A program made the translations under genes and the position numbers. Of a stretch of 64,000 bases of DNA, positions 1 through 64,000 are shown piece after piece. Origin of the DNA: Xenophilus aerolatus (GTDB taxonomy: Bacteria; Pseudomonadota; Gammaproteobacteria; Burkholderiales; Burkholderiaceae_C). The stretch spans positions 1-64,000 of the forward strand of contig JASCNX010000001.1 of assembly GCA_029968055.1 (NCBI GenBank), written 5' to 3'. Below the pieces are notes generated by a model that ran no database searches, was not told the DNA's origin, and saw only the letters and a program-made list of their open reading frames with translations. How positions within the stretch are numbered: the first letter of the stretch is position 1; each line of letters opens with the position of its first letter.

Positions 1-187
1 GCTACGCGCTACGCGCTGCGCTCAGACAGCTGCAGCGAGTCAGATGACGAAGCAGCTGTTGCCGCACGCGGCACAGCTGCCACCCCGCCAGCGCCACGTC
101 GCAGGCGCATCCAGAAGGGACCCATCAGAACGGGCCATCGCTGCGCTCGGCCCCCTGGAGCATGAGCCGCTGCGCGGCTGGCTGTTA

Positions 188-212
188 CTCCCTCTCCCAG
201 AGGGAGAGGGAG
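188..212. repeat. Perfect hairpin with 11-bp arms
   Basis: Arms at 188-198 and 202-212 are exact reverse complements (CTCCCTCTCCC against GGGAGAGGGAG) around a 3-base AGA loop. There is no T-tract, so it is not a standard terminator. Short C/T-rich hairpins of this kind occur as dispersed repeats in many betaproteobacteria. That family assignment is from memory and was not searched. Confidence 0.7.
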
Positions 213-229
213 CAACTCCAAGCCGAAGG

Positions 230-269
230 ACAAGGCTGCGCAGCAGCCTTGTTGACCCGGGCCCCGGGT
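230..269. repeat. Two adjacent perfect hairpins
   Basis: The first hairpin pairs ACAAGGCTGC at 230-239 with GCAGCCTTGT at 243-252 around a 3-base loop. The second follows after two bases and pairs ACCCGGG at 255-261 with CCCGGGT at 263-269 around a single C. Both could form in DNA or RNA. Neither is followed by a T-tract. Confidence 0.65.
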
Positions 270-424
270 CCCCTCTGTGTGCGCCGAGGAGCGCAGCGGC
301 TGGCGGACAAAGGGCCGCGCATGTTTGAGCGAAGCGAGTTTGCGCGGACCCCGCCAGCCGCGAGCACCGCAGGTTGCCCGCAGCGAAGCGGAGGGACGCA
401 GACAGTGGGGTCGCCTTTTCTTTG

Positions 425-458
425 CCTACTTTCTTTTGGCGAAGCAAAAGAAAGTAGG
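425..458. repeat. Perfect hairpin with 14-bp arms
   Basis: CCTACTTTCTTTTG at 425-438 is the exact reverse complement of 445-458, with a 6-base GCGAAG loop. It is unusually A/T-rich for this genome and sits about 95 bases before the LacI-family gene. The sequence resembles a repeat I associate with Variovorax and Acidovorax intergenic regions. It could serve as a bidirectional transcription stop or a nucleoid-protein site. Confidence 0.7.
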
Positions 459-553
459 TCGCCCGCCGGGGCGAAATCCCGGCCCCTGCCTCGGAAGAGG
501 CCCAGCGCCAGCCTCGTCAAGACCGAACCCGACCGGCCGCAGCGCATGACCCC

Positions 554-1591
554 ATGAACACACCTCGCCGCGCCACCATCGCCGACGTCGCCGAAGCCGC
601 AGGCGTGTCCAAGGCCACCGTCTCGCGCTTCTTCAACCACCGCGAGCGCCTGCTGTCCGACGACATCGCCGCCCGGGTCGAGGCCGCCATCGCACAGCTC
701 GGCTACACGCCCAGCCCGATGGCGCAGGCGCTCAGCCGGGGCCGCTCGCGGCTCATCGGCCTCATCGTGGCCGACATCACCAACCCCTACTCGGTGGCCG
801 TGCTGCGCGGCGCCGAGAAGGCCTGCCAGGACGCCGGCTACCTCGTCATGCTCTTCAACATGGGCAACGAGACCGGCCGCGAGCGCGAGGCCATCGATGC
901 CCTGGCCGGCTACCAGGTCGACGGCTTCATCCTCAACACGCTGGGCCGCGGCGCGGGCGTGGTCGACGCGGTCGCCACGCACGGCAAGCCGGCGGTGCTG
1001 GTCGACCGCCGGCACGCCGGCATGACGGCCGACTTCGTCTCGCTCGACAACGCCGGGGCGATGGGCCAGGCCTGCGGCCACCTGCTGGGCAACGGCTGGC
1101 GCGAGCTGCTCTACGTGACGGAGCCGCAGCAGGGCGTGAGCACGCGGCGCGAGCGCGCAGCGGCCTTCAGCGCCTGCGTGGCCGCCCACCCGACGGCGCT
1201 GCGCGGCGAGATCTTCGAGAGCGCCGAGGGCGAGGACGATGGCCTGATGCAGGCCCTGCGCGCGCTGCGCCGCAGGGCCGGCCGCAGCCGTCGTGCGGCG
1301 GTGGTCGCGGGCAATGCGGTCGTCACGCTGCGCGTCGCGCAGGCCATGAGCCGGCTGGGCTGGCAGTTCGGGCAGGAACTGGGCTTCGTCGGCTTCGACG
1401 ATCCCGAGTGGGCCTCGCTGATCGGGCCCGGCCTGTCGACCCTCGCGCAGCCCACCGACGAGATCGGCCGCGCGGCAGCCGGCTGCCTCATCGAGCGGCT
1501 GCACGGCCTGGAAGGGCCGGCGCGCGAAATGCTGCTGCCGGGGCAGCTGCAGGTGCGCGGGTCGTCGGCGGCGGCCGAGCCTGCTCGCTGA
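554..1591 (+). CDS. LacI-family transcriptional regulator
   Basis: This is a 345-residue DNA-binding repressor-type protein of normal family length. The N-terminal helix-turn-helix spans about residues 8-28 (TIADVAEAAGVSKATVSRFF), followed by the hinge helix near LGYTPSPMAQAL and a periplasmic-binding-protein-like effector domain starting at LIGLIVADITNPY. ATG 554 fits the family N-terminus, although no clear Shine-Dalgarno sequence precedes it. It lies 327 bases upstream of, and in the same direction as, an ABC importer operon, so it is the likely regulator of that operon. LacI regulators usually sense sugars or organic acids. The ligand here is unknown. Confidence 0.9.
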   Translation: MNTPRRATIADVAEAAGVSKATVSRFFNHRERLLSDDIAARVEAAIAQLGYTPSPMAQALSRGRSRLIGLIVADITNPYSVAVLRGAEKACQDAGYLVMLFNMGNETGREREAIDALAGYQVDGFILNTLGRGAGVVDAVATHGKPAVLVDRRHAGMTADFVSLDNAGAMGQACGHLLGNGWRELLYVTEPQQGVSTRRERAAAFSACVAAHPTALRGEIFESAEGEDDGLMQALRALRRRAGRSRRAAVVAGNAVVTLRVAQAMSRLGWQFGQELGFVGFDDPEWASLIGPGLSTLAQPTDEIGRAAAGCLIERLHGLEGPAREMLLPGQLQVRGSSAAAEPAR

Positions 1592-1918
1592 CGACCGCGG
1601 TCCGCGCCAGGGCCGTCCCCGTCCCGTCCCCCATTCCCGTTCGCGTTGCAGGGCCTTCGCAAGAAGTTGCCCCATCGTGGTTCATGGCCCGCAGGCTGGG
1701 TGTCGGCGCGCCGCGCAGCGTGCGTTCTGGGGCACCGTCTTTGGGAACGGCGGCACGGAGAGCTATTTTTTAGGTCGCCCGTTGCGAAAAACGATGCTTG
1801 GTGCGACCGCGGCGCGCTCCTAGCATTCGCCTCGCCAGCCAGGGGTGTGCAAGCCCCGCACGGGTCGGCCCACTGCCGAATGCCTTCCACCTACGCGCTC
1901 AAACTCAAGGAATCCGCC
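1592..1918. other. 327-base intergenic region upstream of ABC operon
   Basis: This is the only other gene-free stretch above 300 bases. It contains the promoter-like pair described at 1773-1826 and the Shine-Dalgarno AAGG (1907-1910) of the next gene. I see no small ORF with a ribosome site and no RNA gene. Confidence 0.5.
1773..1826 (+). promoter_or_regulatory. Candidate promoter with flanking inverted repeat
   Basis: TTGGTG at 1798-1803 and TAGCAT at 1821-1826 are spaced 17 bases and resemble a sigma-70 -35/-10 pair. An inverted repeat, GGTCGC at 1773-1778 and GCGACC at 1803-1808, brackets and overlaps the -35 box. That is a reasonable place for control by the upstream LacI protein. The 6-bp arms alone are weak evidence. 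Confidence 0.4.
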
Positions 1919-2950
1919 ATGGCCACACTCCGGGATCCCGGTCGCCGACGTCTTCTCCAGACCTCCCTGCTCGCCAGCGGCCTGTCCGCTGGCGGACTGC
2001 TCAGCGTCGATGCGTTCGCGCAGGGCAAGGCACGCGTCAACATGCAGTTGGGTTGGATTGTCGGCGTCAACCAGATCGGCGAGGTCGTTGCCAAGCGCCT
2101 GGGCTTCTACGAGCAGGAGGGCATCGATTTCGCGATCCAGCCCGGCGGTCCCAACATCGACGGCGTTGCGATCGTGGCATCGGGCCGCCACGAAATCGGG
2201 CAGGTGTCCTCCAGCCCGTCGGTGATGCTGGCCGTCTCGCAGGGCCTGCCCATCAAGTGCTTCGCCGTGGGCGCCCAGAAGCATCCCTTCACCTTCTTCT
2301 CGCTGGCCAAGAACCCGGTGCGCAAGCCGGCCGACCTGGTCGGCAAGAAGGTGGGTCTGCCCTCGACGGCGGCCGTGCTGCTGCGCGCGCTGCTGGCCAA
2401 GAACAAGATCGCCGAGAAGGACGTCAAGTTCGTCACCGTCGGTGCCGACATGAGCCCGCTGCTGACGGGGCAGGTCGACGTCGTGACCGGCTGGCTGACC
2501 AGCACCACGGCGCTGAAGGCGCTGGGCCCGGATCGCGTGGACCTGACCCTGTGGGACGGCGGGGTGCAGCTCTATGCCTTGCCCTACTACGCCACCACCA
2601 AGACCCTCGAATCGCAACCCAGGATGATCGAGGCTTTCCTGCGCGCGACCGTGCGCGGCTGGCAGTACGTGCAGGCCCACCGCGACCAGGCCGTGGACCT
2701 GCTGGTCAAGGAGTACCCGAACCTCCAGCGCGAGGACGAACGCGTTGCGGTCGACGTGATGCTGGAATACAGCTTCGGCGGCCTGGCACGGACGCAGGGA
2801 TGGGGTGCGATGGACCCGGCCGTGTGGCAGGAGCAGATCAACGCCTACGCCGAGCTGGGCCAGTTCTCCGCCCGCACGCCCAGGGTGGAGGACGTGGTCT
2901 GGCTCGACGGCCTCAAGGCCACGGCCGCGCAGCGCATGGGGAAGGTCTGA
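1919..2950 (+). CDS. ABC transporter substrate-binding protein (NMT1/SsuA type)
   Basis: This 343-residue periplasmic binding protein would capture a small organic solute for the importer encoded next to it. The N-terminus carries a Tat-like RRR-L-L motif at about residues 9-13, a hydrophobic stretch and an AFAQ cleavage site near residue 36. The mature part begins VNMQLGWIVGVNQIGEV and matches the NMT1/taurine/nitrate-binding fold. ATG 1919 was chosen because AAGG lies 8 bases upstream and the signal peptide starts there; the frame stays open further upstream. The gene ends 4 bases before the ATPase gene. The relatives bind sulfonates, nitrate, pyrimidine precursors or aromatic acids, so the substrate cannot be read from sequence. 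Confidence 0.88.
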   Translation: MATLRDPGRRRLLQTSLLASGLSAGGLLSVDAFAQGKARVNMQLGWIVGVNQIGEVVAKRLGFYEQEGIDFAIQPGGPNIDGVAIVASGRHEIGQVSSSPSVMLAVSQGLPIKCFAVGAQKHPFTFFSLAKNPVRKPADLVGKKVGLPSTAAVLLRALLAKNKIAEKDVKFVTVGADMSPLLTGQVDVVTGWLTSTTALKALGPDRVDLTLWDGGVQLYALPYYATTKTLESQPRMIEAFLRATVRGWQYVQAHRDQAVDLLVKEYPNLQREDERVAVDVMLEYSFGGLARTQGWGAMDPAVWQEQINAYAELGQFSARTPRVEDVVWLDGLKATAAQRMGKV

Positions 2951-2954
2951 GGCC

Positions 2955-3737
2955 ATGGCCGCCGTCCTGGGCACCGGGCCCGCGATCTCCTGCCGTGACG
3001 TCGGCGTGCGGTTCTTCACCGAGCGGCGCGACGTCACTGCCCTCAAGAGCCTGGACCTGGACGTGGCACAGGGTGAGTTCCTGACGCTGCTTGGGCCCTC
3101 CGGTTGCGGCAAGTCCACCTTCCTGCGCGTGGTGGCCGACCTGCTGCCGCCCAGCCGTGGCCGCATCGAGGTGCTGTCCTCCACGCCCGAGGCGGCGCGC
3201 CGCAACCGCGACATCGGTTTCGTCTTCCAGGACGCCGCGCTGCTGCCGTGGCGTACGGCGCTCCAGAACGTGGAGCTGCCGCTCGTGGTGGGCGGCGGCG
3301 CCAGCCGCAAGGGGCGGCGCTCGCCGGCCGAACTGCTGGAACTCGTCGGCCTGAAGGACCGCATGCACGCCTTCCCGCACGAGATGTCGGGCGGACAGCG
3401 GCAGCGCGTGTCGATCGCGCGCGCGCTGGCCAGCGACCCCAGGATCCTGCTCATGGACGAGCCCTTCGGTGCGCTCGACGAGATCACGCGCGACCGTCTC
3501 AACGAGGAGATCCTGCGCGTCTGGCGCGAGACGGGCGTGACGGTCCTGTTCGTCACCCACAGCATCCACGAGGCGGCCTTCCTGGGCCAGCGCGTGCTGA
3601 TGCTCGCCGCGAACCCGGGGCGCGTGCGCGAGATCGTGCCGGTGGACCTGCCCGCCGAACGCACGCTGGACCTGCGCGAGACCCCCGAATTCGTGCGCCT
3701 CACGGGCCATCTGCGGCGCGTGCTGGAAACCTGCTGA
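2955..3737 (+). CDS. ABC transporter ATP-binding protein (SsuB/TauB type)
   Basis: This 260-residue cytoplasmic ATPase powers the importer. Walker A is GPSGCGKST (residues 47-55), the Q-loop is in FVFQDAALLPW, the signature is MSGGQRQR (144-151), Walker B is ILLMDEP (164-170), and the switch histidine is in FVTHS. ATG 2955 lies 4 bases after the binding-protein stop. The open frame extends another 50 codons upstream into that gene but without family similarity. Order and spacing make this one operon with the genes on both sides. Confidence 0.92.
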   Translation: MAAVLGTGPAISCRDVGVRFFTERRDVTALKSLDLDVAQGEFLTLLGPSGCGKSTFLRVVADLLPPSRGRIEVLSSTPEAARRNRDIGFVFQDAALLPWRTALQNVELPLVVGGGASRKGRRSPAELLELVGLKDRMHAFPHEMSGGQRQRVSIARALASDPRILLMDEPFGALDEITRDRLNEEILRVWRETGVTVLFVTHSIHEAAFLGQRVLMLAANPGRVREIVPVDLPAERTLDLRETPEFVRLTGHLRRVLETC

Positions 3738-3747
3738 GGACGCCGCC

Positions 3748-4605
3748 ATGGACACCCGTTCCCTCGACTCGGCGGCACCTGGCGCCTTCGCTGCCGCGAG
3801 CCCCCCGGCCGATGCCGAATACGCGGCCTGGGCCGCTGCGCGCCGCAAGCGCCTCTGGCGCCGCCGGGTGCTGCCCGCCACAGGCATCGTCGGACTGGTG
3901 CTGCTGTGGTGGGCCGTCATCGCGGTCTTCGGCATCAAGCCCTTCATCGCGCCCACGCCCTGGGCGGTGATCGAGACGCTCTACGCCAAGCGGGCCGTGT
4001 TGCTCGACAACCTGCTGCCGACAGCGTTCGAGGCCGCGGGCGGCTTCGTGCTGGGCAACCTGGCCGCCATCCTGGTCGCCACGGTCTTCGTGCACAACCG
4101 GACGCTGCAGGACATCTTCTTTCCCGTGGTGCTCATGTTCAACGCCGTGCCGCTGGTCGCCAAGGCCCCGGTGCTGGTGCTGATCATGGGCAACGGCGTG
4201 GAGCCGAAGATCACCATCGCCGCGCTGGTGTGCTTCTTTCCCACCCTGGTGAACATGGTGCGCGGCCTCGAATCGGTCAACCCGCAGGCCATGGAGCTGA
4301 TGCGCGTGCTGTCGGCCAGCAAGACGGAGATCTTCTTCCGCCTTCGGCTGCTCAACGCCTTGCCCTACCTGTTCTCGGCCCTGCGCATCGCCGCGTCGAT
4401 GTGCGTGATCGGCGCCGTGGTGGGCGAGTGGGTCGGGTCCACGGTGGGCATCGGCGCCATGATCCTGCAGGCGACCTTCAACTTCGACTCGCCGCTGCTG
4501 TACGCCGCGATCGTCATGAGCGCCTCGCTCTCGGGGCTGTTCTTTCTGCTCGTCACGCTGGCCGAGCGATGGGTGATCCGCTGGCAACCCGAGGCTGCGC
4601 ATTGA
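3748..4605 (+). CDS. ABC transporter permease (SsuC type)
   Basis: This 285-residue inner-membrane permease has about six hydrophobic segments, starting at GIVGLVLLWWAVIAVF near residue 50. The ATPase-contact EAA-like loop lies near MELMRVLSASKTEIFFRLRL. The N-terminal 45 residues are polar and longer than usual. It follows the ATPase gene after 10 bases. Only one permease gene is present, so the channel is presumably a homodimer, as in the SsuABC group. Confidence 0.9.
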   Translation: MDTRSLDSAAPGAFAAASPPADAEYAAWAAARRKRLWRRRVLPATGIVGLVLLWWAVIAVFGIKPFIAPTPWAVIETLYAKRAVLLDNLLPTAFEAAGGFVLGNLAAILVATVFVHNRTLQDIFFPVVLMFNAVPLVAKAPVLVLIMGNGVEPKITIAALVCFFPTLVNMVRGLESVNPQAMELMRVLSASKTEIFFRLRLLNALPYLFSALRIAASMCVIGAVVGEWVGSTVGIGAMILQATFNFDSPLLYAAIVMSASLSGLFFLLVTLAERWVIRWQPEAAH

Positions 4606-4651
4606 GCGGCCGACCCGAACACGCCAAGCACAAATTCAACAGGAGATTTCT

Positions 4652-6034
4652 ATGAGCCGTATCGGCGATTGGATGCAGGAGCCCGCCCACGACGTGCGCG
4701 TGGCGGCCGAGTCGGACGTGGTGGTGGTCGGGGGCGGCCCGGCCGGGCAGGCGGCCGCGCTGGCCGCGGCCCGCAACGGTGCGAGCGTCACGCTGCTGGA
4801 GCGCTACAACCACCTGGGCGGTCTGGCCTCGGGCGGCATGGTGCTGGTGCTGGACGACATGTGGGACAGCCACCAGCAGGAGATCTCGGTGCGCGGCATC
4901 TGCCTGGAGATGATCGAGCGCATGTCCGCGCTGGGCCTGGCCGAGTACCCGCGGCAGCAGGATTGGGGCACGTTGCCCGAGTCGGTGCGACGTTGGAAGC
5001 GCTGGGGCACCTACGACTTCCACAGCAAGGAGAAGCCACACCCCATCTGCTTTGCCGCCGCCTTCGACCCCGATGCCTGGAAGCGCAGCGCGCTGGAGAT
5101 GGTGCTGCAGGCCGGCATCGACCTGCGCCTGCATTCGTGGTTCTCGCGCGCGTTGGTGGAAGACGGTCAGGTGCGCGGGGTGGTCTGCGAGACCAAAGGG
5201 GGACGCGAAGCTGTCCTGGGCAAGGTGGTGATCGACACCACCGGCGACCTCGACGTGGCGGCCTCGGCGGGCGCCCCGCACATCAGCGGCAGCTACATCG
5301 TGACCACGGTGTTCCGCCTGGGCGGCGTCGACACCGAGGAGGCCGAGCGCTTCGAGCGCGACGAGCCCGCGGCCTGGCAGGCGCTGGACCGCGAGATCAA
5401 GCACATGCTGGGTGGTGCCTGGGAGGCCTGGTGGCTCAAGACGCCGCTGCCCGGCGTGGTGTGGTGCAACTGCCCGCACATGCCGGGGCTGGACGGCCTG
5501 AAGGTCAGCGACCTGACGCGCGCCGAGGTGCAAGGCCGTGCCACCATCCACAAGGTGATCGACTTCGTGCGCGCCCGGCTGCCGGGCTTCTCGAAATGCG
5601 TGCTGATCGACATGGCGCCGCAGACCGGCATCCGACAGACCCGGTTGCTCGAAGGCGCCTACGTGATGAGCAAGGAGGACGTGGCCCAGCGCACGCGTTT
5701 CGCCGACAGCGTGGCGCGCGGGCGCGACTACTACTACCCGTTCCGGGCCCTGCTGCCGCGCAGCGTGGAGAACCTGCTGGTGGCGGGACGCCACTACTCG
5801 GCCACTTCGGCAGCGCAGAAGATTTCGCGCGAGATCCCGCCGTGCATGGCCATGGGCGAGGCCACCGGTACCGCCGCGGCGCTGGCCCTGGATGCCGGCG
5901 TGCCGGTGCGCTCGGTCGACATCGCGAAGCTGCAGAGGACGCTGCGGGCGCAGGGCGCCGACCCCGGCGACCAGGCGGGCCCCAACGCCGACGTGCCGGC
6001 CATCGCGCGTTCGTTCTCGAAGGAGGCCGCATGA
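4652..6034 (+). CDS. FAD-dependent oxidoreductase (FAD_oxidored family)
   Basis: This 460-residue protein has an N-terminal dinucleotide-binding motif, VVVVGGGPAGQAAALAAARN, at about residues 24-43. A C-terminal FAD-contact segment lies around ENLLVAGRHYSATSAAQ and MAMGEATGTAAAL. This is the pattern of the FAD_oxidored family, whose members oxidise varied small molecules. The start is clear, with AGGAGA 6 bases before ATG 4652. It follows the permease by 46 bases and overlaps the CoA-transferase by 4 bases, so it probably acts on the imported compound or its CoA ester. The reaction cannot be assigned. The ferredoxin three genes downstream could be an electron partner. Confidence 0.8.
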   Translation: MSRIGDWMQEPAHDVRVAAESDVVVVGGGPAGQAAALAAARNGASVTLLERYNHLGGLASGGMVLVLDDMWDSHQQEISVRGICLEMIERMSALGLAEYPRQQDWGTLPESVRRWKRWGTYDFHSKEKPHPICFAAAFDPDAWKRSALEMVLQAGIDLRLHSWFSRALVEDGQVRGVVCETKGGREAVLGKVVIDTTGDLDVAASAGAPHISGSYIVTTVFRLGGVDTEEAERFERDEPAAWQALDREIKHMLGGAWEAWWLKTPLPGVVWCNCPHMPGLDGLKVSDLTRAEVQGRATIHKVIDFVRARLPGFSKCVLIDMAPQTGIRQTRLLEGAYVMSKEDVAQRTRFADSVARGRDYYYPFRALLPRSVENLLVAGRHYSATSAAQKISREIPPCMAMGEATGTAAALALDAGVPVRSVDIAKLQRTLRAQGADPGDQAGPNADVPAIARSFSKEAA

Positions 6035-7260
6035 GCGCCGCCCGGCCGCCCGCAGGCGCCCGCGCCGCAGCCGCAGGCGAAAGTGCCGCGGTGGGCACGA
6101 GCACGACCGCGCTGCCGCTGGACGGCATCCGCGTGATCGACTTCACCCAGGTCATGATGGGGCCGGTCTGCACGCAGATGCTGGCCGACCACGGGGCCGA
6201 CGTGATCAAGATCGAGCGCAAGGGGGCGGGCGACCTCAGCCGCTCCACCTTTGCGCCGGTGCATGGCGAGGACAACCCCATTTTCTGCAGCCTCAACCGC
6301 AACAAGCGCAGCGTCGAGATCGATCTGCGCGATGCGGCGCAGATGGATCTGGTGAAGGCGCTCATCGCGGGCGCCGACGTGGTCACCAACAATTTCCGCG
6401 CGGGCGTCATGGAGCGGCTCGGCCTGGGCTACGAGGACTGCCGGCGCCTGAACCCGCGCATCGTCTATGCGGTGGGCACCGGCTTCGGCGAGACGGGTCC
6501 GTATGCCCACAAGGGCGGCCAGGACGTCCTGGCGCAGGCGCTGACGGGGGTGATGGCCCGCCGTGCCGATGCCTCGATACCGGTGTCGATCTACCCGACG
6601 GCGCTGGCCGACTACACGGCGGGCATGCACATGGTCCAAGGCATCCTCCTGGCCCTGTTGCAGCGCGAGAAGACCGGCGAAGGCCAGAAGATCGCCGTGT
6701 CGCTCTACAACTCCATGCTTGCGATGCAGATGCAGGAGGCGGCCATGGTGATGATGGAAGACTCCGAGGTGAACTGGGCGGCCATGCCGCTGTCGGGCGC
6801 GTTCGATACGCAGACCGGGCCGTTGGTGCTGGTGGGCGCCTTCAAGGCGAACCCGCTGCGCGACATCTGCACCGCGCTGGGCATCGAGGACCTCTCCGCA
6901 GACGTGCGCTATGCCACGTTGTCCGCGCAGTTCGCCCACAAGGCCGCGCTGCACGAGATATTCCGCGAGCGGTTTGCCAGCGGCAGCCGCGAGCACTGGC
7001 TGGCCAGGCTGGAGGAGCAGGACCTGCTCTGCGCCCCGGTGCGCGACATGCGCGAGGCGCTGGTCGATCCGCAGACGCTGCACAACGCCATGATCCTCGA
7101 AGGGCGCTCGGCCTCGGGCCGGCCGCTGAAATTCATCGCCAGCCCGATCCGCATGTCGGCCGTGCAGACCGGCCTGCGCCGCGGCCCGCCGCGGCTCGGC
7201 CAGCACACCGACGAGGTGCTGGCGCAGGCGCGGGCGTTGATCGAGGAGGCCGGCGCATGA
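6031..7260 (+). CDS. Type III CoA-transferase (CaiB/BaiF family)
   Basis: This 409-residue enzyme moves CoA between carboxylic acids, typically activating an imported acid. Family features include DGIRVIDFTQVMMGP near residue 31, HGADVIKIERKGAGD, and the expected nucleophile Asp194 in ALADYTAGMH. ATG 6031 overlaps the upstream stop (ATGA) and is preceded by AGGAGG. The first 27 residues are Ala-rich and lack family similarity, so translation may be less efficient there, but no better internal start exists. Context suggests it activates the substrate carried by the upstream importer. Confidence 0.88.
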   Translation: MSAARPPAGARAAAAGESAAVGTSTTALPLDGIRVIDFTQVMMGPVCTQMLADHGADVIKIERKGAGDLSRSTFAPVHGEDNPIFCSLNRNKRSVEIDLRDAAQMDLVKALIAGADVVTNNFRAGVMERLGLGYEDCRRLNPRIVYAVGTGFGETGPYAHKGGQDVLAQALTGVMARRADASIPVSIYPTALADYTAGMHMVQGILLALLQREKTGEGQKIAVSLYNSMLAMQMQEAAMVMMEDSEVNWAAMPLSGAFDTQTGPLVLVGAFKANPLRDICTALGIEDLSADVRYATLSAQFAHKAALHEIFRERFASGSREHWLARLEEQDLLCAPVRDMREALVDPQTLHNAMILEGRSASGRPLKFIASPIRMSAVQTGLRRGPPRLGQHTDEVLAQARALIEEAGA

Positions 7261-8033
7261 GCGTCACCCTCGAAGTCACCGGCCATGTCGCGACCGTCAC
7301 CCTCGACCGGCCCGAGGTGCTCAACGCGGTCGATCTGCCGACCGAGGCCGAGTTGCAGCGCATCTGGCGAGAGATCGAATCGCGCGACGACGTGCGGGCC
7401 GTGGTGCTGACCGGTGCCGGAGAGCGCGCGTTCTGCGCCGGCGCCGACCTGAAGAACACCTCGAAGCTCAAGGGCATGGACTACTGGGCGGCGGCACGCC
7501 CGGGCGGCTTCGGCGGCATCGCATTGCGCGAAACGCTGGATGTGCCCGTGATCGCCCGCGTCAATGGCCTGGCACTGGGCGGCGGCTTCGAGATGGTGCT
7601 GGGCTGCGACATCGTCGTGGCATGTGCGGAAGCCAGCTTCGGCCTGCCCGAGCCGTTGGTCGGACGGCTGCCGCTGGACGGCGGAATGCTGCTGCTGCAG
7701 CGGCAGATCCCCTACCGGCTCGCCATGGGCATGATGCTGACCGGTCAGCGCGTCACGGCGCAGCGCGCGCTGGACATGGGGCTGGTCAACGAGGTGGTTC
7801 CGCGCACCGGGCTCGATGGCGCCGTGGAGCGCTGGGTGCAGCAGGTGCTGGCGTGCGCGCCCCTGTCGCTCAAGGCGATCAAGCAGGTGGTGCGGCGTAC
7901 CGGCACGCTGGCGCCCGCCGAGGCGCATCGCATGCGCCTGCCTGCGCTGGTGGCGGCGTTGCAGTCGGAGGATTCGGAAGAGGGGGTGCTGGCCTTCCAG
8001 CAGAAGCGCAGGCCGCAGTGGCAAGGCCGCTAG
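7257..8033 (+). CDS. Enoyl-CoA hydratase/isomerase family protein
   Basis: This 258-residue crotonase-fold enzyme would act on an unsaturated acyl-CoA from the same pathway. The CoA/oxyanion motif is in FCAGADLKN and the second oxyanion loop is NGLALGGGFEMVLGCD. Both classical catalytic glutamates appear to be present, one in GGFEM and one in FGLPEPLVG, so hydratase activity is plausible. The ATGA overlap with the CoA-transferase indicates translational coupling. It could instead be an isomerase or hydrolase of the same fold. Confidence 0.87.
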   Translation: MSVTLEVTGHVATVTLDRPEVLNAVDLPTEAELQRIWREIESRDDVRAVVLTGAGERAFCAGADLKNTSKLKGMDYWAAARPGGFGGIALRETLDVPVIARVNGLALGGGFEMVLGCDIVVACAEASFGLPEPLVGRLPLDGGMLLLQRQIPYRLAMGMMLTGQRVTAQRALDMGLVNEVVPRTGLDGAVERWVQQVLACAPLSLKAIKQVVRRTGTLAPAEAHRMRLPALVAALQSEDSEEGVLAFQQKRRPQWQGR

Positions 8034-8042
8034 GCGCGCGCC

Positions 8043-8369
8043 ATGGCCCACGTCATCACCGCTGCCTGCATCGATGTCAAGGACGGCGCCTGCGTCCAGT
8101 GCTGCCCGGTCGACTGCATCTACGAAGGCGCGCGCACTCTGTACATTCACCCCGATGAATGCATCGACTGCGGTGTCTGTGTCTCGGCTTGCCCGACACA
8201 GGCGATCTACGAGGAGTTCCGGCTGCCGCCCGGAATGGCGCATTTCACAACGATCAACCGCGAGTTCTTCGACGCGGCGGTCAGCGGACTGGGCTCGCCC
8301 GGCGGGGCCGCCGACGTCGGGCCGGTGGCCTGCGACCACCCGGCCATCGGGCGTGCCATTGCCGGCTAG
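8043..8369 (+). CDS. Seven-iron-type ferredoxin
   Basis: This 108-residue small redox protein has cysteines at 9, 17, 21 and 25 followed by a CxxCxxCxxxCP set at 40, 43, 46 and 50. That spacing matches FdxA-type ferredoxins carrying one [3Fe-4S] and one [4Fe-4S] cluster. An extra cysteine at 20 (QCCPVDC) is a local oddity. It begins 9 bases after the hydratase stop, so it is the last gene of the importer operon and a likely electron carrier for the pathway. About 45 residues follow the clusters, much as in other FdxA-like proteins. Confidence 0.87.
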
Positions 8370-8405
8370 TGCGGGCCGGGCTGCGGCGCGTCGGGAGGCC
8401 AGTTG

Positions 8406-9320
8406 ATGCATGCCAGCATCCTCAAGTACTTCATCGAGGTCGCGAGCTGCGGCTCGGTGCGCAAGGCCTCGGAGCGCCTGTACGTCGCCGCGAGCGCCGT
8501 CAACCGCCAGATCCACAAATTGGAGGACGAACTCGGCGTGGAGTTGTTCGACCGCATGCCCAACGGCCTGCGCCTCAATGTCGCCGGCGAGCGCCTGCTC
8601 AAGCATGCCCAGGAGACGTTGCACCAATACCAGGTCATGCGGACCGAACTCGACGCACTCAAGGGAGAGCGCACCGGCCATGTGAAGGTCGCGGCCATGG
8701 ACTCCTTCTTCGAGGAGCTGCTGCCTTCGGCGGTGGAGGACTTCCTGCAGGTCTTTCCCGCGGTGACATACACCATCACCGCGGTGCAGCCGATGGACGT
8801 GCCGCAGATGGTGATGTCCGGCCAGGTCGACGTGGGCCTGAGCTTCGTGAGCCGGCTGCCCGGCGGTGTGGCCGCCGTGGCGTTGGCGCGGCTGCCTATC
8901 GGGCTGGTGATGCCGCCCGGCCACCCGCTGGCCGGCCATGCCAGCGTCACGCTCAAGGAGTGCGCGCGCTACCCGTTCCTGCGGTCGAGCTCGCACCCCG
9001 TCATCAGTGCGGCGCTGTCGCCGGAGTTCGCGGCCTTCTGGGACGACATGGAGCCCGCGGCCACCTGCAATTCCACGCCGATGCTTAAGCGCTTGATCCG
9101 TGCGGGCAAGGGCATTTCCTGCTTCTCGAAGATCGCCTTCCTCGAGGACCTCAAGCGCGGCGATCTGGTCTGGCGGCCCTTCGACCTGCCCGCGGTTGAC
9201 GAGCTGCAGGTGGGCATCGTGGTGCCGACGCAGCGCGTGCTGCCGCACGTCACCCAGAACTTCGTCGGCCGTCTGGCGCGCCGGCTGACGCAGCTGGAGA
9301 TCGCCGCCAGCGCCGTGTGA
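8406..9320 (+). CDS. LysR-family transcriptional regulator
   Basis: This 304-residue regulator has an N-terminal winged helix (ILKYFIEVASCGSVRKASER, with ASAVNRQIHKLE as the recognition region) and a C-terminal effector domain starting near TGHVKVAAMDS. ATG 8406 directly follows a TTG that could also initiate. It sits 36 bases after the ferredoxin gene in the same direction, so it is probably expressed with the operon and may control it alongside the LacI protein. Dual control of one operon is inferred from position only. Confidence 0.9.
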   Translation: MHASILKYFIEVASCGSVRKASERLYVAASAVNRQIHKLEDELGVELFDRMPNGLRLNVAGERLLKHAQETLHQYQVMRTELDALKGERTGHVKVAAMDSFFEELLPSAVEDFLQVFPAVTYTITAVQPMDVPQMVMSGQVDVGLSFVSRLPGGVAAVALARLPIGLVMPPGHPLAGHASVTLKECARYPFLRSSSHPVISAALSPEFAAFWDDMEPAATCNSTPMLKRLIRAGKGISCFSKIAFLEDLKRGDLVWRPFDLPAVDELQVGIVVPTQRVLPHVTQNFVGRLARRLTQLEIAASAV

Positions 9321-9409
9321 GCCGGTGCCCCTCTTGGGGGAAAGGCCGGCCCCCGAAATTTCCCGCCCATGCGGGCACAGGCAGGGCGCGGCCTGGCCCT
9401 TGGAGGCGC

Positions 9410-10417
9410 TCAGAAGCCGGCCAGCACCACCTTGCCGCGCGAACGGTGGCTCTGCACCAGCGCATGCGCGCGGCGCAGGTTGGCGGCGTTGATGGCGCCG
9501 AAGTGCTCGTTCGCGGTGCTGCGCAGCGTGCCGGCGTCGACCAGCGCCGACACGCGCTCCAGCAGCTCGTGCTGGCGCTGCATGTCGGGCGTGTGGTAGA
9601 GCGAGCGGGTGAACATCAGCTCCCAGTGCAGCGAGATGCTCTTGGACTTCAGCGGCAGGGCGTCCAGCGTGGCAGGGTCGTCGATGAGCGCGATCCGGCC
9701 CTGCGGCTGCAGCGCGGCAACGATCTGCAGGTAGTGCTGGTCGGTGTGGGTGAGGCTGGCCACCATCGACACCTTCGGCAGGCCCGCGCTCTCCAGCTCG
9801 GCGGCGAGCGGCCGGCTGTGGTTGAGCACATGGTGCGCGCCGAGCGACTTCACCCAGTGCGCGGTGTCGGAGCGTGACGCGGTGCCGATCACGGTCAGCT
9901 GCGTGAGCTGCCGCGCCAGCTGCACCAGCACCGAGCCCACCCCACCGGCCGCGCCGACGACGAGCAGGCTCTGGCCCGCGCCGCCGCCCTCGGGCACGCC
10001 GAGGCGGTCGAAGAGCAGTTCCCAGGCCGTGATGGCCGTGAGCGGCAGGGCCGCGGCCTCGGCGGCGCCCAGGCTGCGTGGCTTGTGGCCGACGATGCGC
10101 TCGTCCACCAGGTGGTACTCGCTGTTGCTGCCGGGTCGGTCGATGGCGCCGGCATAGAACACCTCGTCGCCCGGCTTGAACAGCGTCACCTCGGCGCCCA
10201 CGGCATGCACCGTGCCCACCGCGTCCCAGCCCAGCACGCGCGGGGCCGTCACGGGCGAGTTCATGCGCACCTTGGTGTCGACCGGGTTCACCGACACCGC
10301 CTGCACCTGCACCAGCAGGTCGCGCGGGCCGGGCAGCGGCATGGCCAGGTCGATGTCGACGAGCGCGGCCGGGTCGTCGATGGACAGACCGTGCTGGGTG
10401 TAGGCGATGGCTTTCAT
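9410..10417 (-). CDS. Zinc-type alcohol dehydrogenase-like / quinone oxidoreductase (MDR)
   Basis: This 335-residue member of the medium-chain dehydrogenase/reductase superfamily has a GroES-like N-terminal half and a Rossmann half with VVGAAGGVGSVLVQLA. The structural zinc cysteine cluster is absent, so it groups with NADPH-quinone or enone reductases despite the common family name. The start MKAIAYTQHG at 10417 fits the family, with GGAG about 6 bases upstream. The frame extends upstream but without similarity. It is divergent from the LysR gene at 10522, which is its probable regulator. Confidence 0.88.
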   Translation of the reverse strand: MKAIAYTQHGLSIDDPAALVDIDLAMPLPGPRDLLVQVQAVSVNPVDTKVRMNSPVTAPRVLGWDAVGTVHAVGAEVTLFKPGDEVFYAGAIDRPGSNSEYHLVDERIVGHKPRSLGAAEAAALPLTAITAWELLFDRLGVPEGGGAGQSLLVVGAAGGVGSVLVQLARQLTQLTVIGTASRSDTAHWVKSLGAHHVLNHSRPLAAELESAGLPKVSMVASLTHTDQHYLQIVAALQPQGRIALIDDPATLDALPLKSKSISLHWELMFTRSLYHTPDMQRQHELLERVSALVDAGTLRSTANEHFGAINAANLRRAHALVQSHRSRGKVVLAGF

Positions 10418-10521
10418 GGGAGGCTCCGAAGAGAAGTGGCGGGCGATGGGCGAATGGTGCGGCTTCGTCGCCTGTTCTGGAAGCGGCAAAATCGGACAAC
10501 ACTTTCATTGCCGGAGTGAAG
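10418..10521. promoter_or_regulatory. Divergent promoter region, MDR gene / LysR gene
   Basis: This is a 104-base gap between divergent genes, the usual LysR arrangement. An inverted repeat CGGCAA (10484-10489) and TTGCCG (10508-10513) lies in it, the right arm touching the Shine-Dalgarno GGAG (10513-10516) of the LysR gene. Such a site would fit autoregulation. No strong -35/-10 pair is obvious. Confidence 0.35.
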
Positions 10522-11529
10522 ATGGTCCGCTTCGACGACCTGGCCCTGTTCGACCGCGCGGCGGCGCTGGGCAGCTTTTCCGATGCGGCGCGCGAGGCCG
10601 GCCTGCTGCCCGGCCAGGTCAGCGCCGCCATCCAGCGGCTCGAGCGCGAGCTGGGCATCCGGCTCTTCGCCCGCTCCACGCGCAGCCTGCGCCTGACGGC
10701 CGAGGGCGAGCGCTACCTGCCGCACGCGCGCGCCGCGCTCGACAGCCTGCGCGCCGGGCAGGACGAGCTGCGCGCCGAAGACCCGGAACTGCGCGGCGTG
10801 CTGCAGGTGGCCACGCCCTCCGACCTCGGCCGCAACGTGCTGCTGCCTTGGCTCGCGGCCTTCCGGCGGCAGCACCCGAAGCTGGTGCTGCGCCTGTTCA
10901 TGTCCGACCGGGTGTCGGACGTCTTCAAGGAGCCGATCGACGTCGCGGTGCGCTACGGGCCGCCGCCCGACGCGAGCTTCGTCGCACTGCCGCTCGCGAC
11001 GCTGAACCGGCGCGTGCTGGTGGCCTCGCCCGGCTACGTGCAGCGCTGCGGCCAGCCGGCGTCGGTCGACGAGCTGGCCGGCCACGCCTGCCTGACCTAC
11101 GCGCTGAGCAGCCGCATCCACGACCGCTGGACCTTCTTCGAGGGCGACGAGCGCGTGGTGGCGAACGTGCGCGGACCGATCCAGAGCGACGACGGCGAAC
11201 TCATCCACCGGCTGGCGCTGGACGGCGAGGGCATCGCCTACAAGTCCTGGCTCGACGTCGGCGAGGACGTGCGGGCGGGGCGCCTCGTGCAGCTGCTGCC
11301 GCAACTGCGCGGCGAGGCCGCACCGCTGCACCTCGTGTGCCCGCACCGCGGCCAGTACTCGGCCGCCGTGCAGCAGCTGCACGCGCTGCTGCGGCAGCGC
11401 TGCGAGGCGATGGTCGCCGCGCTCCCGTCGCCGGCCGCCGCGGCGCCTGCGCGCAAGACGACGCGGCGACCCGGTGCCGGCGTGCCGCGCGTGGCGGCAC
11501 GACAATCGCGCAAGCCATCCAGAACCTGA
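10522..11529 (+). CDS. LysR-family transcriptional regulator
   Basis: This 335-residue protein has the LysR winged helix at residues 1-60 (LALFDRAAALGSFSDAAREA) and a substrate-binding domain of the subtype that starts LRGVLQVATPSDLGRN. The C-terminus has about 40 extra Ala/Arg/Pro-rich residues. ATG 10522 is chosen with GGAG 5 bases upstream; GTG 10516 would add two residues. It is divergent from the MDR oxidoreductase, which it probably controls. The dehydrogenase gene follows 16 bases downstream and may be co-transcribed. Confidence 0.9.
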   Translation: MVRFDDLALFDRAAALGSFSDAAREAGLLPGQVSAAIQRLERELGIRLFARSTRSLRLTAEGERYLPHARAALDSLRAGQDELRAEDPELRGVLQVATPSDLGRNVLLPWLAAFRRQHPKLVLRLFMSDRVSDVFKEPIDVAVRYGPPPDASFVALPLATLNRRVLVASPGYVQRCGQPASVDELAGHACLTYALSSRIHDRWTFFEGDERVVANVRGPIQSDDGELIHRLALDGEGIAYKSWLDVGEDVRAGRLVQLLPQLRGEAAPLHLVCPHRGQYSAAVQQLHALLRQRCEAMVAALPSPAAAAPARKTTRRPGAGVPRVAARQSRKPSRT

Positions 11530-11545
11530 ACCAGGAGCCAGACGC

Positions 11546-12433
11546 ATGAGCAGCAGCAGCAAACCTTCCATCGGCATGGTCGGCATCGGCCTGATGGGCC
11601 ACGGCATCGCCACCAACATCGTCAAGCACGGCTACGCGCTCACCGTGCTCGAACATCCGGGCAACCAGCCGCTCGATGCACTCAAGGCCGCGGGGGCGAA
11701 GAGCGTGGCCGGTGCGGCCGAACTGGGTGCCGCCGCCGACATCGTGATCCTCTGCGTGACCGGCTCGCCCCAGGTCGAAGCGGTGCTGCTCGGCGAGGCC
11801 GGTCTGCTGAAGTCGCTCAGGCGTGGCGCGGTGGTCATCGACTGTTCGACGGCCATTCCCTCCTCGACGCTGCGCGTGGCCGAGGCGGTGCGGGCGGCCG
11901 GCGTGCGCTTTCTCGATGCGCCGATGACCCGCACGCCCAAGGAGGCCGCCGAAGGCCGGCTCAACCTGCTGGTGGGCGGCGATGCGGCGCTGTTCGCCGA
12001 GTGCCGCCCGCTGCTGGCCTGCTTCGCCGAGAACATCACCCACACCGGCGGCGTGGGCACGGGCCACAGCATGAAGCTGCTGCACAACTACGTGTCCCTG
12101 GGCACCGTGGCGCTCATCGCCGAGGCAGCCGCCTCTGCGCAGCGCTCGGGCGTCGACCCGCAGGTCTTCGTCGACGTGCTGGCCAAGGGCGGCGGGGGCG
12201 GCGTGGCGCTGGAGCGCCTGAAGCCCTTCATCACCGATCGCGACCCGAACACGCTGCGCTTCGCCATGAGCAATGCACAGAAGGACCTGGGCTACTACAC
12301 CGAGATGGCGCACGACATCGGCGCCGCGCAGGGCATCGCCGATGCGGTGCTCGGCACCTTCGCCCAGGCGGTGCAGGCCGGCGGCGCGCAGCGCTATGTG
12401 CCGGAGCTGGTCGAGTTGCTCGCACGGCGCTGA
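11546..12433 (+). CDS. NAD(P)-dependent 3-hydroxyisobutyrate dehydrogenase family protein
   Basis: This 295-residue beta-hydroxyacid dehydrogenase has the N-terminal Rossmann motif MVGIGLMGHGIATNI, a substrate-binding segment near IDCSTAIPSS, and the catalytic lysine in GTGHSMKLLHNY. Family members oxidise 3-hydroxyisobutyrate, tartronate semialdehyde (reverse reaction) or related acids. ATG 11546 follows CAGGAG with good spacing. It lies right after the LysR gene and converges with the enolase-superfamily gene. Substrate is unassigned; the neighbouring enolase-family gene makes a sugar-acid or hydroxy-acid pathway possible. Confidence 0.88.
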   Translation: MSSSSKPSIGMVGIGLMGHGIATNIVKHGYALTVLEHPGNQPLDALKAAGAKSVAGAAELGAAADIVILCVTGSPQVEAVLLGEAGLLKSLRRGAVVIDCSTAIPSSTLRVAEAVRAAGVRFLDAPMTRTPKEAAEGRLNLLVGGDAALFAECRPLLACFAENITHTGGVGTGHSMKLLHNYVSLGTVALIAEAAASAQRSGVDPQVFVDVLAKGGGGGVALERLKPFITDRDPNTLRFAMSNAQKDLGYYTEMAHDIGAAQGIADAVLGTFAQAVQAGGAQRYVPELVELLARR

Positions 12434-12466
12434 GCGCCCTGGCGCCAGCGGGGCCCAGACACCACA

Positions 12467-13618
12467 TCAGGCCTGCCGCACCGCCTCGGCGATCCGGCCC
12501 GGATCGGGCACGATGCCGATGCCGGGCGCCTCGCCCAGATCGATGCAGCCCGTGCCGTCGAGGTGTGCGAGCGCGGGCGCGAGTGCGGTGCGCAGCGGGT
12601 TCTCGTTGGCATCGACTTCGAGCATGCCGTCGCCACCGGCGGCGGCGAGCAGGTGGCCCGAGGCGAGCAGTCCCACCCCCGCGCCCAGGTAGTGCGGGCA
12701 GTAGCGCAGCCCGGCTGCGCGCGCGCGATGGATCACCGGCCAGTTCGCCGAAATGCCGCCCCACTTGGCCGCGTCGGGCTGAAGCACCGACAGCACGCGC
12801 GCCTGGAGCGCCGCGTCGAAGGCCGTGTCGCCCGCGATGTTCTCGCCCGCGGCCAGCGGAATCGGCGTGTCGGCCTGCAGTGCCTGCCATTCGGACCAGG
12901 GGCGGTCGGCACGCAACGGCTCCTCGAGCCAGTGCAGGCCGTAGGGCGCGAGGCGGGGCGCCATGCGCCGGGCTTCGTCGAGCGTCCAGCCCTGGTTGGC
13001 GTCGGCCATCAGCGGTGTCGCATCGCCCAGCGCACCGCGCATGGCGTCGAGATTGGCCAGATCGCGCGCCTCGCCGAAGCCGATCTTGAGTTTGAAGGCC
13101 CGGTATCCCTCGGCGCGGCAGCGCAGGGCCGTCTGCTCGGGCGCGTCGGGGTTGATGCCGCTCGCGTACACCGGGATGCGGCTGCGCGAGCCGCCCAGGT
13201 GGCGCCACAGCGGCTGGCCGGCGCGGCGTGCACTCAGGTCCCACAGCGCGAGGTCGATGCCCGCGATGGCCTGCGCGATCGGACCCGGCTCGCCCGACTG
13301 GATCGCCAGCACCGCCGTGCGCTGCGACAGGTGATCGAAGGCCGCGACGGGGCCGTCGAAGCGTGCGTTCAGCAGCAGCGGCGCCAACACGGTGTCGATG
13401 AGCCGCGCCCGGTGTTCGGCGCCGCAGCCGGGGAAGTTGCACCACACCTCGCCCCAGCCGAATGCGCCGTCGCTGTCTTCCACGCGCACGAAGAGGGCCG
13501 GCCGGTCGTGCATGGTGCCGAAGGACGTGCGCACCGGCACCTTGATCGGGTAGCGGAACACGCGCGCGTCGATGCGTGCGATGGCCAGGTGTGAGGCGGG
13601 CAGCGTGGGAGCGTTCAT
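12467..13618 (-). CDS. Mandelate racemase / muconate lactonizing enzyme family protein
   Basis: This 383-residue enolase-superfamily enzyme would abstract a proton alpha to a carboxylate. The KxK catalytic motif is FKLKIG (Lys176, Lys178). Metal ligands are Asp206 in MADANQ, Glu232 in WLEEP and Glu259 in AAGEN, with a second-side lysine in DAAKWGG (Lys285). All key residues are present. Its start codon overlaps the stop of the GntR gene by 4 bases, so the two form one minus-strand operon. Likely activities are acid-sugar dehydration, racemisation or cycloisomerisation. Sequence alone does not decide among them. Confidence 0.88.
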   Translation of the reverse strand: MNAPTLPASHLAIARIDARVFRYPIKVPVRTSFGTMHDRPALFVRVEDSDGAFGWGEVWCNFPGCGAEHRARLIDTVLAPLLLNARFDGPVAAFDHLSQRTAVLAIQSGEPGPIAQAIAGIDLALWDLSARRAGQPLWRHLGGSRSRIPVYASGINPDAPEQTALRCRAEGYRAFKLKIGFGEARDLANLDAMRGALGDATPLMADANQGWTLDEARRMAPRLAPYGLHWLEEPLRADRPWSEWQALQADTPIPLAAGENIAGDTAFDAALQARVLSVLQPDAAKWGGISANWPVIHRARAAGLRYCPHYLGAGVGLLASGHLLAAAGGDGMLEVDANENPLRTALAPALAHLDGTGCIDLGEAPGIGIVPDPGRIAEAVRQA

Positions 13619-14370
13619 GGCTTGAGGTTCATCTCGACGTGGATGGCGTCGCCGCGGTAGGTGACTTCGGCGACGTAGATGACGCGCCCGTTCTCGTCAT
13701 GGAAGATGCGGCGCACCTCGGCCACCGGCGAATTGACCGGGATGCCGATCAGGCGCGCGACCTCCATGTCCGCCGTGCCGATGGTCAGCACCTGGTGTGC
13801 ACGGGCGATGGTGAGGCCCTTGAGCGAGATCAGCACCGGGATGATGGTCTCCTCGCGAAAGCGCTTCGGCGCCTTGCGGAACACGCGCTCGTCGATGTGG
13901 ATGTGGATCACGCAGTAAGGCTGTCCGTCGCGCGAATGCACGCGGCGCATGTAGACGTAGCGCTCGGCGGGCATGCCCTCGTCGGGGCGCAGCGCAGGCG
14001 TGTCGGTCGACTCGCCGATGGTGACGATCTGCGGCTCGGTGTCGCGGTACATGCGCGCCAGTTCGTCGAGCGTGGTGACCACGCTGAGCCAGCGCTCGTT
14101 GGCGGGCCGCCCGGTGACGAAGGTGCCACGGCCCTGCTGCGGCGACACGAGCCCATCGCGCGCCAGCAACTCGATGGCCTGGCGCAGCGTGACGCGGGCG
14201 ACGCCGAACTCGGCCATCAGCGCCTCGAGCGAGGGCAGGCGGTGGCCCTGCGGCCAGGTGCCCCGCGCGATGCGCTGGCGCAGCACGTCGGCCACCTGCA
14301 GGTAGCGCGGGATCGGGCTGTCCGAAAAGCGGGCCGCGGGAGCGCTCTCAGGGTTCGACGCACTTGCCAT
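13615..14370 (-). CDS. GntR-family regulator with UTRA domain
   Basis: This 251-residue regulator of the HutC subgroup has a winged helix at about residues 15-85 (IPRYLQVADVLRQRIARG, with ARVTLRQAIELLARDGLV as the recognition region). A UTRA ligand domain follows, ending GDAIHVEMNLKP. MASASN at 14370 is the first sensible start; the longer frame upstream runs into the divergent permease gene. It overlaps the enolase-family gene and faces the ABC importer operon, so it probably controls both directions. HutC-group proteins are usually repressors released by a pathway intermediate. Confidence 0.9.
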   Translation of the reverse strand: MASASNPESAPAARFSDSPIPRYLQVADVLRQRIARGTWPQGHRLPSLEALMAEFGVARVTLRQAIELLARDGLVSPQQGRGTFVTGRPANERWLSVVTTLDELARMYRDTEPQIVTIGESTDTPALRPDEGMPAERYVYMRRVHSRDGQPYCVIHIHIDERVFRKAPKRFREETIIPVLISLKGLTIARAHQVLTIGTADMEVARLIGIPVNSPVAEVRRIFHDENGRVIYVAEVTYRGDAIHVEMNLKP

Positions 14371-14389
14371 GGCGGAACAATCAAAGGTA

Positions 14390-14407
14390 TGGTCTATAGA
14401 ACGACCA
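14390..14407. promoter_or_regulatory. Candidate GntR operator
   Basis: TGGTC at 14390-14394 and GACCA at 14403-14407 form an inverted repeat with an 8-base spacer reading TATAGAAC. It lies in the 112-base divergent gap between the regulator and the permease genes, 20 bases before the regulator start. HutC-type sites are short palindromes in the same size range. This is assigned from position and symmetry only. Confidence 0.45.
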
Positions 14408-14482
14408 ATCGAGTTCGAGCCAATATAGCAGAGCAGGAGCCGCCCCCCGGGTCGCTTCGACGCCTGCCAGGAGACCCAGCCG

Positions 14483-15250
14483 ATGCCCCATCGCCCGGTG
14501 CCCGTGCGCGCCGCCCTCATCCTCGCCCCCTGGGTGCTGTTGCTGCTGCTGTGGTACGGCGTGCGGGCCAGCGGCCTCGTCAACCCGGCACTGGTGCCGG
14601 CGCCGCACCAGGTCGCGGCCAAGTTCGTCGAGCTGATGCAGGACCGCCTGCCGATGGACCTCTGGATGTCCACGCAGCGCGTCTTCGTCGGCGTGGCGCT
14701 GGGGACGCTGCTGGCGGTGCCAGTGGGCTTCTGCCTGGGCTGGTACCGGGGCCTGCGCAGCTTCATCGACCCGGTGATCAACTTCTTCCGCGCGCTGCCG
14801 CCGATCGCGCTGATCCCGCTGGTGATCGTGTACTTCGGCATCGGCGAGGCGGCCAAGACGGTGATCCTCTTCTACGCCTCCTTTTTCGCCGGGGTGATCG
14901 TGATGTACGAGGGCATCGCGCAGATCAGCCCGATCTTCGTGCGCGTCGCCCGCACCCTGGGCGCCAACGACTTCGAGATCTTCGCCAAGGTGATCGTGCC
15001 GCTCACGGTGCCGCACATCCTCACGGCCATCCGTGTCGCGCTGGGTGTGGCCTGGGCCACGCTGGTGGCTTCGGAACTCATCGCGGCCCAGCAGGGGCTG
15101 GGTGCGCTGATCCAGAACGCCTCGGCCTTCTTCCAGCTCGACATCATCTACGTGGGCATCATCTGCATCGGCTTCATCGCGCTCGCGATGGACCTGGTGC
15201 TGCGTGCCGTGAGCCGGCGCCTGGTGGCCTGGCAGGACCGATTGGCATGA
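14483..15250 (+). CDS. ABC transporter permease (SsuC type)
   Basis: This 255-residue inner-membrane protein starts with the hydrophobic segment ALILAPWVLLLLLWYGV and has about six predicted helices. The ATPase-contact loop is near RTLGANDFEIFAKVIVPLTV. CAGGAGAC precedes ATG 14483. Its stop overlaps the ATPase start (ATGA). Together with the next two genes it forms a complete importer, in the order permease, ATPase, binding protein. That order differs from the importer at 1.9-4.6 kb, so this is not a simple tandem copy. Confidence 0.92.
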   Translation: MPHRPVPVRAALILAPWVLLLLLWYGVRASGLVNPALVPAPHQVAAKFVELMQDRLPMDLWMSTQRVFVGVALGTLLAVPVGFCLGWYRGLRSFIDPVINFFRALPPIALIPLVIVYFGIGEAAKTVILFYASFFAGVIVMYEGIAQISPIFVRVARTLGANDFEIFAKVIVPLTVPHILTAIRVALGVAWATLVASELIAAQQGLGALIQNASAFFQLDIIYVGIICIGFIALAMDLVLRAVSRRLVAWQDRLA

Positions 15251-16071
15251 GCGTTTCGGAAACCGACGCACCGGTGCGCGTCGCCTTCAGGGACGTATCG
15301 GTCGAGTTCCCCACTTCGCAAGGGCCGATGCGGGTGCTCGATGGTGTGTCGCTCGACATCCGCCAAGGCGAGTTCGTGTCGATCATCGGCCCTTCCGGCT
15401 GCGGCAAGACCACGCTGATGAACATCCTGGGCGGCTTCGTGCAGCCCACCGGCGGGCAGGTGCTGCTCGACGGCGAGCCCGTGAAGGGGCCAGGGCCTGA
15501 CCGCGGCGTGATCTTCCAGGAGTACGGCGTCTTTCCCTGGCTCACGGTGCGACAGAACATCGCCTTCGGCCTCAAGCTGGCGGGCAACAAGGTGTCGAAG
15601 GCGGAACACGCGACCATCGTCGAGCGCTACATGGGCCTCATGGGCTTGACGGATTTCGCCGACCACTTCCCGAAGCACCTGTCGGGCGGCATGCGCCAGC
15701 GCCTGGCGATCGCGCGCGCCTATGCGGTGCGGCCGCAGTTCCTGCTGATGGACGAGCCCTTCGGCGCGCTCGACGCACAGACCCGCAGCGCCATGCAGGA
15801 CCTGCTGCTCGAGGTGCTGCAGACCGAGGGCAAGACGGTGATGCTGATCACCCACTCGGTCGAGGAGGCGATCTACCTCTCGTCGCGCATCGTCGTCGTG
15901 ACGGCACGGCCGGCGCGCATCCGCACCGTGATCGACGTGCCCTTCGGCTACCCGCGCGGCGAGAACGTGCACGAGGACCCGCGCTTCGTCGAACTGCGCG
16001 CGCAGATCCGCGAACTGGTGATGCAGGAATACGCCGCGCAGGCGCGCCAGGGCGTGCGCCTGTCGGACTGA
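15247..16071 (+). CDS. ABC transporter ATP-binding protein (SsuB/TauB type)
   Basis: This 274-residue ATPase has Walker A GPSGCGKTT near residue 49, signature LSGGMRQRLAIARA, Walker B FLLMDEPFGALD and the switch histidine in LITHSVEEA. It overlaps the permease gene by 4 bases. The C-terminal extension after the Walker region (IDVPFGYPRGENVHEDP) is typical of the nitrate/sulfonate/taurine group. The open frame continues far upstream in antisense to the GntR and enolase-family genes, which is an artefact of high GC. Confidence 0.92.
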   Translation: MSVSETDAPVRVAFRDVSVEFPTSQGPMRVLDGVSLDIRQGEFVSIIGPSGCGKTTLMNILGGFVQPTGGQVLLDGEPVKGPGPDRGVIFQEYGVFPWLTVRQNIAFGLKLAGNKVSKAEHATIVERYMGLMGLTDFADHFPKHLSGGMRQRLAIARAYAVRPQFLLMDEPFGALDAQTRSAMQDLLLEVLQTEGKTVMLITHSVEEAIYLSSRIVVVTARPARIRTVIDVPFGYPRGENVHEDPRFVELRAQIRELVMQEYAAQARQGVRLSD

Positions 16072-16112
16072 CCGTCGCCCCCTTTATTTCCACTGCCAAC
16101 AGGAGACACCCC

Positions 16113-17117
16113 ATGGCCTTGCAGCGCCGAGACTTCATTCGTACCGCCGTCGCGGCGTCCGCCGTGTCGGGCCTGGGGTTCCCCGCCTTCGCCCAATCGC
16201 GCACCAAGGTCAAGGTCGGCTACCTGCACACGCCGGCCGTGGATGGGCAGATCTGGCTGGGTTTGCAGAGCGGCAGCTTCGCCAAGCAGGGGCTGGACCT
16301 GGAGCCGGTGCTGTTCACCACCGGGCTGGAACTGTTCCAGGCCATGATCGGCGGCAGCCTGGATGTGCTGGCCACGGGGGCGGTGCTGTCCAACTTTCCG
16401 GCCCGCGGACAGGGCAAGGTCTTCCTCATCAACGACGTGGAGTACGCCACCGCGCAACTGTGGGTGCGCGAGGACTCGGGCGTGAAGAGCGTCGCCGACC
16501 TCAAGGGCAAGCAGATCTCGACCACCACCGGCACCACGGCGCACGTGTTCCTCGACCGTGCGCTGCGTTCCGCGGGCCTGGACCCGGCCAAGGACGTGCG
16601 GCTGGTCAACCAGCGCATGTCCGAGGCCGTGACCTCGCTCATCTCCGGCGCGGTGCCCGCGGTGGCGCTCTGGGCCCCCTTCGACTCGGTGGTGCGCGGC
16701 AAGCTGCCCGGTGCCCGCAAGATCGTCGATGCCTCGGCCTTCTTCCCGCAGGCGGCCATCGTGGGCGGCTGGGCCGCGCGCAACGACTACTACGAGAAGA
16801 ACAAGGCCGTCCTGGGCAAGCTCATCGCGGGCTGGCTGCCTGCCAATGAGCAGATCGTGGCCAACCCCGAGGCGGCGGCCGAGCAGTTGCAGAAGACCCA
16901 GTACAAGGAGGTGCCGCTGGCCGAATTCAAGGAGCAGTTCAAGGCGTCCAAGTACTACTCCGCGGCCGAGTGGCGTTCCAAGTACGCCGACGGCACGGTG
17001 ACGCAGTGGCTGCAGCAGGTGACGGACTTCTTCGTGCAAAGCGCCAACATCCCGAACGCGCTGAAGGCGCAGCAGTACTTCGATCCGTCGCTGTTCACGG
17101 GTCTGGTCAAGGCGTGA
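16113..17117 (+). CDS. ABC transporter substrate-binding protein (NMT1/SsuA type)
   Basis: This 334-residue periplasmic binding protein has a Tat signal (QRRDFIRTAV at residues 4-13) and a cleavage site after PAFA. The mature part begins TKVKVGYLHTPAVDGQIWLG. AACAGGAGAC precedes ATG 16113. It is the third gene of the importer operon and is followed by the GMC oxidoreductase. The Tat signal suggests export after folding. Ligand unknown, probably an anionic organic compound by family. Confidence 0.9.
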   Translation: MALQRRDFIRTAVAASAVSGLGFPAFAQSRTKVKVGYLHTPAVDGQIWLGLQSGSFAKQGLDLEPVLFTTGLELFQAMIGGSLDVLATGAVLSNFPARGQGKVFLINDVEYATAQLWVREDSGVKSVADLKGKQISTTTGTTAHVFLDRALRSAGLDPAKDVRLVNQRMSEAVTSLISGAVPAVALWAPFDSVVRGKLPGARKIVDASAFFPQAAIVGGWAARNDYYEKNKAVLGKLIAGWLPANEQIVANPEAAAEQLQKTQYKEVPLAEFKEQFKASKYYSAAEWRSKYADGTVTQWLQQVTDFFVQSANIPNALKAQQYFDPSLFTGLVKA

Positions 17118-17175
17118 GCACCGTGGCCCGCAAAGCTGGATTGCACGCCGCGTGCCTGGGCCCATTGGGCACGAG

Positions 17176-18783
17176 ATGACCTCAGTCGAAGCGGCTTACG
17201 ACGTCATCATCGTCGGCGCGGGTTCCGCCGGCTGCGTGCTCGCCAACCGGTTGAGCGCCGACCCGAAGCGCCGCGTCCTGCTGCTGGAGGCGGGTGGTGC
17301 CCAGCGGCACTTCTGGCTGCGGCTGCCGGTGGGCTACTTCCGCTCGATCTACGACCGGCGTTTCTCCTGGCAGTTCGAGGTCGAGCCGCAGGCCGAGACC
17401 GGCCACCGCAGCATCGTGTGGCCGCGTGGGCGCGTGCTGGGCGGCTCCAGCGCGATCAACGGCCTGATCTACATCCGAGGGCAGCGGGCCGATTTCGACG
17501 ACTGGGCGGCGGCCGGCGCCACCGGCTGGAGCTACCGCGAACTGCTGCCGCTGTTCAAGAAGTCGGAGTGCTATGCGGGCGGCGAGAACGCGTACCACGG
17601 CGGCTCCGGCGAGCTGGGCGTGTCGGACCTGCGCAACGACCATCCTTACTGCGAGGCGTGGCTGGCGGCGGGCGCGCAGGCCGGCTATCCGGCGAGCGAT
17701 GACTTCAACGGCGCGCAGGACGAAGGCCTGGGCACCTACCAGCTCACGCTGCGCGGCCATTGGCGCTGCGATGCGGCCACGGCCTTCCTGCGCCCGGTGA
17801 TGCAGCGGCCCAACCTCACGGTGCGCACCGGCGTGCACGTGACCCGGGTGCGCATCGAGCAGGGCCGGGCATGCGGCGTCGAGTGGATCGAGGACGGCCA
17901 GCCGCGGCACGCGCTGGCCGATTCGGAGGTACTGCTGGCGGCAGGCGCGTTGCAGAGCCCGCAGCTGCTGCAACTCTCGGGCGTCGGTCCGGCCGCGCTG
18001 TTGCGCCGCCATGGCATTCCCGTGCAGGTCGACGCCCCCGAGGTCGGCGCCAACCTTCAGGACCACTACCAGGCGCGCGTGATCGTCAAGCTGCGCGAGA
18101 AGATGTCGCTCAACGACCAGGTGCGCAGCCCCATTGGCCTGGCGCGCATGGGGGCGCAGTGGCTGCTGCAGCAGCGAGGGCCGCTCACCGTGGGTGCGGG
18201 GCAGGTAGGCGGCATGGTGCGCAGCGCCGTGGCCAGGGACGCGCGGGCCGACGTGCTCTTCAACGTCATGCCCCTCTCGGTCGACAAGCCCGGCGATGCG
18301 CTGCATGCCTTCTCGGGCTTCTCGGCCTCGGCGGCGCAGTGCCGGCCCGAGTCGCGCGGCACCGTCGAACTGCGATCGGCCGACCCGCTCGCACCGCCGC
18401 GTATCGTGTCGAACTACCTCACCGAACCACACGACATCCGCGTGCTGGTCGAAGGCCTGAAGATACTGCGCGAGATCTACGACCAGCCCGCATTCCGCGG
18501 GCTGACCACCGGGGTGGAGTACATGCCCGGCAACGCGCTGCGAACCGACGAGGACCTCGCCAGCTTCGCGCGCGAGAAAGGCGGCACGGTCTTCCACCAG
18601 GTAGGTACCTGCCGCATGGGCAGCGATGCACGCGCCGTGGTCGACCCGGCGCTGCGGGTGCAGGGCGTGCGCGGCCTGCGGGTGGTCGATGCCTCGGTGA
18701 TGCCGACCATGACGTCGGCCAACACCAATGCGGCGGCGATCGTGATCGGGGAGAAGGGCGCGGCAGCGATCCTGGGAGGCTGA
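17176..18783 (+). CDS. GMC-family flavin oxidoreductase (choline dehydrogenase-like)
   Basis: This 535-residue FAD enzyme would oxidise an alcohol group. The N-terminal ADP-binding motif is VIIVGAGSAGCVLANRL, the GMC signature region is GGSSAINGLIYIRGQRADFD, and the C-terminal catalytic region has FHQVGTCRMG and VMPTMTSANTNAA. ATG 17176 is chosen; an in-frame GTG at 17152 would add 8 residues. It follows the binding-protein gene by 58 bases and is probably the first catabolic step after uptake by that importer. No signal peptide is seen, so it acts in the cytoplasm or at the membrane. Confidence 0.88.
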   Translation: MTSVEAAYDVIIVGAGSAGCVLANRLSADPKRRVLLLEAGGAQRHFWLRLPVGYFRSIYDRRFSWQFEVEPQAETGHRSIVWPRGRVLGGSSAINGLIYIRGQRADFDDWAAAGATGWSYRELLPLFKKSECYAGGENAYHGGSGELGVSDLRNDHPYCEAWLAAGAQAGYPASDDFNGAQDEGLGTYQLTLRGHWRCDAATAFLRPVMQRPNLTVRTGVHVTRVRIEQGRACGVEWIEDGQPRHALADSEVLLAAGALQSPQLLQLSGVGPAALLRRHGIPVQVDAPEVGANLQDHYQARVIVKLREKMSLNDQVRSPIGLARMGAQWLLQQRGPLTVGAGQVGGMVRSAVARDARADVLFNVMPLSVDKPGDALHAFSGFSASAAQCRPESRGTVELRSADPLAPPRIVSNYLTEPHDIRVLVEGLKILREIYDQPAFRGLTTGVEYMPGNALRTDEDLASFAREKGGTVFHQVGTCRMGSDARAVVDPALRVQGVRGLRVVDASVMPTMTSANTNAAAIVIGEKGAAAILGG

Positions 18784-18802
18784 TCGCGCGCGTGGCCCGC
18801 GC

Positions 18803-19777
18803 TCAGTTGGCCGTGATCTTCCGGTCGCGCACGATGGCGCTCCACTTCGCGTCTTCCTGCTTCATGAAGGCGGCCAGTTCGGCGCGGGTGGTGGGCTGCG
18901 GCGTCAGGCCGTGCTTGTTCAGCGCGTCCTTCACGCCCGGGTCGGCCAGGACCTTGACGATGGCCTGGTTCCACCGGTCCAGCAGGGGCGCCGGCGTCTT
19001 GCCGGGGGCCACGAAGGCGTACCAGTTGAGCGCTTCGAAGCCGGGGTAGCCCGATTCCGCGACGGTCGGGATGTTGGGCATGTAGGCGGGCCGTGTGAGG
19101 CCGGTCGTGGCCAGGGGAATCAGGTGGCCGGCCTCGACCTGCGGCAAGGCCGTCGGCGGCGCCGAGAAGTAGGACGCGATGCGCTGGCCCAGCAGGTCCT
19201 GCAGCGCGGGCGCACCGCCCTTGTAGGGCACGTGGACCATGTCGATGCCGGCGCGCTGGTTGAAGAGCTCGCCGGCCAGGTGCGACGCGGAGCCCGCGCC
19301 GGTCGAGGCGAAGTCGATGCTGCCCGGCTTCTTCTTCGCCAGCGCGACGAACTCGCCCAGCGTCTTCACGCCCACGCCCTTGTGCACGACGAGGACGTTC
19401 GGAAAGTTCACGCCGCCCGAGACCGGTGCCAGGTCCTTGAAGGGGTCGTAGTTCACCTTCATGACGTGCGGCGCGATGGTCAGCGGACCGATCGAGCCGA
19501 AGAGCAGCATCGAACCGTCCGCCGGCCCGTTGGCCACGTACTGGTGCGCGATGTTGCCGCCGGCTCCGGCGCGGTTGTCGACGATGACCGTCTGGCCCAG
19601 GTCCTCGTCGAGCTTCTTCGCGATCAGGCGCGCCGCGGCGTCGGCCGCGCCACCGGGCGCGAAGCCGACGACCAGGGTCACCGCCTTCTTCGGGGGAAAG
19701 TCCTGCGCGTGGCCGGCCCCGGCCAGGCAGAGCGCGCAGGCGAGGGCGGTGGCATGCAGGAATCGGCGCTTGTTCAT
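18803..19777 (-). CDS. Bug/TctC-family tripartite tricarboxylate binding protein
   Basis: This 324-residue periplasmic protein starts with a Sec signal peptide (residues 1 to about 24, ending GAGHA). The mature part carries VTLVVGFAPGGAADAAARL and NRAGAGGNIAHQYVA, hallmarks of the Bug family. CAGGAGACC lies before ATG 19777. It follows tcuB on the same strand after 35 bases, so it probably captures the tricarballylate- or citrate-like substrate. No TctA or TctB membrane genes lie nearby and no MFS-type tcuC is present, so the membrane partner must be elsewhere. Confidence 0.9.
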   Translation of the reverse strand: MNKRRFLHATALACALCLAGAGHAQDFPPKKAVTLVVGFAPGGAADAAARLIAKKLDEDLGQTVIVDNRAGAGGNIAHQYVANGPADGSMLLFGSIGPLTIAPHVMKVNYDPFKDLAPVSGGVNFPNVLVVHKGVGVKTLGEFVALAKKKPGSIDFASTGAGSASHLAGELFNQRAGIDMVHVPYKGGAPALQDLLGQRIASYFSAPPTALPQVEAGHLIPLATTGLTRPAYMPNIPTVAESGYPGFEALNWYAFVAPGKTPAPLLDRWNQAIVKVLADPGVKDALNKHGLTPQPTTRAELAAFMKQEDAKWSAIVRDRKITAN

Positions 19778-19812
19778 CGTGGGTCTCCTGGAATGAATGG
19801 GTGTCCGGTCCG

Positions 19813-20997
19813 TCAATCGGCACCGAGGCCGACCGGGTTGGGCAGGCGCTTCTCGACGGCGTGGCGCAGCAGGGCGGCGCTGCGGAACACGCCGTGGGCG
19901 AACTTGCCGTAGGGCAGCGTGGCGAACAGCGCCATCACGGCGCCCAGGTGCAGGCACAGCAGCAGCGCCAGGGCCGGCGTGCCCCGGCCGAGCCACAGTG
20001 CCAGGCCGCTGGCGCTGGTGAGGAAGAGCAGGGCGATGAAGCCCAGATCCATGGGCTTCTGCGTCGCGTCGCCGTGCAGCGGATGCCGCCGCAGGTTGAG
20101 GCGCCACAGTCCCGCCGTGCCGACCATCAGGCTCACGCCGCCGACGACGCCCAGCAGCTTGGGCAGGCTGGGCAGCGCATAGGGCGCCGGCCAGCCGAAG
20201 GCGTAGTGGTAGAGCGTCGCCACGCTGGTGGCGGCGAAGCACAGCATGAAGCCGTAGAAGGTGAGGTGGTGGAAGCGCCGGCGCGACAGCGTGTAGGCGT
20301 CGTCGTCGTTGGGGCAGCCGTCGCCGTGGCCGCCGTCGAGGTACTTCAGGCGCAGCACCGCGTCCGCGGCTTCGGCGGTGGCCGGCGCGCTTGGCCGCGC
20401 GCTGCCGGTGGCGGGCGTGACGTCGCGCCAGAAGCGCCGCACCCCCATGGCGAGGGCCAGCGCCGCGAACAGGAACACCGGCGCGAACAGGCCGACCAGC
20501 AGGTTGTGCGGAAAGATGCGGTAGAAGTTGCCGCCGGCCGCCGCGCCCCAGAGGCTGCCCGTGGTGGCGGCGCCGAGCAGCAGGAACAGCGTCAGCGCGG
20601 CCACCAGTGCCAGCGACAGGGTCAGGCCGTTGCGCCGGTACAGCGCGCCCAGCGCCGGTGGCCAGGCGTAGTCGGCATAGGTCTGGCCCCGCACCTCGGC
20701 CATGGCCTTCGGCACGTTCACCGCGAACTCGTGCGGCGGCGCGTACTGGCAGGCATGCAGGCAGGCGCCGCAGTTGTGGCACAGGTTCGCCAGGTAATGG
20801 ATGTCGGCCCGGCCGAATTCGAGCCGGCGTGTCATGGCCGGGAAGACGGCACAGAAGCCCTCGCAGTAGCGGCAGGCGTTGCAGATGTGCATCTGCCGGT
20901 CGACCTCCGCCTCGGTGGCCGAAAGGATGGGAATGACCTGCTGCGGCCCATCGGCCAGGGCGACGGCTTCGCGCGTCAGCGCCTCAAGCGTGGACAT
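19813..20997 (-). CDS. tcuB: Tricarballylate utilization iron-sulfur membrane protein TcuB
   Basis: This 394-residue protein would re-oxidise the flavin of TcuA and pass electrons into the membrane. The N-terminal part has two cysteine-rich motifs, [11 protein letters not shown] and [11 protein letters not shown], fitting two [4Fe-4S] clusters. After these come about six hydrophobic segments. It overlaps tcuA by 14 bases and is the second gene of the operon. In Salmonella the pair TcuA/TcuB turns tricarballylate into cis-aconitate. The same role is inferred here from both domain content and order. Confidence 0.9.
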
Positions 20998-22408
20998 GCG
21001 CAGCCTCCCGGTTCTTCAGCGCGGCGCTCGCCGCGCGCGTGCCGGCGATGCGGCCGAAGGCCGTGCCGATGCTCATGCCCACCCCGGCGGTGTAGCCCTT
21101 GCCGAGCACGTTGCCGGCCATCATCTCCCCGGCCACGAAGAGGTTGGGGCTCGGGCGGCCGCCGAAGCGCACGGCGGCGGTGTCGTCCACCTTCAGGCCC
21201 AGGTAGGTGAAGGTGATGCCGGGGCGCAGCGGGTAGGCGTGGAAGGGCGCCGTGTCGATGGGGCGCGCCCAGTGCGTCTTGGCGGGCGAGACGCCCTCGG
21301 TGTGGCAGTCGTCCAGGGCCGTGTGGTCGAAGTGGCCGACGCGGCAGGCCGCGTTGTAGTCGTCGATGGTGCGCTGGAAGGTGGCCTCGTCCAGCCCGAG
21401 CCGGCGTGCCAGTTCGGGCAGCGTGTCGGCCACGGTGCCGGGAAACACCGGCGGCATGAAGCGACCGACCGCCTTCTGGTCGATGACCGAATAGGCCAGC
21501 TGGCCCGGCTGCTGCGCCACCAGCCGCCCCCAGATCGCGTAGCGCTTGGGCCAGAAGTCCTCGCCCTCGTCGTAGAAGCGCCGGGCCTCGCGGTTGACCA
21601 CCACGCCCAGCGACACGCAGTCGATGCGGGTGCAGATGCCGCCGTCGTACAGCGGCGCGCGGGCGTCGATCGCGACCATGTGGCCTTGCGACGGATCGCC
21701 GATCGCGTCGGCCCCCGCGTCGATCATGTGCCGCAGCAGCACGCCCTGGTTGAAGCGGGTGCCGCGGATGAGGAAGTTGTCGGCCGGCCACTCGCCGCGC
21801 TCGTTGCGGCCCCAGGCTTCGCGCAGCCATTCGCGGTTGGACTCGAAGCCGCCGGCGGCCAGCACGCAACTCTTGGCCGCGATGCGCTCGCCAGCCTCGG
21901 TACGCACCGCCACGAAGCGGTCGCCGTCGAGCTCGACCGAGGCGACCGGCACCTCGTAGCGGATGCGCACGCCGAGCCGTTCGGCGCTGCGGTAGTAGGC
22001 GTTGACCAGCGCCTTGCCGCCGCCCATGAAGAAGGCGTTGGTGCGTGCCACGTGCAGCGCGCCGGACAGCGGCGGCTGGAAGTGCACGCCGTGGCGGCGC
22101 ATCCAGTCGCGGCAGTTCGACGAGGCCCGGATCACCAGGCGCGCCAGGTGCTCGTCGGTCAGGCCGCCGGTGACCTTGAGCAGGTCCTGCCAGTACTCCT
22201 CCTCCGGGTAGGCCTCGACCAGCACGTCCTGCGGCGCGTCGTGCATGCAGCGCAGGTTGCGCGTGTGCTGGGAGTTGCCGCCGCGCCATGCCTTGGGCGC
22301 GGCCTCGAGCAGCAGCACGCTGGCGCCGGCCTCGCGTGCCATGAGGGCGGCGCAGAGGGCGGCATTGCCGCCGCCGACGACCAGCACGTCGGCCTGGGGA
22401 TCGCTCAC
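20984..22408 (-). CDS. tcuA: FAD-dependent tricarballylate dehydrogenase TcuA
   Basis: This 474-residue flavoprotein of the fumarate reductase/succinate dehydrogenase flavoprotein group has the FAD motif [18 protein letters not shown]. Further features are [21 protein letters not shown] and a C-terminal FAD segment [20 protein letters not shown]. This matches TcuA, which oxidises tricarballylate to cis-aconitate. The tcuB gene starts inside its last codons. An upstream LysR gene on the same strand and a downstream Bug binding protein complete the unit. Other small-acid dehydrogenases of this group are possible. Confidence 0.9.
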
Positions 22409-22486
22409 TACCTGTCTCCTTGTGGGGTGCGGGAGACTGTAGGCAGGCCGCCGCCGGGGCGACAGGCCGGATCCGTCAACGGGTCT

Positions 22487-23413
22487 TCAGTTTTCGAGAA
22501 GGGTGGCGCCGGCCCAGCGGCCTTCCTTGACGAGCGTGCGCGCCGTGTCGGCCAGCACCACGCGGGCCGCCAGCGCGGCGGGCGAGAGCTCGTCGTCGGA
22601 CAGGCTCGCCAGCAGGTTGCGGCGGCCGACGTGGGCGTCCGCGATGCGGCTGCTGCACACGTCGTCGTGCTGCTGGCGCGCCAGTGCGGCGCCGGGCTGG
22701 ATGGTGGCGCCGAAGCCCGCACGCACGGCGTCCATCAGCAGCGCGAGGCCGTCGATCTCGGCGACCACCTTCGGAACGATGCGCGCGCGCTCGAAGGCCG
22801 CCGAGAGCGTGGCGCGCAGGCCGTGGCCGGCGCTGGGCATGATGAGGGGCAGCTCGGCCAGCTGCGCGAGCCGGACCTTCGCCGTCGCCGGCCGCTGGGG
22901 CAGTTGGCTCGCGGCAAGAACGAACAGGCTTTCGTCCAGCAGCGGCTGGATGCTCCAGCGGTTCGGGGTGTCGGTCTTGAACAGCACGGCGAGGTCGAGC
23001 TGGCGCGACTGCAGCATGGCGGCGAGGTTGCCCGACAGCGACTCCACCAGGTGCAGCCGCACGTCGGGGTAGCGCGCCTGCATCGCCTGCATCAGCGGGA
23101 TGCCGAGCACCGCGGCCGTGGTGGGCGCCAGGCCCACGCTCACATGGCCGGACAGGCGGGCCTGCTGCGCCGCACGCATCGCCTCGTCGGCGTGGCGCAG
23201 GGTGAGCTGGGCCTGCTGCAGGAAGGCCAGCCCGGCGTCGGTCGGCGCGACGCCGGTGCTGCTGCGGCGGAGCAGCCGGGTGCTCAGCTCACCCTCGAGG
23301 CGGCTGATCTGCTGGCTCAGTGCCGACGTGACCACCCCCAGCTCGAGCGCGGCGCGGCCCATGCTGCGCAGCTCGCACACCTTCACGAAGTAGCGCAGTT
23401 GGCGCAGTTCCAT
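22487..23413 (-). CDS. tcuR: LysR-family regulator, TcuR-like
   Basis: This 308-residue regulator has the LysR winged helix at the N-terminus (LRQLRYFVKVCELRSMGRAA, with TSALSQQISRLEGELS) and an effector domain from GHVSVGLAPTTAAVLG. It lies 78 bases upstream of tcuA on the same strand, matching the role of TcuR, the activator of tcuABC in Salmonella. The gene follows the SDR gene by 15 bases, so it may also be transcribed from the ridA promoter. The symbol is assigned mainly from context. Confidence 0.75.
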   Translation of the reverse strand: MELRQLRYFVKVCELRSMGRAALELGVVTSALSQQISRLEGELSTRLLRRSSTGVAPTDAGLAFLQQAQLTLRHADEAMRAAQQARLSGHVSVGLAPTTAAVLGIPLMQAMQARYPDVRLHLVESLSGNLAAMLQSRQLDLAVLFKTDTPNRWSIQPLLDESLFVLAASQLPQRPATAKVRLAQLAELPLIMPSAGHGLRATLSAAFERARIVPKVVAEIDGLALLMDAVRAGFGATIQPGAALARQQHDDVCSSRIADAHVGRRNLLASLSDDELSPAALAARVVLADTARTLVKEGRWAGATLLEN

Positions 23414-23428
23414 GGGCTGCCGCAGGCC

Positions 23429-24139
23429 TCACACCGAGCGCGTGATGCCGCCGTCGATCCGGATGTTCTGGCCCGTGATGTAGGCCGCCTTGTCCGACGC
23501 GAGGAAGGCGATCAGCTCGCCCACCTCGGCCGAGCTGCCATAGCGGCCCATCGGGATGCGCGCGCGGCGCTCGTCCTTCTCGGGCAGGCTGTCGATGAAG
23601 CCCGGCAGCACGTTGTTCATGCGGATGTTGTCGGCCGCATAGCGGTCGGCGTACAGCTTGGCGAAGGAGGCCAGGCCGGCGCGGAACACGCCCGAGGTGG
23701 GGAAGGCCGCCTCGGGCTCGAAGGTGGCGTAGGTGGAGATGTTGACGATGGCGCCCGACTGCTGCGCCTGCATGACCGGCGTGACCAGGCGCGCGATGCG
23801 CACCACGTTCATGAGGTAGAACTCCATGCCCAGGTGCCAGTCGGCGTCGCTGATCGCAAGCAGCTCGCCCTTGGGGCCGTGGCCGGCGCTGTTGACGACC
23901 GCATCGATGCGGCCCCAGCGCCCCATCGCGGCGTCGACCAGGCGCTGCAGGTCGGCGTCTTCGCGGTTCGAGCCGGTGATGCCGACGCCGCCGAGCTCCT
24001 GCGCCAGGACCTCGCCCTTGCCCGACGAGGACAGCACCGCGACCTGGAAGCCCGCGGCGTGCAGCGCACGCGCCGCCGCCGCGCCCATGCCGCTGCCGCC
24101 CGCGGTGACGAGCGCGACGCGGACGGGGTCCGGCCTCAT
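23429..24139 (-). CDS. SDR-family oxidoreductase
   Basis: This 236-residue short-chain dehydrogenase has a cofactor loop VTAGGSGMGAAAA and NSAGHGPKGE in place of the usual NNAG. The catalytic serine is in IVNIST. The usual YxxxK tyrosine is not seen: the matching segment reads SGVFRAGLASFAKLYADR, with Phe where Tyr is expected. The start overlaps the ridA stop (ATGA). It may be a divergent or non-classical SDR. The C-terminus GQNIRIDGGITRSV is typical of the family. Confidence 0.8.
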   Translation of the reverse strand: MRPDPVRVALVTAGGSGMGAAAARALHAAGFQVAVLSSSGKGEVLAQELGGVGITGSNREDADLQRLVDAAMGRWGRIDAVVNSAGHGPKGELLAISDADWHLGMEFYLMNVVRIARLVTPVMQAQQSGAIVNISTYATFEPEAAFPTSGVFRAGLASFAKLYADRYAADNIRMNNVLPGFIDSLPEKDERRARIPMGRYGSSAEVGELIAFLASDKAAYITGQNIRIDGGITRSV

Positions 24140-24591
24140 CCGACTTCGGCGATGAGTTCGATCTCGACGCAGGCGCCCATCGGGATCTGCGCCACGCCGA
24201 AGGCGCTGCGCGCATGCGCGCCCTTGTCGCCGAAGACCTCGGCGAGGAGCTCGCTGGCGCCGTTGGTGACGAGGTGCTGCTCGGTGAAGGTGGGCGCGGA
24301 GTTGACCAGGCTCATCACCTTGACGATGCGCGTGATCTTGTCCAGGTCGCCCACCGCCGCCTTGAGCGTGCCGAGCAGGTCGATGGCGATGGCCCGCGCG
24401 GCGGCCTTGCCTTCGTCGGTGCCCATGTTCACGCCGAGCTGGCCGACCCAGGGCTTGCCGTCCTTGCGCGCGATGTGGCCCGACAGGAAGACGAGGTTGC
24501 CGGTGCGCGCGAAGGGCACATAGGCCGCGGCCGGCACGGACACGGGGGGCAGTTCGATGCCGAGTGCGGCGAGCTTGTCGTGGACGCTCAT
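24136..24591 (-). CDS. RidA family protein
   Basis: This 151-residue protein of the YjgF/YER057c/UK114 fold usually hydrolyses reactive enamine or imine intermediates. Visible features are PFARTGNLVFLSGHI near residue 30 and VEIELIAEVG at the C-terminus. The family arginine, normally in a CxR-type motif near position 105, is not evident; the segment reads GAHARSAFGVAQIPMGACVEIE. It is longer than canonical RidA (about 128 residues), so it fits a RidA subfamily. It is the first gene of a minus-strand unit with the SDR and LysR genes. Confidence 0.85.
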   Translation of the reverse strand: MSVHDKLAALGIELPPVSVPAAAYVPFARTGNLVFLSGHIARKDGKPWVGQLGVNMGTDEGKAAARAIAIDLLGTLKAAVGDLDKITRIVKVMSLVNSAPTFTEQHLVTNGASELLAEVFGDKGAHARSAFGVAQIPMGACVEIELIAEVG

Positions 24592-24619
24592 GGGAGGACT
24601 CCTTGCAGGGGTTGGGAAC

Positions 24620-24651
24620 AAAAATCGGCCCGCGCCGCCCGTGGGGCGGGC
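24620..24651 (-). terminator. Probable intrinsic terminator after transglutaminase gene
   Basis: On the minus strand a GC-rich stem (GCCCGC at 24646-24651 paired with GCGGGC at 24628-24633, with a further inner CCC/GGG pairing) is followed by five T residues (A run at 24620-24624 on the plus strand). It lies 9 bases after the stop of the gene ending at 24660 and separates it from ridA. Confidence 0.5.
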
Positions 24652-24659
24652 GTGAATCG

Positions 24660-25691
24660 CTATGGATTCTGCGGTGAGGGGGGCTGCGTCTGCGTCTGGA
24701 ACTGCGACTGGGACTGCGACTGCGATCCGCCCGGCGTCGCCGGCGCCGGGTCCTGCCCGGCGATCTCCTCGTACGGGCGGACCGTGACGCCCACGTCCAG
24801 CACGTGGCGCGCCCCGCCGTGCAGCACGCCGCGCATGGGCGAGACGTCGGCGTAGTCGCGGCCGATGGCCAGCACGACGTAGTCCTCGCCGGGCTGGCGG
24901 CCGTTGGTCGGATCGAAGCCGGCCCAGTCGCCCACGGCGATGGCGGTGGTGTCGCCCTCGTCGTCGTCCTCGGCGGCGCGGCCGGGCAGGTAGACCTCGA
25001 CCCAGGCGTGCGAGGCATCGGCGCCGACCAGGCGCGGCTGGCCCGGCGGCGGCTGCGTGAGCAGGTAGCCGCTGACGTAGCGCGCGGGCAGGCCCAGGCC
25101 GCGGCAGCAGGCGATCATGATGTGGGCGAAGTCCTGGCACACGCCGCGCCGCTGGGCCAGGGCCTCGACCGCCGGCGTGTTGATCTCGGTGCTGTCGCTG
25201 TCGTAGTCGAAGTCGCGGTAGATGCGCAGCGTGAGGTCCATCGCCGCCTCGAAGATCGGCCGGCCTGCCGTGAAGCTCTGGCGCGCATAGGCGAGGAAGT
25301 CGTCGTGCAGCGGTGCATAGCGCGACGGGAAGACGAACTCCGAGGCCGGGTCGTCGTGCACGCCCTTGCGATAGCGGAAGCGCTCGCGCACGGCTTCCCA
25401 GGGCAGTTCGGGCGCGGCCTCGGGCGCCAGCCGCGGCGCGCTGGTCTCGACCAGGCTCTCGGCCGTGACGACGAGCTGGTCGTGCGTCGACTCCAGGGCG
25501 AAGAAGGCACGCGTGTTGCCGTACACGTCGATCGATTCGCTGCGCTGCGTCGGTTGCGGGCTGACCGACAGGCGGTGGTTCACCAGGCGCTGGCACGCCC
25601 GCGTGAGCGGCTTGAGGTGCGCCATGTGCTGGGCCGTCTCGACGGCCGGTGCATAGTCGTAGCGCGTTTCGTGGGTGACGTGGAGCAGCAT
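24660..25691 (-). CDS. Transglutaminase-like protein with Ser/Gln tail
   Basis: This 343-residue cytoplasmic protein has no signal peptide. It has the bacterial transglutaminase N-terminal region (LLHVTHETRYDYAPAVETAQ) and a transglutaminase-like core with Cys185 in RRGVCQDFAH, His228 in DASHAWVEVY and Asp260 in AGFDPTNG. The fold can act as a protease, amidase or cross-linker. The last 23 residues form a low-complexity tail, GGSQSQSQSQFQTQTQ then Pro/Ser/Gln, absent from the core family. It starts 2 bases after the ATP-grasp/alpha-E gene ends and is surely coupled to it. Such genes are recurrent partners of ATP-grasp and alpha-E genes. Confidence 0.88.
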   Translation of the reverse strand: MLLHVTHETRYDYAPAVETAQHMAHLKPLTRACQRLVNHRLSVSPQPTQRSESIDVYGNTRAFFALESTHDQLVVTAESLVETSAPRLAPEAAPELPWEAVRERFRYRKGVHDDPASEFVFPSRYAPLHDDFLAYARQSFTAGRPIFEAAMDLTLRIYRDFDYDSDSTEINTPAVEALAQRRGVCQDFAHIMIACCRGLGLPARYVSGYLLTQPPPGQPRLVGADASHAWVEVYLPGRAAEDDDEGDTTAIAVGDWAGFDPTNGRQPGEDYVVLAIGRDYADVSPMRGVLHGGARHVLDVGVTVRPYEEIAGQDPAPATPGGSQSQSQSQFQTQTQPPSPQNP

Positions 25692-25693
25692 GG

Positions 25694-28426
25694 TCACGCG
25701 CCGACGGAGCGAACGGTGTCGGAAGTCAGGGTGAAGTAGCGCACGCCGATGGCGTCGGACACGTGGTAGGCCGCGTTCTCGCAGTCCTCCAGCACGTCCA
25801 GCAGCGCGCCGTAGCGCGCGTCGGGGCCGGCATGGCACAGCCGCTCCAGCGTCCAGGCGGCCGGGTCGGGCAGTTCGTGCGACAGCGCGGTGAGCTTGCC
25901 CGGCGCGCTGCCGGCCAGGCGCGCGATGCGCCCCCGCAGCGTCTGCGCCACCCACGCCAGCGAGCGCGGGTTGTCGCCGTCGAGCACCAGCAGGTCGACC
26001 AGCGTCGCGACGTCGCGGCGCTGCTGGTAGCGTGCATGGAAGGTGATGGTGCTGTCGAAGAGCGCGACCATGGCCTCGAAGCCGGCAACGTCGTGCACGG
26101 TGCCCTGCTCGAAACCGGCCGTGAGCGCGCTGGACAGGAAGCCCAGGCGCTCGATGTGCCGGCCGATGGACAGCAGCCGCCAGGCGTCGTCGCGCGTCAT
26201 GCGGTCGGTCTGCGCGCCGGTGATGGCCGACAGCATCGCGCTGGCCGCCTCGAGCGAGCGCTGGGTGGCGCCGATCGCGTAGCGGCCTTCGCCCGGCTCG
26301 CCGGCCTGGTCGGCCATGCGGCGCAGGAACTCCGTCTCGGCGCGCACGATGTGGTTCCAGTGCTCCTGCGACAGGCGTTCGCGCACGGCGGCCGCCGCAT
26401 CGCGCAGGCAGCGCAGGTTGAAGCCCAGGCTGCGGCCGCGCTGCGCGTCGCCCAGCTCGGCGATCAGCGCGCGCTCGAACACGCGGCGCGATTGCGCGGC
26501 GCGCGGTCCGTCGGGCAGGTGCTGCACGGTGGGCAGCTCGCGCGGCACCAGGGCGTTGCGCTGGCAGAGTTCGCGCAGCCAGCCGACCAGCGGGCGCGAG
26601 GACTGGTCCTCGCCGCTGAGCAGGTCCAGGCCCAGGCGGGCCAGGCGCAGCGTGTTCTCGGCCCGCTCGGTATAGCGGCCGAGCCAGAACATGTTCTCGG
26701 CCGCGCGGCTGGTGACCGGGGCGCGGTGGCGTGCGAGCGATGCCGGCGTGGCATGCGGCGTCAGCAGGGTGGTGCGGTCGACCTCGCCGTCGGTCTGCAC
26801 CCACACGTCGGCGCTGCTGCCGCCGCGCTGCATCGAGGCGATCTGCGCATCCGGCCCCGCCAGCCGTGCCAGCCCGCCGGGCAGCACGCGCCAGGACTGC
26901 GGGCCGTCGTTGACCGCGAACACGCGCAGCAGCACCGCCTTGGGCGCGATGTGGCCGGGGCCGAGGTCCTGCGCCCAGGTCGGCATCTGCGACAGGGGCA
27001 TGTAGCGCTGCACGGTGTGGGCGTCGCCTTCGCGGATGATGCGGCCGGCCCATTCGTCGAGTTCGCGCCGGCCGAGCTGCGTGCCCAGCACGGCGTCGAA
27101 GGCCGGGTGCGCATCGGAGCCGGGGAAGGTCGGCTTGATGGCGCAGTCGGCCAGCTGCGGCAGCACCGACTCCATGGCCGCGCGCTCGCCGCACCACCAC
27201 GTGGGCAGGGCCGGCAGGCTGAGCTTCTCGCCGATCAGGTGCTGCGCCAGCGCGGGCAGGAAGCCCAGCATGGCCGGCGATTCGAGGAAGGCCGAGCCCG
27301 GCGTGTTGGCCACCAGCACGTTGCCGGCGCGGATGGCCTGCAGCAGGCCGGGCACGCCCAGGGTGGAGTCGGGCCGCAGCTCCAGCGGGTCGAGGTACTG
27401 GTCATCGAGCCGCTTGATCAGGCCGTGCACCGGCCGCAGGCCCTGCAGCGTCTTGAGGTAGAGGCGCTCGTCGCGCACGGTGAGGTCGCTGCCCTCGACC
27501 AGCGTCACGCCCAGGTAGCGGGCCAGGTACGCATGCTCGAAGTAGGTCTCGTTGTAGGGGCCGGGCGTGAGCAGGGCGATGTGCGGCGGCGCGCCGGCCG
27601 GACACATGGTCTGCAGGCCTTCCATCATCGCGCTGTAGGTCGCGGCCAGGCGCTGCACCTGCAGCGACTCGAAGGCCTGCGGGAACTGCCGCGAGATGGC
27701 CAGCCGGTTTTCCAGCAGGTAGCCCAGGCCGGAGGGGGCCTGGGTGCGCTGCGACACGACCCACCAGTTGCCGTCGGGGCCGCGCGCGAGGTCGAAGGCG
27801 GCGATGCGCAGCCAGGTGTCGCCCGGCGGCCGCACGCCGTGCATGGCGCGCAGGTAGCCCGGGTGGCCGCGCACCAGGGCGGCGGGCAGCAGGCCTTCGG
27901 ACAGCAGCTTCTGCGGGCCGTACACATCGGCCAGCACGCGGTCGAGCACGCGCGTGCGCTGCAGCACGCCGGCCTCGATCTGGGCCCAGCTCTGCGGCGG
28001 CACGATGAGCGGGAAGAGGTCGAGCGACCAGGGGCGCTGGGGGCCGTCGCTGTCGGCGTAGACGTTGTAGGTCACGCCGTTGTCGCGGATCTGGCGTTCC
28101 AGGCTCACCGCGCGGCGGGGCAGGTCGGCGAAGCCGGCGGGGCCGAGCGCCTCGAAGAACTGGCTCCAGGCGGGCGTGAGCGGGGTCTTGGGGGCGGCGG
28201 CTTCGGCGCGTTCCTCGGCCGCCTCCGGCGGCGGAGGCTCCAGGGCATCGTGCAGCGGGGGCACGGCCGGCGCCGGCCGCGCGGCCGGTGCCTCGGCCAC
28301 CGGCGTGACGGCGCCGCGCAGTTCGTCGAAATGGCCGGGCTGTGCCGGCGGGGCGAGCGCGGACGCGAAGGCGGCCGGAGATTCCAGCGCCTGCGCGTCG
28401 AAGAGAGAGTCGTTCAGCGAATCCAC
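25694..28426 (-). CDS. Circularly permuted ATP-grasp / alpha-E fusion protein
   Basis: This 910-residue fusion starts with an Ala/Pro-rich leader of about 75 residues. A circularly permuted ATP-grasp domain follows (GVTYNVYADSDGPQRPWSLD through the SSADVWVQTDGE region). An alpha-E domain begins near residue 575 with ENMFWLGRYTERAENTLRLA. ATP-grasp enzymes join a carboxylate to an amine; alpha-E is a helical domain of unknown role that accompanies them. The same two domains occur as separate genes at 34.8-37.3 kb. It is followed after 2 bases by the small transglutaminase gene. Substrate and product are unknown. Confidence 0.9.
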   Translation of the reverse strand: MDSLNDSLFDAQALESPAAFASALAPPAQPGHFDELRGAVTPVAEAPAARPAPAVPPLHDALEPPPPEAAEERAEAAAPKTPLTPAWSQFFEALGPAGFADLPRRAVSLERQIRDNGVTYNVYADSDGPQRPWSLDLFPLIVPPQSWAQIEAGVLQRTRVLDRVLADVYGPQKLLSEGLLPAALVRGHPGYLRAMHGVRPPGDTWLRIAAFDLARGPDGNWWVVSQRTQAPSGLGYLLENRLAISRQFPQAFESLQVQRLAATYSAMMEGLQTMCPAGAPPHIALLTPGPYNETYFEHAYLARYLGVTLVEGSDLTVRDERLYLKTLQGLRPVHGLIKRLDDQYLDPLELRPDSTLGVPGLLQAIRAGNVLVANTPGSAFLESPAMLGFLPALAQHLIGEKLSLPALPTWWCGERAAMESVLPQLADCAIKPTFPGSDAHPAFDAVLGTQLGRRELDEWAGRIIREGDAHTVQRYMPLSQMPTWAQDLGPGHIAPKAVLLRVFAVNDGPQSWRVLPGGLARLAGPDAQIASMQRGGSSADVWVQTDGEVDRTTLLTPHATPASLARHRAPVTSRAAENMFWLGRYTERAENTLRLARLGLDLLSGEDQSSRPLVGWLRELCQRNALVPRELPTVQHLPDGPRAAQSRRVFERALIAELGDAQRGRSLGFNLRCLRDAAAAVRERLSQEHWNHIVRAETEFLRRMADQAGEPGEGRYAIGATQRSLEAASAMLSAITGAQTDRMTRDDAWRLLSIGRHIERLGFLSSALTAGFEQGTVHDVAGFEAMVALFDSTITFHARYQQRRDVATLVDLLVLDGDNPRSLAWVAQTLRGRIARLAGSAPGKLTALSHELPDPAAWTLERLCHAGPDARYGALLDVLEDCENAAYHVSDAIGVRYFTLTSDTVRSVGA

Positions 28427-28507
28427 AGCCGGACCATTGTCACACCCCTGTCACGGCGAATGACGACGTGCGGCCCATCGTGGAGCAGGCACGCGAGGGC
28501 TGCGTGA

Positions 28508-28533
28508 CAAAAGCACGCGGCCGTCGCGTGCTT
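28508..28533 (-). terminator. Intrinsic terminator after DUF2126 gene
   Basis: On the minus strand AAGCACGCG (28533-28525) and CGCGTGCTT (28519-28511) form a 9-bp stem with a 5-base loop, running into a short T tract at 28511-28508. It begins directly after the stop codon at 28535. It implies that the next gene downstream (28426) has its own promoter or relies on read-through. Confidence 0.65.
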
Positions 28534-28534
28534 C

Positions 28535-31500
28535 TCATCGCCGCAGGTCGAGGGTGAACGGGAATTCGCGGCTGCCCGTGACCTCGATGTTGGCCGGCGG
28601 CGTGCGCAGCACGCCCGGCGTGTGGCCCATGCGCGAGAAGCGCGCCATGCGCCGGCTCTCGGCCTCGTAGGCGTTGACCGGGAAGGTCGTGTAGTTGCGC
28701 CCGCCCGGGTGGGCGACGTGGTACTGGCAGCCGCCGATCGAGCGCTTCATCCAGGTGTCGACCAGATCGACGGTCAGCGGCGCATGCGGCTGGATCGTCG
28801 GGTGCAGCGACGAGGGCGGGTTCCATGCCTTGTAGCGCACGCCGGCCACGTACTCGCCCGCGACGCCGGTGGGCTGCAGCGGCAGCACCTGGCCGTTGAC
28901 AGTGACGACGTAGCGGCTCTGGTTCAGGCCCGTGACCCGCACCTCGATGCGTTCGAGCGAGGAGTCGACGTAGCGCACGGTGCCGCCGGGCGCGCCTTCC
29001 TCGCCCATCACGTGCCACGGCTCCAGCGCGTTGCGCAGCGACAGCTGCATGCCCATGGCCTGCACCTCGCCCACCAGCGGGAAGCGGAACTCGAAGTGCG
29101 GCGCGAACCATTCGGCCTCGAAGGCGAAGCCGGCCTGGCGCATCTCGCTGATGACGTCGTCGAAGTCCATCTTGACGAAGGTCGGCAGCAGGAAGCGGTC
29201 GTGCAACTCGGTGCCCCAGCGCGTGGCGGGCGCCGCGTAGGGCGTGTCCCAGAAGCGGGCCACCAGCGCGCGCAGCAGCAGCTGCTGCACGATGCTCATG
29301 CGCGCATGCGGCGGCATTTCGAAGGCGCGCAGTTCCAGCAGGCCCAGGCGGCCGGTGGGACCGTCGGGCGAGTAGAGCTTGTCGATGCAGAACTCGCTGC
29401 GGTGCGTGTTGCCGGTGACGTCGATGAGGATGTTGCGCAGCGTGCGGTCGACCAGCCAGGGCGGCATGCCCTGGCCGTAGATCTCGCGGTTCTTCGCGAT
29501 CTCCTTGATGGCGATCTCCAGCTCATAGACCTGGTCGTTGCGCGCTTCGTCCACCCGCGGCGCCTGGCTGGTCGGGCCGATGAACATGCCCGAGAACAGG
29601 TACGACAGCGAGGGGTGGTTGTGCCAGTACAGCAGCAGGCTGGCCAGCAGCTCGGGCTTGCGCAGGAAGGGGCTGTCGGACGGCGTGGCGCCGCCGAGCA
29701 CGAAGTGGTTGCCGCCGCCGGTGCCGGTGTGGCGGCCGTCGGTCATGAACTTCTCGGCCGACAGGCGCGTCTGGAAGGCCGCGTCGTAGAGGAACTCGGT
29801 GTGCTGCACCAGTTCGCCCCAACTGTGGGCCGGGTGGATGTTGACCTCGATCACGCCCGGGTCGGGCGTGACCTGCAGCAGCTTCAGGCGCGGATCGCGG
29901 GGGGGCGGGTAGCCTTCGAGCACGATCTTCACGCCCAGCTCCTCGGCCGTGGCCTCGACGGCGGCGAGCAGGTCGAGGTAGTCCTCCAGCCAGGCCAGCG
30001 GCGGCATGAACACGTACAGGATGCCCGAGGCCTTGCCCACCTTCTCGGCAGCGGGGCCGTTGGCGCGGCGCGGGTCGCGTGCCTCGATGCACAGCGCCGT
30101 GCGGGTGATCCAGTGCGCCGACTCGTTGCGCAGCGGAAAGCGCACGTTCGCGCCCTCGGCCGTGTGCGTGCGGTCCGATGCCGGGCCCGCGTCGCCCGGG
30201 CCCGTGCTCTGGCCGTGCGGGCCGGTGCCGAACTGCATGCGGTAGGTGCTCGGCGCCTGCTGCGGCGTGCCGTGGGCGTAGGGCACGGTGCCGCGGTCGC
30301 CGGCGGCCAGGCCAGCCATGCCGGTGTAGCGGCTGCGGAAGTCGCCGGGCGAGGGCAGGGGCACGCTCGGCGCGTTCGGGTCGCGGTCGACCAGGTAGGG
30401 GTAGTCGCCCTTGCTGGCCCAGGGCTGCGAATCGAGCGGCAGCCGATAGCCCATCGGCGAATCGCCGGGGATGAGGTACATGCGGTCGTCGCGCAGGAAC
30501 CAGGGGCCGGTCTTCCAGCCGCCGCCGGCCAGTGCCGGATTGCCGCCGGCCGAGGCCGGCTCCAGCGGCAGCACGTAGCCGATCACCGCATCGAGCTTCT
30601 GCGTGAAGACGCGGCGCAGGCGCGCGCGCTCGAGTTCGTCGTCGAGCTTGGATTCGAAGGGGTCGACGTTGACCGGCAGGCGACGTTCGCGCCAGAGGTA
30701 GTAGTAGACGTCCTCGTAGCCGGGCTGGATGAAGCGTTCGGCCAGGCCGAGCTTCTCGGCCAGCTTGTAGGTGAAGCGTCGCGCGTCCTCGCTGGTGTAG
30801 TGCGAGGGCTGGCGCTCGTCGGCGAAGAGCGCCGGGTTGTGCCAGATCGGCTGGCCGTCGGCGCGCCAGAAGATCGACAGCGCCCAGCGCGGCAGCTGTT
30901 CGCCGGGGTACCACTTGCCCTGGCCGAAGTGCAGGAAGCCGCCGTGGCCGTATTCGCTGCGCAGGCGGTCGACCAGCTCGGTGGCGTAGCCGCGCTTGGT
31001 GGGGCCGAGCGCGTCGGTGTTCCATTCGGCCGCGTCGCGGTCGGAGGTGGCGACGTAGGTCGGCTCGCCGCCCATGGTCAGGCGCACGTCGCCGGCGGCC
31101 AGGCGCGCGTCGACCGCGTCGCCCAGCGCCAGCACGTCGGCCCACTGGTCCTCGGTGTAGGGCTTGGTCACGCGCGGCGACTCGTACACGCGCGAGACGC
31201 TCATCTCGTGGTTGAAGTCGACCTCGGCCTCGTCCATCAGTCCTTCGATGGGCGCGGCGCTCGACGGCGTGGGCGTGCAGGCCAGCGGGATGTGGCCCTC
31301 GCCGGCCAGCAGGCCCGAGGTGGCGTCCAGCCCGATCCAGCCGGCGCCGGGCAGGTACACCTCGCACCAGGCGTGCAGGTCGGTGAAGTCGACCGTGGTG
31401 CCGCTCGGGCCGTCCAGCGCCTTCACGTCGGGCGTGAGCTGGATCAGGTAGCCCGAGACGAAACGCGCCGCCAGGCCCATGTGGCGCAGCAGCTGCACCA

Positions 31501-32059
31501 GCAGCCAGCCCGAGTCGCGGCAGGAGCCGGATGCGTTCTGCAGCGTCTGCTCGGGCGTCTGCACGCCGGGCTCCATGCGGATGAGGTACTTGACGTCGCT
31601 CTGCACCTGCTGGTTGATCTGCACGAGGAAGTCGATGGTGCGCTTCTCGGTGCGGTCGATCTTGTCGAGGTAGGCCTGCACCAGCGGCGTCGCGGGGTCG
31701 GCCACCAGGTAGGGCGCGAGTTCCTCGGCCTGTTCCTTCGAGTACTTGAAGGGGAAGTTCTCCGCGTGCGGCTCGAGGAAGAAGTCGAAGGGGTTGTAGA
31801 CCGCCATCTCGACCACGAGGTCGACGGTCACCTTGAACTCGGTCGTCTTCTTCGGGAAGACCAGTCGCGCCAGGTAGTTGGAGAACGGGTCCTGCTGCCA
31901 GTTGACGAAGTGCTCGGCCGGCTCGACCCGCAGCGAGTACGAGACCACGTTGCTGCGGCAGTGGGGCGCAGGACGCAGGCGGACCACCTGCGGGCCGAGC
32001 TGCACCGGCCGGTCGTACTTGTAGTGAGTGACGTGATGAAGGGCGGCGTGGATCGACAT
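28535..32059 (-). CDS. Transglutaminase / DUF2126 putative amidoligase fusion
   Basis: This 1174-residue protein begins with a transglutaminase N-terminal region (AALHHVTHYKYDRPVQLGP). A core follows with Cys180 in ASGSCRDSGW, His229 in TDLHAWCEVY and Asp245 in WIGLDATSG. From about residue 325 (VRLTMGGEPTYVAT) to the end it matches DUF2126, which Pfam labels a putative amidoligase related to glutamine synthetase-like ligases. One chain thus pairs a thiol peptidase-type fold with an amide-forming domain. It is divergent from comEC, and the minus-strand transglutaminase operon lies downstream. No signal peptide is seen, so it is probably cytoplasmic. Confidence 0.9.
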   Translation of the reverse strand: MSIHAALHHVTHYKYDRPVQLGPQVVRLRPAPHCRSNVVSYSLRVEPAEHFVNWQQDPFSNYLARLVFPKKTTEFKVTVDLVVEMAVYNPFDFFLEPHAENFPFKYSKEQAEELAPYLVADPATPLVQAYLDKIDRTEKRTIDFLVQINQQVQSDVKYLIRMEPGVQTPEQTLQNASGSCRDSGWLLVQLLRHMGLAARFVSGYLIQLTPDVKALDGPSGTTVDFTDLHAWCEVYLPGAGWIGLDATSGLLAGEGHIPLACTPTPSSAAPIEGLMDEAEVDFNHEMSVSRVYESPRVTKPYTEDQWADVLALGDAVDARLAAGDVRLTMGGEPTYVATSDRDAAEWNTDALGPTKRGYATELVDRLRSEYGHGGFLHFGQGKWYPGEQLPRWALSIFWRADGQPIWHNPALFADERQPSHYTSEDARRFTYKLAEKLGLAERFIQPGYEDVYYYLWRERRLPVNVDPFESKLDDELERARLRRVFTQKLDAVIGYVLPLEPASAGGNPALAGGGWKTGPWFLRDDRMYLIPGDSPMGYRLPLDSQPWASKGDYPYLVDRDPNAPSVPLPSPGDFRSRYTGMAGLAAGDRGTVPYAHGTPQQAPSTYRMQFGTGPHGQSTGPGDAGPASDRTHTAEGANVRFPLRNESAHWITRTALCIEARDPRRANGPAAEKVGKASGILYVFMPPLAWLEDYLDLLAAVEATAEELGVKIVLEGYPPPRDPRLKLLQVTPDPGVIEVNIHPAHSWGELVQHTEFLYDAAFQTRLSAEKFMTDGRHTGTGGGNHFVLGGATPSDSPFLRKPELLASLLLYWHNHPSLSYLFSGMFIGPTSQAPRVDEARNDQVYELEIAIKEIAKNREIYGQGMPPWLVDRTLRNILIDVTGNTHRSEFCIDKLYSPDGPTGRLGLLELRAFEMPPHARMSIVQQLLLRALVARFWDTPYAAPATRWGTELHDRFLLPTFVKMDFDDVISEMRQAGFAFEAEWFAPHFEFRFPLVGEVQAMGMQLSLRNALEPWHVMGEEGAPGGTVRYVDSSLERIEVRVTGLNQSRYVVTVNGQVLPLQPTGVAGEYVAGVRYKAWNPPSSLHPTIQPHAPLTVDLVDTWMKRSIGGCQYHVAHPGGRNYTTFPVNAYEAESRRMARFSRMGHTPGVLRTPPANIEVTGSREFPFTLDLRR

Positions 32060-32196
32060 GGGTTGGGCTGGGTGCTTGTTATGGGTACGGTCCGCGCGAT
32101 GGCACGACCGACCGGCGCCATACTAGCCGACAAGCCAAGCAAGGAATGCGCCACGACAGCGTCATGGTGCCGTGCCTGGCGCGGAAGGTTCAAGGG

Positions 32197-34713
32197 ATGG
32201 ATCGAGAGCAATGGGAGGGGGCGCCGACGGCGCCGCAGGTCGACGTGGCCGAGGGGCTGCCCATGGAAGGCCGGAGGGCGGCCTGGCGCGGGTTTGCCTT
32301 GCTGGCCGGCAGCGTGGCGGGGGCTGCGCTGCAGCTTCGGCAGCCGGCGTTGTGGGGCTGGCCGGTCTATGCCGCGGCCGTGCTGGCAGGCGTGCTGGCG
32401 GCGACGGTGCCCGTGCGGCGGCGCGGCCGCATCGGCCTGGCGGCGATGGGGCTGGTGGCCGGGCTGGCGCTGGGCGTTGGCGCCACCGGCGGCCGGGCCC
32501 TCGCCTACCTCGCCGATGCGCTCGACCCGGCCCTCGAGGGCGAGGACGTGCGCGTGGTCGGTGTCGTGGCCCAGATGCCCCAGCGCAACGAGACCGGCGT
32601 GCGCTTCCGCTTCGATGTCGAGGCGGTGCGGCGCGCCGCCGGCGCGTCGGGTCCGCCGCCGCAGGTGCCGCCCCGGCTCGCACTGGGCTGGTATGCCGCG
32701 GACACCGGGGCCTGGTCGCGGGGTGCCGTCGAAGGCGGCGCGGCGCGCGCGGTGGAGCTGCCGCAGGTCCGCGCGGGCCAGCGCTGGGTGTTCACCGTGC
32801 GGCTGAAGGCGCCGCATGGCAACCGCAACCCGCACGGCTTCGACTACGAACTGTGGCTGTGGGAGCAGGGCCTGCAGGCCACGGGCTACGTGCGCACCGG
32901 CGCTCGAGACGCGGCGCCCGAGCTGCTGGGCCGCGACTGGGCCCATCCGGTGGAGCGGGCACGCGAGGCGGTGCGCGACGGCATCGACGCGCAGGTGGCC
33001 GACCGGCGGCTGGCCGGCGTGATCGCGGCGCTGGTCACCGGCGACCAGGCCGCGATCGAACGGGCCGACTGGGACGTCTTCCGCGCCACCGGCGTGGCGC
33101 ACCTGATGAGCATCTCGGGCCTGCACGTGACGATGTTCGCCTGGCTCGCGGCGGCGGTCGTCGGCTGGCTCTGGCGGCGCAGTCCGCGCCTGCTGCTGCG
33201 CTGGCCGGCACCCCATGCCGCGCTCGTGGGCGGCGTGGGCCTGGCGGCGCTCTACGCGCTCTTCAGCGGCTGGGGCGTTCCCTCGCAGCGCACGGTGTGG
33301 ATGCTGGCGCTGGGCGGGCTGCTGCGCCTGTCGGCCCGGCGCTGGCCCTGGCCCTTCGCCTGGCTGGCCGTTTGCGCGGGCGTGGTGGCGGTCGACCCCT
33401 GGGCGCTCATGCAGGCCGGCTTCTGGCTCAGCTTCGTGGCCGTCGGCGTGCTGTTCGCCACGGATCCGGGAGCGCCGCGCGCAGGCGGGTCAGGCGCCGC
33501 AGCCCGGCTCGGCTCGAGGCTGTGGCACCTGATGCGCGAGCAGCTGATCGTCACGCTGGCCCTCGCGCCCCTGTCGCTGCTGCTCTTCCAGCAGCTGTCG
33601 CTGGTCGGACTGCTGGCCAACGCGGTCGCCATCCCGTGGGTGACGCTGGTGGTCACGCCGCTGGCCATGCTGGGCATCCTCTGCCCGCCGCTGTGGCAGG
33701 CGGCCGCCTGGGCGGTGCAGGGGCTGGGCTGGATGCTGCAGGCGCTGGCGGCGCTGCCTGGCGCCACGGTGTCGACGCCCGCGCCGGCCCTGTGGGCCGC
33801 GGTCGCCGGCGTCGTCGGCGGCCTGCTGATCGCGATGCGCCTGCCACTGCCCATGCGGCTGCTCGGGCTGCCGCTCATCGCGCCGGTCCTGCTGTGGCCG
33901 CCCGCGCGGCCGCCGGTGGGTGAGTTCGAGTTGCTGGCCGCCGACGTGGGGCAGGGCAACGCCGTCATCGTGCGCACCGCGACGCACGGCCTGCTGTACG
34001 ACGCCGGGCCGCGCTACAGCCTCGAAAGCGATGCCGGGCACCGCGTGCTGGTGCCGCTGCTGAGGGCCGAGGGCGTGGCGCTCGACACCGTGGTGCTGAG
34101 CCACCGCGACATCGACCACACGGGCGGCGCGGCCGCCGTCCTGGCCATGCAGCCGCAGGCGGCGCTGCTGAGCTCGATCGAGGCCGGCCACCCGCTGCAG
34201 GCGCTGCGGCCCGCGGTGCGCTGCGAGGCGGGCCAGCACTGGGAATGGGACGGCGTGCGCTTCGAGGTCCTGCACCCGCTGCCGGGCGACTACGCCACCG
34301 TCACCCGGCCCAACGCCCTGTCCTGCGTGCTGCGCATCGGCCACGCCGGGGCATGGGCGCTGCTCGGCGGCGACGTCGAGAGGCCGCAGGAGGCCGCCCT
34401 GGTCGCACGGGCGAGCGACACCCTGCACGCCGACCTGCTGCTGGCGCCGCACCACGGGAGCAAGACCTCGTCCAGCCCGGGCTTCCTCGACACGGTCATG
34501 CCGCGCCTGGTGGTCGTGCAGAGCGGCTGGCGCAACCGCTTCGGCCACCCGGCCGCGGAGGTGGTCGACCGCTACCGCGAGCGCGGCGTCCAGGTGGTGG
34601 ATTCGCCCCACTGCGGCGCCCTGCGCTGGCGCAGCCAGGCGCCCTCGGCCGTCGATTGCGAGCGCGAGATGGCCGAGCGCTACTGGCAGCACCGGCCGGC
34701 GCCATTGCCGTGA
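32197..34713 (+). CDS. comEC: DNA internalization competence protein ComEC/Rec2
   Basis: This roughly 838-residue polytopic membrane protein would form the inner-membrane channel for single-stranded DNA uptake. It has N-terminal hydrophobic segments with a soluble DUF4131-type region, a competence domain starting near GVAHLMSISGLHVTMFAW with many membrane helices, and a C-terminal metallo-beta-lactamase-like domain with VGQGNAVIV and LSHRDIDHTGG. ATG 32197 is chosen for GGAAGG 8 bases upstream; in-frame ATGs at 32146 and 32164 are possible. It sits alone between two ATP-grasp/alpha-E loci and shares no obvious function with them. Other competence genes are not in the window. Confidence 0.92.
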   Translation: MDREQWEGAPTAPQVDVAEGLPMEGRRAAWRGFALLAGSVAGAALQLRQPALWGWPVYAAAVLAGVLAATVPVRRRGRIGLAAMGLVAGLALGVGATGGRALAYLADALDPALEGEDVRVVGVVAQMPQRNETGVRFRFDVEAVRRAAGASGPPPQVPPRLALGWYAADTGAWSRGAVEGGAARAVELPQVRAGQRWVFTVRLKAPHGNRNPHGFDYELWLWEQGLQATGYVRTGARDAAPELLGRDWAHPVERAREAVRDGIDAQVADRRLAGVIAALVTGDQAAIERADWDVFRATGVAHLMSISGLHVTMFAWLAAAVVGWLWRRSPRLLLRWPAPHAALVGGVGLAALYALFSGWGVPSQRTVWMLALGGLLRLSARRWPWPFAWLAVCAGVVAVDPWALMQAGFWLSFVAVGVLFATDPGAPRAGGSGAAARLGSRLWHLMREQLIVTLALAPLSLLLFQQLSLVGLLANAVAIPWVTLVVTPLAMLGILCPPLWQAAAWAVQGLGWMLQALAALPGATVSTPAPALWAAVAGVVGGLLIAMRLPLPMRLLGLPLIAPVLLWPPARPPVGEFELLAADVGQGNAVIVRTATHGLLYDAGPRYSLESDAGHRVLVPLLRAEGVALDTVVLSHRDIDHTGGAAAVLAMQPQAALLSSIEAGHPLQALRPAVRCEAGQHWEWDGVRFEVLHPLPGDYATVTRPNALSCVLRIGHAGAWALLGGDVERPQEAALVARASDTLHADLLLAPHHGSKTSSSPGFLDTVMPRLVVVQSGWRNRFGHPAAEVVDRYRERGVQVVDSPHCGALRWRSQAPSAVDCEREMAERYWQHRPAPLP

Positions 34714-34785
34714 CCAAAGTCAGCTTCCGCTCAAGGGAGGTGGTCCTGAACTTGCTAAGCTATGGCCGAAGGAGATTGGTCGTCC

Positions 34786-36297
34786 ATGCACAAATTCGAC
34801 GAAATGTATGAGCGGCTGCCCTATGCAGGGGCCGCGATCCGTCAGCACTACCAACGTTACGACCAGTGGCTCGCGAAGCAACCTCAAGAGGTGATGAATT
34901 CGCGGCGCGAGGAGGCGGAAATGATCTTCCGCCGCGTCGGCATCACCTTCGCGGTGTACGGCGCCAAGGACGAGGACGGCTCGGGCACCGAGCGGCTCAT
35001 CCCCTTCGACCTGCTGCCGCGCATCATCCCGGCCCACGAGTGGGAAAGCATGCAGAAGGGGCTGGCGCAGCGCGTCAATGCCCTCAACCGCTTCATCCAT
35101 GACGTCTACCACGACCAGGAGATCGTCAAGGCGGGGATCATCCCCTCGGAGCAGATCAACAACAACGCGCAGTTCCGGCCCGAGATGATCGGCGTCAACG
35201 TGCCGAACGACGTGTACTCCAACATCTCGGGCATCGACATCGTCCGCGCGCCCGACGCCGAGGGCAAGGGCGAGTACTACGTGCTGGAAGACAACCTGCG
35301 CGTGCCCAGCGGCGTGAGCTACATGCTCGAGAACCGCAAGATGATGATGCGGCTCTTCCCCGAGCTTTTCGCGCAGAACCGCGTCGCGCCGGTGGCCCAC
35401 TACCCCGACCTGCTGCTCGAGACGCTGCGCGCCAGCGCACCGCCGGCCACGGCCGAGCCCACGGTGGTGGTGCTCACGCCCGGCATGTACAACAGCGCCT
35501 ACTTCGAGCATGCCTTCCTGGCCCAGCAGATGGGCGTCGAGCTGGTCGAGGGCCAGGACCTGTTCGTCAAGGACGACTTCGTCTACATGCGCACCACCCG
35601 CGGCCCGAAGCGGGTCGACGTGATCTACCGCCGGGTGGACGACGACTTCCTCGACCCCGAGGTGTTCCGCCCCAACTCCACGCTGGGCTGCGCCGGCCTG
35701 ATGCGCGCCTACAAGGCGGGCAACGTGGTGATCTGCAACGGCGTGGGCACCGGCGTGGCCGACGACAAGTCGATCTACCCCTACGTGCCCAAGATGATCG
35801 AGTTCTACCTCGGCGAGAAGCCGATCCTCAAGAACGTGCCGACCTGGATGTGCCGCAACAAGGACGACCTGGGCTACGTGCTGGCCAACCTCAAGGACCT
35901 GGTCGTCAAGGAAGTGCACGGCGCCGGCGGCTACGGCATGCTGATCGGCCCGGCCGCGACGCAGGCCGAGATCGAGGAATTCCGCCAGGCCGTGATCGCC
36001 AAGCCCGACGGCTACATCGCCCAGCCCACGCTGAGTCTGTCGACCTCGCCGACCTTCGTCGAATCCGGCATCGCTCCGCGCCACATCGACCTGCGGCCCT
36101 TCGTGCTGTCGGCCAAGGAGGTGCAGATGGTGCCCGGCGGCCTCACGCGGGTGGCGCTCAAGGAGGGATCGCTGGTGGTCAACTCCTCGCAGGGCGGCGG
36201 CACCAAGGACACCTGGATCATGGAGTCCGACAAGCGCTTCGGCACGCAGTCGCAGAGCCAGGGCGGGCAGTCCCAGACGCAGACGCAGGCATCCTGA
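34786..36297 (+). CDS. Circularly permuted ATP-grasp protein with Gln-rich tail
   Basis: This 503-residue cytoplasmic ATP-grasp-fold ligase starts MHKFDEMYERLPYAGAAIRQ. Core segments include ITFAVYGAKDEDGSGTERLI, YVLEDNLRVPSGVSYMLENR and VLTPGMYNSAYFEHAFLAQQ. ATG 34786 is preferred because GAAGGAG lies upstream (34768-34774) and the family begins near it; ATG 34762 would add 8 residues without a ribosome site. The last 18 residues (TQSQSQGGQSQTQTQAS) form a Ser/Thr-Gln tail very like that of the transglutaminase at 24.7 kb. The alpha-E gene follows after 17 bases. It probably forms an amide bond on an unknown substrate. Confidence 0.88.
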   Translation: MHKFDEMYERLPYAGAAIRQHYQRYDQWLAKQPQEVMNSRREEAEMIFRRVGITFAVYGAKDEDGSGTERLIPFDLLPRIIPAHEWESMQKGLAQRVNALNRFIHDVYHDQEIVKAGIIPSEQINNNAQFRPEMIGVNVPNDVYSNISGIDIVRAPDAEGKGEYYVLEDNLRVPSGVSYMLENRKMMMRLFPELFAQNRVAPVAHYPDLLLETLRASAPPATAEPTVVVLTPGMYNSAYFEHAFLAQQMGVELVEGQDLFVKDDFVYMRTTRGPKRVDVIYRRVDDDFLDPEVFRPNSTLGCAGLMRAYKAGNVVICNGVGTGVADDKSIYPYVPKMIEFYLGEKPILKNVPTWMCRNKDDLGYVLANLKDLVVKEVHGAGGYGMLIGPAATQAEIEEFRQAVIAKPDGYIAQPTLSLSTSPTFVESGIAPRHIDLRPFVLSAKEVQMVPGGLTRVALKEGSLVVNSSQGGGTKDTWIMESDKRFGTQSQSQGGQSQTQTQAS

Positions 36298-36314
36298 AGA
36301 CGAGGAGGACACAC

Positions 36315-37271
36315 ATGCTTTCACGCACCGCCGACCACCTCTACTGGATGTCCCGCTATACCGAGCGCGCGGAGAACACCGCCCGCATGCTGGACATCAA
36401 CTACCAGACCTCCCTGCTGCCGCAGTCGGCCGAGATGGCGCAGTCGGGCTGGCAGGGCATCCTGTCGATCAGCGAACTGCGCCCCGCCTACTTCGCCAAG
36501 CACGACACCGTGACCCCCGAAGGCGTCATGGAGTTCATGGTCAAGGACGAGAGCAACCCCTCGTCGATCATCTCCTGCCTGCGCGCAGCGCGCGAGAACG
36601 CGCGTGCCGTGCGCGGTGCGCTGACCACCGAATCGTGGGAGACGCAGAACAGCACGTGGCTCGACGTCAACCGCATGCTGCGCTCGGGCGGCTTCGAGCG
36701 CGATCCGGGGGCTTTCTTCGAATGGGTCAAGTTCCGCTCGCACCTCTCGCGCGGCGTCACGCTGGGCACCATGCTGCAGGACGAGTCGCTGTATTTCTCG
36801 CGCCTGGGCACCTTCCTCGAGCGGGCCGACAACACGGCGCGCCTGGTCGACGTGAAGTTCCACGCCATGGGCAGCGAATTCTTCGGCGCCGCGACCGAAG
36901 GCGACCAGGAGTACGACTTCTACCACTGGAGCGCGATCCTGCGCAGCGTCTCGGCCTTCGAGGTCTACCGCAAGGTGTATCGCGACGTGATCAAGCCCGA
37001 GCGCGTGGCCGAACTGCTGGTGCTGCGTGCCGACATGCCGCGCTCGCTGCACCACAGCCTCCACGAGGTCGTCGCCAACCTGGCCAAGGTCGCCAACGAC
37101 CAGAGCGCCGAGACGCAGCGCCGCGCCGGCAAGCTGCTGGCCGAGCTGCAGTACGGCCGCGTCGACGAGATCCTCGCCACCGGGCTGCATGCCTACCTCA
37201 CGCAGTTCCTCGACCGCGTGAACGAACTGGGCGGGCGCATCAGCCAGGACTTCCTGGTGCCTGCGCACTGA
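36315..37271 (+). CDS. Alpha-E domain-containing protein
   Basis: This 318-residue all-helical protein of the alpha-E (formerly DUF403) family starts MLSRTADHLYWMSRYTERAE, with internal motifs LRAARENARAVRGAL and GTFLERADNTARLVDVKFH. CGAGGAGGAC precedes ATG 36315. It is the stand-alone version of the domain fused to ATP-grasp at 25.7-28.4 kb. In other genomes a transglutaminase and a proteasome-like protease often follow. Here the operon ends at a terminator instead. Molecular role unknown; the charged RYTERAENT-type motif has been suggested as functionally important in this family. Confidence 0.9.
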   Translation: MLSRTADHLYWMSRYTERAENTARMLDINYQTSLLPQSAEMAQSGWQGILSISELRPAYFAKHDTVTPEGVMEFMVKDESNPSSIISCLRAARENARAVRGALTTESWETQNSTWLDVNRMLRSGGFERDPGAFFEWVKFRSHLSRGVTLGTMLQDESLYFSRLGTFLERADNTARLVDVKFHAMGSEFFGAATEGDQEYDFYHWSAILRSVSAFEVYRKVYRDVIKPERVAELLVLRADMPRSLHHSLHEVVANLAKVANDQSAETQRRAGKLLAELQYGRVDEILATGLHAYLTQFLDRVNELGGRISQDFLVPAH

Positions 37272-37319
37272 CCGTCGGTTCAAAAGAAATCGGGCCACAG
37301 CGCCGAGCCTGTGCGAGCG

Positions 37320-37353
37320 GGCCGCTATCAGAAGATAGCGGCCTGTTCTTTTT
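37320..37353 (+). terminator. Intrinsic terminator after alpha-E gene
   Basis: GGCCGCTATC (37320-37329) pairs perfectly with GATAGCGGCC (37334-37343) around an AGAA loop and is followed by TGTTCTTTTT. This is a strong rho-independent terminator 49 bases after the alpha-E stop. It ends the ATP-grasp/alpha-E operon and protects the convergent gene ending at 37382. Confidence 0.88.
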
Positions 37354-37381
37354 CACGCTTTCGGGGCGCCAGCGCGCTGGT

Positions 37382-38170
37382 TCAGGCGCCGCCTTCGACC
37401 TGATGGATGCCGAAGCCCGTGCGCCCGGGCGCGATGGGCTCGCGTAGCGTCATGGCGGGGATGTCGTAGTCGCCGGCGTTCTGCGGTCTGAAGGGCACGG
37501 GCGCCACCGTGGCCAGCGTGTCGAGCCGGGCGGCGAGTTCGGCCTGCACCTGCGCCAGCCGCGCCGCGTCCATGCGATCGCTGCGGTAGACGACGAAGGG
37601 CGGCAGCACCGTGAAGCCGGGGTAGTACAGGATGCCGTGCTGGATCGGAAAGAGCAGGTCGTCGATCGGCCCGTTGATGCCGCGAGGGGCATAGTGAGAC
37701 GCCCAACCGCCGGCCGTGACGACCAGCATGGCGCGTTTGCCGGCCAGTGTGCCCTCGCCGTAGCGGTCGCCCCAGCGGCGCTCGGAATGCTCGCCGACCC
37801 CGTAGGCGAAGCCGTAGGCATACACGCGGTCGACCCAGCCCTTGAGGATCGCCGGCATTGAGAACCACCATATCGGAAACTGCAAGATCACGGTGTCGGC
37901 CCATAGGAGCTTGGCCTGCTCTGCGGCCACGTCTCGCGTCTGCTGGCCGCTCGCGTATGCCTGTTGCGAATCGCCTGCGGGGCGGAAGGGCGTCGCACGG
38001 TCGCGGGCCGGAAAGTCGTCGGCGTCGAGCGTCGCCTTCCAGCGCATGGCGTGCAGGTCGGAGACCTGGACCGTGTGGCCGGCCGCTTCGAGGTGCTCGC
38101 GCATGAAGCGCGCGAGCGTGCCGTTAAGCGACCGGGCTTCCGGGTGGGCGTGGACGAGGAGGATGTTCAT
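37382..38170 (-). CDS. NAD(P)H-dependent quinone oxidoreductase, flavodoxin-like fold
   Basis: This 262-residue FMN/FAD reductase starts MNILLVHAHPEARSLNG, with the substrate/flavin segment FPIWWFSMPAILKGWVDRVY and the later VVTAGGWASHYAPRG. It belongs to the NQO1/MdaB/KefF-type group that reduces quinones by two electrons. Length is normal for NQO1-like members. It is divergent from a LysR gene with a LysR-type motif between them, so it is probably induced by an electrophile or phenolic compound. The exact substrate is not readable from sequence. Confidence 0.88.
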   Translation of the reverse strand: MNILLVHAHPEARSLNGTLARFMREHLEAAGHTVQVSDLHAMRWKATLDADDFPARDRATPFRPAGDSQQAYASGQQTRDVAAEQAKLLWADTVILQFPIWWFSMPAILKGWVDRVYAYGFAYGVGEHSERRWGDRYGEGTLAGKRAMLVVTAGGWASHYAPRGINGPIDDLLFPIQHGILYYPGFTVLPPFVVYRSDRMDAARLAQVQAELAARLDTLATVAPVPFRPQNAGDYDIPAMTLREPIAPGRTGFGIHQVEGGA

Positions 38171-38227
38171 GGGTCGGTCTTGCTGTGGACAAGGGCCCAG
38201 CGTAGGCAGACCGGCGCTATATTGGAA

Positions 38228-38242
38228 ATCGATTCCTCGGAT
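38228..38242. promoter_or_regulatory. LysR-type ATC-N9-GAT site
   Basis: ATC at 38228-38230 and GAT at 38240-38242 are separated by nine bases, the classic LysR T-N11-A motif. It lies in the 79-base gap between the quinone reductase and LysR genes, 8 bases before the LysR start. It also overlaps an 8-bp palindrome AATCGATT. Autoregulation and control of the divergent gene are the likely roles. Confidence 0.5.
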
Positions 38243-38249
38243 AGTCGAT

Positions 38250-39182
38250 ATGCCCCTGCACGATACCGACCGGCTGCGCCGTCTCGACCTGAACCTGCTG
38301 CTCACGCTGGACGTGCTGCTGGCCGAGAGCCACGTGAGCCGTGCCGCCGCGCGGCTGCACCTCTCGCAGCCCTCGGTGAGCGCGCAGCTGGCGCGCCTGC
38401 GCGCGGCGCTGGGCGATCCGCTGCTGCTGCCCGGCCCGCGCGGCATGCGCCCCACGGCGCGGGCGCTGCAACTGCAGGCGCCGCTGCGGCAGGCGCTCGA
38501 ATCGCTGGCCCAGGCGGTCGCGCCAGCGGCGGCCTTCGATCCGGCACAGGCCACCGCCACCTGGCGCATCGCCGCCGCCGATTACGGTGAAGCGGCCATC
38601 GTGCAGCCCCTGCTGATGCGCCTGCGCGCCGCGGCGCCGAACACGCGCCTCGCGGTGCGGCAGGTGCCGTCGTCGCGGCTGGCAGCGCTGGCCGAGCAGG
38701 GCGAGGTGGACCTGGCCTTGCACACCTCCGAGGGCGCGCCCGCATCGCTGCACCGGCGGCCGCTCTTCACCGAGGACTACCTGCTGGCCGGCCGCGCCGA
38801 CCACCCGGCCCTGCGCCGGCGCCCGACGCTGGCGCAGTTCTGCCGGCTGGAGCACCTGATCGTCTCGCCCGATGGCGGCGGCTTCGAAGGGCCGACGGAT
38901 GCCGCGCTGCGCGCCCTGGGCATGGAGCGCCGCGTGGTGCTGTCGGTGCCGCATTTCATCTTCGCGCGCTCGGTCATCGCCGGCAGCGACCTGGTCGGCA
39001 TGCTGCCCGCGCGCGTGCTGGCCGGCGTGTCGGGCCTGCGCGTGCTGCGGCCGCCGGTGGAGGTGGCCGGCTACGAGATGTCGATGCTCTGGCACGAGCG
39101 CGTGCACCGCGACCCGGCCCACCGCTGGCTGCGCGAGCAGGTGGTGGCGGCCCTCGAGCCCCTGCCGCGGCGCGGGCGCTAG
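38250..39182 (+). CDS. LysR-family transcriptional regulator (NodD/LinR-like)
   Basis: This 310-residue regulator starts RLRRLDLNLLLTLDVLLAES, with the recognition region LSQPSVSAQLARLRAALGD. A RLDLNLL start of this kind marks the NodD/NahR/SyrM-like LysR branch. The effector domain begins near ATWRIAAADYGEAAIVQPLL. ATG 38250 is in frame with an upstream extension that is antisense to the reductase gene and is discarded. Its target is most probably the divergent quinone reductase. Confidence 0.9.
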   Translation: MPLHDTDRLRRLDLNLLLTLDVLLAESHVSRAAARLHLSQPSVSAQLARLRAALGDPLLLPGPRGMRPTARALQLQAPLRQALESLAQAVAPAAAFDPAQATATWRIAAADYGEAAIVQPLLMRLRAAAPNTRLAVRQVPSSRLAALAEQGEVDLALHTSEGAPASLHRRPLFTEDYLLAGRADHPALRRRPTLAQFCRLEHLIVSPDGGGFEGPTDAALRALGMERRVVLSVPHFIFARSVIAGSDLVGMLPARVLAGVSGLRVLRPPVEVAGYEMSMLWHERVHRDPAHRWLREQVVAALEPLPRRGR

Positions 39183-39218
39183 GCTTTTCGTGGCGTGAAC
39201 TGGCCCTAGCATTGGCAC

Positions 39219-39947
39219 ATGTCCAGCATGCCCGCCTGCCCTTCCTGCCGCCAGCCCATGGAGGTGCGCCGCCTCGCCACCCACACCGGCGTGGCGACCG
39301 AACTGGACATCTGCTTCGCCTGCCAGGGCCTGTGGTTCGATCCGCAGGAAAGCGCCCGCCTGTCGCCGGCCGCCGTGCTGGAACTGTTCGAGCTGCTGCA
39401 TCGGCACCGCGACGATGCGCATGGCCCGCTGCACGCATCGCTGGCCTGCCCCCATTGCCGGCGCACGCTGAGCAAGAGCTTCGACGTGGTACGCAGCGGC
39501 CGCTACGTCACCTACCGCTGCCCGCAGCGCCACGGCCGCTTCGCGAGCTTCTCGTCCTTCATGGTCGAGAAGGGCTTCGTGCGCCAGATGACCAGGCCCG
39601 AGATCGAGGACCTGGCGCGCCGCGTGGCCGCCATCTACTGCACCGGCTGCGGCGCGCCGGTCGACATCCGGCGCGAGCATGCCTGCCCGCATTGCCTCGC
39701 GCCGTTCTCGCTGCTGGACCCGCAGGCGGTGGAGCAGGCGTTGCAGCGCCATGGTGCGAATGCCGCCCAGGCAGCACGTGGGCCGGTGGCACCGGCGACG
39801 GGCCAGGTCGACCTGGCCGACGCACTGGTGGCCATCGAGCGAGACCGGCAGCGCGCCCTGCGCGAGGAAGACAAGGAGCGGCGCGAGGGCACGCTGGACC
39901 TGTGGTCGACGGGCATCGAGCTGGTGTGGCGGGCGCTCAGCCGTTGA
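39219..39947 (+). CDS. Zinc-ribbon protein of unknown function
   Basis: This 242-residue soluble protein begins CPSCRQPMEVR, with a paired CFACQGLWFDPQESARLS, resembling the zf-TFIIB ribbon. Further cysteine pairs follow in LACPHCRRTL with YRCPQRHGRF, and in YCTGCGAPVD with HACPHCLAPF, so three zinc ribbons are likely. The C-terminal 60 residues are charged and helical (ALVAIERDRQRALREEDKER). No enzyme motif is seen. No Shine-Dalgarno sequence precedes ATG 39219, and a TAGCAT hexamer lies 7 bases upstream, so the mRNA may be leaderless. It may bind nucleic acid or protein; function unknown. Confidence 0.75.
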   Translation: MSSMPACPSCRQPMEVRRLATHTGVATELDICFACQGLWFDPQESARLSPAAVLELFELLHRHRDDAHGPLHASLACPHCRRTLSKSFDVVRSGRYVTYRCPQRHGRFASFSSFMVEKGFVRQMTRPEIEDLARRVAAIYCTGCGAPVDIRREHACPHCLAPFSLLDPQAVEQALQRHGANAAQAARGPVAPATGQVDLADALVAIERDRQRALREEDKERREGTLDLWSTGIELVWRALSR

Positions 39948-40028
39948 GCTTGCGCGGCGGGGATCGAGCCGGAAGCGCTGGAGCGTCCGCGGGTCGGGCG
40001 CAACCCGCGATCGAGAAGGCGTGCGACC

Positions 40029-41594
40029 TCAGCCGGCCGTCGCCTGCCTCACCGCGTGCTCCCAGCGCGCCATGGCCTCCTGCGCCTGCGTGCGGCCGAG
40101 CGTGGGCACGAAGCGGCGTTCCACGCGCCAGAGTTTGGACAGCTCGTCGGTGCCCGCATACACGCCGCACGACAGGCCGGCCAGGTAGGCCGCGCCCAGC
40201 GCGGTGGTCTCGGTCACCTCGGGCCGCACGACCGGGATGCCGAGCAGGTCGGCCTGGAACTGCATCAGCAGGTCGTTGACGCTGGCGCCGCCGTCCACGC
40301 GCAGTTCGGTCACCGGCTGGCCGCCGGCGGCGACCACGTCGCGGCTCATGGCCTGCAGCAGGGCGGCACTCTGGTAGGCGATGCTCTCCAGCGCGGCGCG
40401 CGCGATGTGCGCGACGGTGGTGCCGCGCGTGAGGCCGGTGATGGTGCCGCGCGCGTCGGCGTTCCAGTAGGGCGCGCCCAGGCCGGTGAAGGCCGGCACC
40501 ATCATCACGCCGCCCGCATCGGGCACGCTCTCGGCCAGCGACTGCACCTCGGCGCTGCCCTTGATGGCCTTGAGGCCGTCGCGCAGCCACTGCACCACGG
40601 CGCCGCCGACGAAGACGCTGCCTTCCATGGCGTAGCGGGCTTGCGCCGAGACGTGCCCGGCGCCGGGCCGCCCCAAGCCGGGCACGGCCCCCTCGGGAAG
40701 CGTGGGGGCCTCGATCTGCGCAGCGCTGGTGACGAGCAGGCCGTTGCCCGACGGCTGAAACTTCTCGCCCGTGTGCATGAGCAGGAAGCAGCCCGTGCCA
40801 TAGGTGTTCTTGGCCATGCCGGCGTCGAAGCAGGCCTGGCCGAACAGGGCGGCCTGCTGGTCGCCGGCCACGCCGCCGATGGGCAGCGCGTGGCCCAGCC
40901 AGGCCGCATCGGCATCGGCGAAGTGGCAGCTCGAGGGCCGCACCTCGGGCAGTACCGACGCGGGGATGTCCAGCGCCGCCAGCAGTTCGGCGTCCCAGTC
41001 GTTGCGGTGCACGTTGAAGAGCATGGTGCGCGAGGCGTTGCTCACGTCCGTCACATGCACCTTGCCGCCGGTCAGCTGCCAGATCAGCCAGCTGTCGACC
41101 GTGCCGAAGGCCAGCTCGCCGCGGTCGGCCTGGGCGCGCGCGCCGGGCACGTTGTCCAGCAGCCAGCGCAGCTTGGTGGCCGAGAAGTAGGCGTCGATCA
41201 CGAGGCCCGTCTTCTCGCGGATGGTCGCTTCCATGCCGTCCTGGCGCAGGCGGGCGCACAGCGGCTCGGCGCGCCGGTCCTGCCACACGATGGCGGGGTG
41301 CACGGGCTGGCCGGTCTGGCGGTTCCACAGCAGCGTGGTCTCGCGCTGGTTGGTGATGCCGATGCCGGCCATGTCGGCGGCCCGCAGGCCGGCCTGGGCC
41401 AGCACCTCGCGCGCGGTGGCCAGTTGGCCCTGCCAGATCTCCATCGGGTCGTGCTCCACCCAGCCGGGCTGCGGGTAGTGCTGCGTGAGCTCGCGCTGCG
41501 CCATGGCGACGATGCGCCCGCCGCGGTCGAACACGATGCTGCGCGAGCTGGAGGTGCCCTGGTCGAGGGCGAGCAGGTAGGTCTTGTCGGTCAT
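40029..41594 (-). CDS. glpK: Glycerol kinase
   Basis: This 521-residue FGGY kinase converts glycerol and ATP to glycerol 3-phosphate. The N-terminus [20 protein letters not shown] is the phosphate-binding region. Substrate-site residues lie in [13 protein letters not shown] and [13 protein letters not shown], and the C-terminal ATP region includes [20 protein letters not shown]. It is a few residues longer than Escherichia coli GlpK. The start overlaps the glpR stop by 4 bases, so regulator and kinase are co-transcribed. glpF is not next to it. Confidence 0.95.
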
Positions 41595-42418
41595 GGCGTT
41601 GGCGAGGATGAAGCGGAGGATCCGGTGGCGGGGTCGGCGGCCACCACGCAGCGCACCCCGGCCGCGTCGAGCAGGTCGGGGAAGGGCGCGGGCGGCGGCG
41701 CGTCGGTGAAGAGGCAGTCGATGCGTGACAGCGGCGCGATCTGCACCATGGCCGGCCGGTGGAACTTGCTGGCGTCGGCCGCCAGCCAGACCTCCCGGCC
41801 CTGGGCCAGGATGGTCTGCGCCACCTTGACCTCGCGCAGGTCGAAGTCGCGCAGCGTGGCCTCGCCGCCCTCGGCCTCGATGCCCGAGCAGCCGACGAGC
41901 GCGATGTCGACCTTGAACTGGCGCATGAAGTCGATGGTCGCCTCGCCGACCACGGCGCGGTCGCGGGCGCGCACGGTGCCGCCGGCCACGATGACCTCGC
42001 AGGCCTCGTTGCCGGCCAGGATGTGGGCCACGTGCAGGTTGTTGGTGATCACGCGCAGGCCGCGGTGGCGCAGCAGCGCCCGGGCAATGGCCTCGGCCGT
42101 GGTGCCGATGTTCAGGATCAGCGAGCAGTCGTTGGGCACCCGCTCGGCCACCGCTCGCGCGATGCGGGCCTTGCCGCCGGCGTTCAGCGTCTCGCGCTGC
42201 GGGTGGGCGATGTTCTCGGTGGTGGAAGCCGGCGCACGCACCCCGCCGTGGAAGCGCACCAGCAGCCCCGCGTCGGCCAGCCGCTGCACGTCGCGCCGCA
42301 CGGTCTGCAGCGTGACGCCCAGCAGTTCGGCCAACTGCTCCACCGTCATGGCGCCGCGCTCGCGCACCGTGTCGAGCAGGTTGAGCTGGCGCGGGTTGGA
42401 GTTGTTCACGCCTCGCAC
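41591..42418 (-). CDS. glpR: DeoR-family glycerol 3-phosphate repressor GlpR
   Basis: This 275-residue protein has a DeoR helix-turn-helix at about residues 10-55 ([20 protein letters not shown]) and a sugar-phosphate-binding domain with [15 protein letters not shown]. The start is GTG at 42418 or, three codons on, GTG at 42409; neither has a convincing ribosome site. Its place between glpK and divergent glpD identifies it as GlpR rather than another DeoR protein. Glycerol 3-phosphate is the expected inducer. The C-terminal 25 residues are Pro/Ala-rich and likely disordered. Confidence 0.92.
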
Positions 42419-42475
42419 TTTAAACCGAAAAAAAACGAATGGACTTCAGGGATAACAAGGAGGAAAATCGCACTT

Positions 42476-42488
42476 TATCGAATCGATA
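42476..42488. promoter_or_regulatory. Candidate GlpR operator
   Basis: TATCGAATCGATA is a perfect palindrome around a central A in the 132-base glpR-glpD gap. A 10-base direct repeat, TCGCACTTTA, occurs at 42413-42422 and again at 42468-42477, the second copy running into this palindrome. Either could be the GlpR site. A 6-bp hairpin (CGGCTC/GAGCCG) lies at 42509-42525 in the glpD leader. Confidence 0.5.
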
Positions 42489-42550
42489 GGAACAAAAACG
42501 CGGCGGCGCGGCTCCAAAAGAGCCGACACCCCACGACCCAGGCGCAGCCC

Positions 42551-44143
42551 ATGAGCAGTTCTTCCACGTCCACCACTCTCCCTCCCACCGACGCCGCCGG
42601 CTTCGACTGCGATGTGTTCGTGGTGGGCGGGGGCATCAACGGCTGCGGCATCGCGCGCGACCTCGCCGGCCGCGGCTGGCGCGTGGTGCTGGCCGAGAAG
42701 GACGACCTGGCGGCGCACACCTCGTCGTCCTCGACCAAGCTGATCCACGGCGGCCTGCGCTACCTGGAGTACTACGAGTTCTCGCTGGTGCGCAAGGCGC
42801 TGCAGGAGCGCGAGGTGCTGCTGCGCAGCGCCCCGCACATCATGTGGCCGCTGCGCTTCGTGATGCCGCACGACGCCTCGATGCGCCCCGCGTGGATGGT
42901 GCGCCTGGGCCTGTTCCTGTACGACCACCTGGCCAAGCGCGAGGTGCTTCCCGGCTCGCGCGGCATCGACCTGCGCGAGCACCCGGCCGGCGCGCCCCTC
43001 AAGTCGGACTACCGGCGCGGTTTCGTGTATTCCGACGGCTGGGTCGACGACGCCCGGCTGGTGGTGCTCAACGCGCTTGACGCCCAGGCGCGCGGCGCGC
43101 AGATCCTCACGCGCACCCGCTGCGTGGGCGCGCAGCGCGACGCGGCGGGCTGGACCGTCAGGCTCGAAGGTACCGACGGCGTGCAGCGCACGCTGCGCGC
43201 CCGTGCGCTGGTCAACGCGGCCGGCCCCTGGGCCGAGTCCTTCCTGCGCGGGGCGGCATACGCGGCCGCGGGCGAGAAGCTCGCCACCAAAAGCCTGCGC
43301 CTGGTCAAGGGCAGCCACATCGTGGTGCCGCGCGTGTTCGAGCACGACCACGCTTACATCTTCCAGAACCCTGACAAGCGCATCATCTTCGCCATTCCCT
43401 ACCAGGACGACTTCACGCTGATCGGCACCACCGACGTCGAAGTCCAGGGCGAGCCCGGCACCGCGCGCATCGACGAGGGCGAGATCGCCTACCTGTGCGA
43501 GCAGGCCAGCCGCTACTTCGCCAAGCCGATCGTGCCGGCCGACGTGGTATGGACCTATTCCGGCGTGCGCCCGCTGCTGGACGACGCCTCGGGCGACCCC
43601 TCCGCCGTGACGCGCGACTACCTGCTCGAGAAGCACACCGACGGCGCGCCGCTGCTGACGGTGTGGGGCGGCAAGATCACCACCTTCCGCAAGCTGGCGG
43701 AAGACGCGGCCGACGACATCGGCCAGATGCTGGGCGAGCGCCGGCCGGCCTGGACCCACGCCGCGCTGATGGCCGGCGGCGACCTGTCGGCCTGGGTCGG
43801 CAAGCCGCGCGCGGGCGAACTGCCCCAGGAGCGCTTCGAGCGCTTCGTGGCGGCGGTGCAGCGCAAATACCCCTGGCTGCCGGCGCCGCTGGCCCGGCGC
43901 CTTGCGCGGGCCTACGGCTCGCGGGTGTCGGAACTGCTCGGCCGTGCGCAGCACCTGGCCGACCTCGGCACCGAGGTCGCGCCCGGTCTGCACGAGCAGG
44001 AACTGCAATTCCTCATCGACTCCGAGTGGGCGCGCACCGCGGACGACGTGCTGTGGCGCCGGTCCAAGCTCGGCCTGCGCCTGTCGCTGGCGCAGCGCGA
44101 GAAGGTGGGTGCCTGGATGGACGCGCACGCGCCGCGGGGCTGA
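42551..44143 (+). CDS. glpD: Glycerol-3-phosphate dehydrogenase, aerobic
   Basis: This 530-residue FAD enzyme oxidises glycerol 3-phosphate to dihydroxyacetone phosphate and feeds electrons to quinone at the membrane. The FAD motif is VFVVGGGINGCGIARDLAG, followed by SSSSTKLIHGGLRYLEYYEF. The C-terminal helical domain is present (LARAYGSRVSELLGRAQ). Start ATG 42551 has no strong ribosome site; the frame extends upstream but in antisense to glpR. Divergence from glpR-glpK fits common control by GlpR. Confidence 0.94.
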   Translation: MSSSSTSTTLPPTDAAGFDCDVFVVGGGINGCGIARDLAGRGWRVVLAEKDDLAAHTSSSSTKLIHGGLRYLEYYEFSLVRKALQEREVLLRSAPHIMWPLRFVMPHDASMRPAWMVRLGLFLYDHLAKREVLPGSRGIDLREHPAGAPLKSDYRRGFVYSDGWVDDARLVVLNALDAQARGAQILTRTRCVGAQRDAAGWTVRLEGTDGVQRTLRARALVNAAGPWAESFLRGAAYAAAGEKLATKSLRLVKGSHIVVPRVFEHDHAYIFQNPDKRIIFAIPYQDDFTLIGTTDVEVQGEPGTARIDEGEIAYLCEQASRYFAKPIVPADVVWTYSGVRPLLDDASGDPSAVTRDYLLEKHTDGAPLLTVWGGKITTFRKLAEDAADDIGQMLGERRPAWTHAALMAGGDLSAWVGKPRAGELPQERFERFVAAVQRKYPWLPAPLARRLARAYGSRVSELLGRAQHLADLGTEVAPGLHEQELQFLIDSEWARTADDVLWRRSKLGLRLSLAQREKVGAWMDAHAPRG

Positions 44144-44274
44144 GCGCGCGCTGGTGCCGCGCGGGAGCACGGCCGATCGATGGGTCGCGCTTGGCTTGGC
44201 CCTGGCGACGATCGGGTCAAGCGGCGAGCGGTGCGGTTTTGCGGCGACAGTCGACCCGATCACGAGGGTGCTGC

Positions 44275-44838
44275 ATGCAACGTCGACCTTTTCTCCTGGG
44301 CCTGGCGCTGGCCGGCGCAGGTGGCACGCCGCTGGCGGCCGAACCCGACCCGGCCGAGCAGGCGCTGCGCCAGGGCGGCTGCGCGCTGCTGCTGCGGCAC
44401 GCCCGCACCGATCCGGGCGTCGGTGACCCGCCGGGCTTCCGGCTGGGCGTGTGCAGCACGCAGCGCAACCTGAGCGAGGCCGGCCGCGCGGACGCGCGCG
44501 CGGTGGGCCGCTGGTTCGCGGCAGCCCGGATGCGCCCGCAGGCCGTGCGCAGCAGTGCATGGTGCCGTTGCATCGACACGGCGCAGTTGGCCTTCGGCGC
44601 GTCGGTGCCGTGGCCGCCGCTCGACTCCACCTTCGATTCGCCGTCCTTGTCGGCCTCGGCCACGCAGGCATTGCGCGGTGCGCTCGCCGGCATCGCGCCC
44701 GGCCGCTTCGAGGTGTGGGTCACGCACCAGGTCAACATCACCGCGCTCACCGGCGAGGGGCCGGCGATGGGCGAGGGGCTGGTCGTCGGCGCGCAGGCGC
44801 GCGTTCTGGCGCGCTGGCAGGCCCGCCGCGGGGGCTGA
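44275..44838 (+). CDS. Secreted histidine phosphatase family protein
   Basis: This 187-residue protein has a signal peptide (MQRRPFLLGLALAGAGGTPLAA), so it acts in the periplasm. The phosphoglycerate-mutase-fold catalytic motif is LLLRHARTDPG, followed by NLSEAGRADARAVGRWF; the second histidine is in VWVTHQVNITALTG. All core residues are present. The twin arginines at positions 3-4 without a full Tat motif suggest Sec export. It lies alone after glpD with a 131-base gap. Substrate unknown. Confidence 0.82.
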   Translation: MQRRPFLLGLALAGAGGTPLAAEPDPAEQALRQGGCALLLRHARTDPGVGDPPGFRLGVCSTQRNLSEAGRADARAVGRWFAAARMRPQAVRSSAWCRCIDTAQLAFGASVPWPPLDSTFDSPSLSASATQALRGALAGIAPGRFEVWVTHQVNITALTGEGPAMGEGLVVGAQARVLARWQARRGG

Positions 44839-44851
44839 AACCGGGCGGGCG

Positions 44852-45484
44852 TCAGGCGCCGATGGCCCGGCGCAGGTTCATGCGGGCCTGCGCCTCGCAA
44901 CGCGCCCGCACGCCGGGCGTCTGGTAGAGCGGGTCGCGCGCCAGGAAGCGGCCGAGGATCAGCTTGCGCCGCGGCTCGAAGACCTCGGGCGGCACATGGG
45001 CGTATTCGCGGCGGATCTGCTGCTCGTACTCGGCGAAGCGTTCGGTCGGCGCGCCGAGGATCGACAGGTCGATGTCGACGAGCAGTTGCGCGTCGGGCTC
45101 GGTGGGCTGCGCGTCGTGCAGCGTGGCCATGACCAGGGCATGCACGCGCGAGGCCACCTCGTCGGCCACGCCGGCTGCCCGCAGGGCGTCGCGCGCCCAG
45201 TCGGCGCTGCGGGCCTCGTTGTCGCTCGCCTGCAGGTCGTACACGGCGTCGTGGAAGAAGATCGCCAGCGCGACCTCGGCCGGCCGCTCGGCATGCGCGC
45301 GTTCCTGCTCGAACGCGTCGAGGCATTCGGACAGGTGCTGCAGCGCGTGGTAGTGGCGGTGAGGTTCGGCGTAGCGCCGCATCAGCGCTTCGAAGAGGCC
45401 CGGCGACGGTTGCTGCCCGAGCGCGTGCCAGGCGGCGTCCCAGGGCGGGCGCAGCACGGTGGTGAGGTGAAGCGGCACGCCCAT
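44852..45484 (-). CDS. Predicted HD-domain phosphohydrolase
   Basis: This 210-residue soluble protein has an HD-type metal site: HYHALQHLSECL near residue 44 supplies histidines and FFHDAVYDLQ near residue 76 supplies the His-Asp pair, with a later Asp in LVDIDLSILG. Proteins of this compact group are usually annotated as predicted metal-dependent HD phosphohydrolases, and their substrate is not defined. The gene is 7 bases downstream of mltB on the same strand, so it is likely co-transcribed. It converges with the histidine phosphatase. Confidence 0.82.
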   Translation of the reverse strand: MGVPLHLTTVLRPPWDAAWHALGQQPSPGLFEALMRRYAEPHRHYHALQHLSECLDAFEQERAHAERPAEVALAIFFHDAVYDLQASDNEARSADWARDALRAAGVADEVASRVHALVMATLHDAQPTEPDAQLLVDIDLSILGAPTERFAEYEQQIRREYAHVPPEVFEPRRKLILGRFLARDPLYQTPGVRARCEAQARMNLRRAIGA

Positions 45485-45491
45485 GGCCGGC

Positions 45492-46577
45492 TCACTGCGC
45501 CATCGCGGCCTTGACCTCGTTGCCCAGGTCGAGCACCGACATGGCGTAGTAGCTGCTCCAGTTGTAGCGGGTGATGACGTAGAAGTTCTGCGTGCCGGCC
45601 ACGTACTGCGCGGGCGCGTCGGCGCCGTTCTGCAGTTCGATCAGCGCCAGCAGGCCGGGGTGACGGACGCCCTCGGCATCGAGCTGGGCGCCGGCGGCCA
45701 CGAAGCTGTCGGCGCTGAAGCTCGGCAGGATGTCCTTCTCGAGCAGCAGCGGCATGCGCGCGTCGGCGGCCAGCCGCACCGGGTAGGTCGCCGCCATGCC
45801 GCGCTGCCAGCCGAAGGACTTGAAGTAGTTGGCCACCGAGCCGATCACGTCCGCGGGGTTGTTCACCAGGTCGATGCGGCCGTCGCCGTCGTAGTCGACC
45901 GCATATTTCGCGATGCTGCTGGGCATGAACTGCGGCATGCCCATCGCGCCGGCGTAGCTGCCCAGCGGGCGCGTCGGGTCCTCGTGGGTGCGACTTTCGG
46001 TGGAAAGAAAACTTTCCAGTTCGTCGCGGAAGAAGGCGCGGCGCTGCTCGGCGCGCGGGTGTGCGTCGGGGAAGTCGAAGCTCAAGGTGGCCAGCGCATC
46101 GAGCACGCGGAAGCTGCCCATGTTGCGGCCATAGATGGTTTCCACGCCGATGATGCCGACGACGATTTCGGGCGGCACGCCGAAGTCGCGTTCGGCGCGC
46201 GCCAGCGTGTCGGCGTTGTCGCGCCAGAAGCGCTGGCCGGCCGCGATGCGCACCGGGTCGATGAAACGGCTGCGGTACACCGCCCAGTTCTTGCGCGTGC
46301 CGCCGGGCGCCGGCAGCATCAGGCGCGGCACGTTGCCCAGCATGCGCGCGCTGCCGATGGTGGCGCGCACCCAGGCGGGGTCGAGGTTGCGGCGTTTGGC
46401 GATCTCGTCGGCGAACTGCATCGCGTCCTCGCGCGTGGCGTACGAGACGCTGCCGCGTGCCGTGTTCGAGGCCTTGGCCTTGGGTGCCTTCTGGGCCGCG
46501 GCCGGTGCCAGGTGGGTGCAAAGGGCCAGGAGGAGAAGAGCAATCGGCAGGGGCTGGAGCGGGCGCAGGCGAGGCAT
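45492..46577 (-). CDS. mltB: Lytic murein transglycosylase B
   Basis: This 361-residue periplasmic peptidoglycan-cleaving enzyme starts with a signal peptide (PIALLLLALCTHLAPAAAQ) that lacks an evident lipobox cysteine, so it may be soluble rather than a lipoprotein. The catalytic glutamate is in VGIIGVETIYGRNMG. The family regions GAMGMPQFMPSSIAKYAVD and DLVNNPADVIGSVANYFKSF follow. MPRLRP at 46577 is chosen because the signal peptide starts there; the frame continues upstream without similarity. It lies next to a transglutaminase/MoxR envelope gene set. Confidence 0.92.
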   Translation of the reverse strand: MPRLRPLQPLPIALLLLALCTHLAPAAAQKAPKAKASNTARGSVSYATREDAMQFADEIAKRRNLDPAWVRATIGSARMLGNVPRLMLPAPGGTRKNWAVYRSRFIDPVRIAAGQRFWRDNADTLARAERDFGVPPEIVVGIIGVETIYGRNMGSFRVLDALATLSFDFPDAHPRAEQRRAFFRDELESFLSTESRTHEDPTRPLGSYAGAMGMPQFMPSSIAKYAVDYDGDGRIDLVNNPADVIGSVANYFKSFGWQRGMAATYPVRLAADARMPLLLEKDILPSFSADSFVAAGAQLDAEGVRHPGLLALIELQNGADAPAQYVAGTQNFYVITRYNWSSYYAMSVLDLGNEVKAAMAQ

Positions 46578-46635
46578 GCGCGGATTGTGCCCGCGCGTGC
46601 GGCCTGCCCGCCGTCGCGCCTGCTCAAGCTGCCGA

Positions 46636-48675
46636 CTAAACCACGCCCGGTGGCGCCGAAGCGGCCGGCCAGCGCAGGCGGCGGAACTCGGCACGCAGCG
46701 CCGGCAGTCCGGCGGCGGGGTGGGGCGCATAGCGCTGGGCCTCCAGGCGCAGCAGCCAGTCGCGCGCCGGTGCACTGGCTTCGACACCGATGCGGGCCGC
46801 AAGCTGCTCGGCCATCTGGCGTGGCGCCGCGTTCGGGGCCACGGCGACGTCGGCGCGCGCGAGCCGCTTGCGCGCCTCGCCCAGCAGGCGCAGCCAGGGG
46901 TCGACGCGGCTGCGCTCCCACAGCGTCCATGCCGCGCCGCCCAGGCTGGCGGCCACCAGCAAGAGCAGCAGCACGTACGCCAGGTCGGCCAGGCTGGGGC
47001 TGTCGAAACCGAGGTTCTTCAGCAGGTCGAGCTGGCGGCTCTGTGTGTAGTTCAGCACCCACTGGTTCCAGCCGTTGTTGACGGCCTCCCAGGCGGCACG
47101 CAGGTCCTGCACGAGCGTGGGGCTCATCGCACCGACGGCGCCGGCGAAGAAGCCCGGTGCGGGCGCCAGGCGCCGGAACTGGCCGATGCGATCGGGCGAG
47201 ATCGAGGCCGTGGGATCGACGCGCACCCAGCCGCGGCCCTCTTCCCACACCTCGGCCCAGGCATGGGCATCGCTGTTGCGCACCGTCCAGTAGTTGTCGA
47301 CGCCGTTGAGCTCGCCGCCCTGGAAGCCGGTGACGACGCGTGAGGGCACGCCGGCGGCCCGCATCAGCACCACGAAGCCCGAGGCGATGTGCTCGCAGAA
47401 GCCCGCCTTGCGGTCGAACCAGAATTCGTCGGCGGTCTGGTCGCCGTACACGCCGGGCTCCAGCGTGTAGCTGTAGCCGCCGGTGCGCAGGCGCTGCTGG
47501 GCGGCCCGCACCAGCGCCGGGACGAAGCCCGCGCCCGCGGCTGCGGCGCGGACCTCGGCAGCCATCTGTGCGGCGAGCTCGACGGTGCGCGGGTTGCTGC
47601 CCGGCGGCAGGGCGGTGTAGGCCTGCAGGCCCGGCAGGCGGCGCGTCGGGCCGCTGTCGAAGTCGAGGTAGCTCTCGACGCGGTAGCGCAGCAGGTCGCC
47701 GACGGGGCGGCTGGTGAACCACTGCAGGTCGGGCGTCTGCGAGACGCGCAGGCCGGGCACCTCGGGCGCGTCGCGTGCCGCGTCGAGCGTGAGCAGCCAG
47801 GGGCGGTTGCTGGGCTCCATCGTCACCGCGTAGCGCACCGGCTCGCCGCGCACGCGCAGGTTGATGGGCAGGAAGCCACGTTCCCATGGCGGCGGCGCGG
47901 TCCATTCGCGGCCGTCGAAGTTCGACAGCACCGGGCCGCGGAAGTACAGGCGGTCGCGCGGTGGCGGGATGTCGCCGTCGAAGCGGATGCGCGCGGCGAT
48001 GCCGTCGTCGAGCGCGAGCTGCGCGATGGCGCCCACGCGCATGGTGTTCGACAGGCCGGTGCGCCCGGTCATGTTGTCGTTGGGCGTGCCCCACAGCGGC
48101 GCCAGCCGCGGGAAGAGCATGAACAGGGCCAGCATGATCGGCGCGCCGGCCAGCGCCATCCAGCCCGCGGTGCGCGCGGCTTGCGACAGCGGCGGCCGGC
48201 CCACCGGCATGTGCGCGTTGACCAGCGCCGTCAGCAGTCCGAGCAGCGCCAGCAGCATGGCGAACGCGGTGGCGAGCGACTGGGAGTAGAAGAAGTTCGT
48301 GAGCATCGCGAAGAAGCCCAGGAAGAAGACGACGAAGGCGTCGCGCCGCGCGCGCAGCTCCAGCGTCTTGAGCGCCAGCAGCACCACCACCAGCGTCACC
48401 CCCGCGTCCTTGCCCAGCAGCGTGCGGTAGCTGACGAAGGTGCCGGCCAGCGCGAGCGCCAGCAGCGCCGCGCGCCACCAGCGGTTGGGCAGCGGCCGCG
48501 CCTGCACGGCCAGCACGCCGCGCCAGAACAGCACCACCGCCGTGAGGCCGACGCACCAGGGCGGCAGGTTGGGTGTCTGCGGCAGCACGATGAGCGCGAT
48601 CACGCCCAGCAGGAAGAGCGTGTCGCGCGTGTCGCGCGGCATCTCGCGCCGCAGCGCGGCCGGGGGCGTCAGCAT
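46636..48675 (-). CDS. DUF3488 and transglutaminase-like membrane protein (TgpA type)
   Basis: This 679-residue inner-membrane protein has about six N-terminal helices (residues about 18-190, DUF3488). A periplasmic transglutaminase-like domain follows with Cys427 in RKAGFCEHIASG, His471 in SDAHAWAEVW and Asp487 in GWVRVDPTAS. A further helix near residue 560 (YVLLLLLVAASLGGAAW) leads to a cytoplasmic tail. This is the layout of TgpA of Pseudomonas aeruginosa, which has been reported to matter for viability. It overlaps the DUF58 gene by 7 bases and forms a three-gene unit with DUF58 and MoxR. Confidence 0.9.
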   Translation of the reverse strand: MLTPPAALRREMPRDTRDTLFLLGVIALIVLPQTPNLPPWCVGLTAVVLFWRGVLAVQARPLPNRWWRAALLALALAGTFVSYRTLLGKDAGVTLVVVLLALKTLELRARRDAFVVFFLGFFAMLTNFFYSQSLATAFAMLLALLGLLTALVNAHMPVGRPPLSQAARTAGWMALAGAPIMLALFMLFPRLAPLWGTPNDNMTGRTGLSNTMRVGAIAQLALDDGIAARIRFDGDIPPPRDRLYFRGPVLSNFDGREWTAPPPWERGFLPINLRVRGEPVRYAVTMEPSNRPWLLTLDAARDAPEVPGLRVSQTPDLQWFTSRPVGDLLRYRVESYLDFDSGPTRRLPGLQAYTALPPGSNPRTVELAAQMAAEVRAAAAGAGFVPALVRAAQQRLRTGGYSYTLEPGVYGDQTADEFWFDRKAGFCEHIASGFVVLMRAAGVPSRVVTGFQGGELNGVDNYWTVRNSDAHAWAEVWEEGRGWVRVDPTASISPDRIGQFRRLAPAPGFFAGAVGAMSPTLVQDLRAAWEAVNNGWNQWVLNYTQSRQLDLLKNLGFDSPSLADLAYVLLLLLVAASLGGAAWTLWERSRVDPWLRLLGEARKRLARADVAVAPNAAPRQMAEQLAARIGVEASAPARDWLLRLEAQRYAPHPAAGLPALRAEFRRLRWPAASAPPGVV

Positions 48676-49640
48676 GTGGCCAGCACCTCCAGGCAGGCGC
48701 GGCGGTGGGCTTCGCCCTGCGCGGGCGCGACCTTGCGCGTTCCGATGCGCAGGCCGTAGTCCAGCCCGAGCCGGTCGGCCTGCAGCACCCAGGCCGTGAG
48801 GCGCGAGATGCGGCCTTCCAGGTCCGCCAGGCCGGTGGCCTGCGCGTCGAGCCACAACTCGTGGCGCTGGGCCTGCTCGGCATCGCGGCTCACGAGCTCG
48901 TCGGAGCCGGCGGCCTGGGCGCGGGCGGCCTTCTTCCACACGATGAGCTTGAGGGGATCGCCGCGACGGTAGGGGCGCACGCCGTCGTATTCGCCCGCGC
49001 CCTGCGTGGTCGCGGCGGCCATGGCGTCGCCTTCGCGCGGCTCGCCGGGCGGCAGCGGCGGTGCATGGGCTTCGGGAACGGGGTAGACCAGCATCTTCGC
49101 GGCCGGCCGCCAGACGGTCCAAACCCGGAAGGTGCCGAGGGGAAAGCGCGTTTCGGCCGTCAGCACCGGCACCGGGTGCAGGCCGCGGCGCGGCGGTTGG
49201 AAGGCGATCTCCACCGTGGCCGTCCCCTGGGCCGGCACGTCGGTCCAGGCCCAGTGGCCGCTGCCGCGCACCGCTAGCCCGATGCCGTAGCGGGCGCCGC
49301 GGCGCTCGTTGTGCAGTACCACCCGGAAGACGGCCGCGGCGCCCGCGTACTGCGCTTCCGGCGCCATCAGGTGCATGGCCAGGCCACGCAGGGTGGCATG
49401 GCACACATGCATGCCCACGGCCACGCTGCCGGCCAGCAGGAAGGTCAGCAGGTAGCCGAGGTTGAGCTGGTAGTTGATCGATGCGACCAGCAGCACCAGC
49501 AGCGTCGCGCCCAGCATCCAGCCCGCCGCCGTGGGCACGATGTAGACGTTGCGCTGCGTGAGCGCGATCTGGTCCGAAGGCGGCCGGCGCGAGAGGAACC
49601 AGCCCTCGACGCGATGGCGCAGCGCAGCCGCGGGGTTCAT
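48669..49640 (-). CDS. DUF58 domain-containing membrane protein
   Basis: This 323-residue protein has two N-terminal hydrophobic segments (GWMLGATLLVLLVASINY and LGYLLTFLLAGSVAVGMHV). The soluble part contains the DUF58 signature YDGVRPYRRGDPLKLIVWKK. DUF58 proteins nearly always pair with MoxR ATPases and are thought to be their substrates or adaptors. It starts 8 bases after the MoxR stop and overlaps the transglutaminase gene. Confidence 0.9.
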   Translation of the reverse strand: MNPAAALRHRVEGWFLSRRPPSDQIALTQRNVYIVPTAAGWMLGATLLVLLVASINYQLNLGYLLTFLLAGSVAVGMHVCHATLRGLAMHLMAPEAQYAGAAAVFRVVLHNERRGARYGIGLAVRGSGHWAWTDVPAQGTATVEIAFQPPRRGLHPVPVLTAETRFPLGTFRVWTVWRPAAKMLVYPVPEAHAPPLPPGEPREGDAMAAATTQGAGEYDGVRPYRRGDPLKLIVWKKAARAQAAGSDELVSRDAEQAQRHELWLDAQATGLADLEGRISRLTAWVLQADRLGLDYGLRIGTRKVAPAQGEAHRRACLEVLATC

Positions 49641-49648
49641 CGACGTGC

Positions 49649-50581
<933 letters not shown>

Positions 50582-50628
50582 ATGCAAACGATACCGCATG
50601 GCCTGCGGCCCCCGTGCCGAGTGAGGTC

Positions 50629-51603
50629 ATGCACCGCCTCCGAGACATGGCACCCACCGGTTACTACATCCATCGCGATTTCTGGAAGCACGAGATGGGC
50701 CGGGGGCATCCGGAGTGCCCGGAGCGGCTCGATGCGATCGAGGACCGCCTTCTCCTCACCGGCGTGGCCGACGCGCTCGAACGGCACGACGACATCCCGC
50801 TGGCCAGCCTGGCGCAGATCACCCGCGCCCACACGGCCGAACACCTCGAGCACCTCGAGTCGCTGAACCAGCGCCTGGTGGCGGACGAGTCCGTCGGCGG
50901 CCCGGCCTATGCGCAGCTCGACCCCGACACCGCCTTGAGCCGCGGCACGCTGCTGGCGGCACGCCGTGCGGCCGGCGCGGCCATCGCGGCGACCGACGCG
51001 GTGATGCGTGGCGAACTCGCCAACGCCTTCTGCGCCGTGCGGCCGCCCGGCCACCATGCCTGCCGCGAGCAGGCCATGGGCTTCTGCTTCCTCAACAACG
51101 TGGCGATTGCGGCCAGGCACGCGCTGGAGCAGCATGGCCTGACGCGCGTGGCGGTGGTCGACTTCGACGTGCACCACGGCAACGGCACCGAGAACATCCT
51201 CTCGAACGACCCGCGCGTGCTGATGGTCGGCATCTTCCAGCACCCTTTCTACCCCTTCAGCGGCACCGAGCACCCGGCCGCCAACATGGTGAACGTGCCC
51301 ATCCCGGCCTACACCAAGGGCATGGATGTGCGCGAGATGATCGAGTGCATCTGGATGCCCCGGCTGGAAGAATTCAAGCCGCAGATGCTGTTCGTCAGCG
51401 CCGGCTTCGATGCCCATCGCGAGGACGAGCTCGGCCAACTGGGCCTCAACGAGAACGACTTCACCTGGATCACCAGCCGCATCCGCGACGTGGCCCAGCG
51501 CCATGCCAAGGGCCGCATCGTGTCCCTGCTCGAAGGCGGCTACCACCTCGATGCGCTGGCGCGCAGCGTGGAAGCGCATGTGCGCGTGCTGGCCGACCTG
51601 TGA
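50629..51603 (+). CDS. Histone deacetylase-like family protein
   Basis: This 324-residue protein of the arginase/deacetylase fold (AcuC, acetylpolyamine amidohydrolase and HDAC-like group) carries the active-site motifs VRPPGHHA and VVDFDVHHGNGTEN. The metal-site Asp lies in VSAGFDAHR and the substrate loop in SLLEGGYHL. All zinc ligands are present, so it should remove acetyl groups from lysines or polyamines. ATG 50629 (GTGAGG just upstream) or ATG 50647 are possible starts. Divergent from moxR and 21 bases upstream of the mechanosensitive channel gene. Confidence 0.9.
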   Translation: MHRLRDMAPTGYYIHRDFWKHEMGRGHPECPERLDAIEDRLLLTGVADALERHDDIPLASLAQITRAHTAEHLEHLESLNQRLVADESVGGPAYAQLDPDTALSRGTLLAARRAAGAAIAATDAVMRGELANAFCAVRPPGHHACREQAMGFCFLNNVAIAARHALEQHGLTRVAVVDFDVHHGNGTENILSNDPRVLMVGIFQHPFYPFSGTEHPAANMVNVPIPAYTKGMDVREMIECIWMPRLEEFKPQMLFVSAGFDAHREDELGQLGLNENDFTWITSRIRDVAQRHAKGRIVSLLEGGYHLDALARSVEAHVRVLADL

Positions 51604-51624
51604 GCGACGGGGCGGCCTGACGCG

Positions 51625-52914
51625 ATGACGGACTGGGACGGCTTTTTGCTGCGCCTGCAGCAGATCGATGCCCGCAGCTTCTGGATCGAGATCGCCGTGC
51701 TGGTGGCGTGCGTGGCGGCGGCCTGGGGCGTGAGCTGCTGGTTCGGCCGCGACCAGCCCAAGGACTCGGTCTGGTTCGGCGAGCGCACCTTCGACGGCCT
51801 GCTGTTCCCGCTGCTGGCGCTCGTGCTGACCGACCTGGCGCGCCGCGGCGTGCTGAGCTTCCAGCCCGTGCTGGTGCTGCGCATCGCGGTGTCGGTGTTC
51901 GTCGCGCTGGTGGCGATCCGGCTGTTCGCGCGGGTGCTTCGTGCGGTCTTCCCCAATTCGGCACTGGTGCGCTTGCTTGAGCGCACGATCTCCTGGCTGG
52001 CCTGGATCGGCGCCGTGCTCTGGATCGTCGGGCTGCTGCCGCCGGTGCTGGCGGAACTGGACGAGATCACGCTGGGTTTCGGCAAGACGCGCGTGAGCTT
52101 GCGCACGGTGTTCGAGGGCACGCTCTCGGCCGGCGTGGTGCTGGTCATCGCGCTGTGGATCGCGGCCACGATCGAGAAGCGCATCCTCAGCGAGGCGGTG
52201 TCGGACCTGTCGATGCGCAAGGTGGCGTCGAACGCGGTGCGTGCCTTCCTGCTCCTCATCGGCCTGCTGTTCGCGCTGTCGGCGGTGGGGGTGGACCTCA
52301 CGGCACTGTCGGTGCTGGGCGGCGCGCTCGGCGTCGGCCTGGGCTTCGGCCTGCAGAAGCTGGCGGCCAACTATGTGAGCGGCTTCGTCATCCTGCTGGA
52401 GCGCTCGATCCGCATCGGCGACAACGTCAAGATCGACACCTTCGAGGGCCGCATCACCGACATCAAGACGCGCTACACGCTCATCCGCGCCGGCAATGGG
52501 CGGCAGGCGATCGTGCCGAACGAGTCGATCATCACGAGCCGGGTCGAGAACCTCTCGCTGGCCGACCTCAAGTTCAACATCACGACCAGCATCGTGGTGG
52601 GCTACGACAGCGACGTCGGCCAGGTGCAGTCCATCCTGTGCGAAGCGGCGAAGGCGCAGCCGCGCGTGATGGGCGAGCCGGCGCCGGTGGCCTTCCTCAC
52701 CAACTTCGCGCCGGACGGGCTGGAGTTCACGCTGCACTTCTGGGTGCGCGATCCCGACAAGGGCAAGGACAACCTGCGCTCGGCCATCAACATCGCGATC
52801 CTCGAAGGGCTGCGCGCCGCGAACATCGACATTCCCTATCCGCAGCGCGTGCTGCGGGTCGAATCCCTGCCCGAAGGTCGGCCATCGGCCACGGGGCAGG
52901 GCGCTGGCCTATAA
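51625..52914 (+). CDS. Mechanosensitive ion channel, MscS family
   Basis: This 429-residue protein has about five hydrophobic segments before residue 250. The pore-lining helix and beta domain follow (LGGALGVGLGFGLQKLAANY, then SGFVILLERSIRIGDNVKID). The cytoplasmic vestibule includes GRITDIKTRYTLIRAGNGRQ. Longer than MscS (286 residues) by two or more N-terminal helices, it belongs to the extended MscS group. It releases solutes under osmotic downshock. The stop codon lies inside a TATAAT hexamer that may serve the next operon. Confidence 0.9.
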   Translation: MTDWDGFLLRLQQIDARSFWIEIAVLVACVAAAWGVSCWFGRDQPKDSVWFGERTFDGLLFPLLALVLTDLARRGVLSFQPVLVLRIAVSVFVALVAIRLFARVLRAVFPNSALVRLLERTISWLAWIGAVLWIVGLLPPVLAELDEITLGFGKTRVSLRTVFEGTLSAGVVLVIALWIAATIEKRILSEAVSDLSMRKVASNAVRAFLLLIGLLFALSAVGVDLTALSVLGGALGVGLGFGLQKLAANYVSGFVILLERSIRIGDNVKIDTFEGRITDIKTRYTLIRAGNGRQAIVPNESIITSRVENLSLADLKFNITTSIVVGYDSDVGQVQSILCEAAKAQPRVMGEPAPVAFLTNFAPDGLEFTLHFWVRDPDKGKDNLRSAINIAILEGLRAANIDIPYPQRVLRVESLPEGRPSATGQGAGL

Positions 52915-53004
52915 TCAGAAAAAAGCACGATCGTTCTTTTTTTGAGGCGAGCCGGTGGGCGTCCTGATTGAAATGGACAGCCTGCCCGCAAGTGCCACCC
53001 TAGA
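52910..53004 (+). promoter_or_regulatory. Promoter region of etfBA with near-palindromic operator
   Basis: TATAAT at 52910-52915 is followed by the near-palindrome 52919-52942, built of A6G, C, ACGATCGT, T, CT6 with one central-arm mismatch. This could be a TetR-type operator over the start site, or a stop for mscS. A second promoter-like pair, TGGACA (52974-52979) and TAGAAT (52999-53004) with a 19-base spacer, lies closer to etfB. The etfB ribosome site GGAG is at 53059-53062. Confidence 0.5.
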
Positions 53005-53068
53005 ATGATTTGTTGCCCGGCCCTAGCGCCCGCGGCTGCCGTTTTCGCAAATCCATGGAGTCCAACCA

Positions 53069-53818
53069 ATGAAAGTTCTGGTCCCCGTCAAACGGGTCGT
53101 CGACTACAACGTCAAGGTTCGCGTCAAGTCCGATCAATCGGGCGTGGACATCGCCAACGTGAAGATGAGCATGAACCCCTTCGACGAGATCGCCGTGGAA
53201 GAGGCGGTGCGTCTGAAGGAAAAGGGCGTGGTCACCGAAGTCATCGCCGTCAGCTGCGGCGACGCCAAGTGCCAGGAAACGCTGCGCACCGCGATGGCCA
53301 TCGGCGCCGACCGCGGCATCCTGGTCGAGACCACCGAAGAGTTGCAGCCCCTGGCCGTCGCCAAGCTGCTCAAGGCCCTGGTCGACAAGGAACAGCCCGG
53401 CCTGATCATCCTGGGCAAGCAGGCCATCGACGACGACGCCAACCAGACGGGCCAGATGCTCGCCGCCCTGGCCGAGCTGCCGCAAGCCACCTTCGCCTCC
53501 AAGGTCGAAGTCGCCGGCGAGAAGGTCAGCGTCACACGTGAGGTCGACGGCGGCCTGGAAACCATCAGCCTGAGCCTGCCGGCCGTGGTCACCACCGACC
53601 TGCGCCTCAATGAGCCGCGCTACGTCACGCTGCCCAACATCATGAAGGCCAAGAAGAAGCAGCTGGACACCGTCAAGCCCGAGGACCTGGGCGTGGACGT
53701 CAAGCCGCGCCTGAAGACCCTCAAGGTCGCCGAGCCGCCCAAGCGCGGCGCCGGCGTCAAGGTGGCCGACGTGGCCGCCCTGGTCGACAAGCTGAAGAAC
53801 GAAGCCAAGGTGATCTGA
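53069..53818 (+). CDS. etfB: Electron transfer flavoprotein beta subunit
   Basis: This 249-residue subunit begins [20 protein letters not shown] and has [18 protein letters not shown] and [20 protein letters not shown], all diagnostic for EtfB. It binds AMP and pairs with EtfA to take electrons from acyl-CoA dehydrogenases and pass them to ETF-quinone oxidoreductase. etfA follows after 14 bases, and an acyl-CoA dehydrogenase gene lies after a terminator. Confidence 0.96.
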
Positions 53819-53832
53819 GGAGTTTTGAGACC

Positions 53833-54765
53833 ATGACCGCACTCGTTATTGCCGAACACGACCACGCCACCGTCAAGCCCGCCACCCTGAACACCGTCAC
53901 CGCCGCCATCGCCTGCGGCGGCGACGTGCACGTGCTGGTGGCCGGGGCCAACGCCGCCGAAGCCGGCAAGGCCGCCGCGCAGATCGCCGGCGTCGCCAAG
54001 GTCATCGTGGCCGATGGTGCCAGCCTCACCGAAGGCCTGGCCGAGAACGTCGCCGCGCAGGTGCTCGCGATCGCTTCCAACTACAGCCACATCCTGTTCC
54101 CGGCCACCGCCGCGGGCAAGAACGTGGCGCCGCGCGTGGCTGCCAAGCTCGACGTGGCCCAGATTTCCGACATCACCAAGGTGGACAGCCCCGACACCTT
54201 CGAGCGCCCGATCTACGCCGGCAACGCCATCGCCACCGTGCAATCGAGCGACGCCACCAAGGTGATCACCGTGCGCACCACCGGCTTCGATGCAGCGGCT
54301 GCCACCGGTGGCAGCGCCGCCGTCGAGACGGTCGATGCGGTGGCCGACAGCGGCAAGAGCAGCTTCGTGGGCCGCGAGGTCACCAAGAGCGACCGCCCCG
54401 AACTGACGGCCGCCAAGATCATCGTCTCGGGTGGCCGCGCGCTGGGCAGCTCGGAGAAGTTCAACGAGGTGATGACGCCCCTGGCCGACAAGCTGGGCGC
54501 CGCGCTGGGCGCGAGCCGTGCCGCCGTGGACGCGGGCTACGCCCCCAACGACTGGCAGGTGGGCCAGACGGGCAAGATCGTCGCGCCGCAGTTGTACATC
54601 GCTGCCGGCATCTCGGGCGCGATCCAGCACTTGGCCGGCATGAAGGACTCCAAGGTGATCGTGGCGATCAACAAGGACCCCGAGGCGCCGATCTTCAGCG
54701 TGGCCGACTACGGCCTCGAGGCGGACCTGTTCACGGCCGTGCCGGAACTGGTGAAGGCCCTCTGA
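53833..54765 (+). CDS. etfA: Electron transfer flavoprotein alpha subunit
   Basis: This 310-residue subunit carries the FAD of the heterodimer. The C-terminal FAD domain has [40 protein letters not shown] and [20 protein letters not shown]. The N-terminal part is the usual ETF fold starting [18 protein letters not shown]. Length is standard. It is the last gene before the terminator at 54793. Confidence 0.96.
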
Positions 54766-54792
54766 GGTCGTCGCCACAGCGATCCGCCATCG

Positions 54793-54822
54793 AAGGGGCA
54801 TCGTTCGCGATGCCCTTTTTTT
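54793..54822 (+). terminator. Intrinsic terminator after etfA
   Basis: GGGCATCG (54796-54803) pairs with CGATGCCC (54808-54815) around a TTCG tetraloop, with flanking A/T pairs, and is followed by a run of seven T. It is a textbook rho-independent terminator 28 bases after etfA. The acyl-CoA dehydrogenase 28 bases further on must have its own promoter or depend on read-through. Confidence 0.93.
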
Positions 54823-54850
54823 GTCCGCGCCGCGGACCCAAGGAGACACC

Positions 54851-56641
54851 ATGAGCTACACCGCCCCCCTGAAGGACATGCTGTTCGACATCGAACACCT
54901 GGCCCGCATCGACGAGATCGCCAAGCTGCCGGGCTTCGAGGACGCCGGCCTCGAGACGGCCCAGGCCGTGCTGGAGGAATGCGCGAAGTTCACGCAGGAC
55001 GTCGTGGCGCCGCTGAACGTGGCGGGCGACCGCGAGCCCTCGTCGTTCAAGGACGGCGCGGTCACCACCACGCCGGGCTTCAAGGACGCCTTCGCGCAGT
55101 ACGCCTCGGGCGGCTGGCAGGGGTTGCAGCACCCGGCCGACTTCGGCGGCCAGGGCCTGCCCAAGACCATCGGCGCGGCCTGCGGCGAGATGCTCAACAG
55201 CGCCAACCTCAGCTTCGCGCTGTGCCCGCTGCTGACCGACGGCGCCATCGAGGCGTTGCTCACCGCCGGCTCCGACGAACTCAAGGCCACCTACCTGGAG
55301 AAGCTGGTGAGCGGCGAGTGGACCGGCACCATGAACCTCACCGAGCCGCAGGCCGGCAGCGACCTGGCCCTGGTGCGCACGCGTGCCGAACCTCTGCCCG
55401 ACGGCACGTACAAGGTCTTCGGCACCAAGATCTTCATCACCTATGGCGAGCACGACATGGTGGAGAACATCGTGCACCTGGTGCTGGCGCGCGTGGCCGG
55501 TGCGCCCGAGGGTGTGAAGGGCATCAGCCTCTTCGTCGTGCCCAAGTTCATGGTGAACCCGGACGGCTCGCTGGGCGCGCGCAACGACGTGCACTGCGTG
55601 AGCATCGAGCACAAGCTGGGCATCAAGGCCAGCCCGACGGCCGTTCTGCAGTACGGCGACCACGGGGGTGCGATCGGCTACCTCGTGGGCGAGGAGAACC
55701 GCGGCCTCGAGTACATGTTCATCATGATGAACGCGGCCCGCTATGCCGTGGGTGTGCAAGGCATCGCGGTGGCCGAACGTGCGTACCAGCATGCGGTAGC
55801 GTATGCGCGGGAGCGCGTGCAGAGCCGCCCGGTCGATGGCTCCATGAACAAGAGCGCGCCGATCATCCACCACCCCGACGTCAAGCGCATGCTGATGACC
55901 ATGCGTGCCTACACCGAAGGCTGCCGCGCGATGGCCACGGTGGCCGCCGCCGCCTACGACGCTGCGCACAACGGCGCGGACGCCGAGGCCCGCAAGCAGA
56001 ACCAGGCCGTCTACGAGTTCCTCGTGCCGCTGGTGAAGGGCTACAGCACCGAGATGAGCCTGGAGGTCACCTCGCTGGGCGTGCAGGTGCACGGCGGCAT
56101 GGGCTTCATCGAGGAGACCGGTGCGGCGCAGTACTACCGCGACGCCAAGATCCTCACCATCTACGAAGGCACGACCGCCATCCAGGCCAACGACCTCGTG
56201 GGCCGCAAGACCGCCCGTGACGGCGGCCAGACCGCCAAGGCCATCGCCGCACAGATCGAGACGACCGAGGCCGAGCTCGCGGCAAGCGGCAGCGCCGATG
56301 CGCAGGCGGTGCTGAAGCGCCTGAAGGCCGCGCGCGAGGCCTTCCTCGATGTGGTCGATTTCGTGGCCGGCCAGACCAAGGCCTCGCCCAACGCCGTCTT
56401 CGCGGGCAGCGTGCCCTACCTGATGCTGGCCGGCAACCTGGTCGCCGGCTGGCAACTGGCCCGCTCGCTGCTGGTGGCGCAGACCCTGGCCGGAAAGGGC
56501 GAAGACGCCGCCTTCATGAACGCCAAGGTCACCACCGCGCGCTTCTACGCCGACCACATCCTGGCCAAGGCGCCCGGCCTGCGCGACAGCATCGTCGACG
56601 GCGCCGAGAGCGTGACGGCGCTGGCGCTCGAAGCCTTCTGA
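54851..56641 (+). CDS. Acyl-CoA dehydrogenase, long C-terminal type
   Basis: This 596-residue flavoenzyme would introduce a double bond into an acyl-CoA and pass electrons to EtfAB. Visible features are the FAD/substrate segment TGTMNLTEPQAGSDLALVRT and the probable catalytic Glu in ILTIYEGTTAIQANDL. A C-terminal extension of about 130 residues is typical of the DmdC/FadE-like 600-residue group. AGGAGACACC directly precedes ATG 54851. Close relatives act on medium- or long-chain acyl-CoA or on 3-methylmercaptopropionyl-CoA. The substrate cannot be decided here. Confidence 0.92.
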   Translation: MSYTAPLKDMLFDIEHLARIDEIAKLPGFEDAGLETAQAVLEECAKFTQDVVAPLNVAGDREPSSFKDGAVTTTPGFKDAFAQYASGGWQGLQHPADFGGQGLPKTIGAACGEMLNSANLSFALCPLLTDGAIEALLTAGSDELKATYLEKLVSGEWTGTMNLTEPQAGSDLALVRTRAEPLPDGTYKVFGTKIFITYGEHDMVENIVHLVLARVAGAPEGVKGISLFVVPKFMVNPDGSLGARNDVHCVSIEHKLGIKASPTAVLQYGDHGGAIGYLVGEENRGLEYMFIMMNAARYAVGVQGIAVAERAYQHAVAYARERVQSRPVDGSMNKSAPIIHHPDVKRMLMTMRAYTEGCRAMATVAAAAYDAAHNGADAEARKQNQAVYEFLVPLVKGYSTEMSLEVTSLGVQVHGGMGFIEETGAAQYYRDAKILTIYEGTTAIQANDLVGRKTARDGGQTAKAIAAQIETTEAELAASGSADAQAVLKRLKAAREAFLDVVDFVAGQTKASPNAVFAGSVPYLMLAGNLVAGWQLARSLLVAQTLAGKGEDAAFMNAKVTTARFYADHILAKAPGLRDSIVDGAESVTALALEAF

Positions 56642-56649
56642 AATTCGGA

Positions 56650-56763
56650 CAGCCGAACGCAGAGGACGCAGAGATTTCGCAGAGGGCGCAGAAGAACTCC
56701 AAAAAGTTCTCGGCTGTTTCTCTGCGTCCTCTGCGCGACTTTTGCGGCCTCTGCGTTCGGCTG
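56650..56763. repeat. Long imperfect inverted repeat
   Basis: CAGCCGAACGCAGAGG (56650-56665) is the exact reverse complement of 56748-56763. The inner halves also match with interruptions through repeated units such as CGCAGAGG and GACGCAGAG. The whole 114 bases can fold into one long hairpin. It fills most of the 158-base gap between the acyl-CoA dehydrogenase and nitronate monooxygenase genes. The repeated unit resembles a dispersed repeat found in several proteobacteria, an unsearched impression. Confidence 0.8.
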
Positions 56764-56799
56764 CCCGTTCCCGTATCCCCAACCTCAACGAGACCCCGC

Positions 56800-57762
56800 A
56801 TGTCCAAGCTCCCCGGTGCCCTCGCGAACCTGCCGCTGCCCATCATCGGTTCGCCGCTGTTCATCATCAGCAACCCGAAGCTCGTCGTTGCGCAGTGCAA
56901 GGCCGGCGTGGTCGGCTCGATGCCTGCGCTCAACGCGCGGCCCGCCGCGCAGCTCGAAGACTGGCTGGCCGAGATCACCGAGGAACTGGCGGCCCACGAC
57001 AAGGCGCACCCCGACGCGCCCGCCGCGCCCTTCGCGATCAACCAGATCGTGCACAAGAGCAACGACCGGCTGGAGCACGACATGGAGATGGTCGTGAAGT
57101 ACAAGGTGCCGATCGTCATCACCTCGCTGGGCGCTCGCACCGACGTGAATGACGCGGTCCACAGCTACGGCGGCGTGACGCTGCACGACATCATCGACAA
57201 CAAGTTCGCGAAGAAGGCGATCGAGAAGGGCGCCGACGGCCTGATCGCCGTGGCGGCCGGTGCGGGTGGCCATGCGGGCACCAAGAGCCCCTTTGCGCTG
57301 GTGCAGGAAATCCGCCAATGGTTCGACGGCCCGCTGGCGCTGTCGGGCTCCATTTCCACCGGCGACGCGGTGCTCGCCGCGCAGGCCCTGGGCGCCGACT
57401 TCGCCTACATCGGCACCGCCTTCATCGCGACCGAGGAAGCGCGTGCCAGCGACGCCTACAAGCAGGCGATCGTCGACGGCAGCTCCGACGACATCGTGTA
57501 CTCGAACCTCTTTACCGGCGTGCACGGCAACTACCTGGCGCCGAGCATCGTGGCCGCAGGCATGGACCCGACGAACCTGCCGCAGGGCGACCTGAAGACC
57601 ATGAACTTCGCGACCGGCGACGGCAGCAAGGCCAAGGCCTGGAAGGACATCTGGGGCTCGGGACAGGGCATTGGCGCCATCACCGAGGTGGCCACGGCGG
57701 CCGCGTACATCGAGAAGCTCAAGCGCGAGTACGCCGCCGCGCGCCGCCGCCTGGCGCTCTGA
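56800..57762 (+). CDS. Nitronate monooxygenase / 2-nitropropane dioxygenase family protein
   Basis: This 320-residue FMN enzyme of TIM-barrel fold starts PLPIIGSPLFIISNPKLVVA. It has the FMN phosphate-binding region near AAGAGGHAGTKSPFALVQE, including the His that is catalytic in nitronate monooxygenases, and ALGADFAYIGTAFIATEEAR. It would oxidise alkyl nitronates or act as an NAD(P)H:quinone reductase, as some members do. It lies downstream of the long inverted repeat, with no obvious ribosome site, and converges with the cupin gene. It may be co-transcribed with the acyl-CoA dehydrogenase. Confidence 0.88.
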   Translation: MSKLPGALANLPLPIIGSPLFIISNPKLVVAQCKAGVVGSMPALNARPAAQLEDWLAEITEELAAHDKAHPDAPAAPFAINQIVHKSNDRLEHDMEMVVKYKVPIVITSLGARTDVNDAVHSYGGVTLHDIIDNKFAKKAIEKGADGLIAVAAGAGGHAGTKSPFALVQEIRQWFDGPLALSGSISTGDAVLAAQALGADFAYIGTAFIATEEARASDAYKQAIVDGSSDDIVYSNLFTGVHGNYLAPSIVAAGMDPTNLPQGDLKTMNFATGDGSKAKAWKDIWGSGQGIGAITEVATAAAYIEKLKREYAAARRRLAL

Positions 57763-57799
57763 AGCGTCCCGCCTCAAGCGCGCGGCCAGGCCGCGCGCC

Positions 57800-58222
57800 T
57801 CACTTCCAGGGCGTGGGCTCGGGGACCTCGGCCGCCGGCTCGACGTCGACGCTCTTGAAGTCCGCCGGCGACACGATCTCCAGGTACTCCATGTCGGGCG
57901 AGTAGTCGAAGAGGTAGTGCCGGATGCCGGGGCGCTGGTGCACCACGTCGCCGGCCTCCACCAGCGTCTCCTTGTCCTCGTACATGAAGCGGGCCCAGCC
58001 CTTGACCATGATCACGATCTGGAAGTCCGCCTCGTGGCGGTGCCAGCCCGTGCCCTTTTCGGGGGCCATGTTGGCCTTGACCAGATGCGCGATCACCTTG
58101 CCGTGGGTGGCGTCGGCGATGCCGAGGTCACGGTAGAGGAAGAAGTCGCGCAGCCCGCCGCCGACGTAGTCGGTGTCGCCGGGCTTCACATGGGAGAACT
58201 TCGTCGCCGTCCGATCCAACAT
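57800..58222 (-). CDS. Cupin-domain protein
   Basis: This 140-residue single-domain cupin has the first metal motif in GTGWHRHEADFQIVIMVKGWARF and the second in VVHQRPGIRHYLFDYSPDMEYLEI. The ribosome site AAGGAG lies 6 bases before ATG 58222 (MLDRTATKFSHV), which settles the start over the longer frame to 58264. It belongs to a paaY, EthD, cupin group transcribed leftward. It may be a dioxygenase, isomerase or ligand sensor. No substrate is known. Confidence 0.83.
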   Translation of the reverse strand: MLDRTATKFSHVKPGDTDYVGGGLRDFFLYRDLGIADATHGKVIAHLVKANMAPEKGTGWHRHEADFQIVIMVKGWARFMYEDKETLVEAGDVVHQRPGIRHYLFDYSPDMEYLEIVSPADFKSVDVEPAAEVPEPTPWK

Positions 58223-58300
58223 GGGGCACTCCTTGGCAATGAGGGGGATGCTGCGTCGCAGCACGCATAAAGCATTCCCGCCCGGGTGCCCCGAGGTGGT

Positions 58301-58612
58301 TCAGGCGACGACCTCGCTGACCTGCATCACCGGCGCGATGTCGGTGTAGTTCTTGATGTCGCCGCGGATTTCCTTGGCATGCGGGCCGAAGGCCGCCTCG
58401 AACGCCTCCACCGAATCGCACAGGATGTGGCACATCGCCTCGTACACCGGCGTCGATCCCGGCGCGCCGCCGGCCAGCCCCTTGTCGATCTGGTAGCTGC
58501 GGCAGACGTCGCCCAGGCGCGCCTTCAGCATGGGCATGTGCTTTTCCCGGTAATAGTCGTGGTCGAAACGCGCACCGGGGGTGTGCGGGTACATGACACT
58601 GAAACGGATCAT
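58301..58612 (-). CDS. EthD-family protein
   Basis: This 103-residue dimeric alpha+beta-barrel protein starts MIRFSVMYPHTPGARFDHDY, with the family signature YYREKHMPMLKARLG. EthD proteins were first found next to a cytochrome P450 that degrades ethyl tert-butyl ether, and most remain without a defined reaction. It lies between paaY (36-base gap) and the cupin gene (78-base gap) on the same strand, implying an accessory role in aromatic degradation. Confidence 0.85.
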   Translation of the reverse strand: MIRFSVMYPHTPGARFDHDYYREKHMPMLKARLGDVCRSYQIDKGLAGGAPGSTPVYEAMCHILCDSVEAFEAAFGPHAKEIRGDIKNYTDIAPVMQVSEVVA

Positions 58613-58648
58613 CGGAGTCTCCTTGCGGTTGGGGGATTTCGGTGGCGC

Positions 58649-59251
58649 TCAGCCGCGCCGGGTCGCGATGAGCGGCTTCACGTCCGGCGCCTGCAGGCGC
58701 GGCCGGTCGGCCTCGGCCTGCGCCAGCGGGGCCACTTCGCGCAGGCTCGCGAGACTGCGGCGCGTGAGGTCCTGGTAGGTGAGGGTGCCCTCGAGCTTCC
58801 AGGCCATCTCCTGCTCGGTCAGGGGGCGCTTGACCTTCGCCGGCACGCCGGCCACCAGCACCTCGGGCGGCACCTGCGTACCGGCCGGCACGAAGGCGCA
58901 GGCGGCGACGATGGCGCGGTCGCCGATGACCGCGTCGTCCATGATCACCGCGTTCATGCCCACCAGCGCATCGCGGCCCACGGTGCAACTGTGCAGCACC
59001 GCGCCGTGGCCGATGTGGCCGTTCTCGCGCACCACCGTGTCGTGGGCCGGGAAGCCGTGCACCACGCAGGTGTCCTGCACATTGGAGCCGGCCTCCAGCA
59101 CGATGCGGCCGAAGTCGCCGCGCAGGCAGGCTCCCGGCCCGACATAGCAGCCGGGACCCACGATGACGTCGCCGATCAGCACGGCGGTGGGATGCACATA
59201 GGCGCTCGGGTCCACCACCGGGACCACACCGTCGATGGCGTAGCAGGGCAT
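58649..59251 (-). CDS. paaY: Gamma-carbonic-anhydrase-like thioesterase PaaY
   Basis: This 200-residue left-handed beta-helix protein shows hexapeptide repeats through VGPGCYVGPGACLRGDFGRI and GHIGHGAVLHSCTVGRDALV. Its length and start (MPCYAIDGVVPVVDPSAYVH) match PaaY, a thioesterase that helps remove stalled CoA esters of the phenylacetate pathway. It is divergent from paaG across a 188-base regulatory region, as expected for a member of the paa regulon. Confidence 0.92.
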   Translation of the reverse strand: MPCYAIDGVVPVVDPSAYVHPTAVLIGDVIVGPGCYVGPGACLRGDFGRIVLEAGSNVQDTCVVHGFPAHDTVVRENGHIGHGAVLHSCTVGRDALVGMNAVIMDDAVIGDRAIVAACAFVPAGTQVPPEVLVAGVPAKVKRPLTEQEMAWKLEGTLTYQDLTRRSLASLREVAPLAQAEADRPRLQAPDVKPLIATRRG

Positions 59252-59329
59252 GGGATCGATGTCTCCTGAAGCGGGCGCGCCGGCCGCAGTGCGCGGCGGC
59301 GGCGGGCCCTGGGGTTTTCACCGTGGAGC

Positions 59330-59379
59330 TTGACTTGCGTCAACCCCGGCCTCGATTCTATGATCTGCCGACCGGTCGG
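59330..59379 (+). promoter_or_regulatory. paaG promoter with perfect palindromic operator
   Basis: TTGCGT (59335-59340) and TATGAT (59359-59364) are spaced 18 bases. Three bases after the -10 lies CCGACCGGTCGG (59368-59379), a perfect 12-bp palindrome over the likely start site. Upstream, TTGAC (59330-59334) and GTCAA (59339-59343) form a second inverted repeat around the -35. A TetR-type repressor such as PaaR could bind the 12-bp site; no such gene is in the window. Confidence 0.6.
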
Positions 59380-59439
59380 TCGAAAGTATTTTCATCGACA
59401 AGGCCCGGTGCCCGACCCCCACCACCCGGAGACGCCCGA

Positions 59440-60237
59440 ATGTCCGATGCCCTGGTGCTGCAGAGCACGAACGGCCCCGTGCGCACGCTGACGCTGAACC
59501 GCCCCTCGGCGCTCAACAGCTTCACGCAGGCCATGCACGCCGAGCTGATGGCCGCGCTCGAGGCGGCCGCCGGCGACCCGCAGGTGCGCGCCCTGGTGCT
59601 GACCGGCGCCGGCCGCGGCTTCTGCGCCGGGCAGGACCTGGCCGACCCCGCGGTGGCGCCCGAGCCCGGCGGTGCCCCGAAGGACCTGGGCGACACGGTG
59701 GCCCGCTTCTACCGGCCGCTGGTGCTGCGCCTGAAGACCTTCCCGGTGCCGGTGGTGGCAGCCGTCAACGGCGTGGCGGCCGGCGCCGGCGCCAATCTGG
59801 CCCTGTGCTGCGACTTGGTGCTGGCCGCGCGTTCGGCCAGCTTCATCCAGGCCTTCTCCAGGATCGGGCTGGTGCCCGACACCGCCGGCACCTGGCTGCT
59901 GCCGCGGCTGGTGGGGCGCGCACGCGCCCTGGGCCTCGCGATGCTGGGCGACAAGCTGCCCGCCGAGGAGGCCGAGCGCATCGGCCTGATCTGGCGCTGC
60001 GTGGACGATGCGGCCCTGCCCGACGAGGCCGCCGCGCTGGCCATGCGCCTGGCCGGCATGCCGGTGGCTGCGCTGGCCGCGACCCGTGCCGCACTCGACG
60101 CCGCGCCCTCGCTGGCGCTCGAGGACGCCCTCGACGCCGAGGCGCGCCTGCAGAGCCAGTTGGGCCGCGCCCACGACTACCAGGAAGGCGTGGCTGCCTT
60201 CGGTGCGCGCCGCGCGCCCGTCTTCAAGGACCGTTGA
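59440..60237 (+). CDS. paaG: Enoyl-CoA isomerase PaaG
   Basis: This 265-residue crotonase-fold enzyme converts ring-1,2-epoxyphenylacetyl-CoA to the oxepin form. It has GFCAGQDLAD, the second loop NGVAAGAGANLALCCDLV, where the classical hydratase Glu is replaced by Asn, and the aspartate in IGLVPDTAGTW typical of PaaG. ATG 59440 has GGAGA about 8 bases upstream. The 39-codon extension upstream has no family similarity. It leads the rightward paa operon, followed by paaI after 3 bases. Confidence 0.93.
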   Translation: MSDALVLQSTNGPVRTLTLNRPSALNSFTQAMHAELMAALEAAAGDPQVRALVLTGAGRGFCAGQDLADPAVAPEPGGAPKDLGDTVARFYRPLVLRLKTFPVPVVAAVNGVAAGAGANLALCCDLVLAARSASFIQAFSRIGLVPDTAGTWLLPRLVGRARALGLAMLGDKLPAEEAERIGLIWRCVDDAALPDEAAALAMRLAGMPVAALAATRAALDAAPSLALEDALDAEARLQSQLGRAHDYQEGVAAFGARRAPVFKDR

Positions 60238-60240
60238 GGC

Positions 60241-60678
60241 ATGGACACGCATGACGCCCAGCGGATTGCCGAGCACGTGCGCACCGGCATGTTCGCCAAC
60301 GACCGCGCGCTCAAGGCGCTGGGCATGGCCGTGACGGAGATCGCGCCCGGCCGCGCCAGCGTGACGATGGCCGTGCGTGAGGACATGCTCAACGGCCACG
60401 ACATCTGCCACGGCGGCCTGATCTCGACGCTGGCCGATTCGGCCTTCGCCTATGCCTGCAATTCCTACGACGAGCTGACCGTGGCTTCCGGCTTCGCGGT
60501 CGACTTCGTCGCGCCCGGTCGGCTCGGCGACCTGCTCACCGCGCGTTGCGTCGAGGTGTCGAAGGCAGGCCGCACCGGCGTGTACGACGTCGAGGTGACG
60601 AACCAGCGCGGCGAGCGCATCGCCGTCTTCCGCGGGCGGTCGTACACCGCCAAGGGCCGCCCCGCGGTGCCGCGCTGA
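60241..60678 (+). CDS. paaI: Hydroxyphenylacetyl-CoA thioesterase PaaI
   Basis: This 145-residue hot-dog-fold thioesterase has the catalytic Asp region in HGGLISTLADSAFAYACN and the following FAVDFVAPGRLGDLLTA. It hydrolyses ring-hydroxylated phenylacetyl-CoA and protects the cell from trapped CoA. It starts 3 bases after paaG, so the pair is coupled. Length and start match PaaI. Confidence 0.93.
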   Translation: MDTHDAQRIAEHVRTGMFANDRALKALGMAVTEIAPGRASVTMAVREDMLNGHDICHGGLISTLADSAFAYACNSYDELTVASGFAVDFVAPGRLGDLLTARCVEVSKAGRTGVYDVEVTNQRGERIAVFRGRSYTAKGRPAVPR

Positions 60679-60705
60679 TCACGAAGAGACCAAGGAGCCA
60701 CACCC

Positions 60706-62022
60706 ATGCCCGTCCAGCGTCCTGCCCCCGGCGATCTGGAACCCATCGAGACCGCCAGCCGCGACGAGATCACTGCCCTGCAGCTCACGCGGCTGCGCGC
60801 CACGCTCGCGCATGCCTACGAGAACGTGCCGCACTACCGCCGCGCCTTCGATGCGAAGGGCGTGCACCCGTCCGACCTGAAGCAGCTGTCGGACCTCTCG
60901 AAGTTCCCCTTCACCGTCAAGAGCGACCTGCGCGACAACTACCCCTTCGGCCTGTTGGCCGTGCCGCGCGAGCAGCTGGCGCGCATCCACGCGTCGTCGG
61001 GCACCACGGGCAAGCCGACGGTGGTGGGCTACACGCAGGGCGACATCGACCGCTGGGCCGACCTGGTGGCGCGCTCCATCCGCGCGGCGGGCGGGCGCGC
61101 GGGTGACCTCATCCATGTCTCCTACGGTTACGGCCTCTTCACCGGCGGCCTGGGTGCGCACTACGGCGCCGAGCGGCTGGGCTGCACCGTCATCCCGATG
61201 TCGGGCGGCCAGACCGAGAAGCAGGTGCAGCTCATCCGCGACCTGCAGCCCTCGATCATCATGGTCACGCCGAGCTACATGCAGGTGATCGTCGAGGAGT
61301 TCGCGCGACAGGGCCTCGATGCGCGCGAGTCCTCGCTCAAGGTGGGCATCTTCGGCGCCGAGCCCTGGACCGAGGCCATGCGGCGCGAGATCGAGGCCAG
61401 GGCCGGCATCGACGCCGTCGACATCTACGGCCTCTCGGAAGTGATGGGGCCGGGCGTGGCCAGCGAATGCGTCGAGTCCAAGGACGGCCCGGTGGTCTGG
61501 GAAGACCATTTCTATCCCGAGATCATCGACCCCGACACCGGCGAGGTGCTGCCCGACGGCGAGGAGGGCGAACTGGTCTTCACCACCCTCACCAAGGAAG
61601 CGCTGCCCATCGTGCGCTACCGCACGCGCGACCTCACGCGGCTGCTGCCGCCCACCTCGCGCGCCTTCCGGCGCATGGGCAAGATCGTCGGCCGCAGCGA
61701 CGACATGCTCATCATCCGCGGCGTGAACGTGTTTCCCACGCAGATCGAGGAGATCGTGCTGGCGCACCCGCAACTCTCGGGCCAGTACCAGCTGCAGGTG
61801 CGCCGCGAGGGCCACCTGGACGAGGTCGAGGTGCGCTGCGAGCTGCAGCCCGAGGGCGCGGCCGCCGCGCCGGTGAGCGAGATCGCCGCCTGGGTGCAGC
61901 AGCGCATCAAGACCCTGGTCGGCATCAGCACCGTGGTCAACGTGCTGCCGCCCGATGCCATCGAGCGCACGCTGACCGGCAAGGCCCGCCGCGTGTTCGA
62001 CCAGCGTGCGAAGTCGCGCTGA
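60706..62022 (+). CDS. paaK: Phenylacetate-CoA ligase
   Basis: This 438-residue AMP-forming ligase activates phenylacetate to its CoA ester, the entry step of the pathway. The nucleotide loop is SSGTTGKPTVVGYTQGD. Further features are IYGLSEVMGPGVASECVES and the C-terminal domain MLIIRGVNVFPTQIEEIVL. AAGGAGCC precedes ATG 60706. It lies between paaI and paaA in one operon. Confidence 0.95.
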   Translation: MPVQRPAPGDLEPIETASRDEITALQLTRLRATLAHAYENVPHYRRAFDAKGVHPSDLKQLSDLSKFPFTVKSDLRDNYPFGLLAVPREQLARIHASSGTTGKPTVVGYTQGDIDRWADLVARSIRAAGGRAGDLIHVSYGYGLFTGGLGAHYGAERLGCTVIPMSGGQTEKQVQLIRDLQPSIIMVTPSYMQVIVEEFARQGLDARESSLKVGIFGAEPWTEAMRREIEARAGIDAVDIYGLSEVMGPGVASECVESKDGPVVWEDHFYPEIIDPDTGEVLPDGEEGELVFTTLTKEALPIVRYRTRDLTRLLPPTSRAFRRMGKIVGRSDDMLIIRGVNVFPTQIEEIVLAHPQLSGQYQLQVRREGHLDEVEVRCELQPEGAAAAPVSEIAAWVQQRIKTLVGISTVVNVLPPDAIERTLTGKARRVFDQRAKSR

Positions 62023-62040
62023 ACCTTCAAGGAGCAGACG

Positions 62041-63051
62041 ATGTACACCCAAGCCATGGACACGCTCGGCAAGGACGCCGAGGACCGCAAGCCGGTGCGC
62101 TCGGCCGAGCAGGCGATGCTGGAGGCGCGCTTCGACGCGCGCATCGACGACGGCGCCTTCATCGAGGCCAAGGACTGGATGCCCGACCACTACCGCAAGA
62201 CGCTGGTGCGGCAGATCAGCCAGCACGCGCATTCCGAGATCGTCGGCATGCTGCCCGAGGGCAACTGGATCAGCCGCGCACCCACGCTCAAGCGCAAGGC
62301 GATCCTGCTGGCCAAGGTGCAGGACGAGGGCGGCCACGGCCTGTACCTCTACGCCGCGGCCGAGACGCTGGGCACCTCGCGCGACGAGATGCTGTACGCG
62401 CTGCACACCGGCAAGGCCAAGTACAGCTCGATCTTCAACTACCCCACGCTGACCTGGGCCGACGTGGGGGCCATCGGCTGGCTGGTGGATGGCGCGGCCA
62501 TCATGAACCAGGTGCCCATCTGCCGCTGCTCCTACGCGCCCTATGCGCGCGCCATGGTGCGCATCTGCCGCGAGGAGAGCTTCCACCAGCGCCAGGGCTT
62601 CGAGAGTCTGCTGACCATGATGCAGCACGGCACCGAGGCGCAGAAGGCGATGGTGCAGGACGCCGTCGACCGCTGGTGGTGGCCCTCGGTGATGATGTTC
62701 GGCCCGCCCGACGACCAGTCGCCCAACTCGGCGCAATCGATGCGCTGGGGCATCAAGCGCATCTCGAACGACGAGCTGCGCCAGAAGTTCGTCGACGCCG
62801 CGGTGGAGCAGGCCAAGGTGCTGGGCGTGACGCTGCCCGACCCCGACCTGAAGTGGAACGAGGAGCGCCAGCACCACGACTTCGGCGCCATCGACTGGGA
62901 CGAGTTCTGGAACGTCATCGCCGGCAACGGCCCCTGCAACCGCGAGCGCATTGCCGCCCGCGTGAAGGCCTGGGACGACGGCGCGTGGGTGCGCGAGGCC
63001 GCGCTGGCCCACGCCGAGAAGCAGCAGCAACGATTCAAGGAGGCCGCATGA
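62041..63051 (+). CDS. paaA: Phenylacetyl-CoA epoxidase subunit PaaA
   Basis: This 336-residue catalytic subunit of the ring epoxidase is a ferritin-like di-iron protein. Iron-ligand regions are visible in [16 protein letters not shown] and [13 protein letters not shown], with the earlier helix around [24 protein letters not shown] precedes ATG 62041. Its stop overlaps the paaB start (ATGA). Confidence 0.96.
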
Positions 63052-63353
63052 GCGAGCAAGCGAAGCCCGAGGGCACGGAGTGGCCCTTGTGGGAAGTGTT
63101 CGTCCGGACCAAGGCGGGCCTGGACCACAAGCATTGCGGCAGCCTCCATGCGGCCGACCCCAAGATGGCGATCCAGCTGGCGCGCGACGTGTACACGCGC
63201 CGGCAGGAAGGCACCAGCGTGTGGGTGGTGCGTGCCGACCAGATCGTTGCCAGCGACCCGGGCGACAAGGACATGTACTTCGACCCGATGGAGGACAAGG
63301 TGTACCGCCACCCGACCTTCTACCGGCTGCCCGGTGCGGTCGACCACATGTGA
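63048..63353 (+). CDS. paaB: Phenylacetyl-CoA epoxidase subunit PaaB
   Basis: This 101-residue small subunit has the characteristic [20 protein letters not shown], followed by ALHAADP-type [20 protein letters not shown]. It bridges the PaaA-PaaC units in the epoxidase. AGGAGG-type sequence lies 8 bases before ATG 63048, inside the end of paaA. Length is typical. Confidence 0.95.
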
Positions 63354-63366
63354 GGAGGAGGCGGAC

Positions 63367-64000
63367 ATGCAGCCATCGATCGCCGTCGCCGACGACCTCG
63401 CCACGCAGTACCTGCTGCGCATCGGCGACACCGCGCTGATCCTCGCGCAGCGCCTGGGCGAATGGACCGGTCACGCACCGGTGCTGGAGGAAGACATCGC
63501 CCTGGCCAACATGGCGCTCGACCTCGTGGGGCAGGCGCGTGCCGTGCTCTCGCATGCCGGCGCCATGGAAGGCGCGGGCCATGACGAGGACCAGCTCGCC
63601 TTCCTGCGCGAGGAGCGCGACTACCGCAATGCCACGCTGGTGGAGTTGCCGCGCGGCGACTTCGCCTTCACCGTGCTGCGCAATGCGATGGCCGCGACCT
63701 TCTTCCGCCTGCTGTGGGCGCGGCTGCAGGCCTCGTCGGACGCCGAGCTGGCCGCCATCGCCGCCAAGGCCGTGAAGGAGGCGCGCTACCACCAGCAGCA
63801 TGCGGCCGACTGGGTGGTGCGCCTGGGCGACGGCACGGCCGAGTCGCGCCGCCGCATGCTGGCCGCACTCGATACCGCCTGGCCCTATGCGGCCGAGCTC
63901 TTTGCCGACGACGGCGTGGACGAGGCCGCGGCGGCCAGCGGGCTCGGGCCGCGCTGGAGCGAGCTGCGCGCCGACTGGGATTCGCAGATGGCCGAGGTGC
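63367..64000 (+). CDS. paaC: Phenylacetyl-CoA epoxidase subunit PaaC (partial, runs off right edge)
   Basis: This is the first 211 codons of the structural subunit that partners PaaA. The visible part includes QYLLRIGDTALILAQRLGEW, EEDIALANMALDLVGQARAV and KAVKEARYHQQHAADWVVRL, all PaaC-like. AGGAGG lies upstream of ATG 63367. No stop codon is reached before the window ends; full PaaC is about 250 residues, so 40-50 codons are missing. paaD, paaE and perhaps others should follow. Confidence 0.93.
   Translation, partial: MQPSIAVADDLATQYLLRIGDTALILAQRLGEWTGHAPVLEEDIALANMALDLVGQARAVLSHAGAMEGAGHDEDQLAFLREERDYRNATLVELPRGDFAFTVLRNAMAATFFRLLWARLQASSDAELAAIAAKAVKEARYHQQHAADWVVRLGDGTAESRRRMLAALDTAWPYAAELFADDGVDEAAAASGLGPRWSELRADWDSQMAEV

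Follow-up and report, generated by a model that had tools for sequence, protein, structure and literature searches.

Five genes flanking comEC in Xenophilus aerolatus may form an amide ligase/hydrolase system of nitrogen starvation, probably switched on via NtrC and RpoN; this is the account that we prefer, and we hold it tentatively, at a strength slightly short of probable. The system is of a known, predicted kind, and its chemistry we infer. We report the domain make-up, the conservation and loss of active-site residues, the co-occurrence across genomes, the gene-order linkage and the promoter-like sites observed for the set, and draw on the published record of relatives for dependence on NtrC (Burkholderia cenocepacia), nitrogen induction (Pseudomonas putida) and phosphate release from ATP (Yersinia bercovieri).

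Domain content and genomic setting

The window, the 64-kb stretch of DNA analysed here, forms the start of contig C1 of a 5.12-Mb genome and carries two arms flanking comEC, with three genes on the minus strand and two on the plus strand (Table 1). The five genes and seven domains that an initial annotation had recognized at 24660-37271 all matched far above Pfam cut-offs, and comprise two transglutaminase-fold, one DUF2126, two circularly permuted (CP) ATP-grasp and two alpha-E domains. Among the matches listed in homologue searches (the best 120 of about 8000 in each), close protein relatives are named, for instance, Xenophilus, Xylophilus and Variovorax, genera of the Comamonadaceae. For the plus-arm ATP-grasp, ATG 34786 is the most probable start codon, in preference to 34762, being preceded by AAGGAG and by a promoter-like site at 34741-34756.

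Table 1. Features of the two arms and of the intervening region (positions in the window)
Feature	Position	Strand	Evidence
Transglutaminase-fold protein (Bact_transglu_N + Transglut_core)	24660-25691	-	Pfam; conserved Cys, His, Asp; PDB relative 3isr
CP_ATPgrasp (463 bits) + Alpha-E (196 bits) fusion	25694-28426	-	Pfam
Sub-domains of the fusion: degenerate CP-ATP-grasp; alpha-E	about 26858-28012; about 25733-26713	-	
Transglutaminase + DUF2126 (1320 bits), putative glutamine-synthetase-like amidoligase	28535-32059	-	Pfam; Cys, His, Asp intact
Sigma-54-like -24/-12 site TGGCGC-N5-TTGCT, 5' of minus arm	32138-32153	-	11/12
comEC, between arms	32146-34713	+	TIGR00361, 336 bits
Possible sigma-54-like site 5' of plus arm	34741-34756	+	9/12
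Unfused CP_ATPgrasp (555 bits), motifs intact	34786-36297 (open frame from 34762)	+	Pfam; PDB relative 3n6x
Alpha-E (330 bits), ER motifs intact	36315-37271	+	Pfam

A search of the genome returned one DUF2126 match and a total of two CP-ATP-grasp matches; a third ATP-grasp set, for which the initial annotation had proposed looking, was absent. Four matches to Bact_transglu_N were located, corresponding to the two minus-arm genes, a gene at C1:674366 and, weakly, one at C2:322815, and none of the four is a transglutaminase adjoining the plus-arm alpha-E. The C1:674366 protein was considered as the lost enzyme of an Anbu operon, a reading that found no support: in the tree it pairs only with the copy of one other locus (L065). 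Its gene adjoins one that is mnmC-like, a name given from reading of the neighbourhood.

The genome search proposed for the proteasome-like protein Anbu located it at G000:C1:1840652-1841479, beside mutS and 1.8 Mb from the set. The only other proteasome-family match is HslV, which adjoins an HslU-like gene (names assigned by reading). Neither match lies beside either arm, in agreement with the initial annotation; that the set is without a proteasome-like partner is not supported, as Anbu is encoded elsewhere in the genome. Because Anbu is this distant, and in the same operon as neither arm, the locus is a dispersed set rather than an intact Anbu operon. The encoded Anbu is related to solved Anbu structures (best E 2.2e-94). 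Counted by eye, it contains Thr1, Asp17 and Lys32, candidate catalytic residues of Anbu (PMC6376114), and of the five residues assigned to the S1 pocket in Pa-Anbu (PMC5666114) it shares four (T20, F30, L52 and S55), position 48 being S and not T.

Two known arrangements provide the closest comparisons. With the Anbu operon (CP-ATP-grasp, alpha-E, transglutaminase, Anbu), as in P. putida PP_2685-2688 or the Y. bercovieri operon, the locus shares an unfused CP-ATP-grasp with intact motif adjoining an intact alpha-E, an Anbu gene in the genome and nitrogen-linked control, as known in relatives; it differs in the removal of Anbu to the vicinity of mutS, where the best sigma-54-like site 5' of the gene reaches 8/12 and is not a good one, in having no transglutaminase after alpha-E, and in having comEC as the upstream neighbour. 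The minus arm, in which the Tgase-DUF2126 gene, the CP-ATP-grasp-alpha-E fusion and a transglutaminase gene stand side by side, is a DUF2126 cluster with three genes identical in kind and order to those of Burkholderia operons such as L107, L110 and L117; unlike there, it runs antiparallel to the CP-ATP-grasp/alpha-E arm and is separated from it by comEC.

Active-site residues and predicted structures

Residues were compared in alignments; tblastn matches covering less than 0.6 were dropped from the first of the two ATP-grasp batches and from the transglutaminase/alpha-E comparison. "Family" in all counts denotes family f1. In ATP-grasp enzymes the ExN motif binds metal and the Gly-rich loop binds ATP. 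The unfused CP-ATP-grasp keeps E176, D177, N178, K383 and G389 in 94/94 sequences (39 + 55, window included), and G390 and G392 in 93/94. In the fused proteins, E176, N178, K336 and D443 are each lost in 49/49 (23 + 26, window included) and the Gly-rich loop is largely gone (G389 kept in 4/49, G390 in 12/49, G392 in 3/49), K383 being kept in 16/49, the window copy among them. Residues such as D298, N326 and R445 do not vary among the 49, and in the tree the fused copies constitute a single clade (support 1.0). We read the fused copy as one old duplicate that would have lost catalysis yet been retained; judged by its residues, it looks like a conserved pseudo-ATP-grasp tied to DUF2126, and of the two ATP-grasps only the plus-arm copy seems active.

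The CP-ATP-grasp profile, compared with classical ATP-grasp structures, matched 3n6x and two chance entries only; the roles assigned to ExN and the loop are therefore presumed for these proteins. The plus-arm enzyme is a full-length relative of 3n6x (694 bits), a putative glutathionylspermidine synthase whose function is given by annotation only; the fused copy, unlike it, is without ExN and scores 261 bits. Loss of catalytic residues, named in the initial annotation as an outcome that would refute its interpretation, was encountered in part, and to that extent the interpretation is refuted: it applies to the fused ATP-grasp, which lacks ExN and most of the Gly-rich loop, whereas the other ATP-grasp and the Cys, His and Asp of the transglutaminase domains are intact. 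These three residues, presumably the catalytic triad, are kept in 52/52 aligned domains. Both ER motifs of alpha-E are likewise kept, in 39/39 unfused and 22/22 fused versions.

Structural models were predicted from alignments of 42/79 DUF2126 sequences plus that of the window, and of 55/125 alpha-E sequences. The alpha-E model is confident and all-helical, with no clear PDB match; that of DUF2126 resembles glutamine synthetases, the resemblance being weak. Our literature search yielded no mention of the word DUF2126, nor of phrases naming an inactive ATP-grasp.

Gene order and the position of comEC

Family CP-ATP-grasps were sorted by bit score, with values above 530 designated unfused and lower ones fused, and four fragments (two in G048, one each in G050 and G019) marked partial by hand. 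Both types occur in 57 family genomes, in 46 of which the arms lie within 30 kb on one contig, on opposite strands in 23 and on the same strand in 23. The idea that the split is peculiar to this locus was not supported, as the comEC-centred layout recurs in relatives: in maps that display the queried proteins only, comEC adjoins the set in 16/20 two-arm family loci and in many named relatives (coverage limit for reference proteins 0.85 to 0.9). Among 40 phylum loci, mapped after dropping tblastn matches of less than 0.55 coverage, comEC adjoins the set in two, both from family f1. Eight family loci (L014-L020 and L022) have the classical order CP-ATP-grasp, alpha-E, transglutaminase, Anbu, and in five loci of distant families (L229, L231, L234, L235 and L236) both arms and Anbu share one cluster within about 12 kb. 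The split is one arrangement among several, and the parts of the set tend to be kept close to one another. comEC was considered as a functional part and rejected because it adjoins the set almost only in one family and mostly is without a sigma-54-like site; it is a frequent neighbour in this family and probably no functional part.

Co-occurrence of Anbu, DUF2126 and the ATP-grasp ligases

In the family sample (90 genomes from 89 genera), CP-ATP-grasp was found in 80 genomes, and Anbu in 73/80 of these vs 1/10 without the ligase (Fisher p 1.5e-7, a value that ignores relatedness; a 28-bit neighbour match of G045 was omitted from the count). Of the 74 family genomes that encode Anbu, only 11 have it 2.1 kb or less from a ligase match (in one of them a partial match), and in 15 of 20 fetched loci where Anbu and the ligase are apart, mutS lies within 1.6 kb of Anbu. 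Anbu and the ligase thus occur together in genomes even where the two are unlinked, and because of this co-occurrence we count the unlinked Anbu of X. aerolatus in the set.

The phylum sample, drawn from 78 genera and including the Xenophilus genome, comprised 120 Pseudomonadota genomes with a completeness of 90% or more; matches of G110 and G091 that fell short of the cut-off were disregarded, and co-occurrence p-values ignore shared ancestry. Unfused CP-ATP-grasp was present in 69 genomes, the fused protein in 37, Anbu in 43 and DUF2126 in 39. Genomes with unfused CP-ATP-grasp contain Anbu in 42/69 cases vs 1/51 of those without, and DUF2126 in 39/69 vs 0/51. The fused protein and DUF2126 occur together in 35 genomes, that is, 35/37 with the former and 35/39 with the latter. 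Given unfused CP-ATP-grasp, Anbu and DUF2126 are independent of each other (p 0.81, relatedness ignored), and neither is present in 11 of the 69 ligase genomes. In our reading the system has the unfused ligase at its core, with an Anbu module and a DUF2126 module as options.

Promoter-like sites upstream of both arms

To inventory sigma-54 -24/-12 sites we scanned the 300 bases 5' of each gene at a threshold of 10/12, after removing tblastn matches of less than 0.8 coverage, loci with less than 300 bases upstream, and duplicates. Sites were frequent ahead of CP-ATP-grasp (34/38 family loci, 50/53 GTDB loci and 24/45 phylum loci); ahead of Tgase-DUF2126 they occurred in 15/20, 58/79 and 2/29, respectively. 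The corresponding counts, in the same order, were 0/38, 1/54 and 1/41 for alpha-E, 0/22, 5/71 and 2/25 for the fused gene, 1/22, 7/36 and 0/2 for comEC, 1/28, 8/73 and 1/33 for Tgase, and 2/30, 0/2 and 0/14 for Anbu, 10 of the 30 family Anbu loci being adjacent to the ligase. Within CP-ATP-grasp genes, scanned as a control, sites were present in 3/145. In the window itself, no site other than that of the minus arm reaches 11/12, whichever strand is scanned. At 9/12 the candidate site of the plus arm is below the threshold of 10 and below the scores of relatives, and 57 sites scoring at least 9 occur on that strand of the window.

NtrC-type dyads with at most two mismatches were found in the 350 bases 5' of CP-ATP-grasp in 12/38 family and 21/53 GTDB loci (none inside the genes in either set), and in 2/45 phylum loci (2 inside). 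Ahead of Tgase-DUF2126 they were found in 4/20 family, 11/79 GTDB and 0/29 phylum loci (1, 3 and 0 inside). In the window the closest match to an NtrC dyad has four mismatches and is not a good one; RpoN and NtrC genes are encoded in the genome. This signal of nitrogen regulation formed no part of the initial annotation.

Published data on relatives

In B. cenocepacia H111, genes I35_5080-5083, described as DUF404/407, DUF403 and two transglutaminases, change in an ntrC mutant by log2 -8.2, -9.4, -9.4 and -6.0 (PMC5491218). In three loci from other Burkholderia (L107, L110 and L117), the order CP-ATP-grasp, alpha-E, transglutaminase, Tgase-DUF2126, fused gene, Tgase matches that of I35_5080-5083; the fused gene and second transglutaminase 3' of the B. 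cenocepacia operon are unnamed in the main text of that report (PMC5491218). The main text of a preprint on Caulobacter NtrC contains neither ATP-grasp nor alpha-E (PMC10274813).

In wild-type P. putida under nitrogen limitation, PP_2686, PP_2687 and PP_2688 rise 12.6-, 11.0- and 14.7-fold, and in an rpoN mutant 14.2-, 16.0- and 19.6-fold, while PP_2685 (Anbu) is nearly flat (1.12 in wild type, 1.45 in the mutant; PMC7801951). Because urea transporter genes likewise remain induced in this rpoN mutant (PMC7801951), the conflict with sigma-54 control may stem from the strain; it still counts against simple sigma-54 dependence. Elsewhere, PP2685-2687 were up 11.1-, 6.6- and 7.1-fold under nitrogen limitation (PMC3325844), PP_2685 and PP_2688 were up on nitrate vs ammonium (log2 4.4 and 4.0), and a PP_2688 promoter reporter responded to nitrogen depletion (PMC8050072). 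Domains of the set have also been linked to urea metabolism in marine metagenomes (PMC3597751).

The ATP-grasp of the Y. bercovieri Anbu operon releases phosphate from ATP; no peptidase or amidase activity of Anbu was detected, nor a complex with its operon partners, and Anbu did not stimulate the ATP-grasp (PMC6376114). Tagging, untagging and nitrogen release have been proposed as roles (PMC6376114), and protein degradation has been favoured over peptide synthesis (PMC5666114). The initial annotation identified the set as one that neighbourhood work ties to peptide or amide modification, which our analysis upholds, and its statement that substrate and product are unknown agrees with the relevant parts of these two sources, neither of which names one (PMC6376114, PMC5666114).

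Discussion

The substrates, direction of reaction, partnering and control that we infer for X. aerolatus would fit together as follows. Nitrogen shortage would lead to transcription of both arms. The plus-arm CP-ATP-grasp, with alpha-E as a partner, would use ATP to activate a carboxylate and couple it with an amine. The ligase of the minus arm would be the putatively glutamine-synthetase-like DUF2126 domain, which the fused pseudo-ATP-grasp/alpha-E protein would serve as a scaffold or as a partner that does not itself catalyse. The amide or peptide would be cleaved again by the transglutaminase-fold Cys hydrolases and by the remote Anbu, so that, in net terms, peptides, amines or proteins would be conjugated and trimmed and their nitrogen mobilised.

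Several points weigh against this account. Induction persists in the P. putida rpoN mutant (PMC7801951), Anbu activity and a partner complex were undetected (PMC6376114), and degradation and not synthesis has been argued (PMC5666114). The window is without a good NtrC dyad, its plus-arm site reaches only 9/12, and Anbu is mostly without a site of its own; the minus-arm site is common in family and GTDB loci and rare in phylum loci (2/29), and 11/69 ligase genomes are without both Anbu and DUF2126.

In actinobacteria, Pup and the proteasome degrade tagged proteins, and the Pup ligase PafA has a glutamine synthetase fold. The present set resembles this arrangement in uniting a predicted glutamine-synthetase-like ligase and a proteasome-like hydrolase in one system, and differs in its extra ATP-grasp and transglutaminase parts; to our knowledge, Anbu has no unfoldase. 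A comparable role, in which the ligases would add a tag to proteins, Anbu would degrade them and the transglutaminase-fold enzymes would untag them, is in our estimate unlikely: the co-occurrence of Anbu with the ligase and the weak likeness of the DUF2126 model to glutamine synthetases argue for it, as does nitrogen limitation as a trigger (PMC5491218, PMC7801951), and the idea is already in print (PMC6376114), but the known parts do not include an unfoldase, 27/69 phylum-sample ligase genomes are without an Anbu match, and Anbu is without measured peptidase activity (PMC6376114). Decidedly unlikely is the more specific proposal of a proteobacterial tagging-and-turnover system for nitrogen starvation, composed of the two arms and a dispersed Anbu and arisen separately as an analogue of the Pup-proteasome, in which DUF2126, run by the pseudo-ATP-grasp/alpha-E protein as regulator, and the active CP-ATP-grasp would attach a tag to proteins or amines, and Anbu and the transglutaminase-fold hydrolases would degrade the tagged species to free nitrogen.

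The annotation of the solved relative 3n6x as a putative glutathionylspermidine synthase, and the 11/69 ligase genomes with neither Anbu nor DUF2126, would suit the synthesis under nitrogen limitation of a small peptide or amide metabolite for storage, protection or export, with the hydrolases as maturation enzymes; it would be odd, though, for a cell short of nitrogen to build up a store, and we consider this quite unlikely. Alternatively, two independent modules could merely lie close together, the plus arm acting with Anbu and the minus arm, with DUF2126 and the pseudo-ATP-grasp, performing another task. The independence of Anbu and DUF2126 given CP-ATP-grasp (p 0.81) and the separate clusters of several genomes (for example G124, G144 and G180) point that way, yet DUF2126 is found in 0/51 genomes without unfused CP-ATP-grasp, the arms lie within 30 kb on one contig in 46/57 family genomes having both, distant families hold both arms and Anbu in one cluster, and sigma-54-like sites precede both arms in the family; taken together, these make such separateness quite doubtful. 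That the set works with comEC in taking up DNA or in feeding on it is highly improbable, since the adjacency that suggests it (16/20 two-arm family loci) shrinks to 2/40 phylum loci, both of family f1, and comEC mostly is without a sigma-54-like site (1/22 family and 7/36 GTDB loci).

To the nitrogen-starvation ligase/hydrolase system that we prefer, the present work adds an Anbu that is unlinked yet co-occurring, a conserved pseudo-ATP-grasp tied to DUF2126, separate sigma-54-like sites 5' of both arms in the family, and the recognition of the split as one layout among several. An Anbu/ATP-grasp system has been a prediction for years; these results narrow the search for what it acts on, with the plus-arm ATP-grasp and DUF2126 as candidate ligases and nitrogen starvation as the condition to examine.

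Anbu distribution and a third transglutaminase

Across both genome samples (90 genomes of the family f1 and 120 of Pseudomonadota), a circularly permuted ATP-grasp match is absent from just two Anbu-bearing genomes, G183 and G016. At fetched loci where Anbu is unlinked to the ligase, mutS lies within 1.6 kb of it in 15 of 20; in the X. aerolatus genome Anbu immediately follows mutS. Besides the minus-arm pair, this genome carries a third member of their transglutaminase family, adjoining an mnmC-like gene and with no partners of the set beside it in the fetched locus; its nearest relative in the tree is a copy located upstream of comEC (locus L065).

Coordinates of features
Feature	Position	Genome position
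Anbu	L003:1216-2043	G000:C1:1840652-1841479
Third transglutaminase	L010:7716-8615	G000:C1 near 674366
Minus-arm sigma-54-like site	window 32138-32153(-)	
Earliest possible comEC start	window 32146	
Plus-arm sigma-54-like site	window 34741-34756(+)	
Plus-arm ATP-grasp, first ATG	window 34762	
Plus-arm ATP-grasp, later ATG, with AAGGAG	window 34786	

Promoter-like sites and gene starts

Anbu-operon genes and urtABCD are commonly regarded as NtrC/sigma-54 targets. Their induction persists in a P. putida rpoN mutant (PMC7801951).

In the plus-arm ATP-grasp, the reading frame has its first ATG approximately at the transcription start expected from the sigma-54-like site; the later ATG, accompanied by AAGGAG, is the more likely start. 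Since the minus-arm site overlaps the earliest possible comEC start, the true start of comEC may lie further downstream, or its control may be shared.
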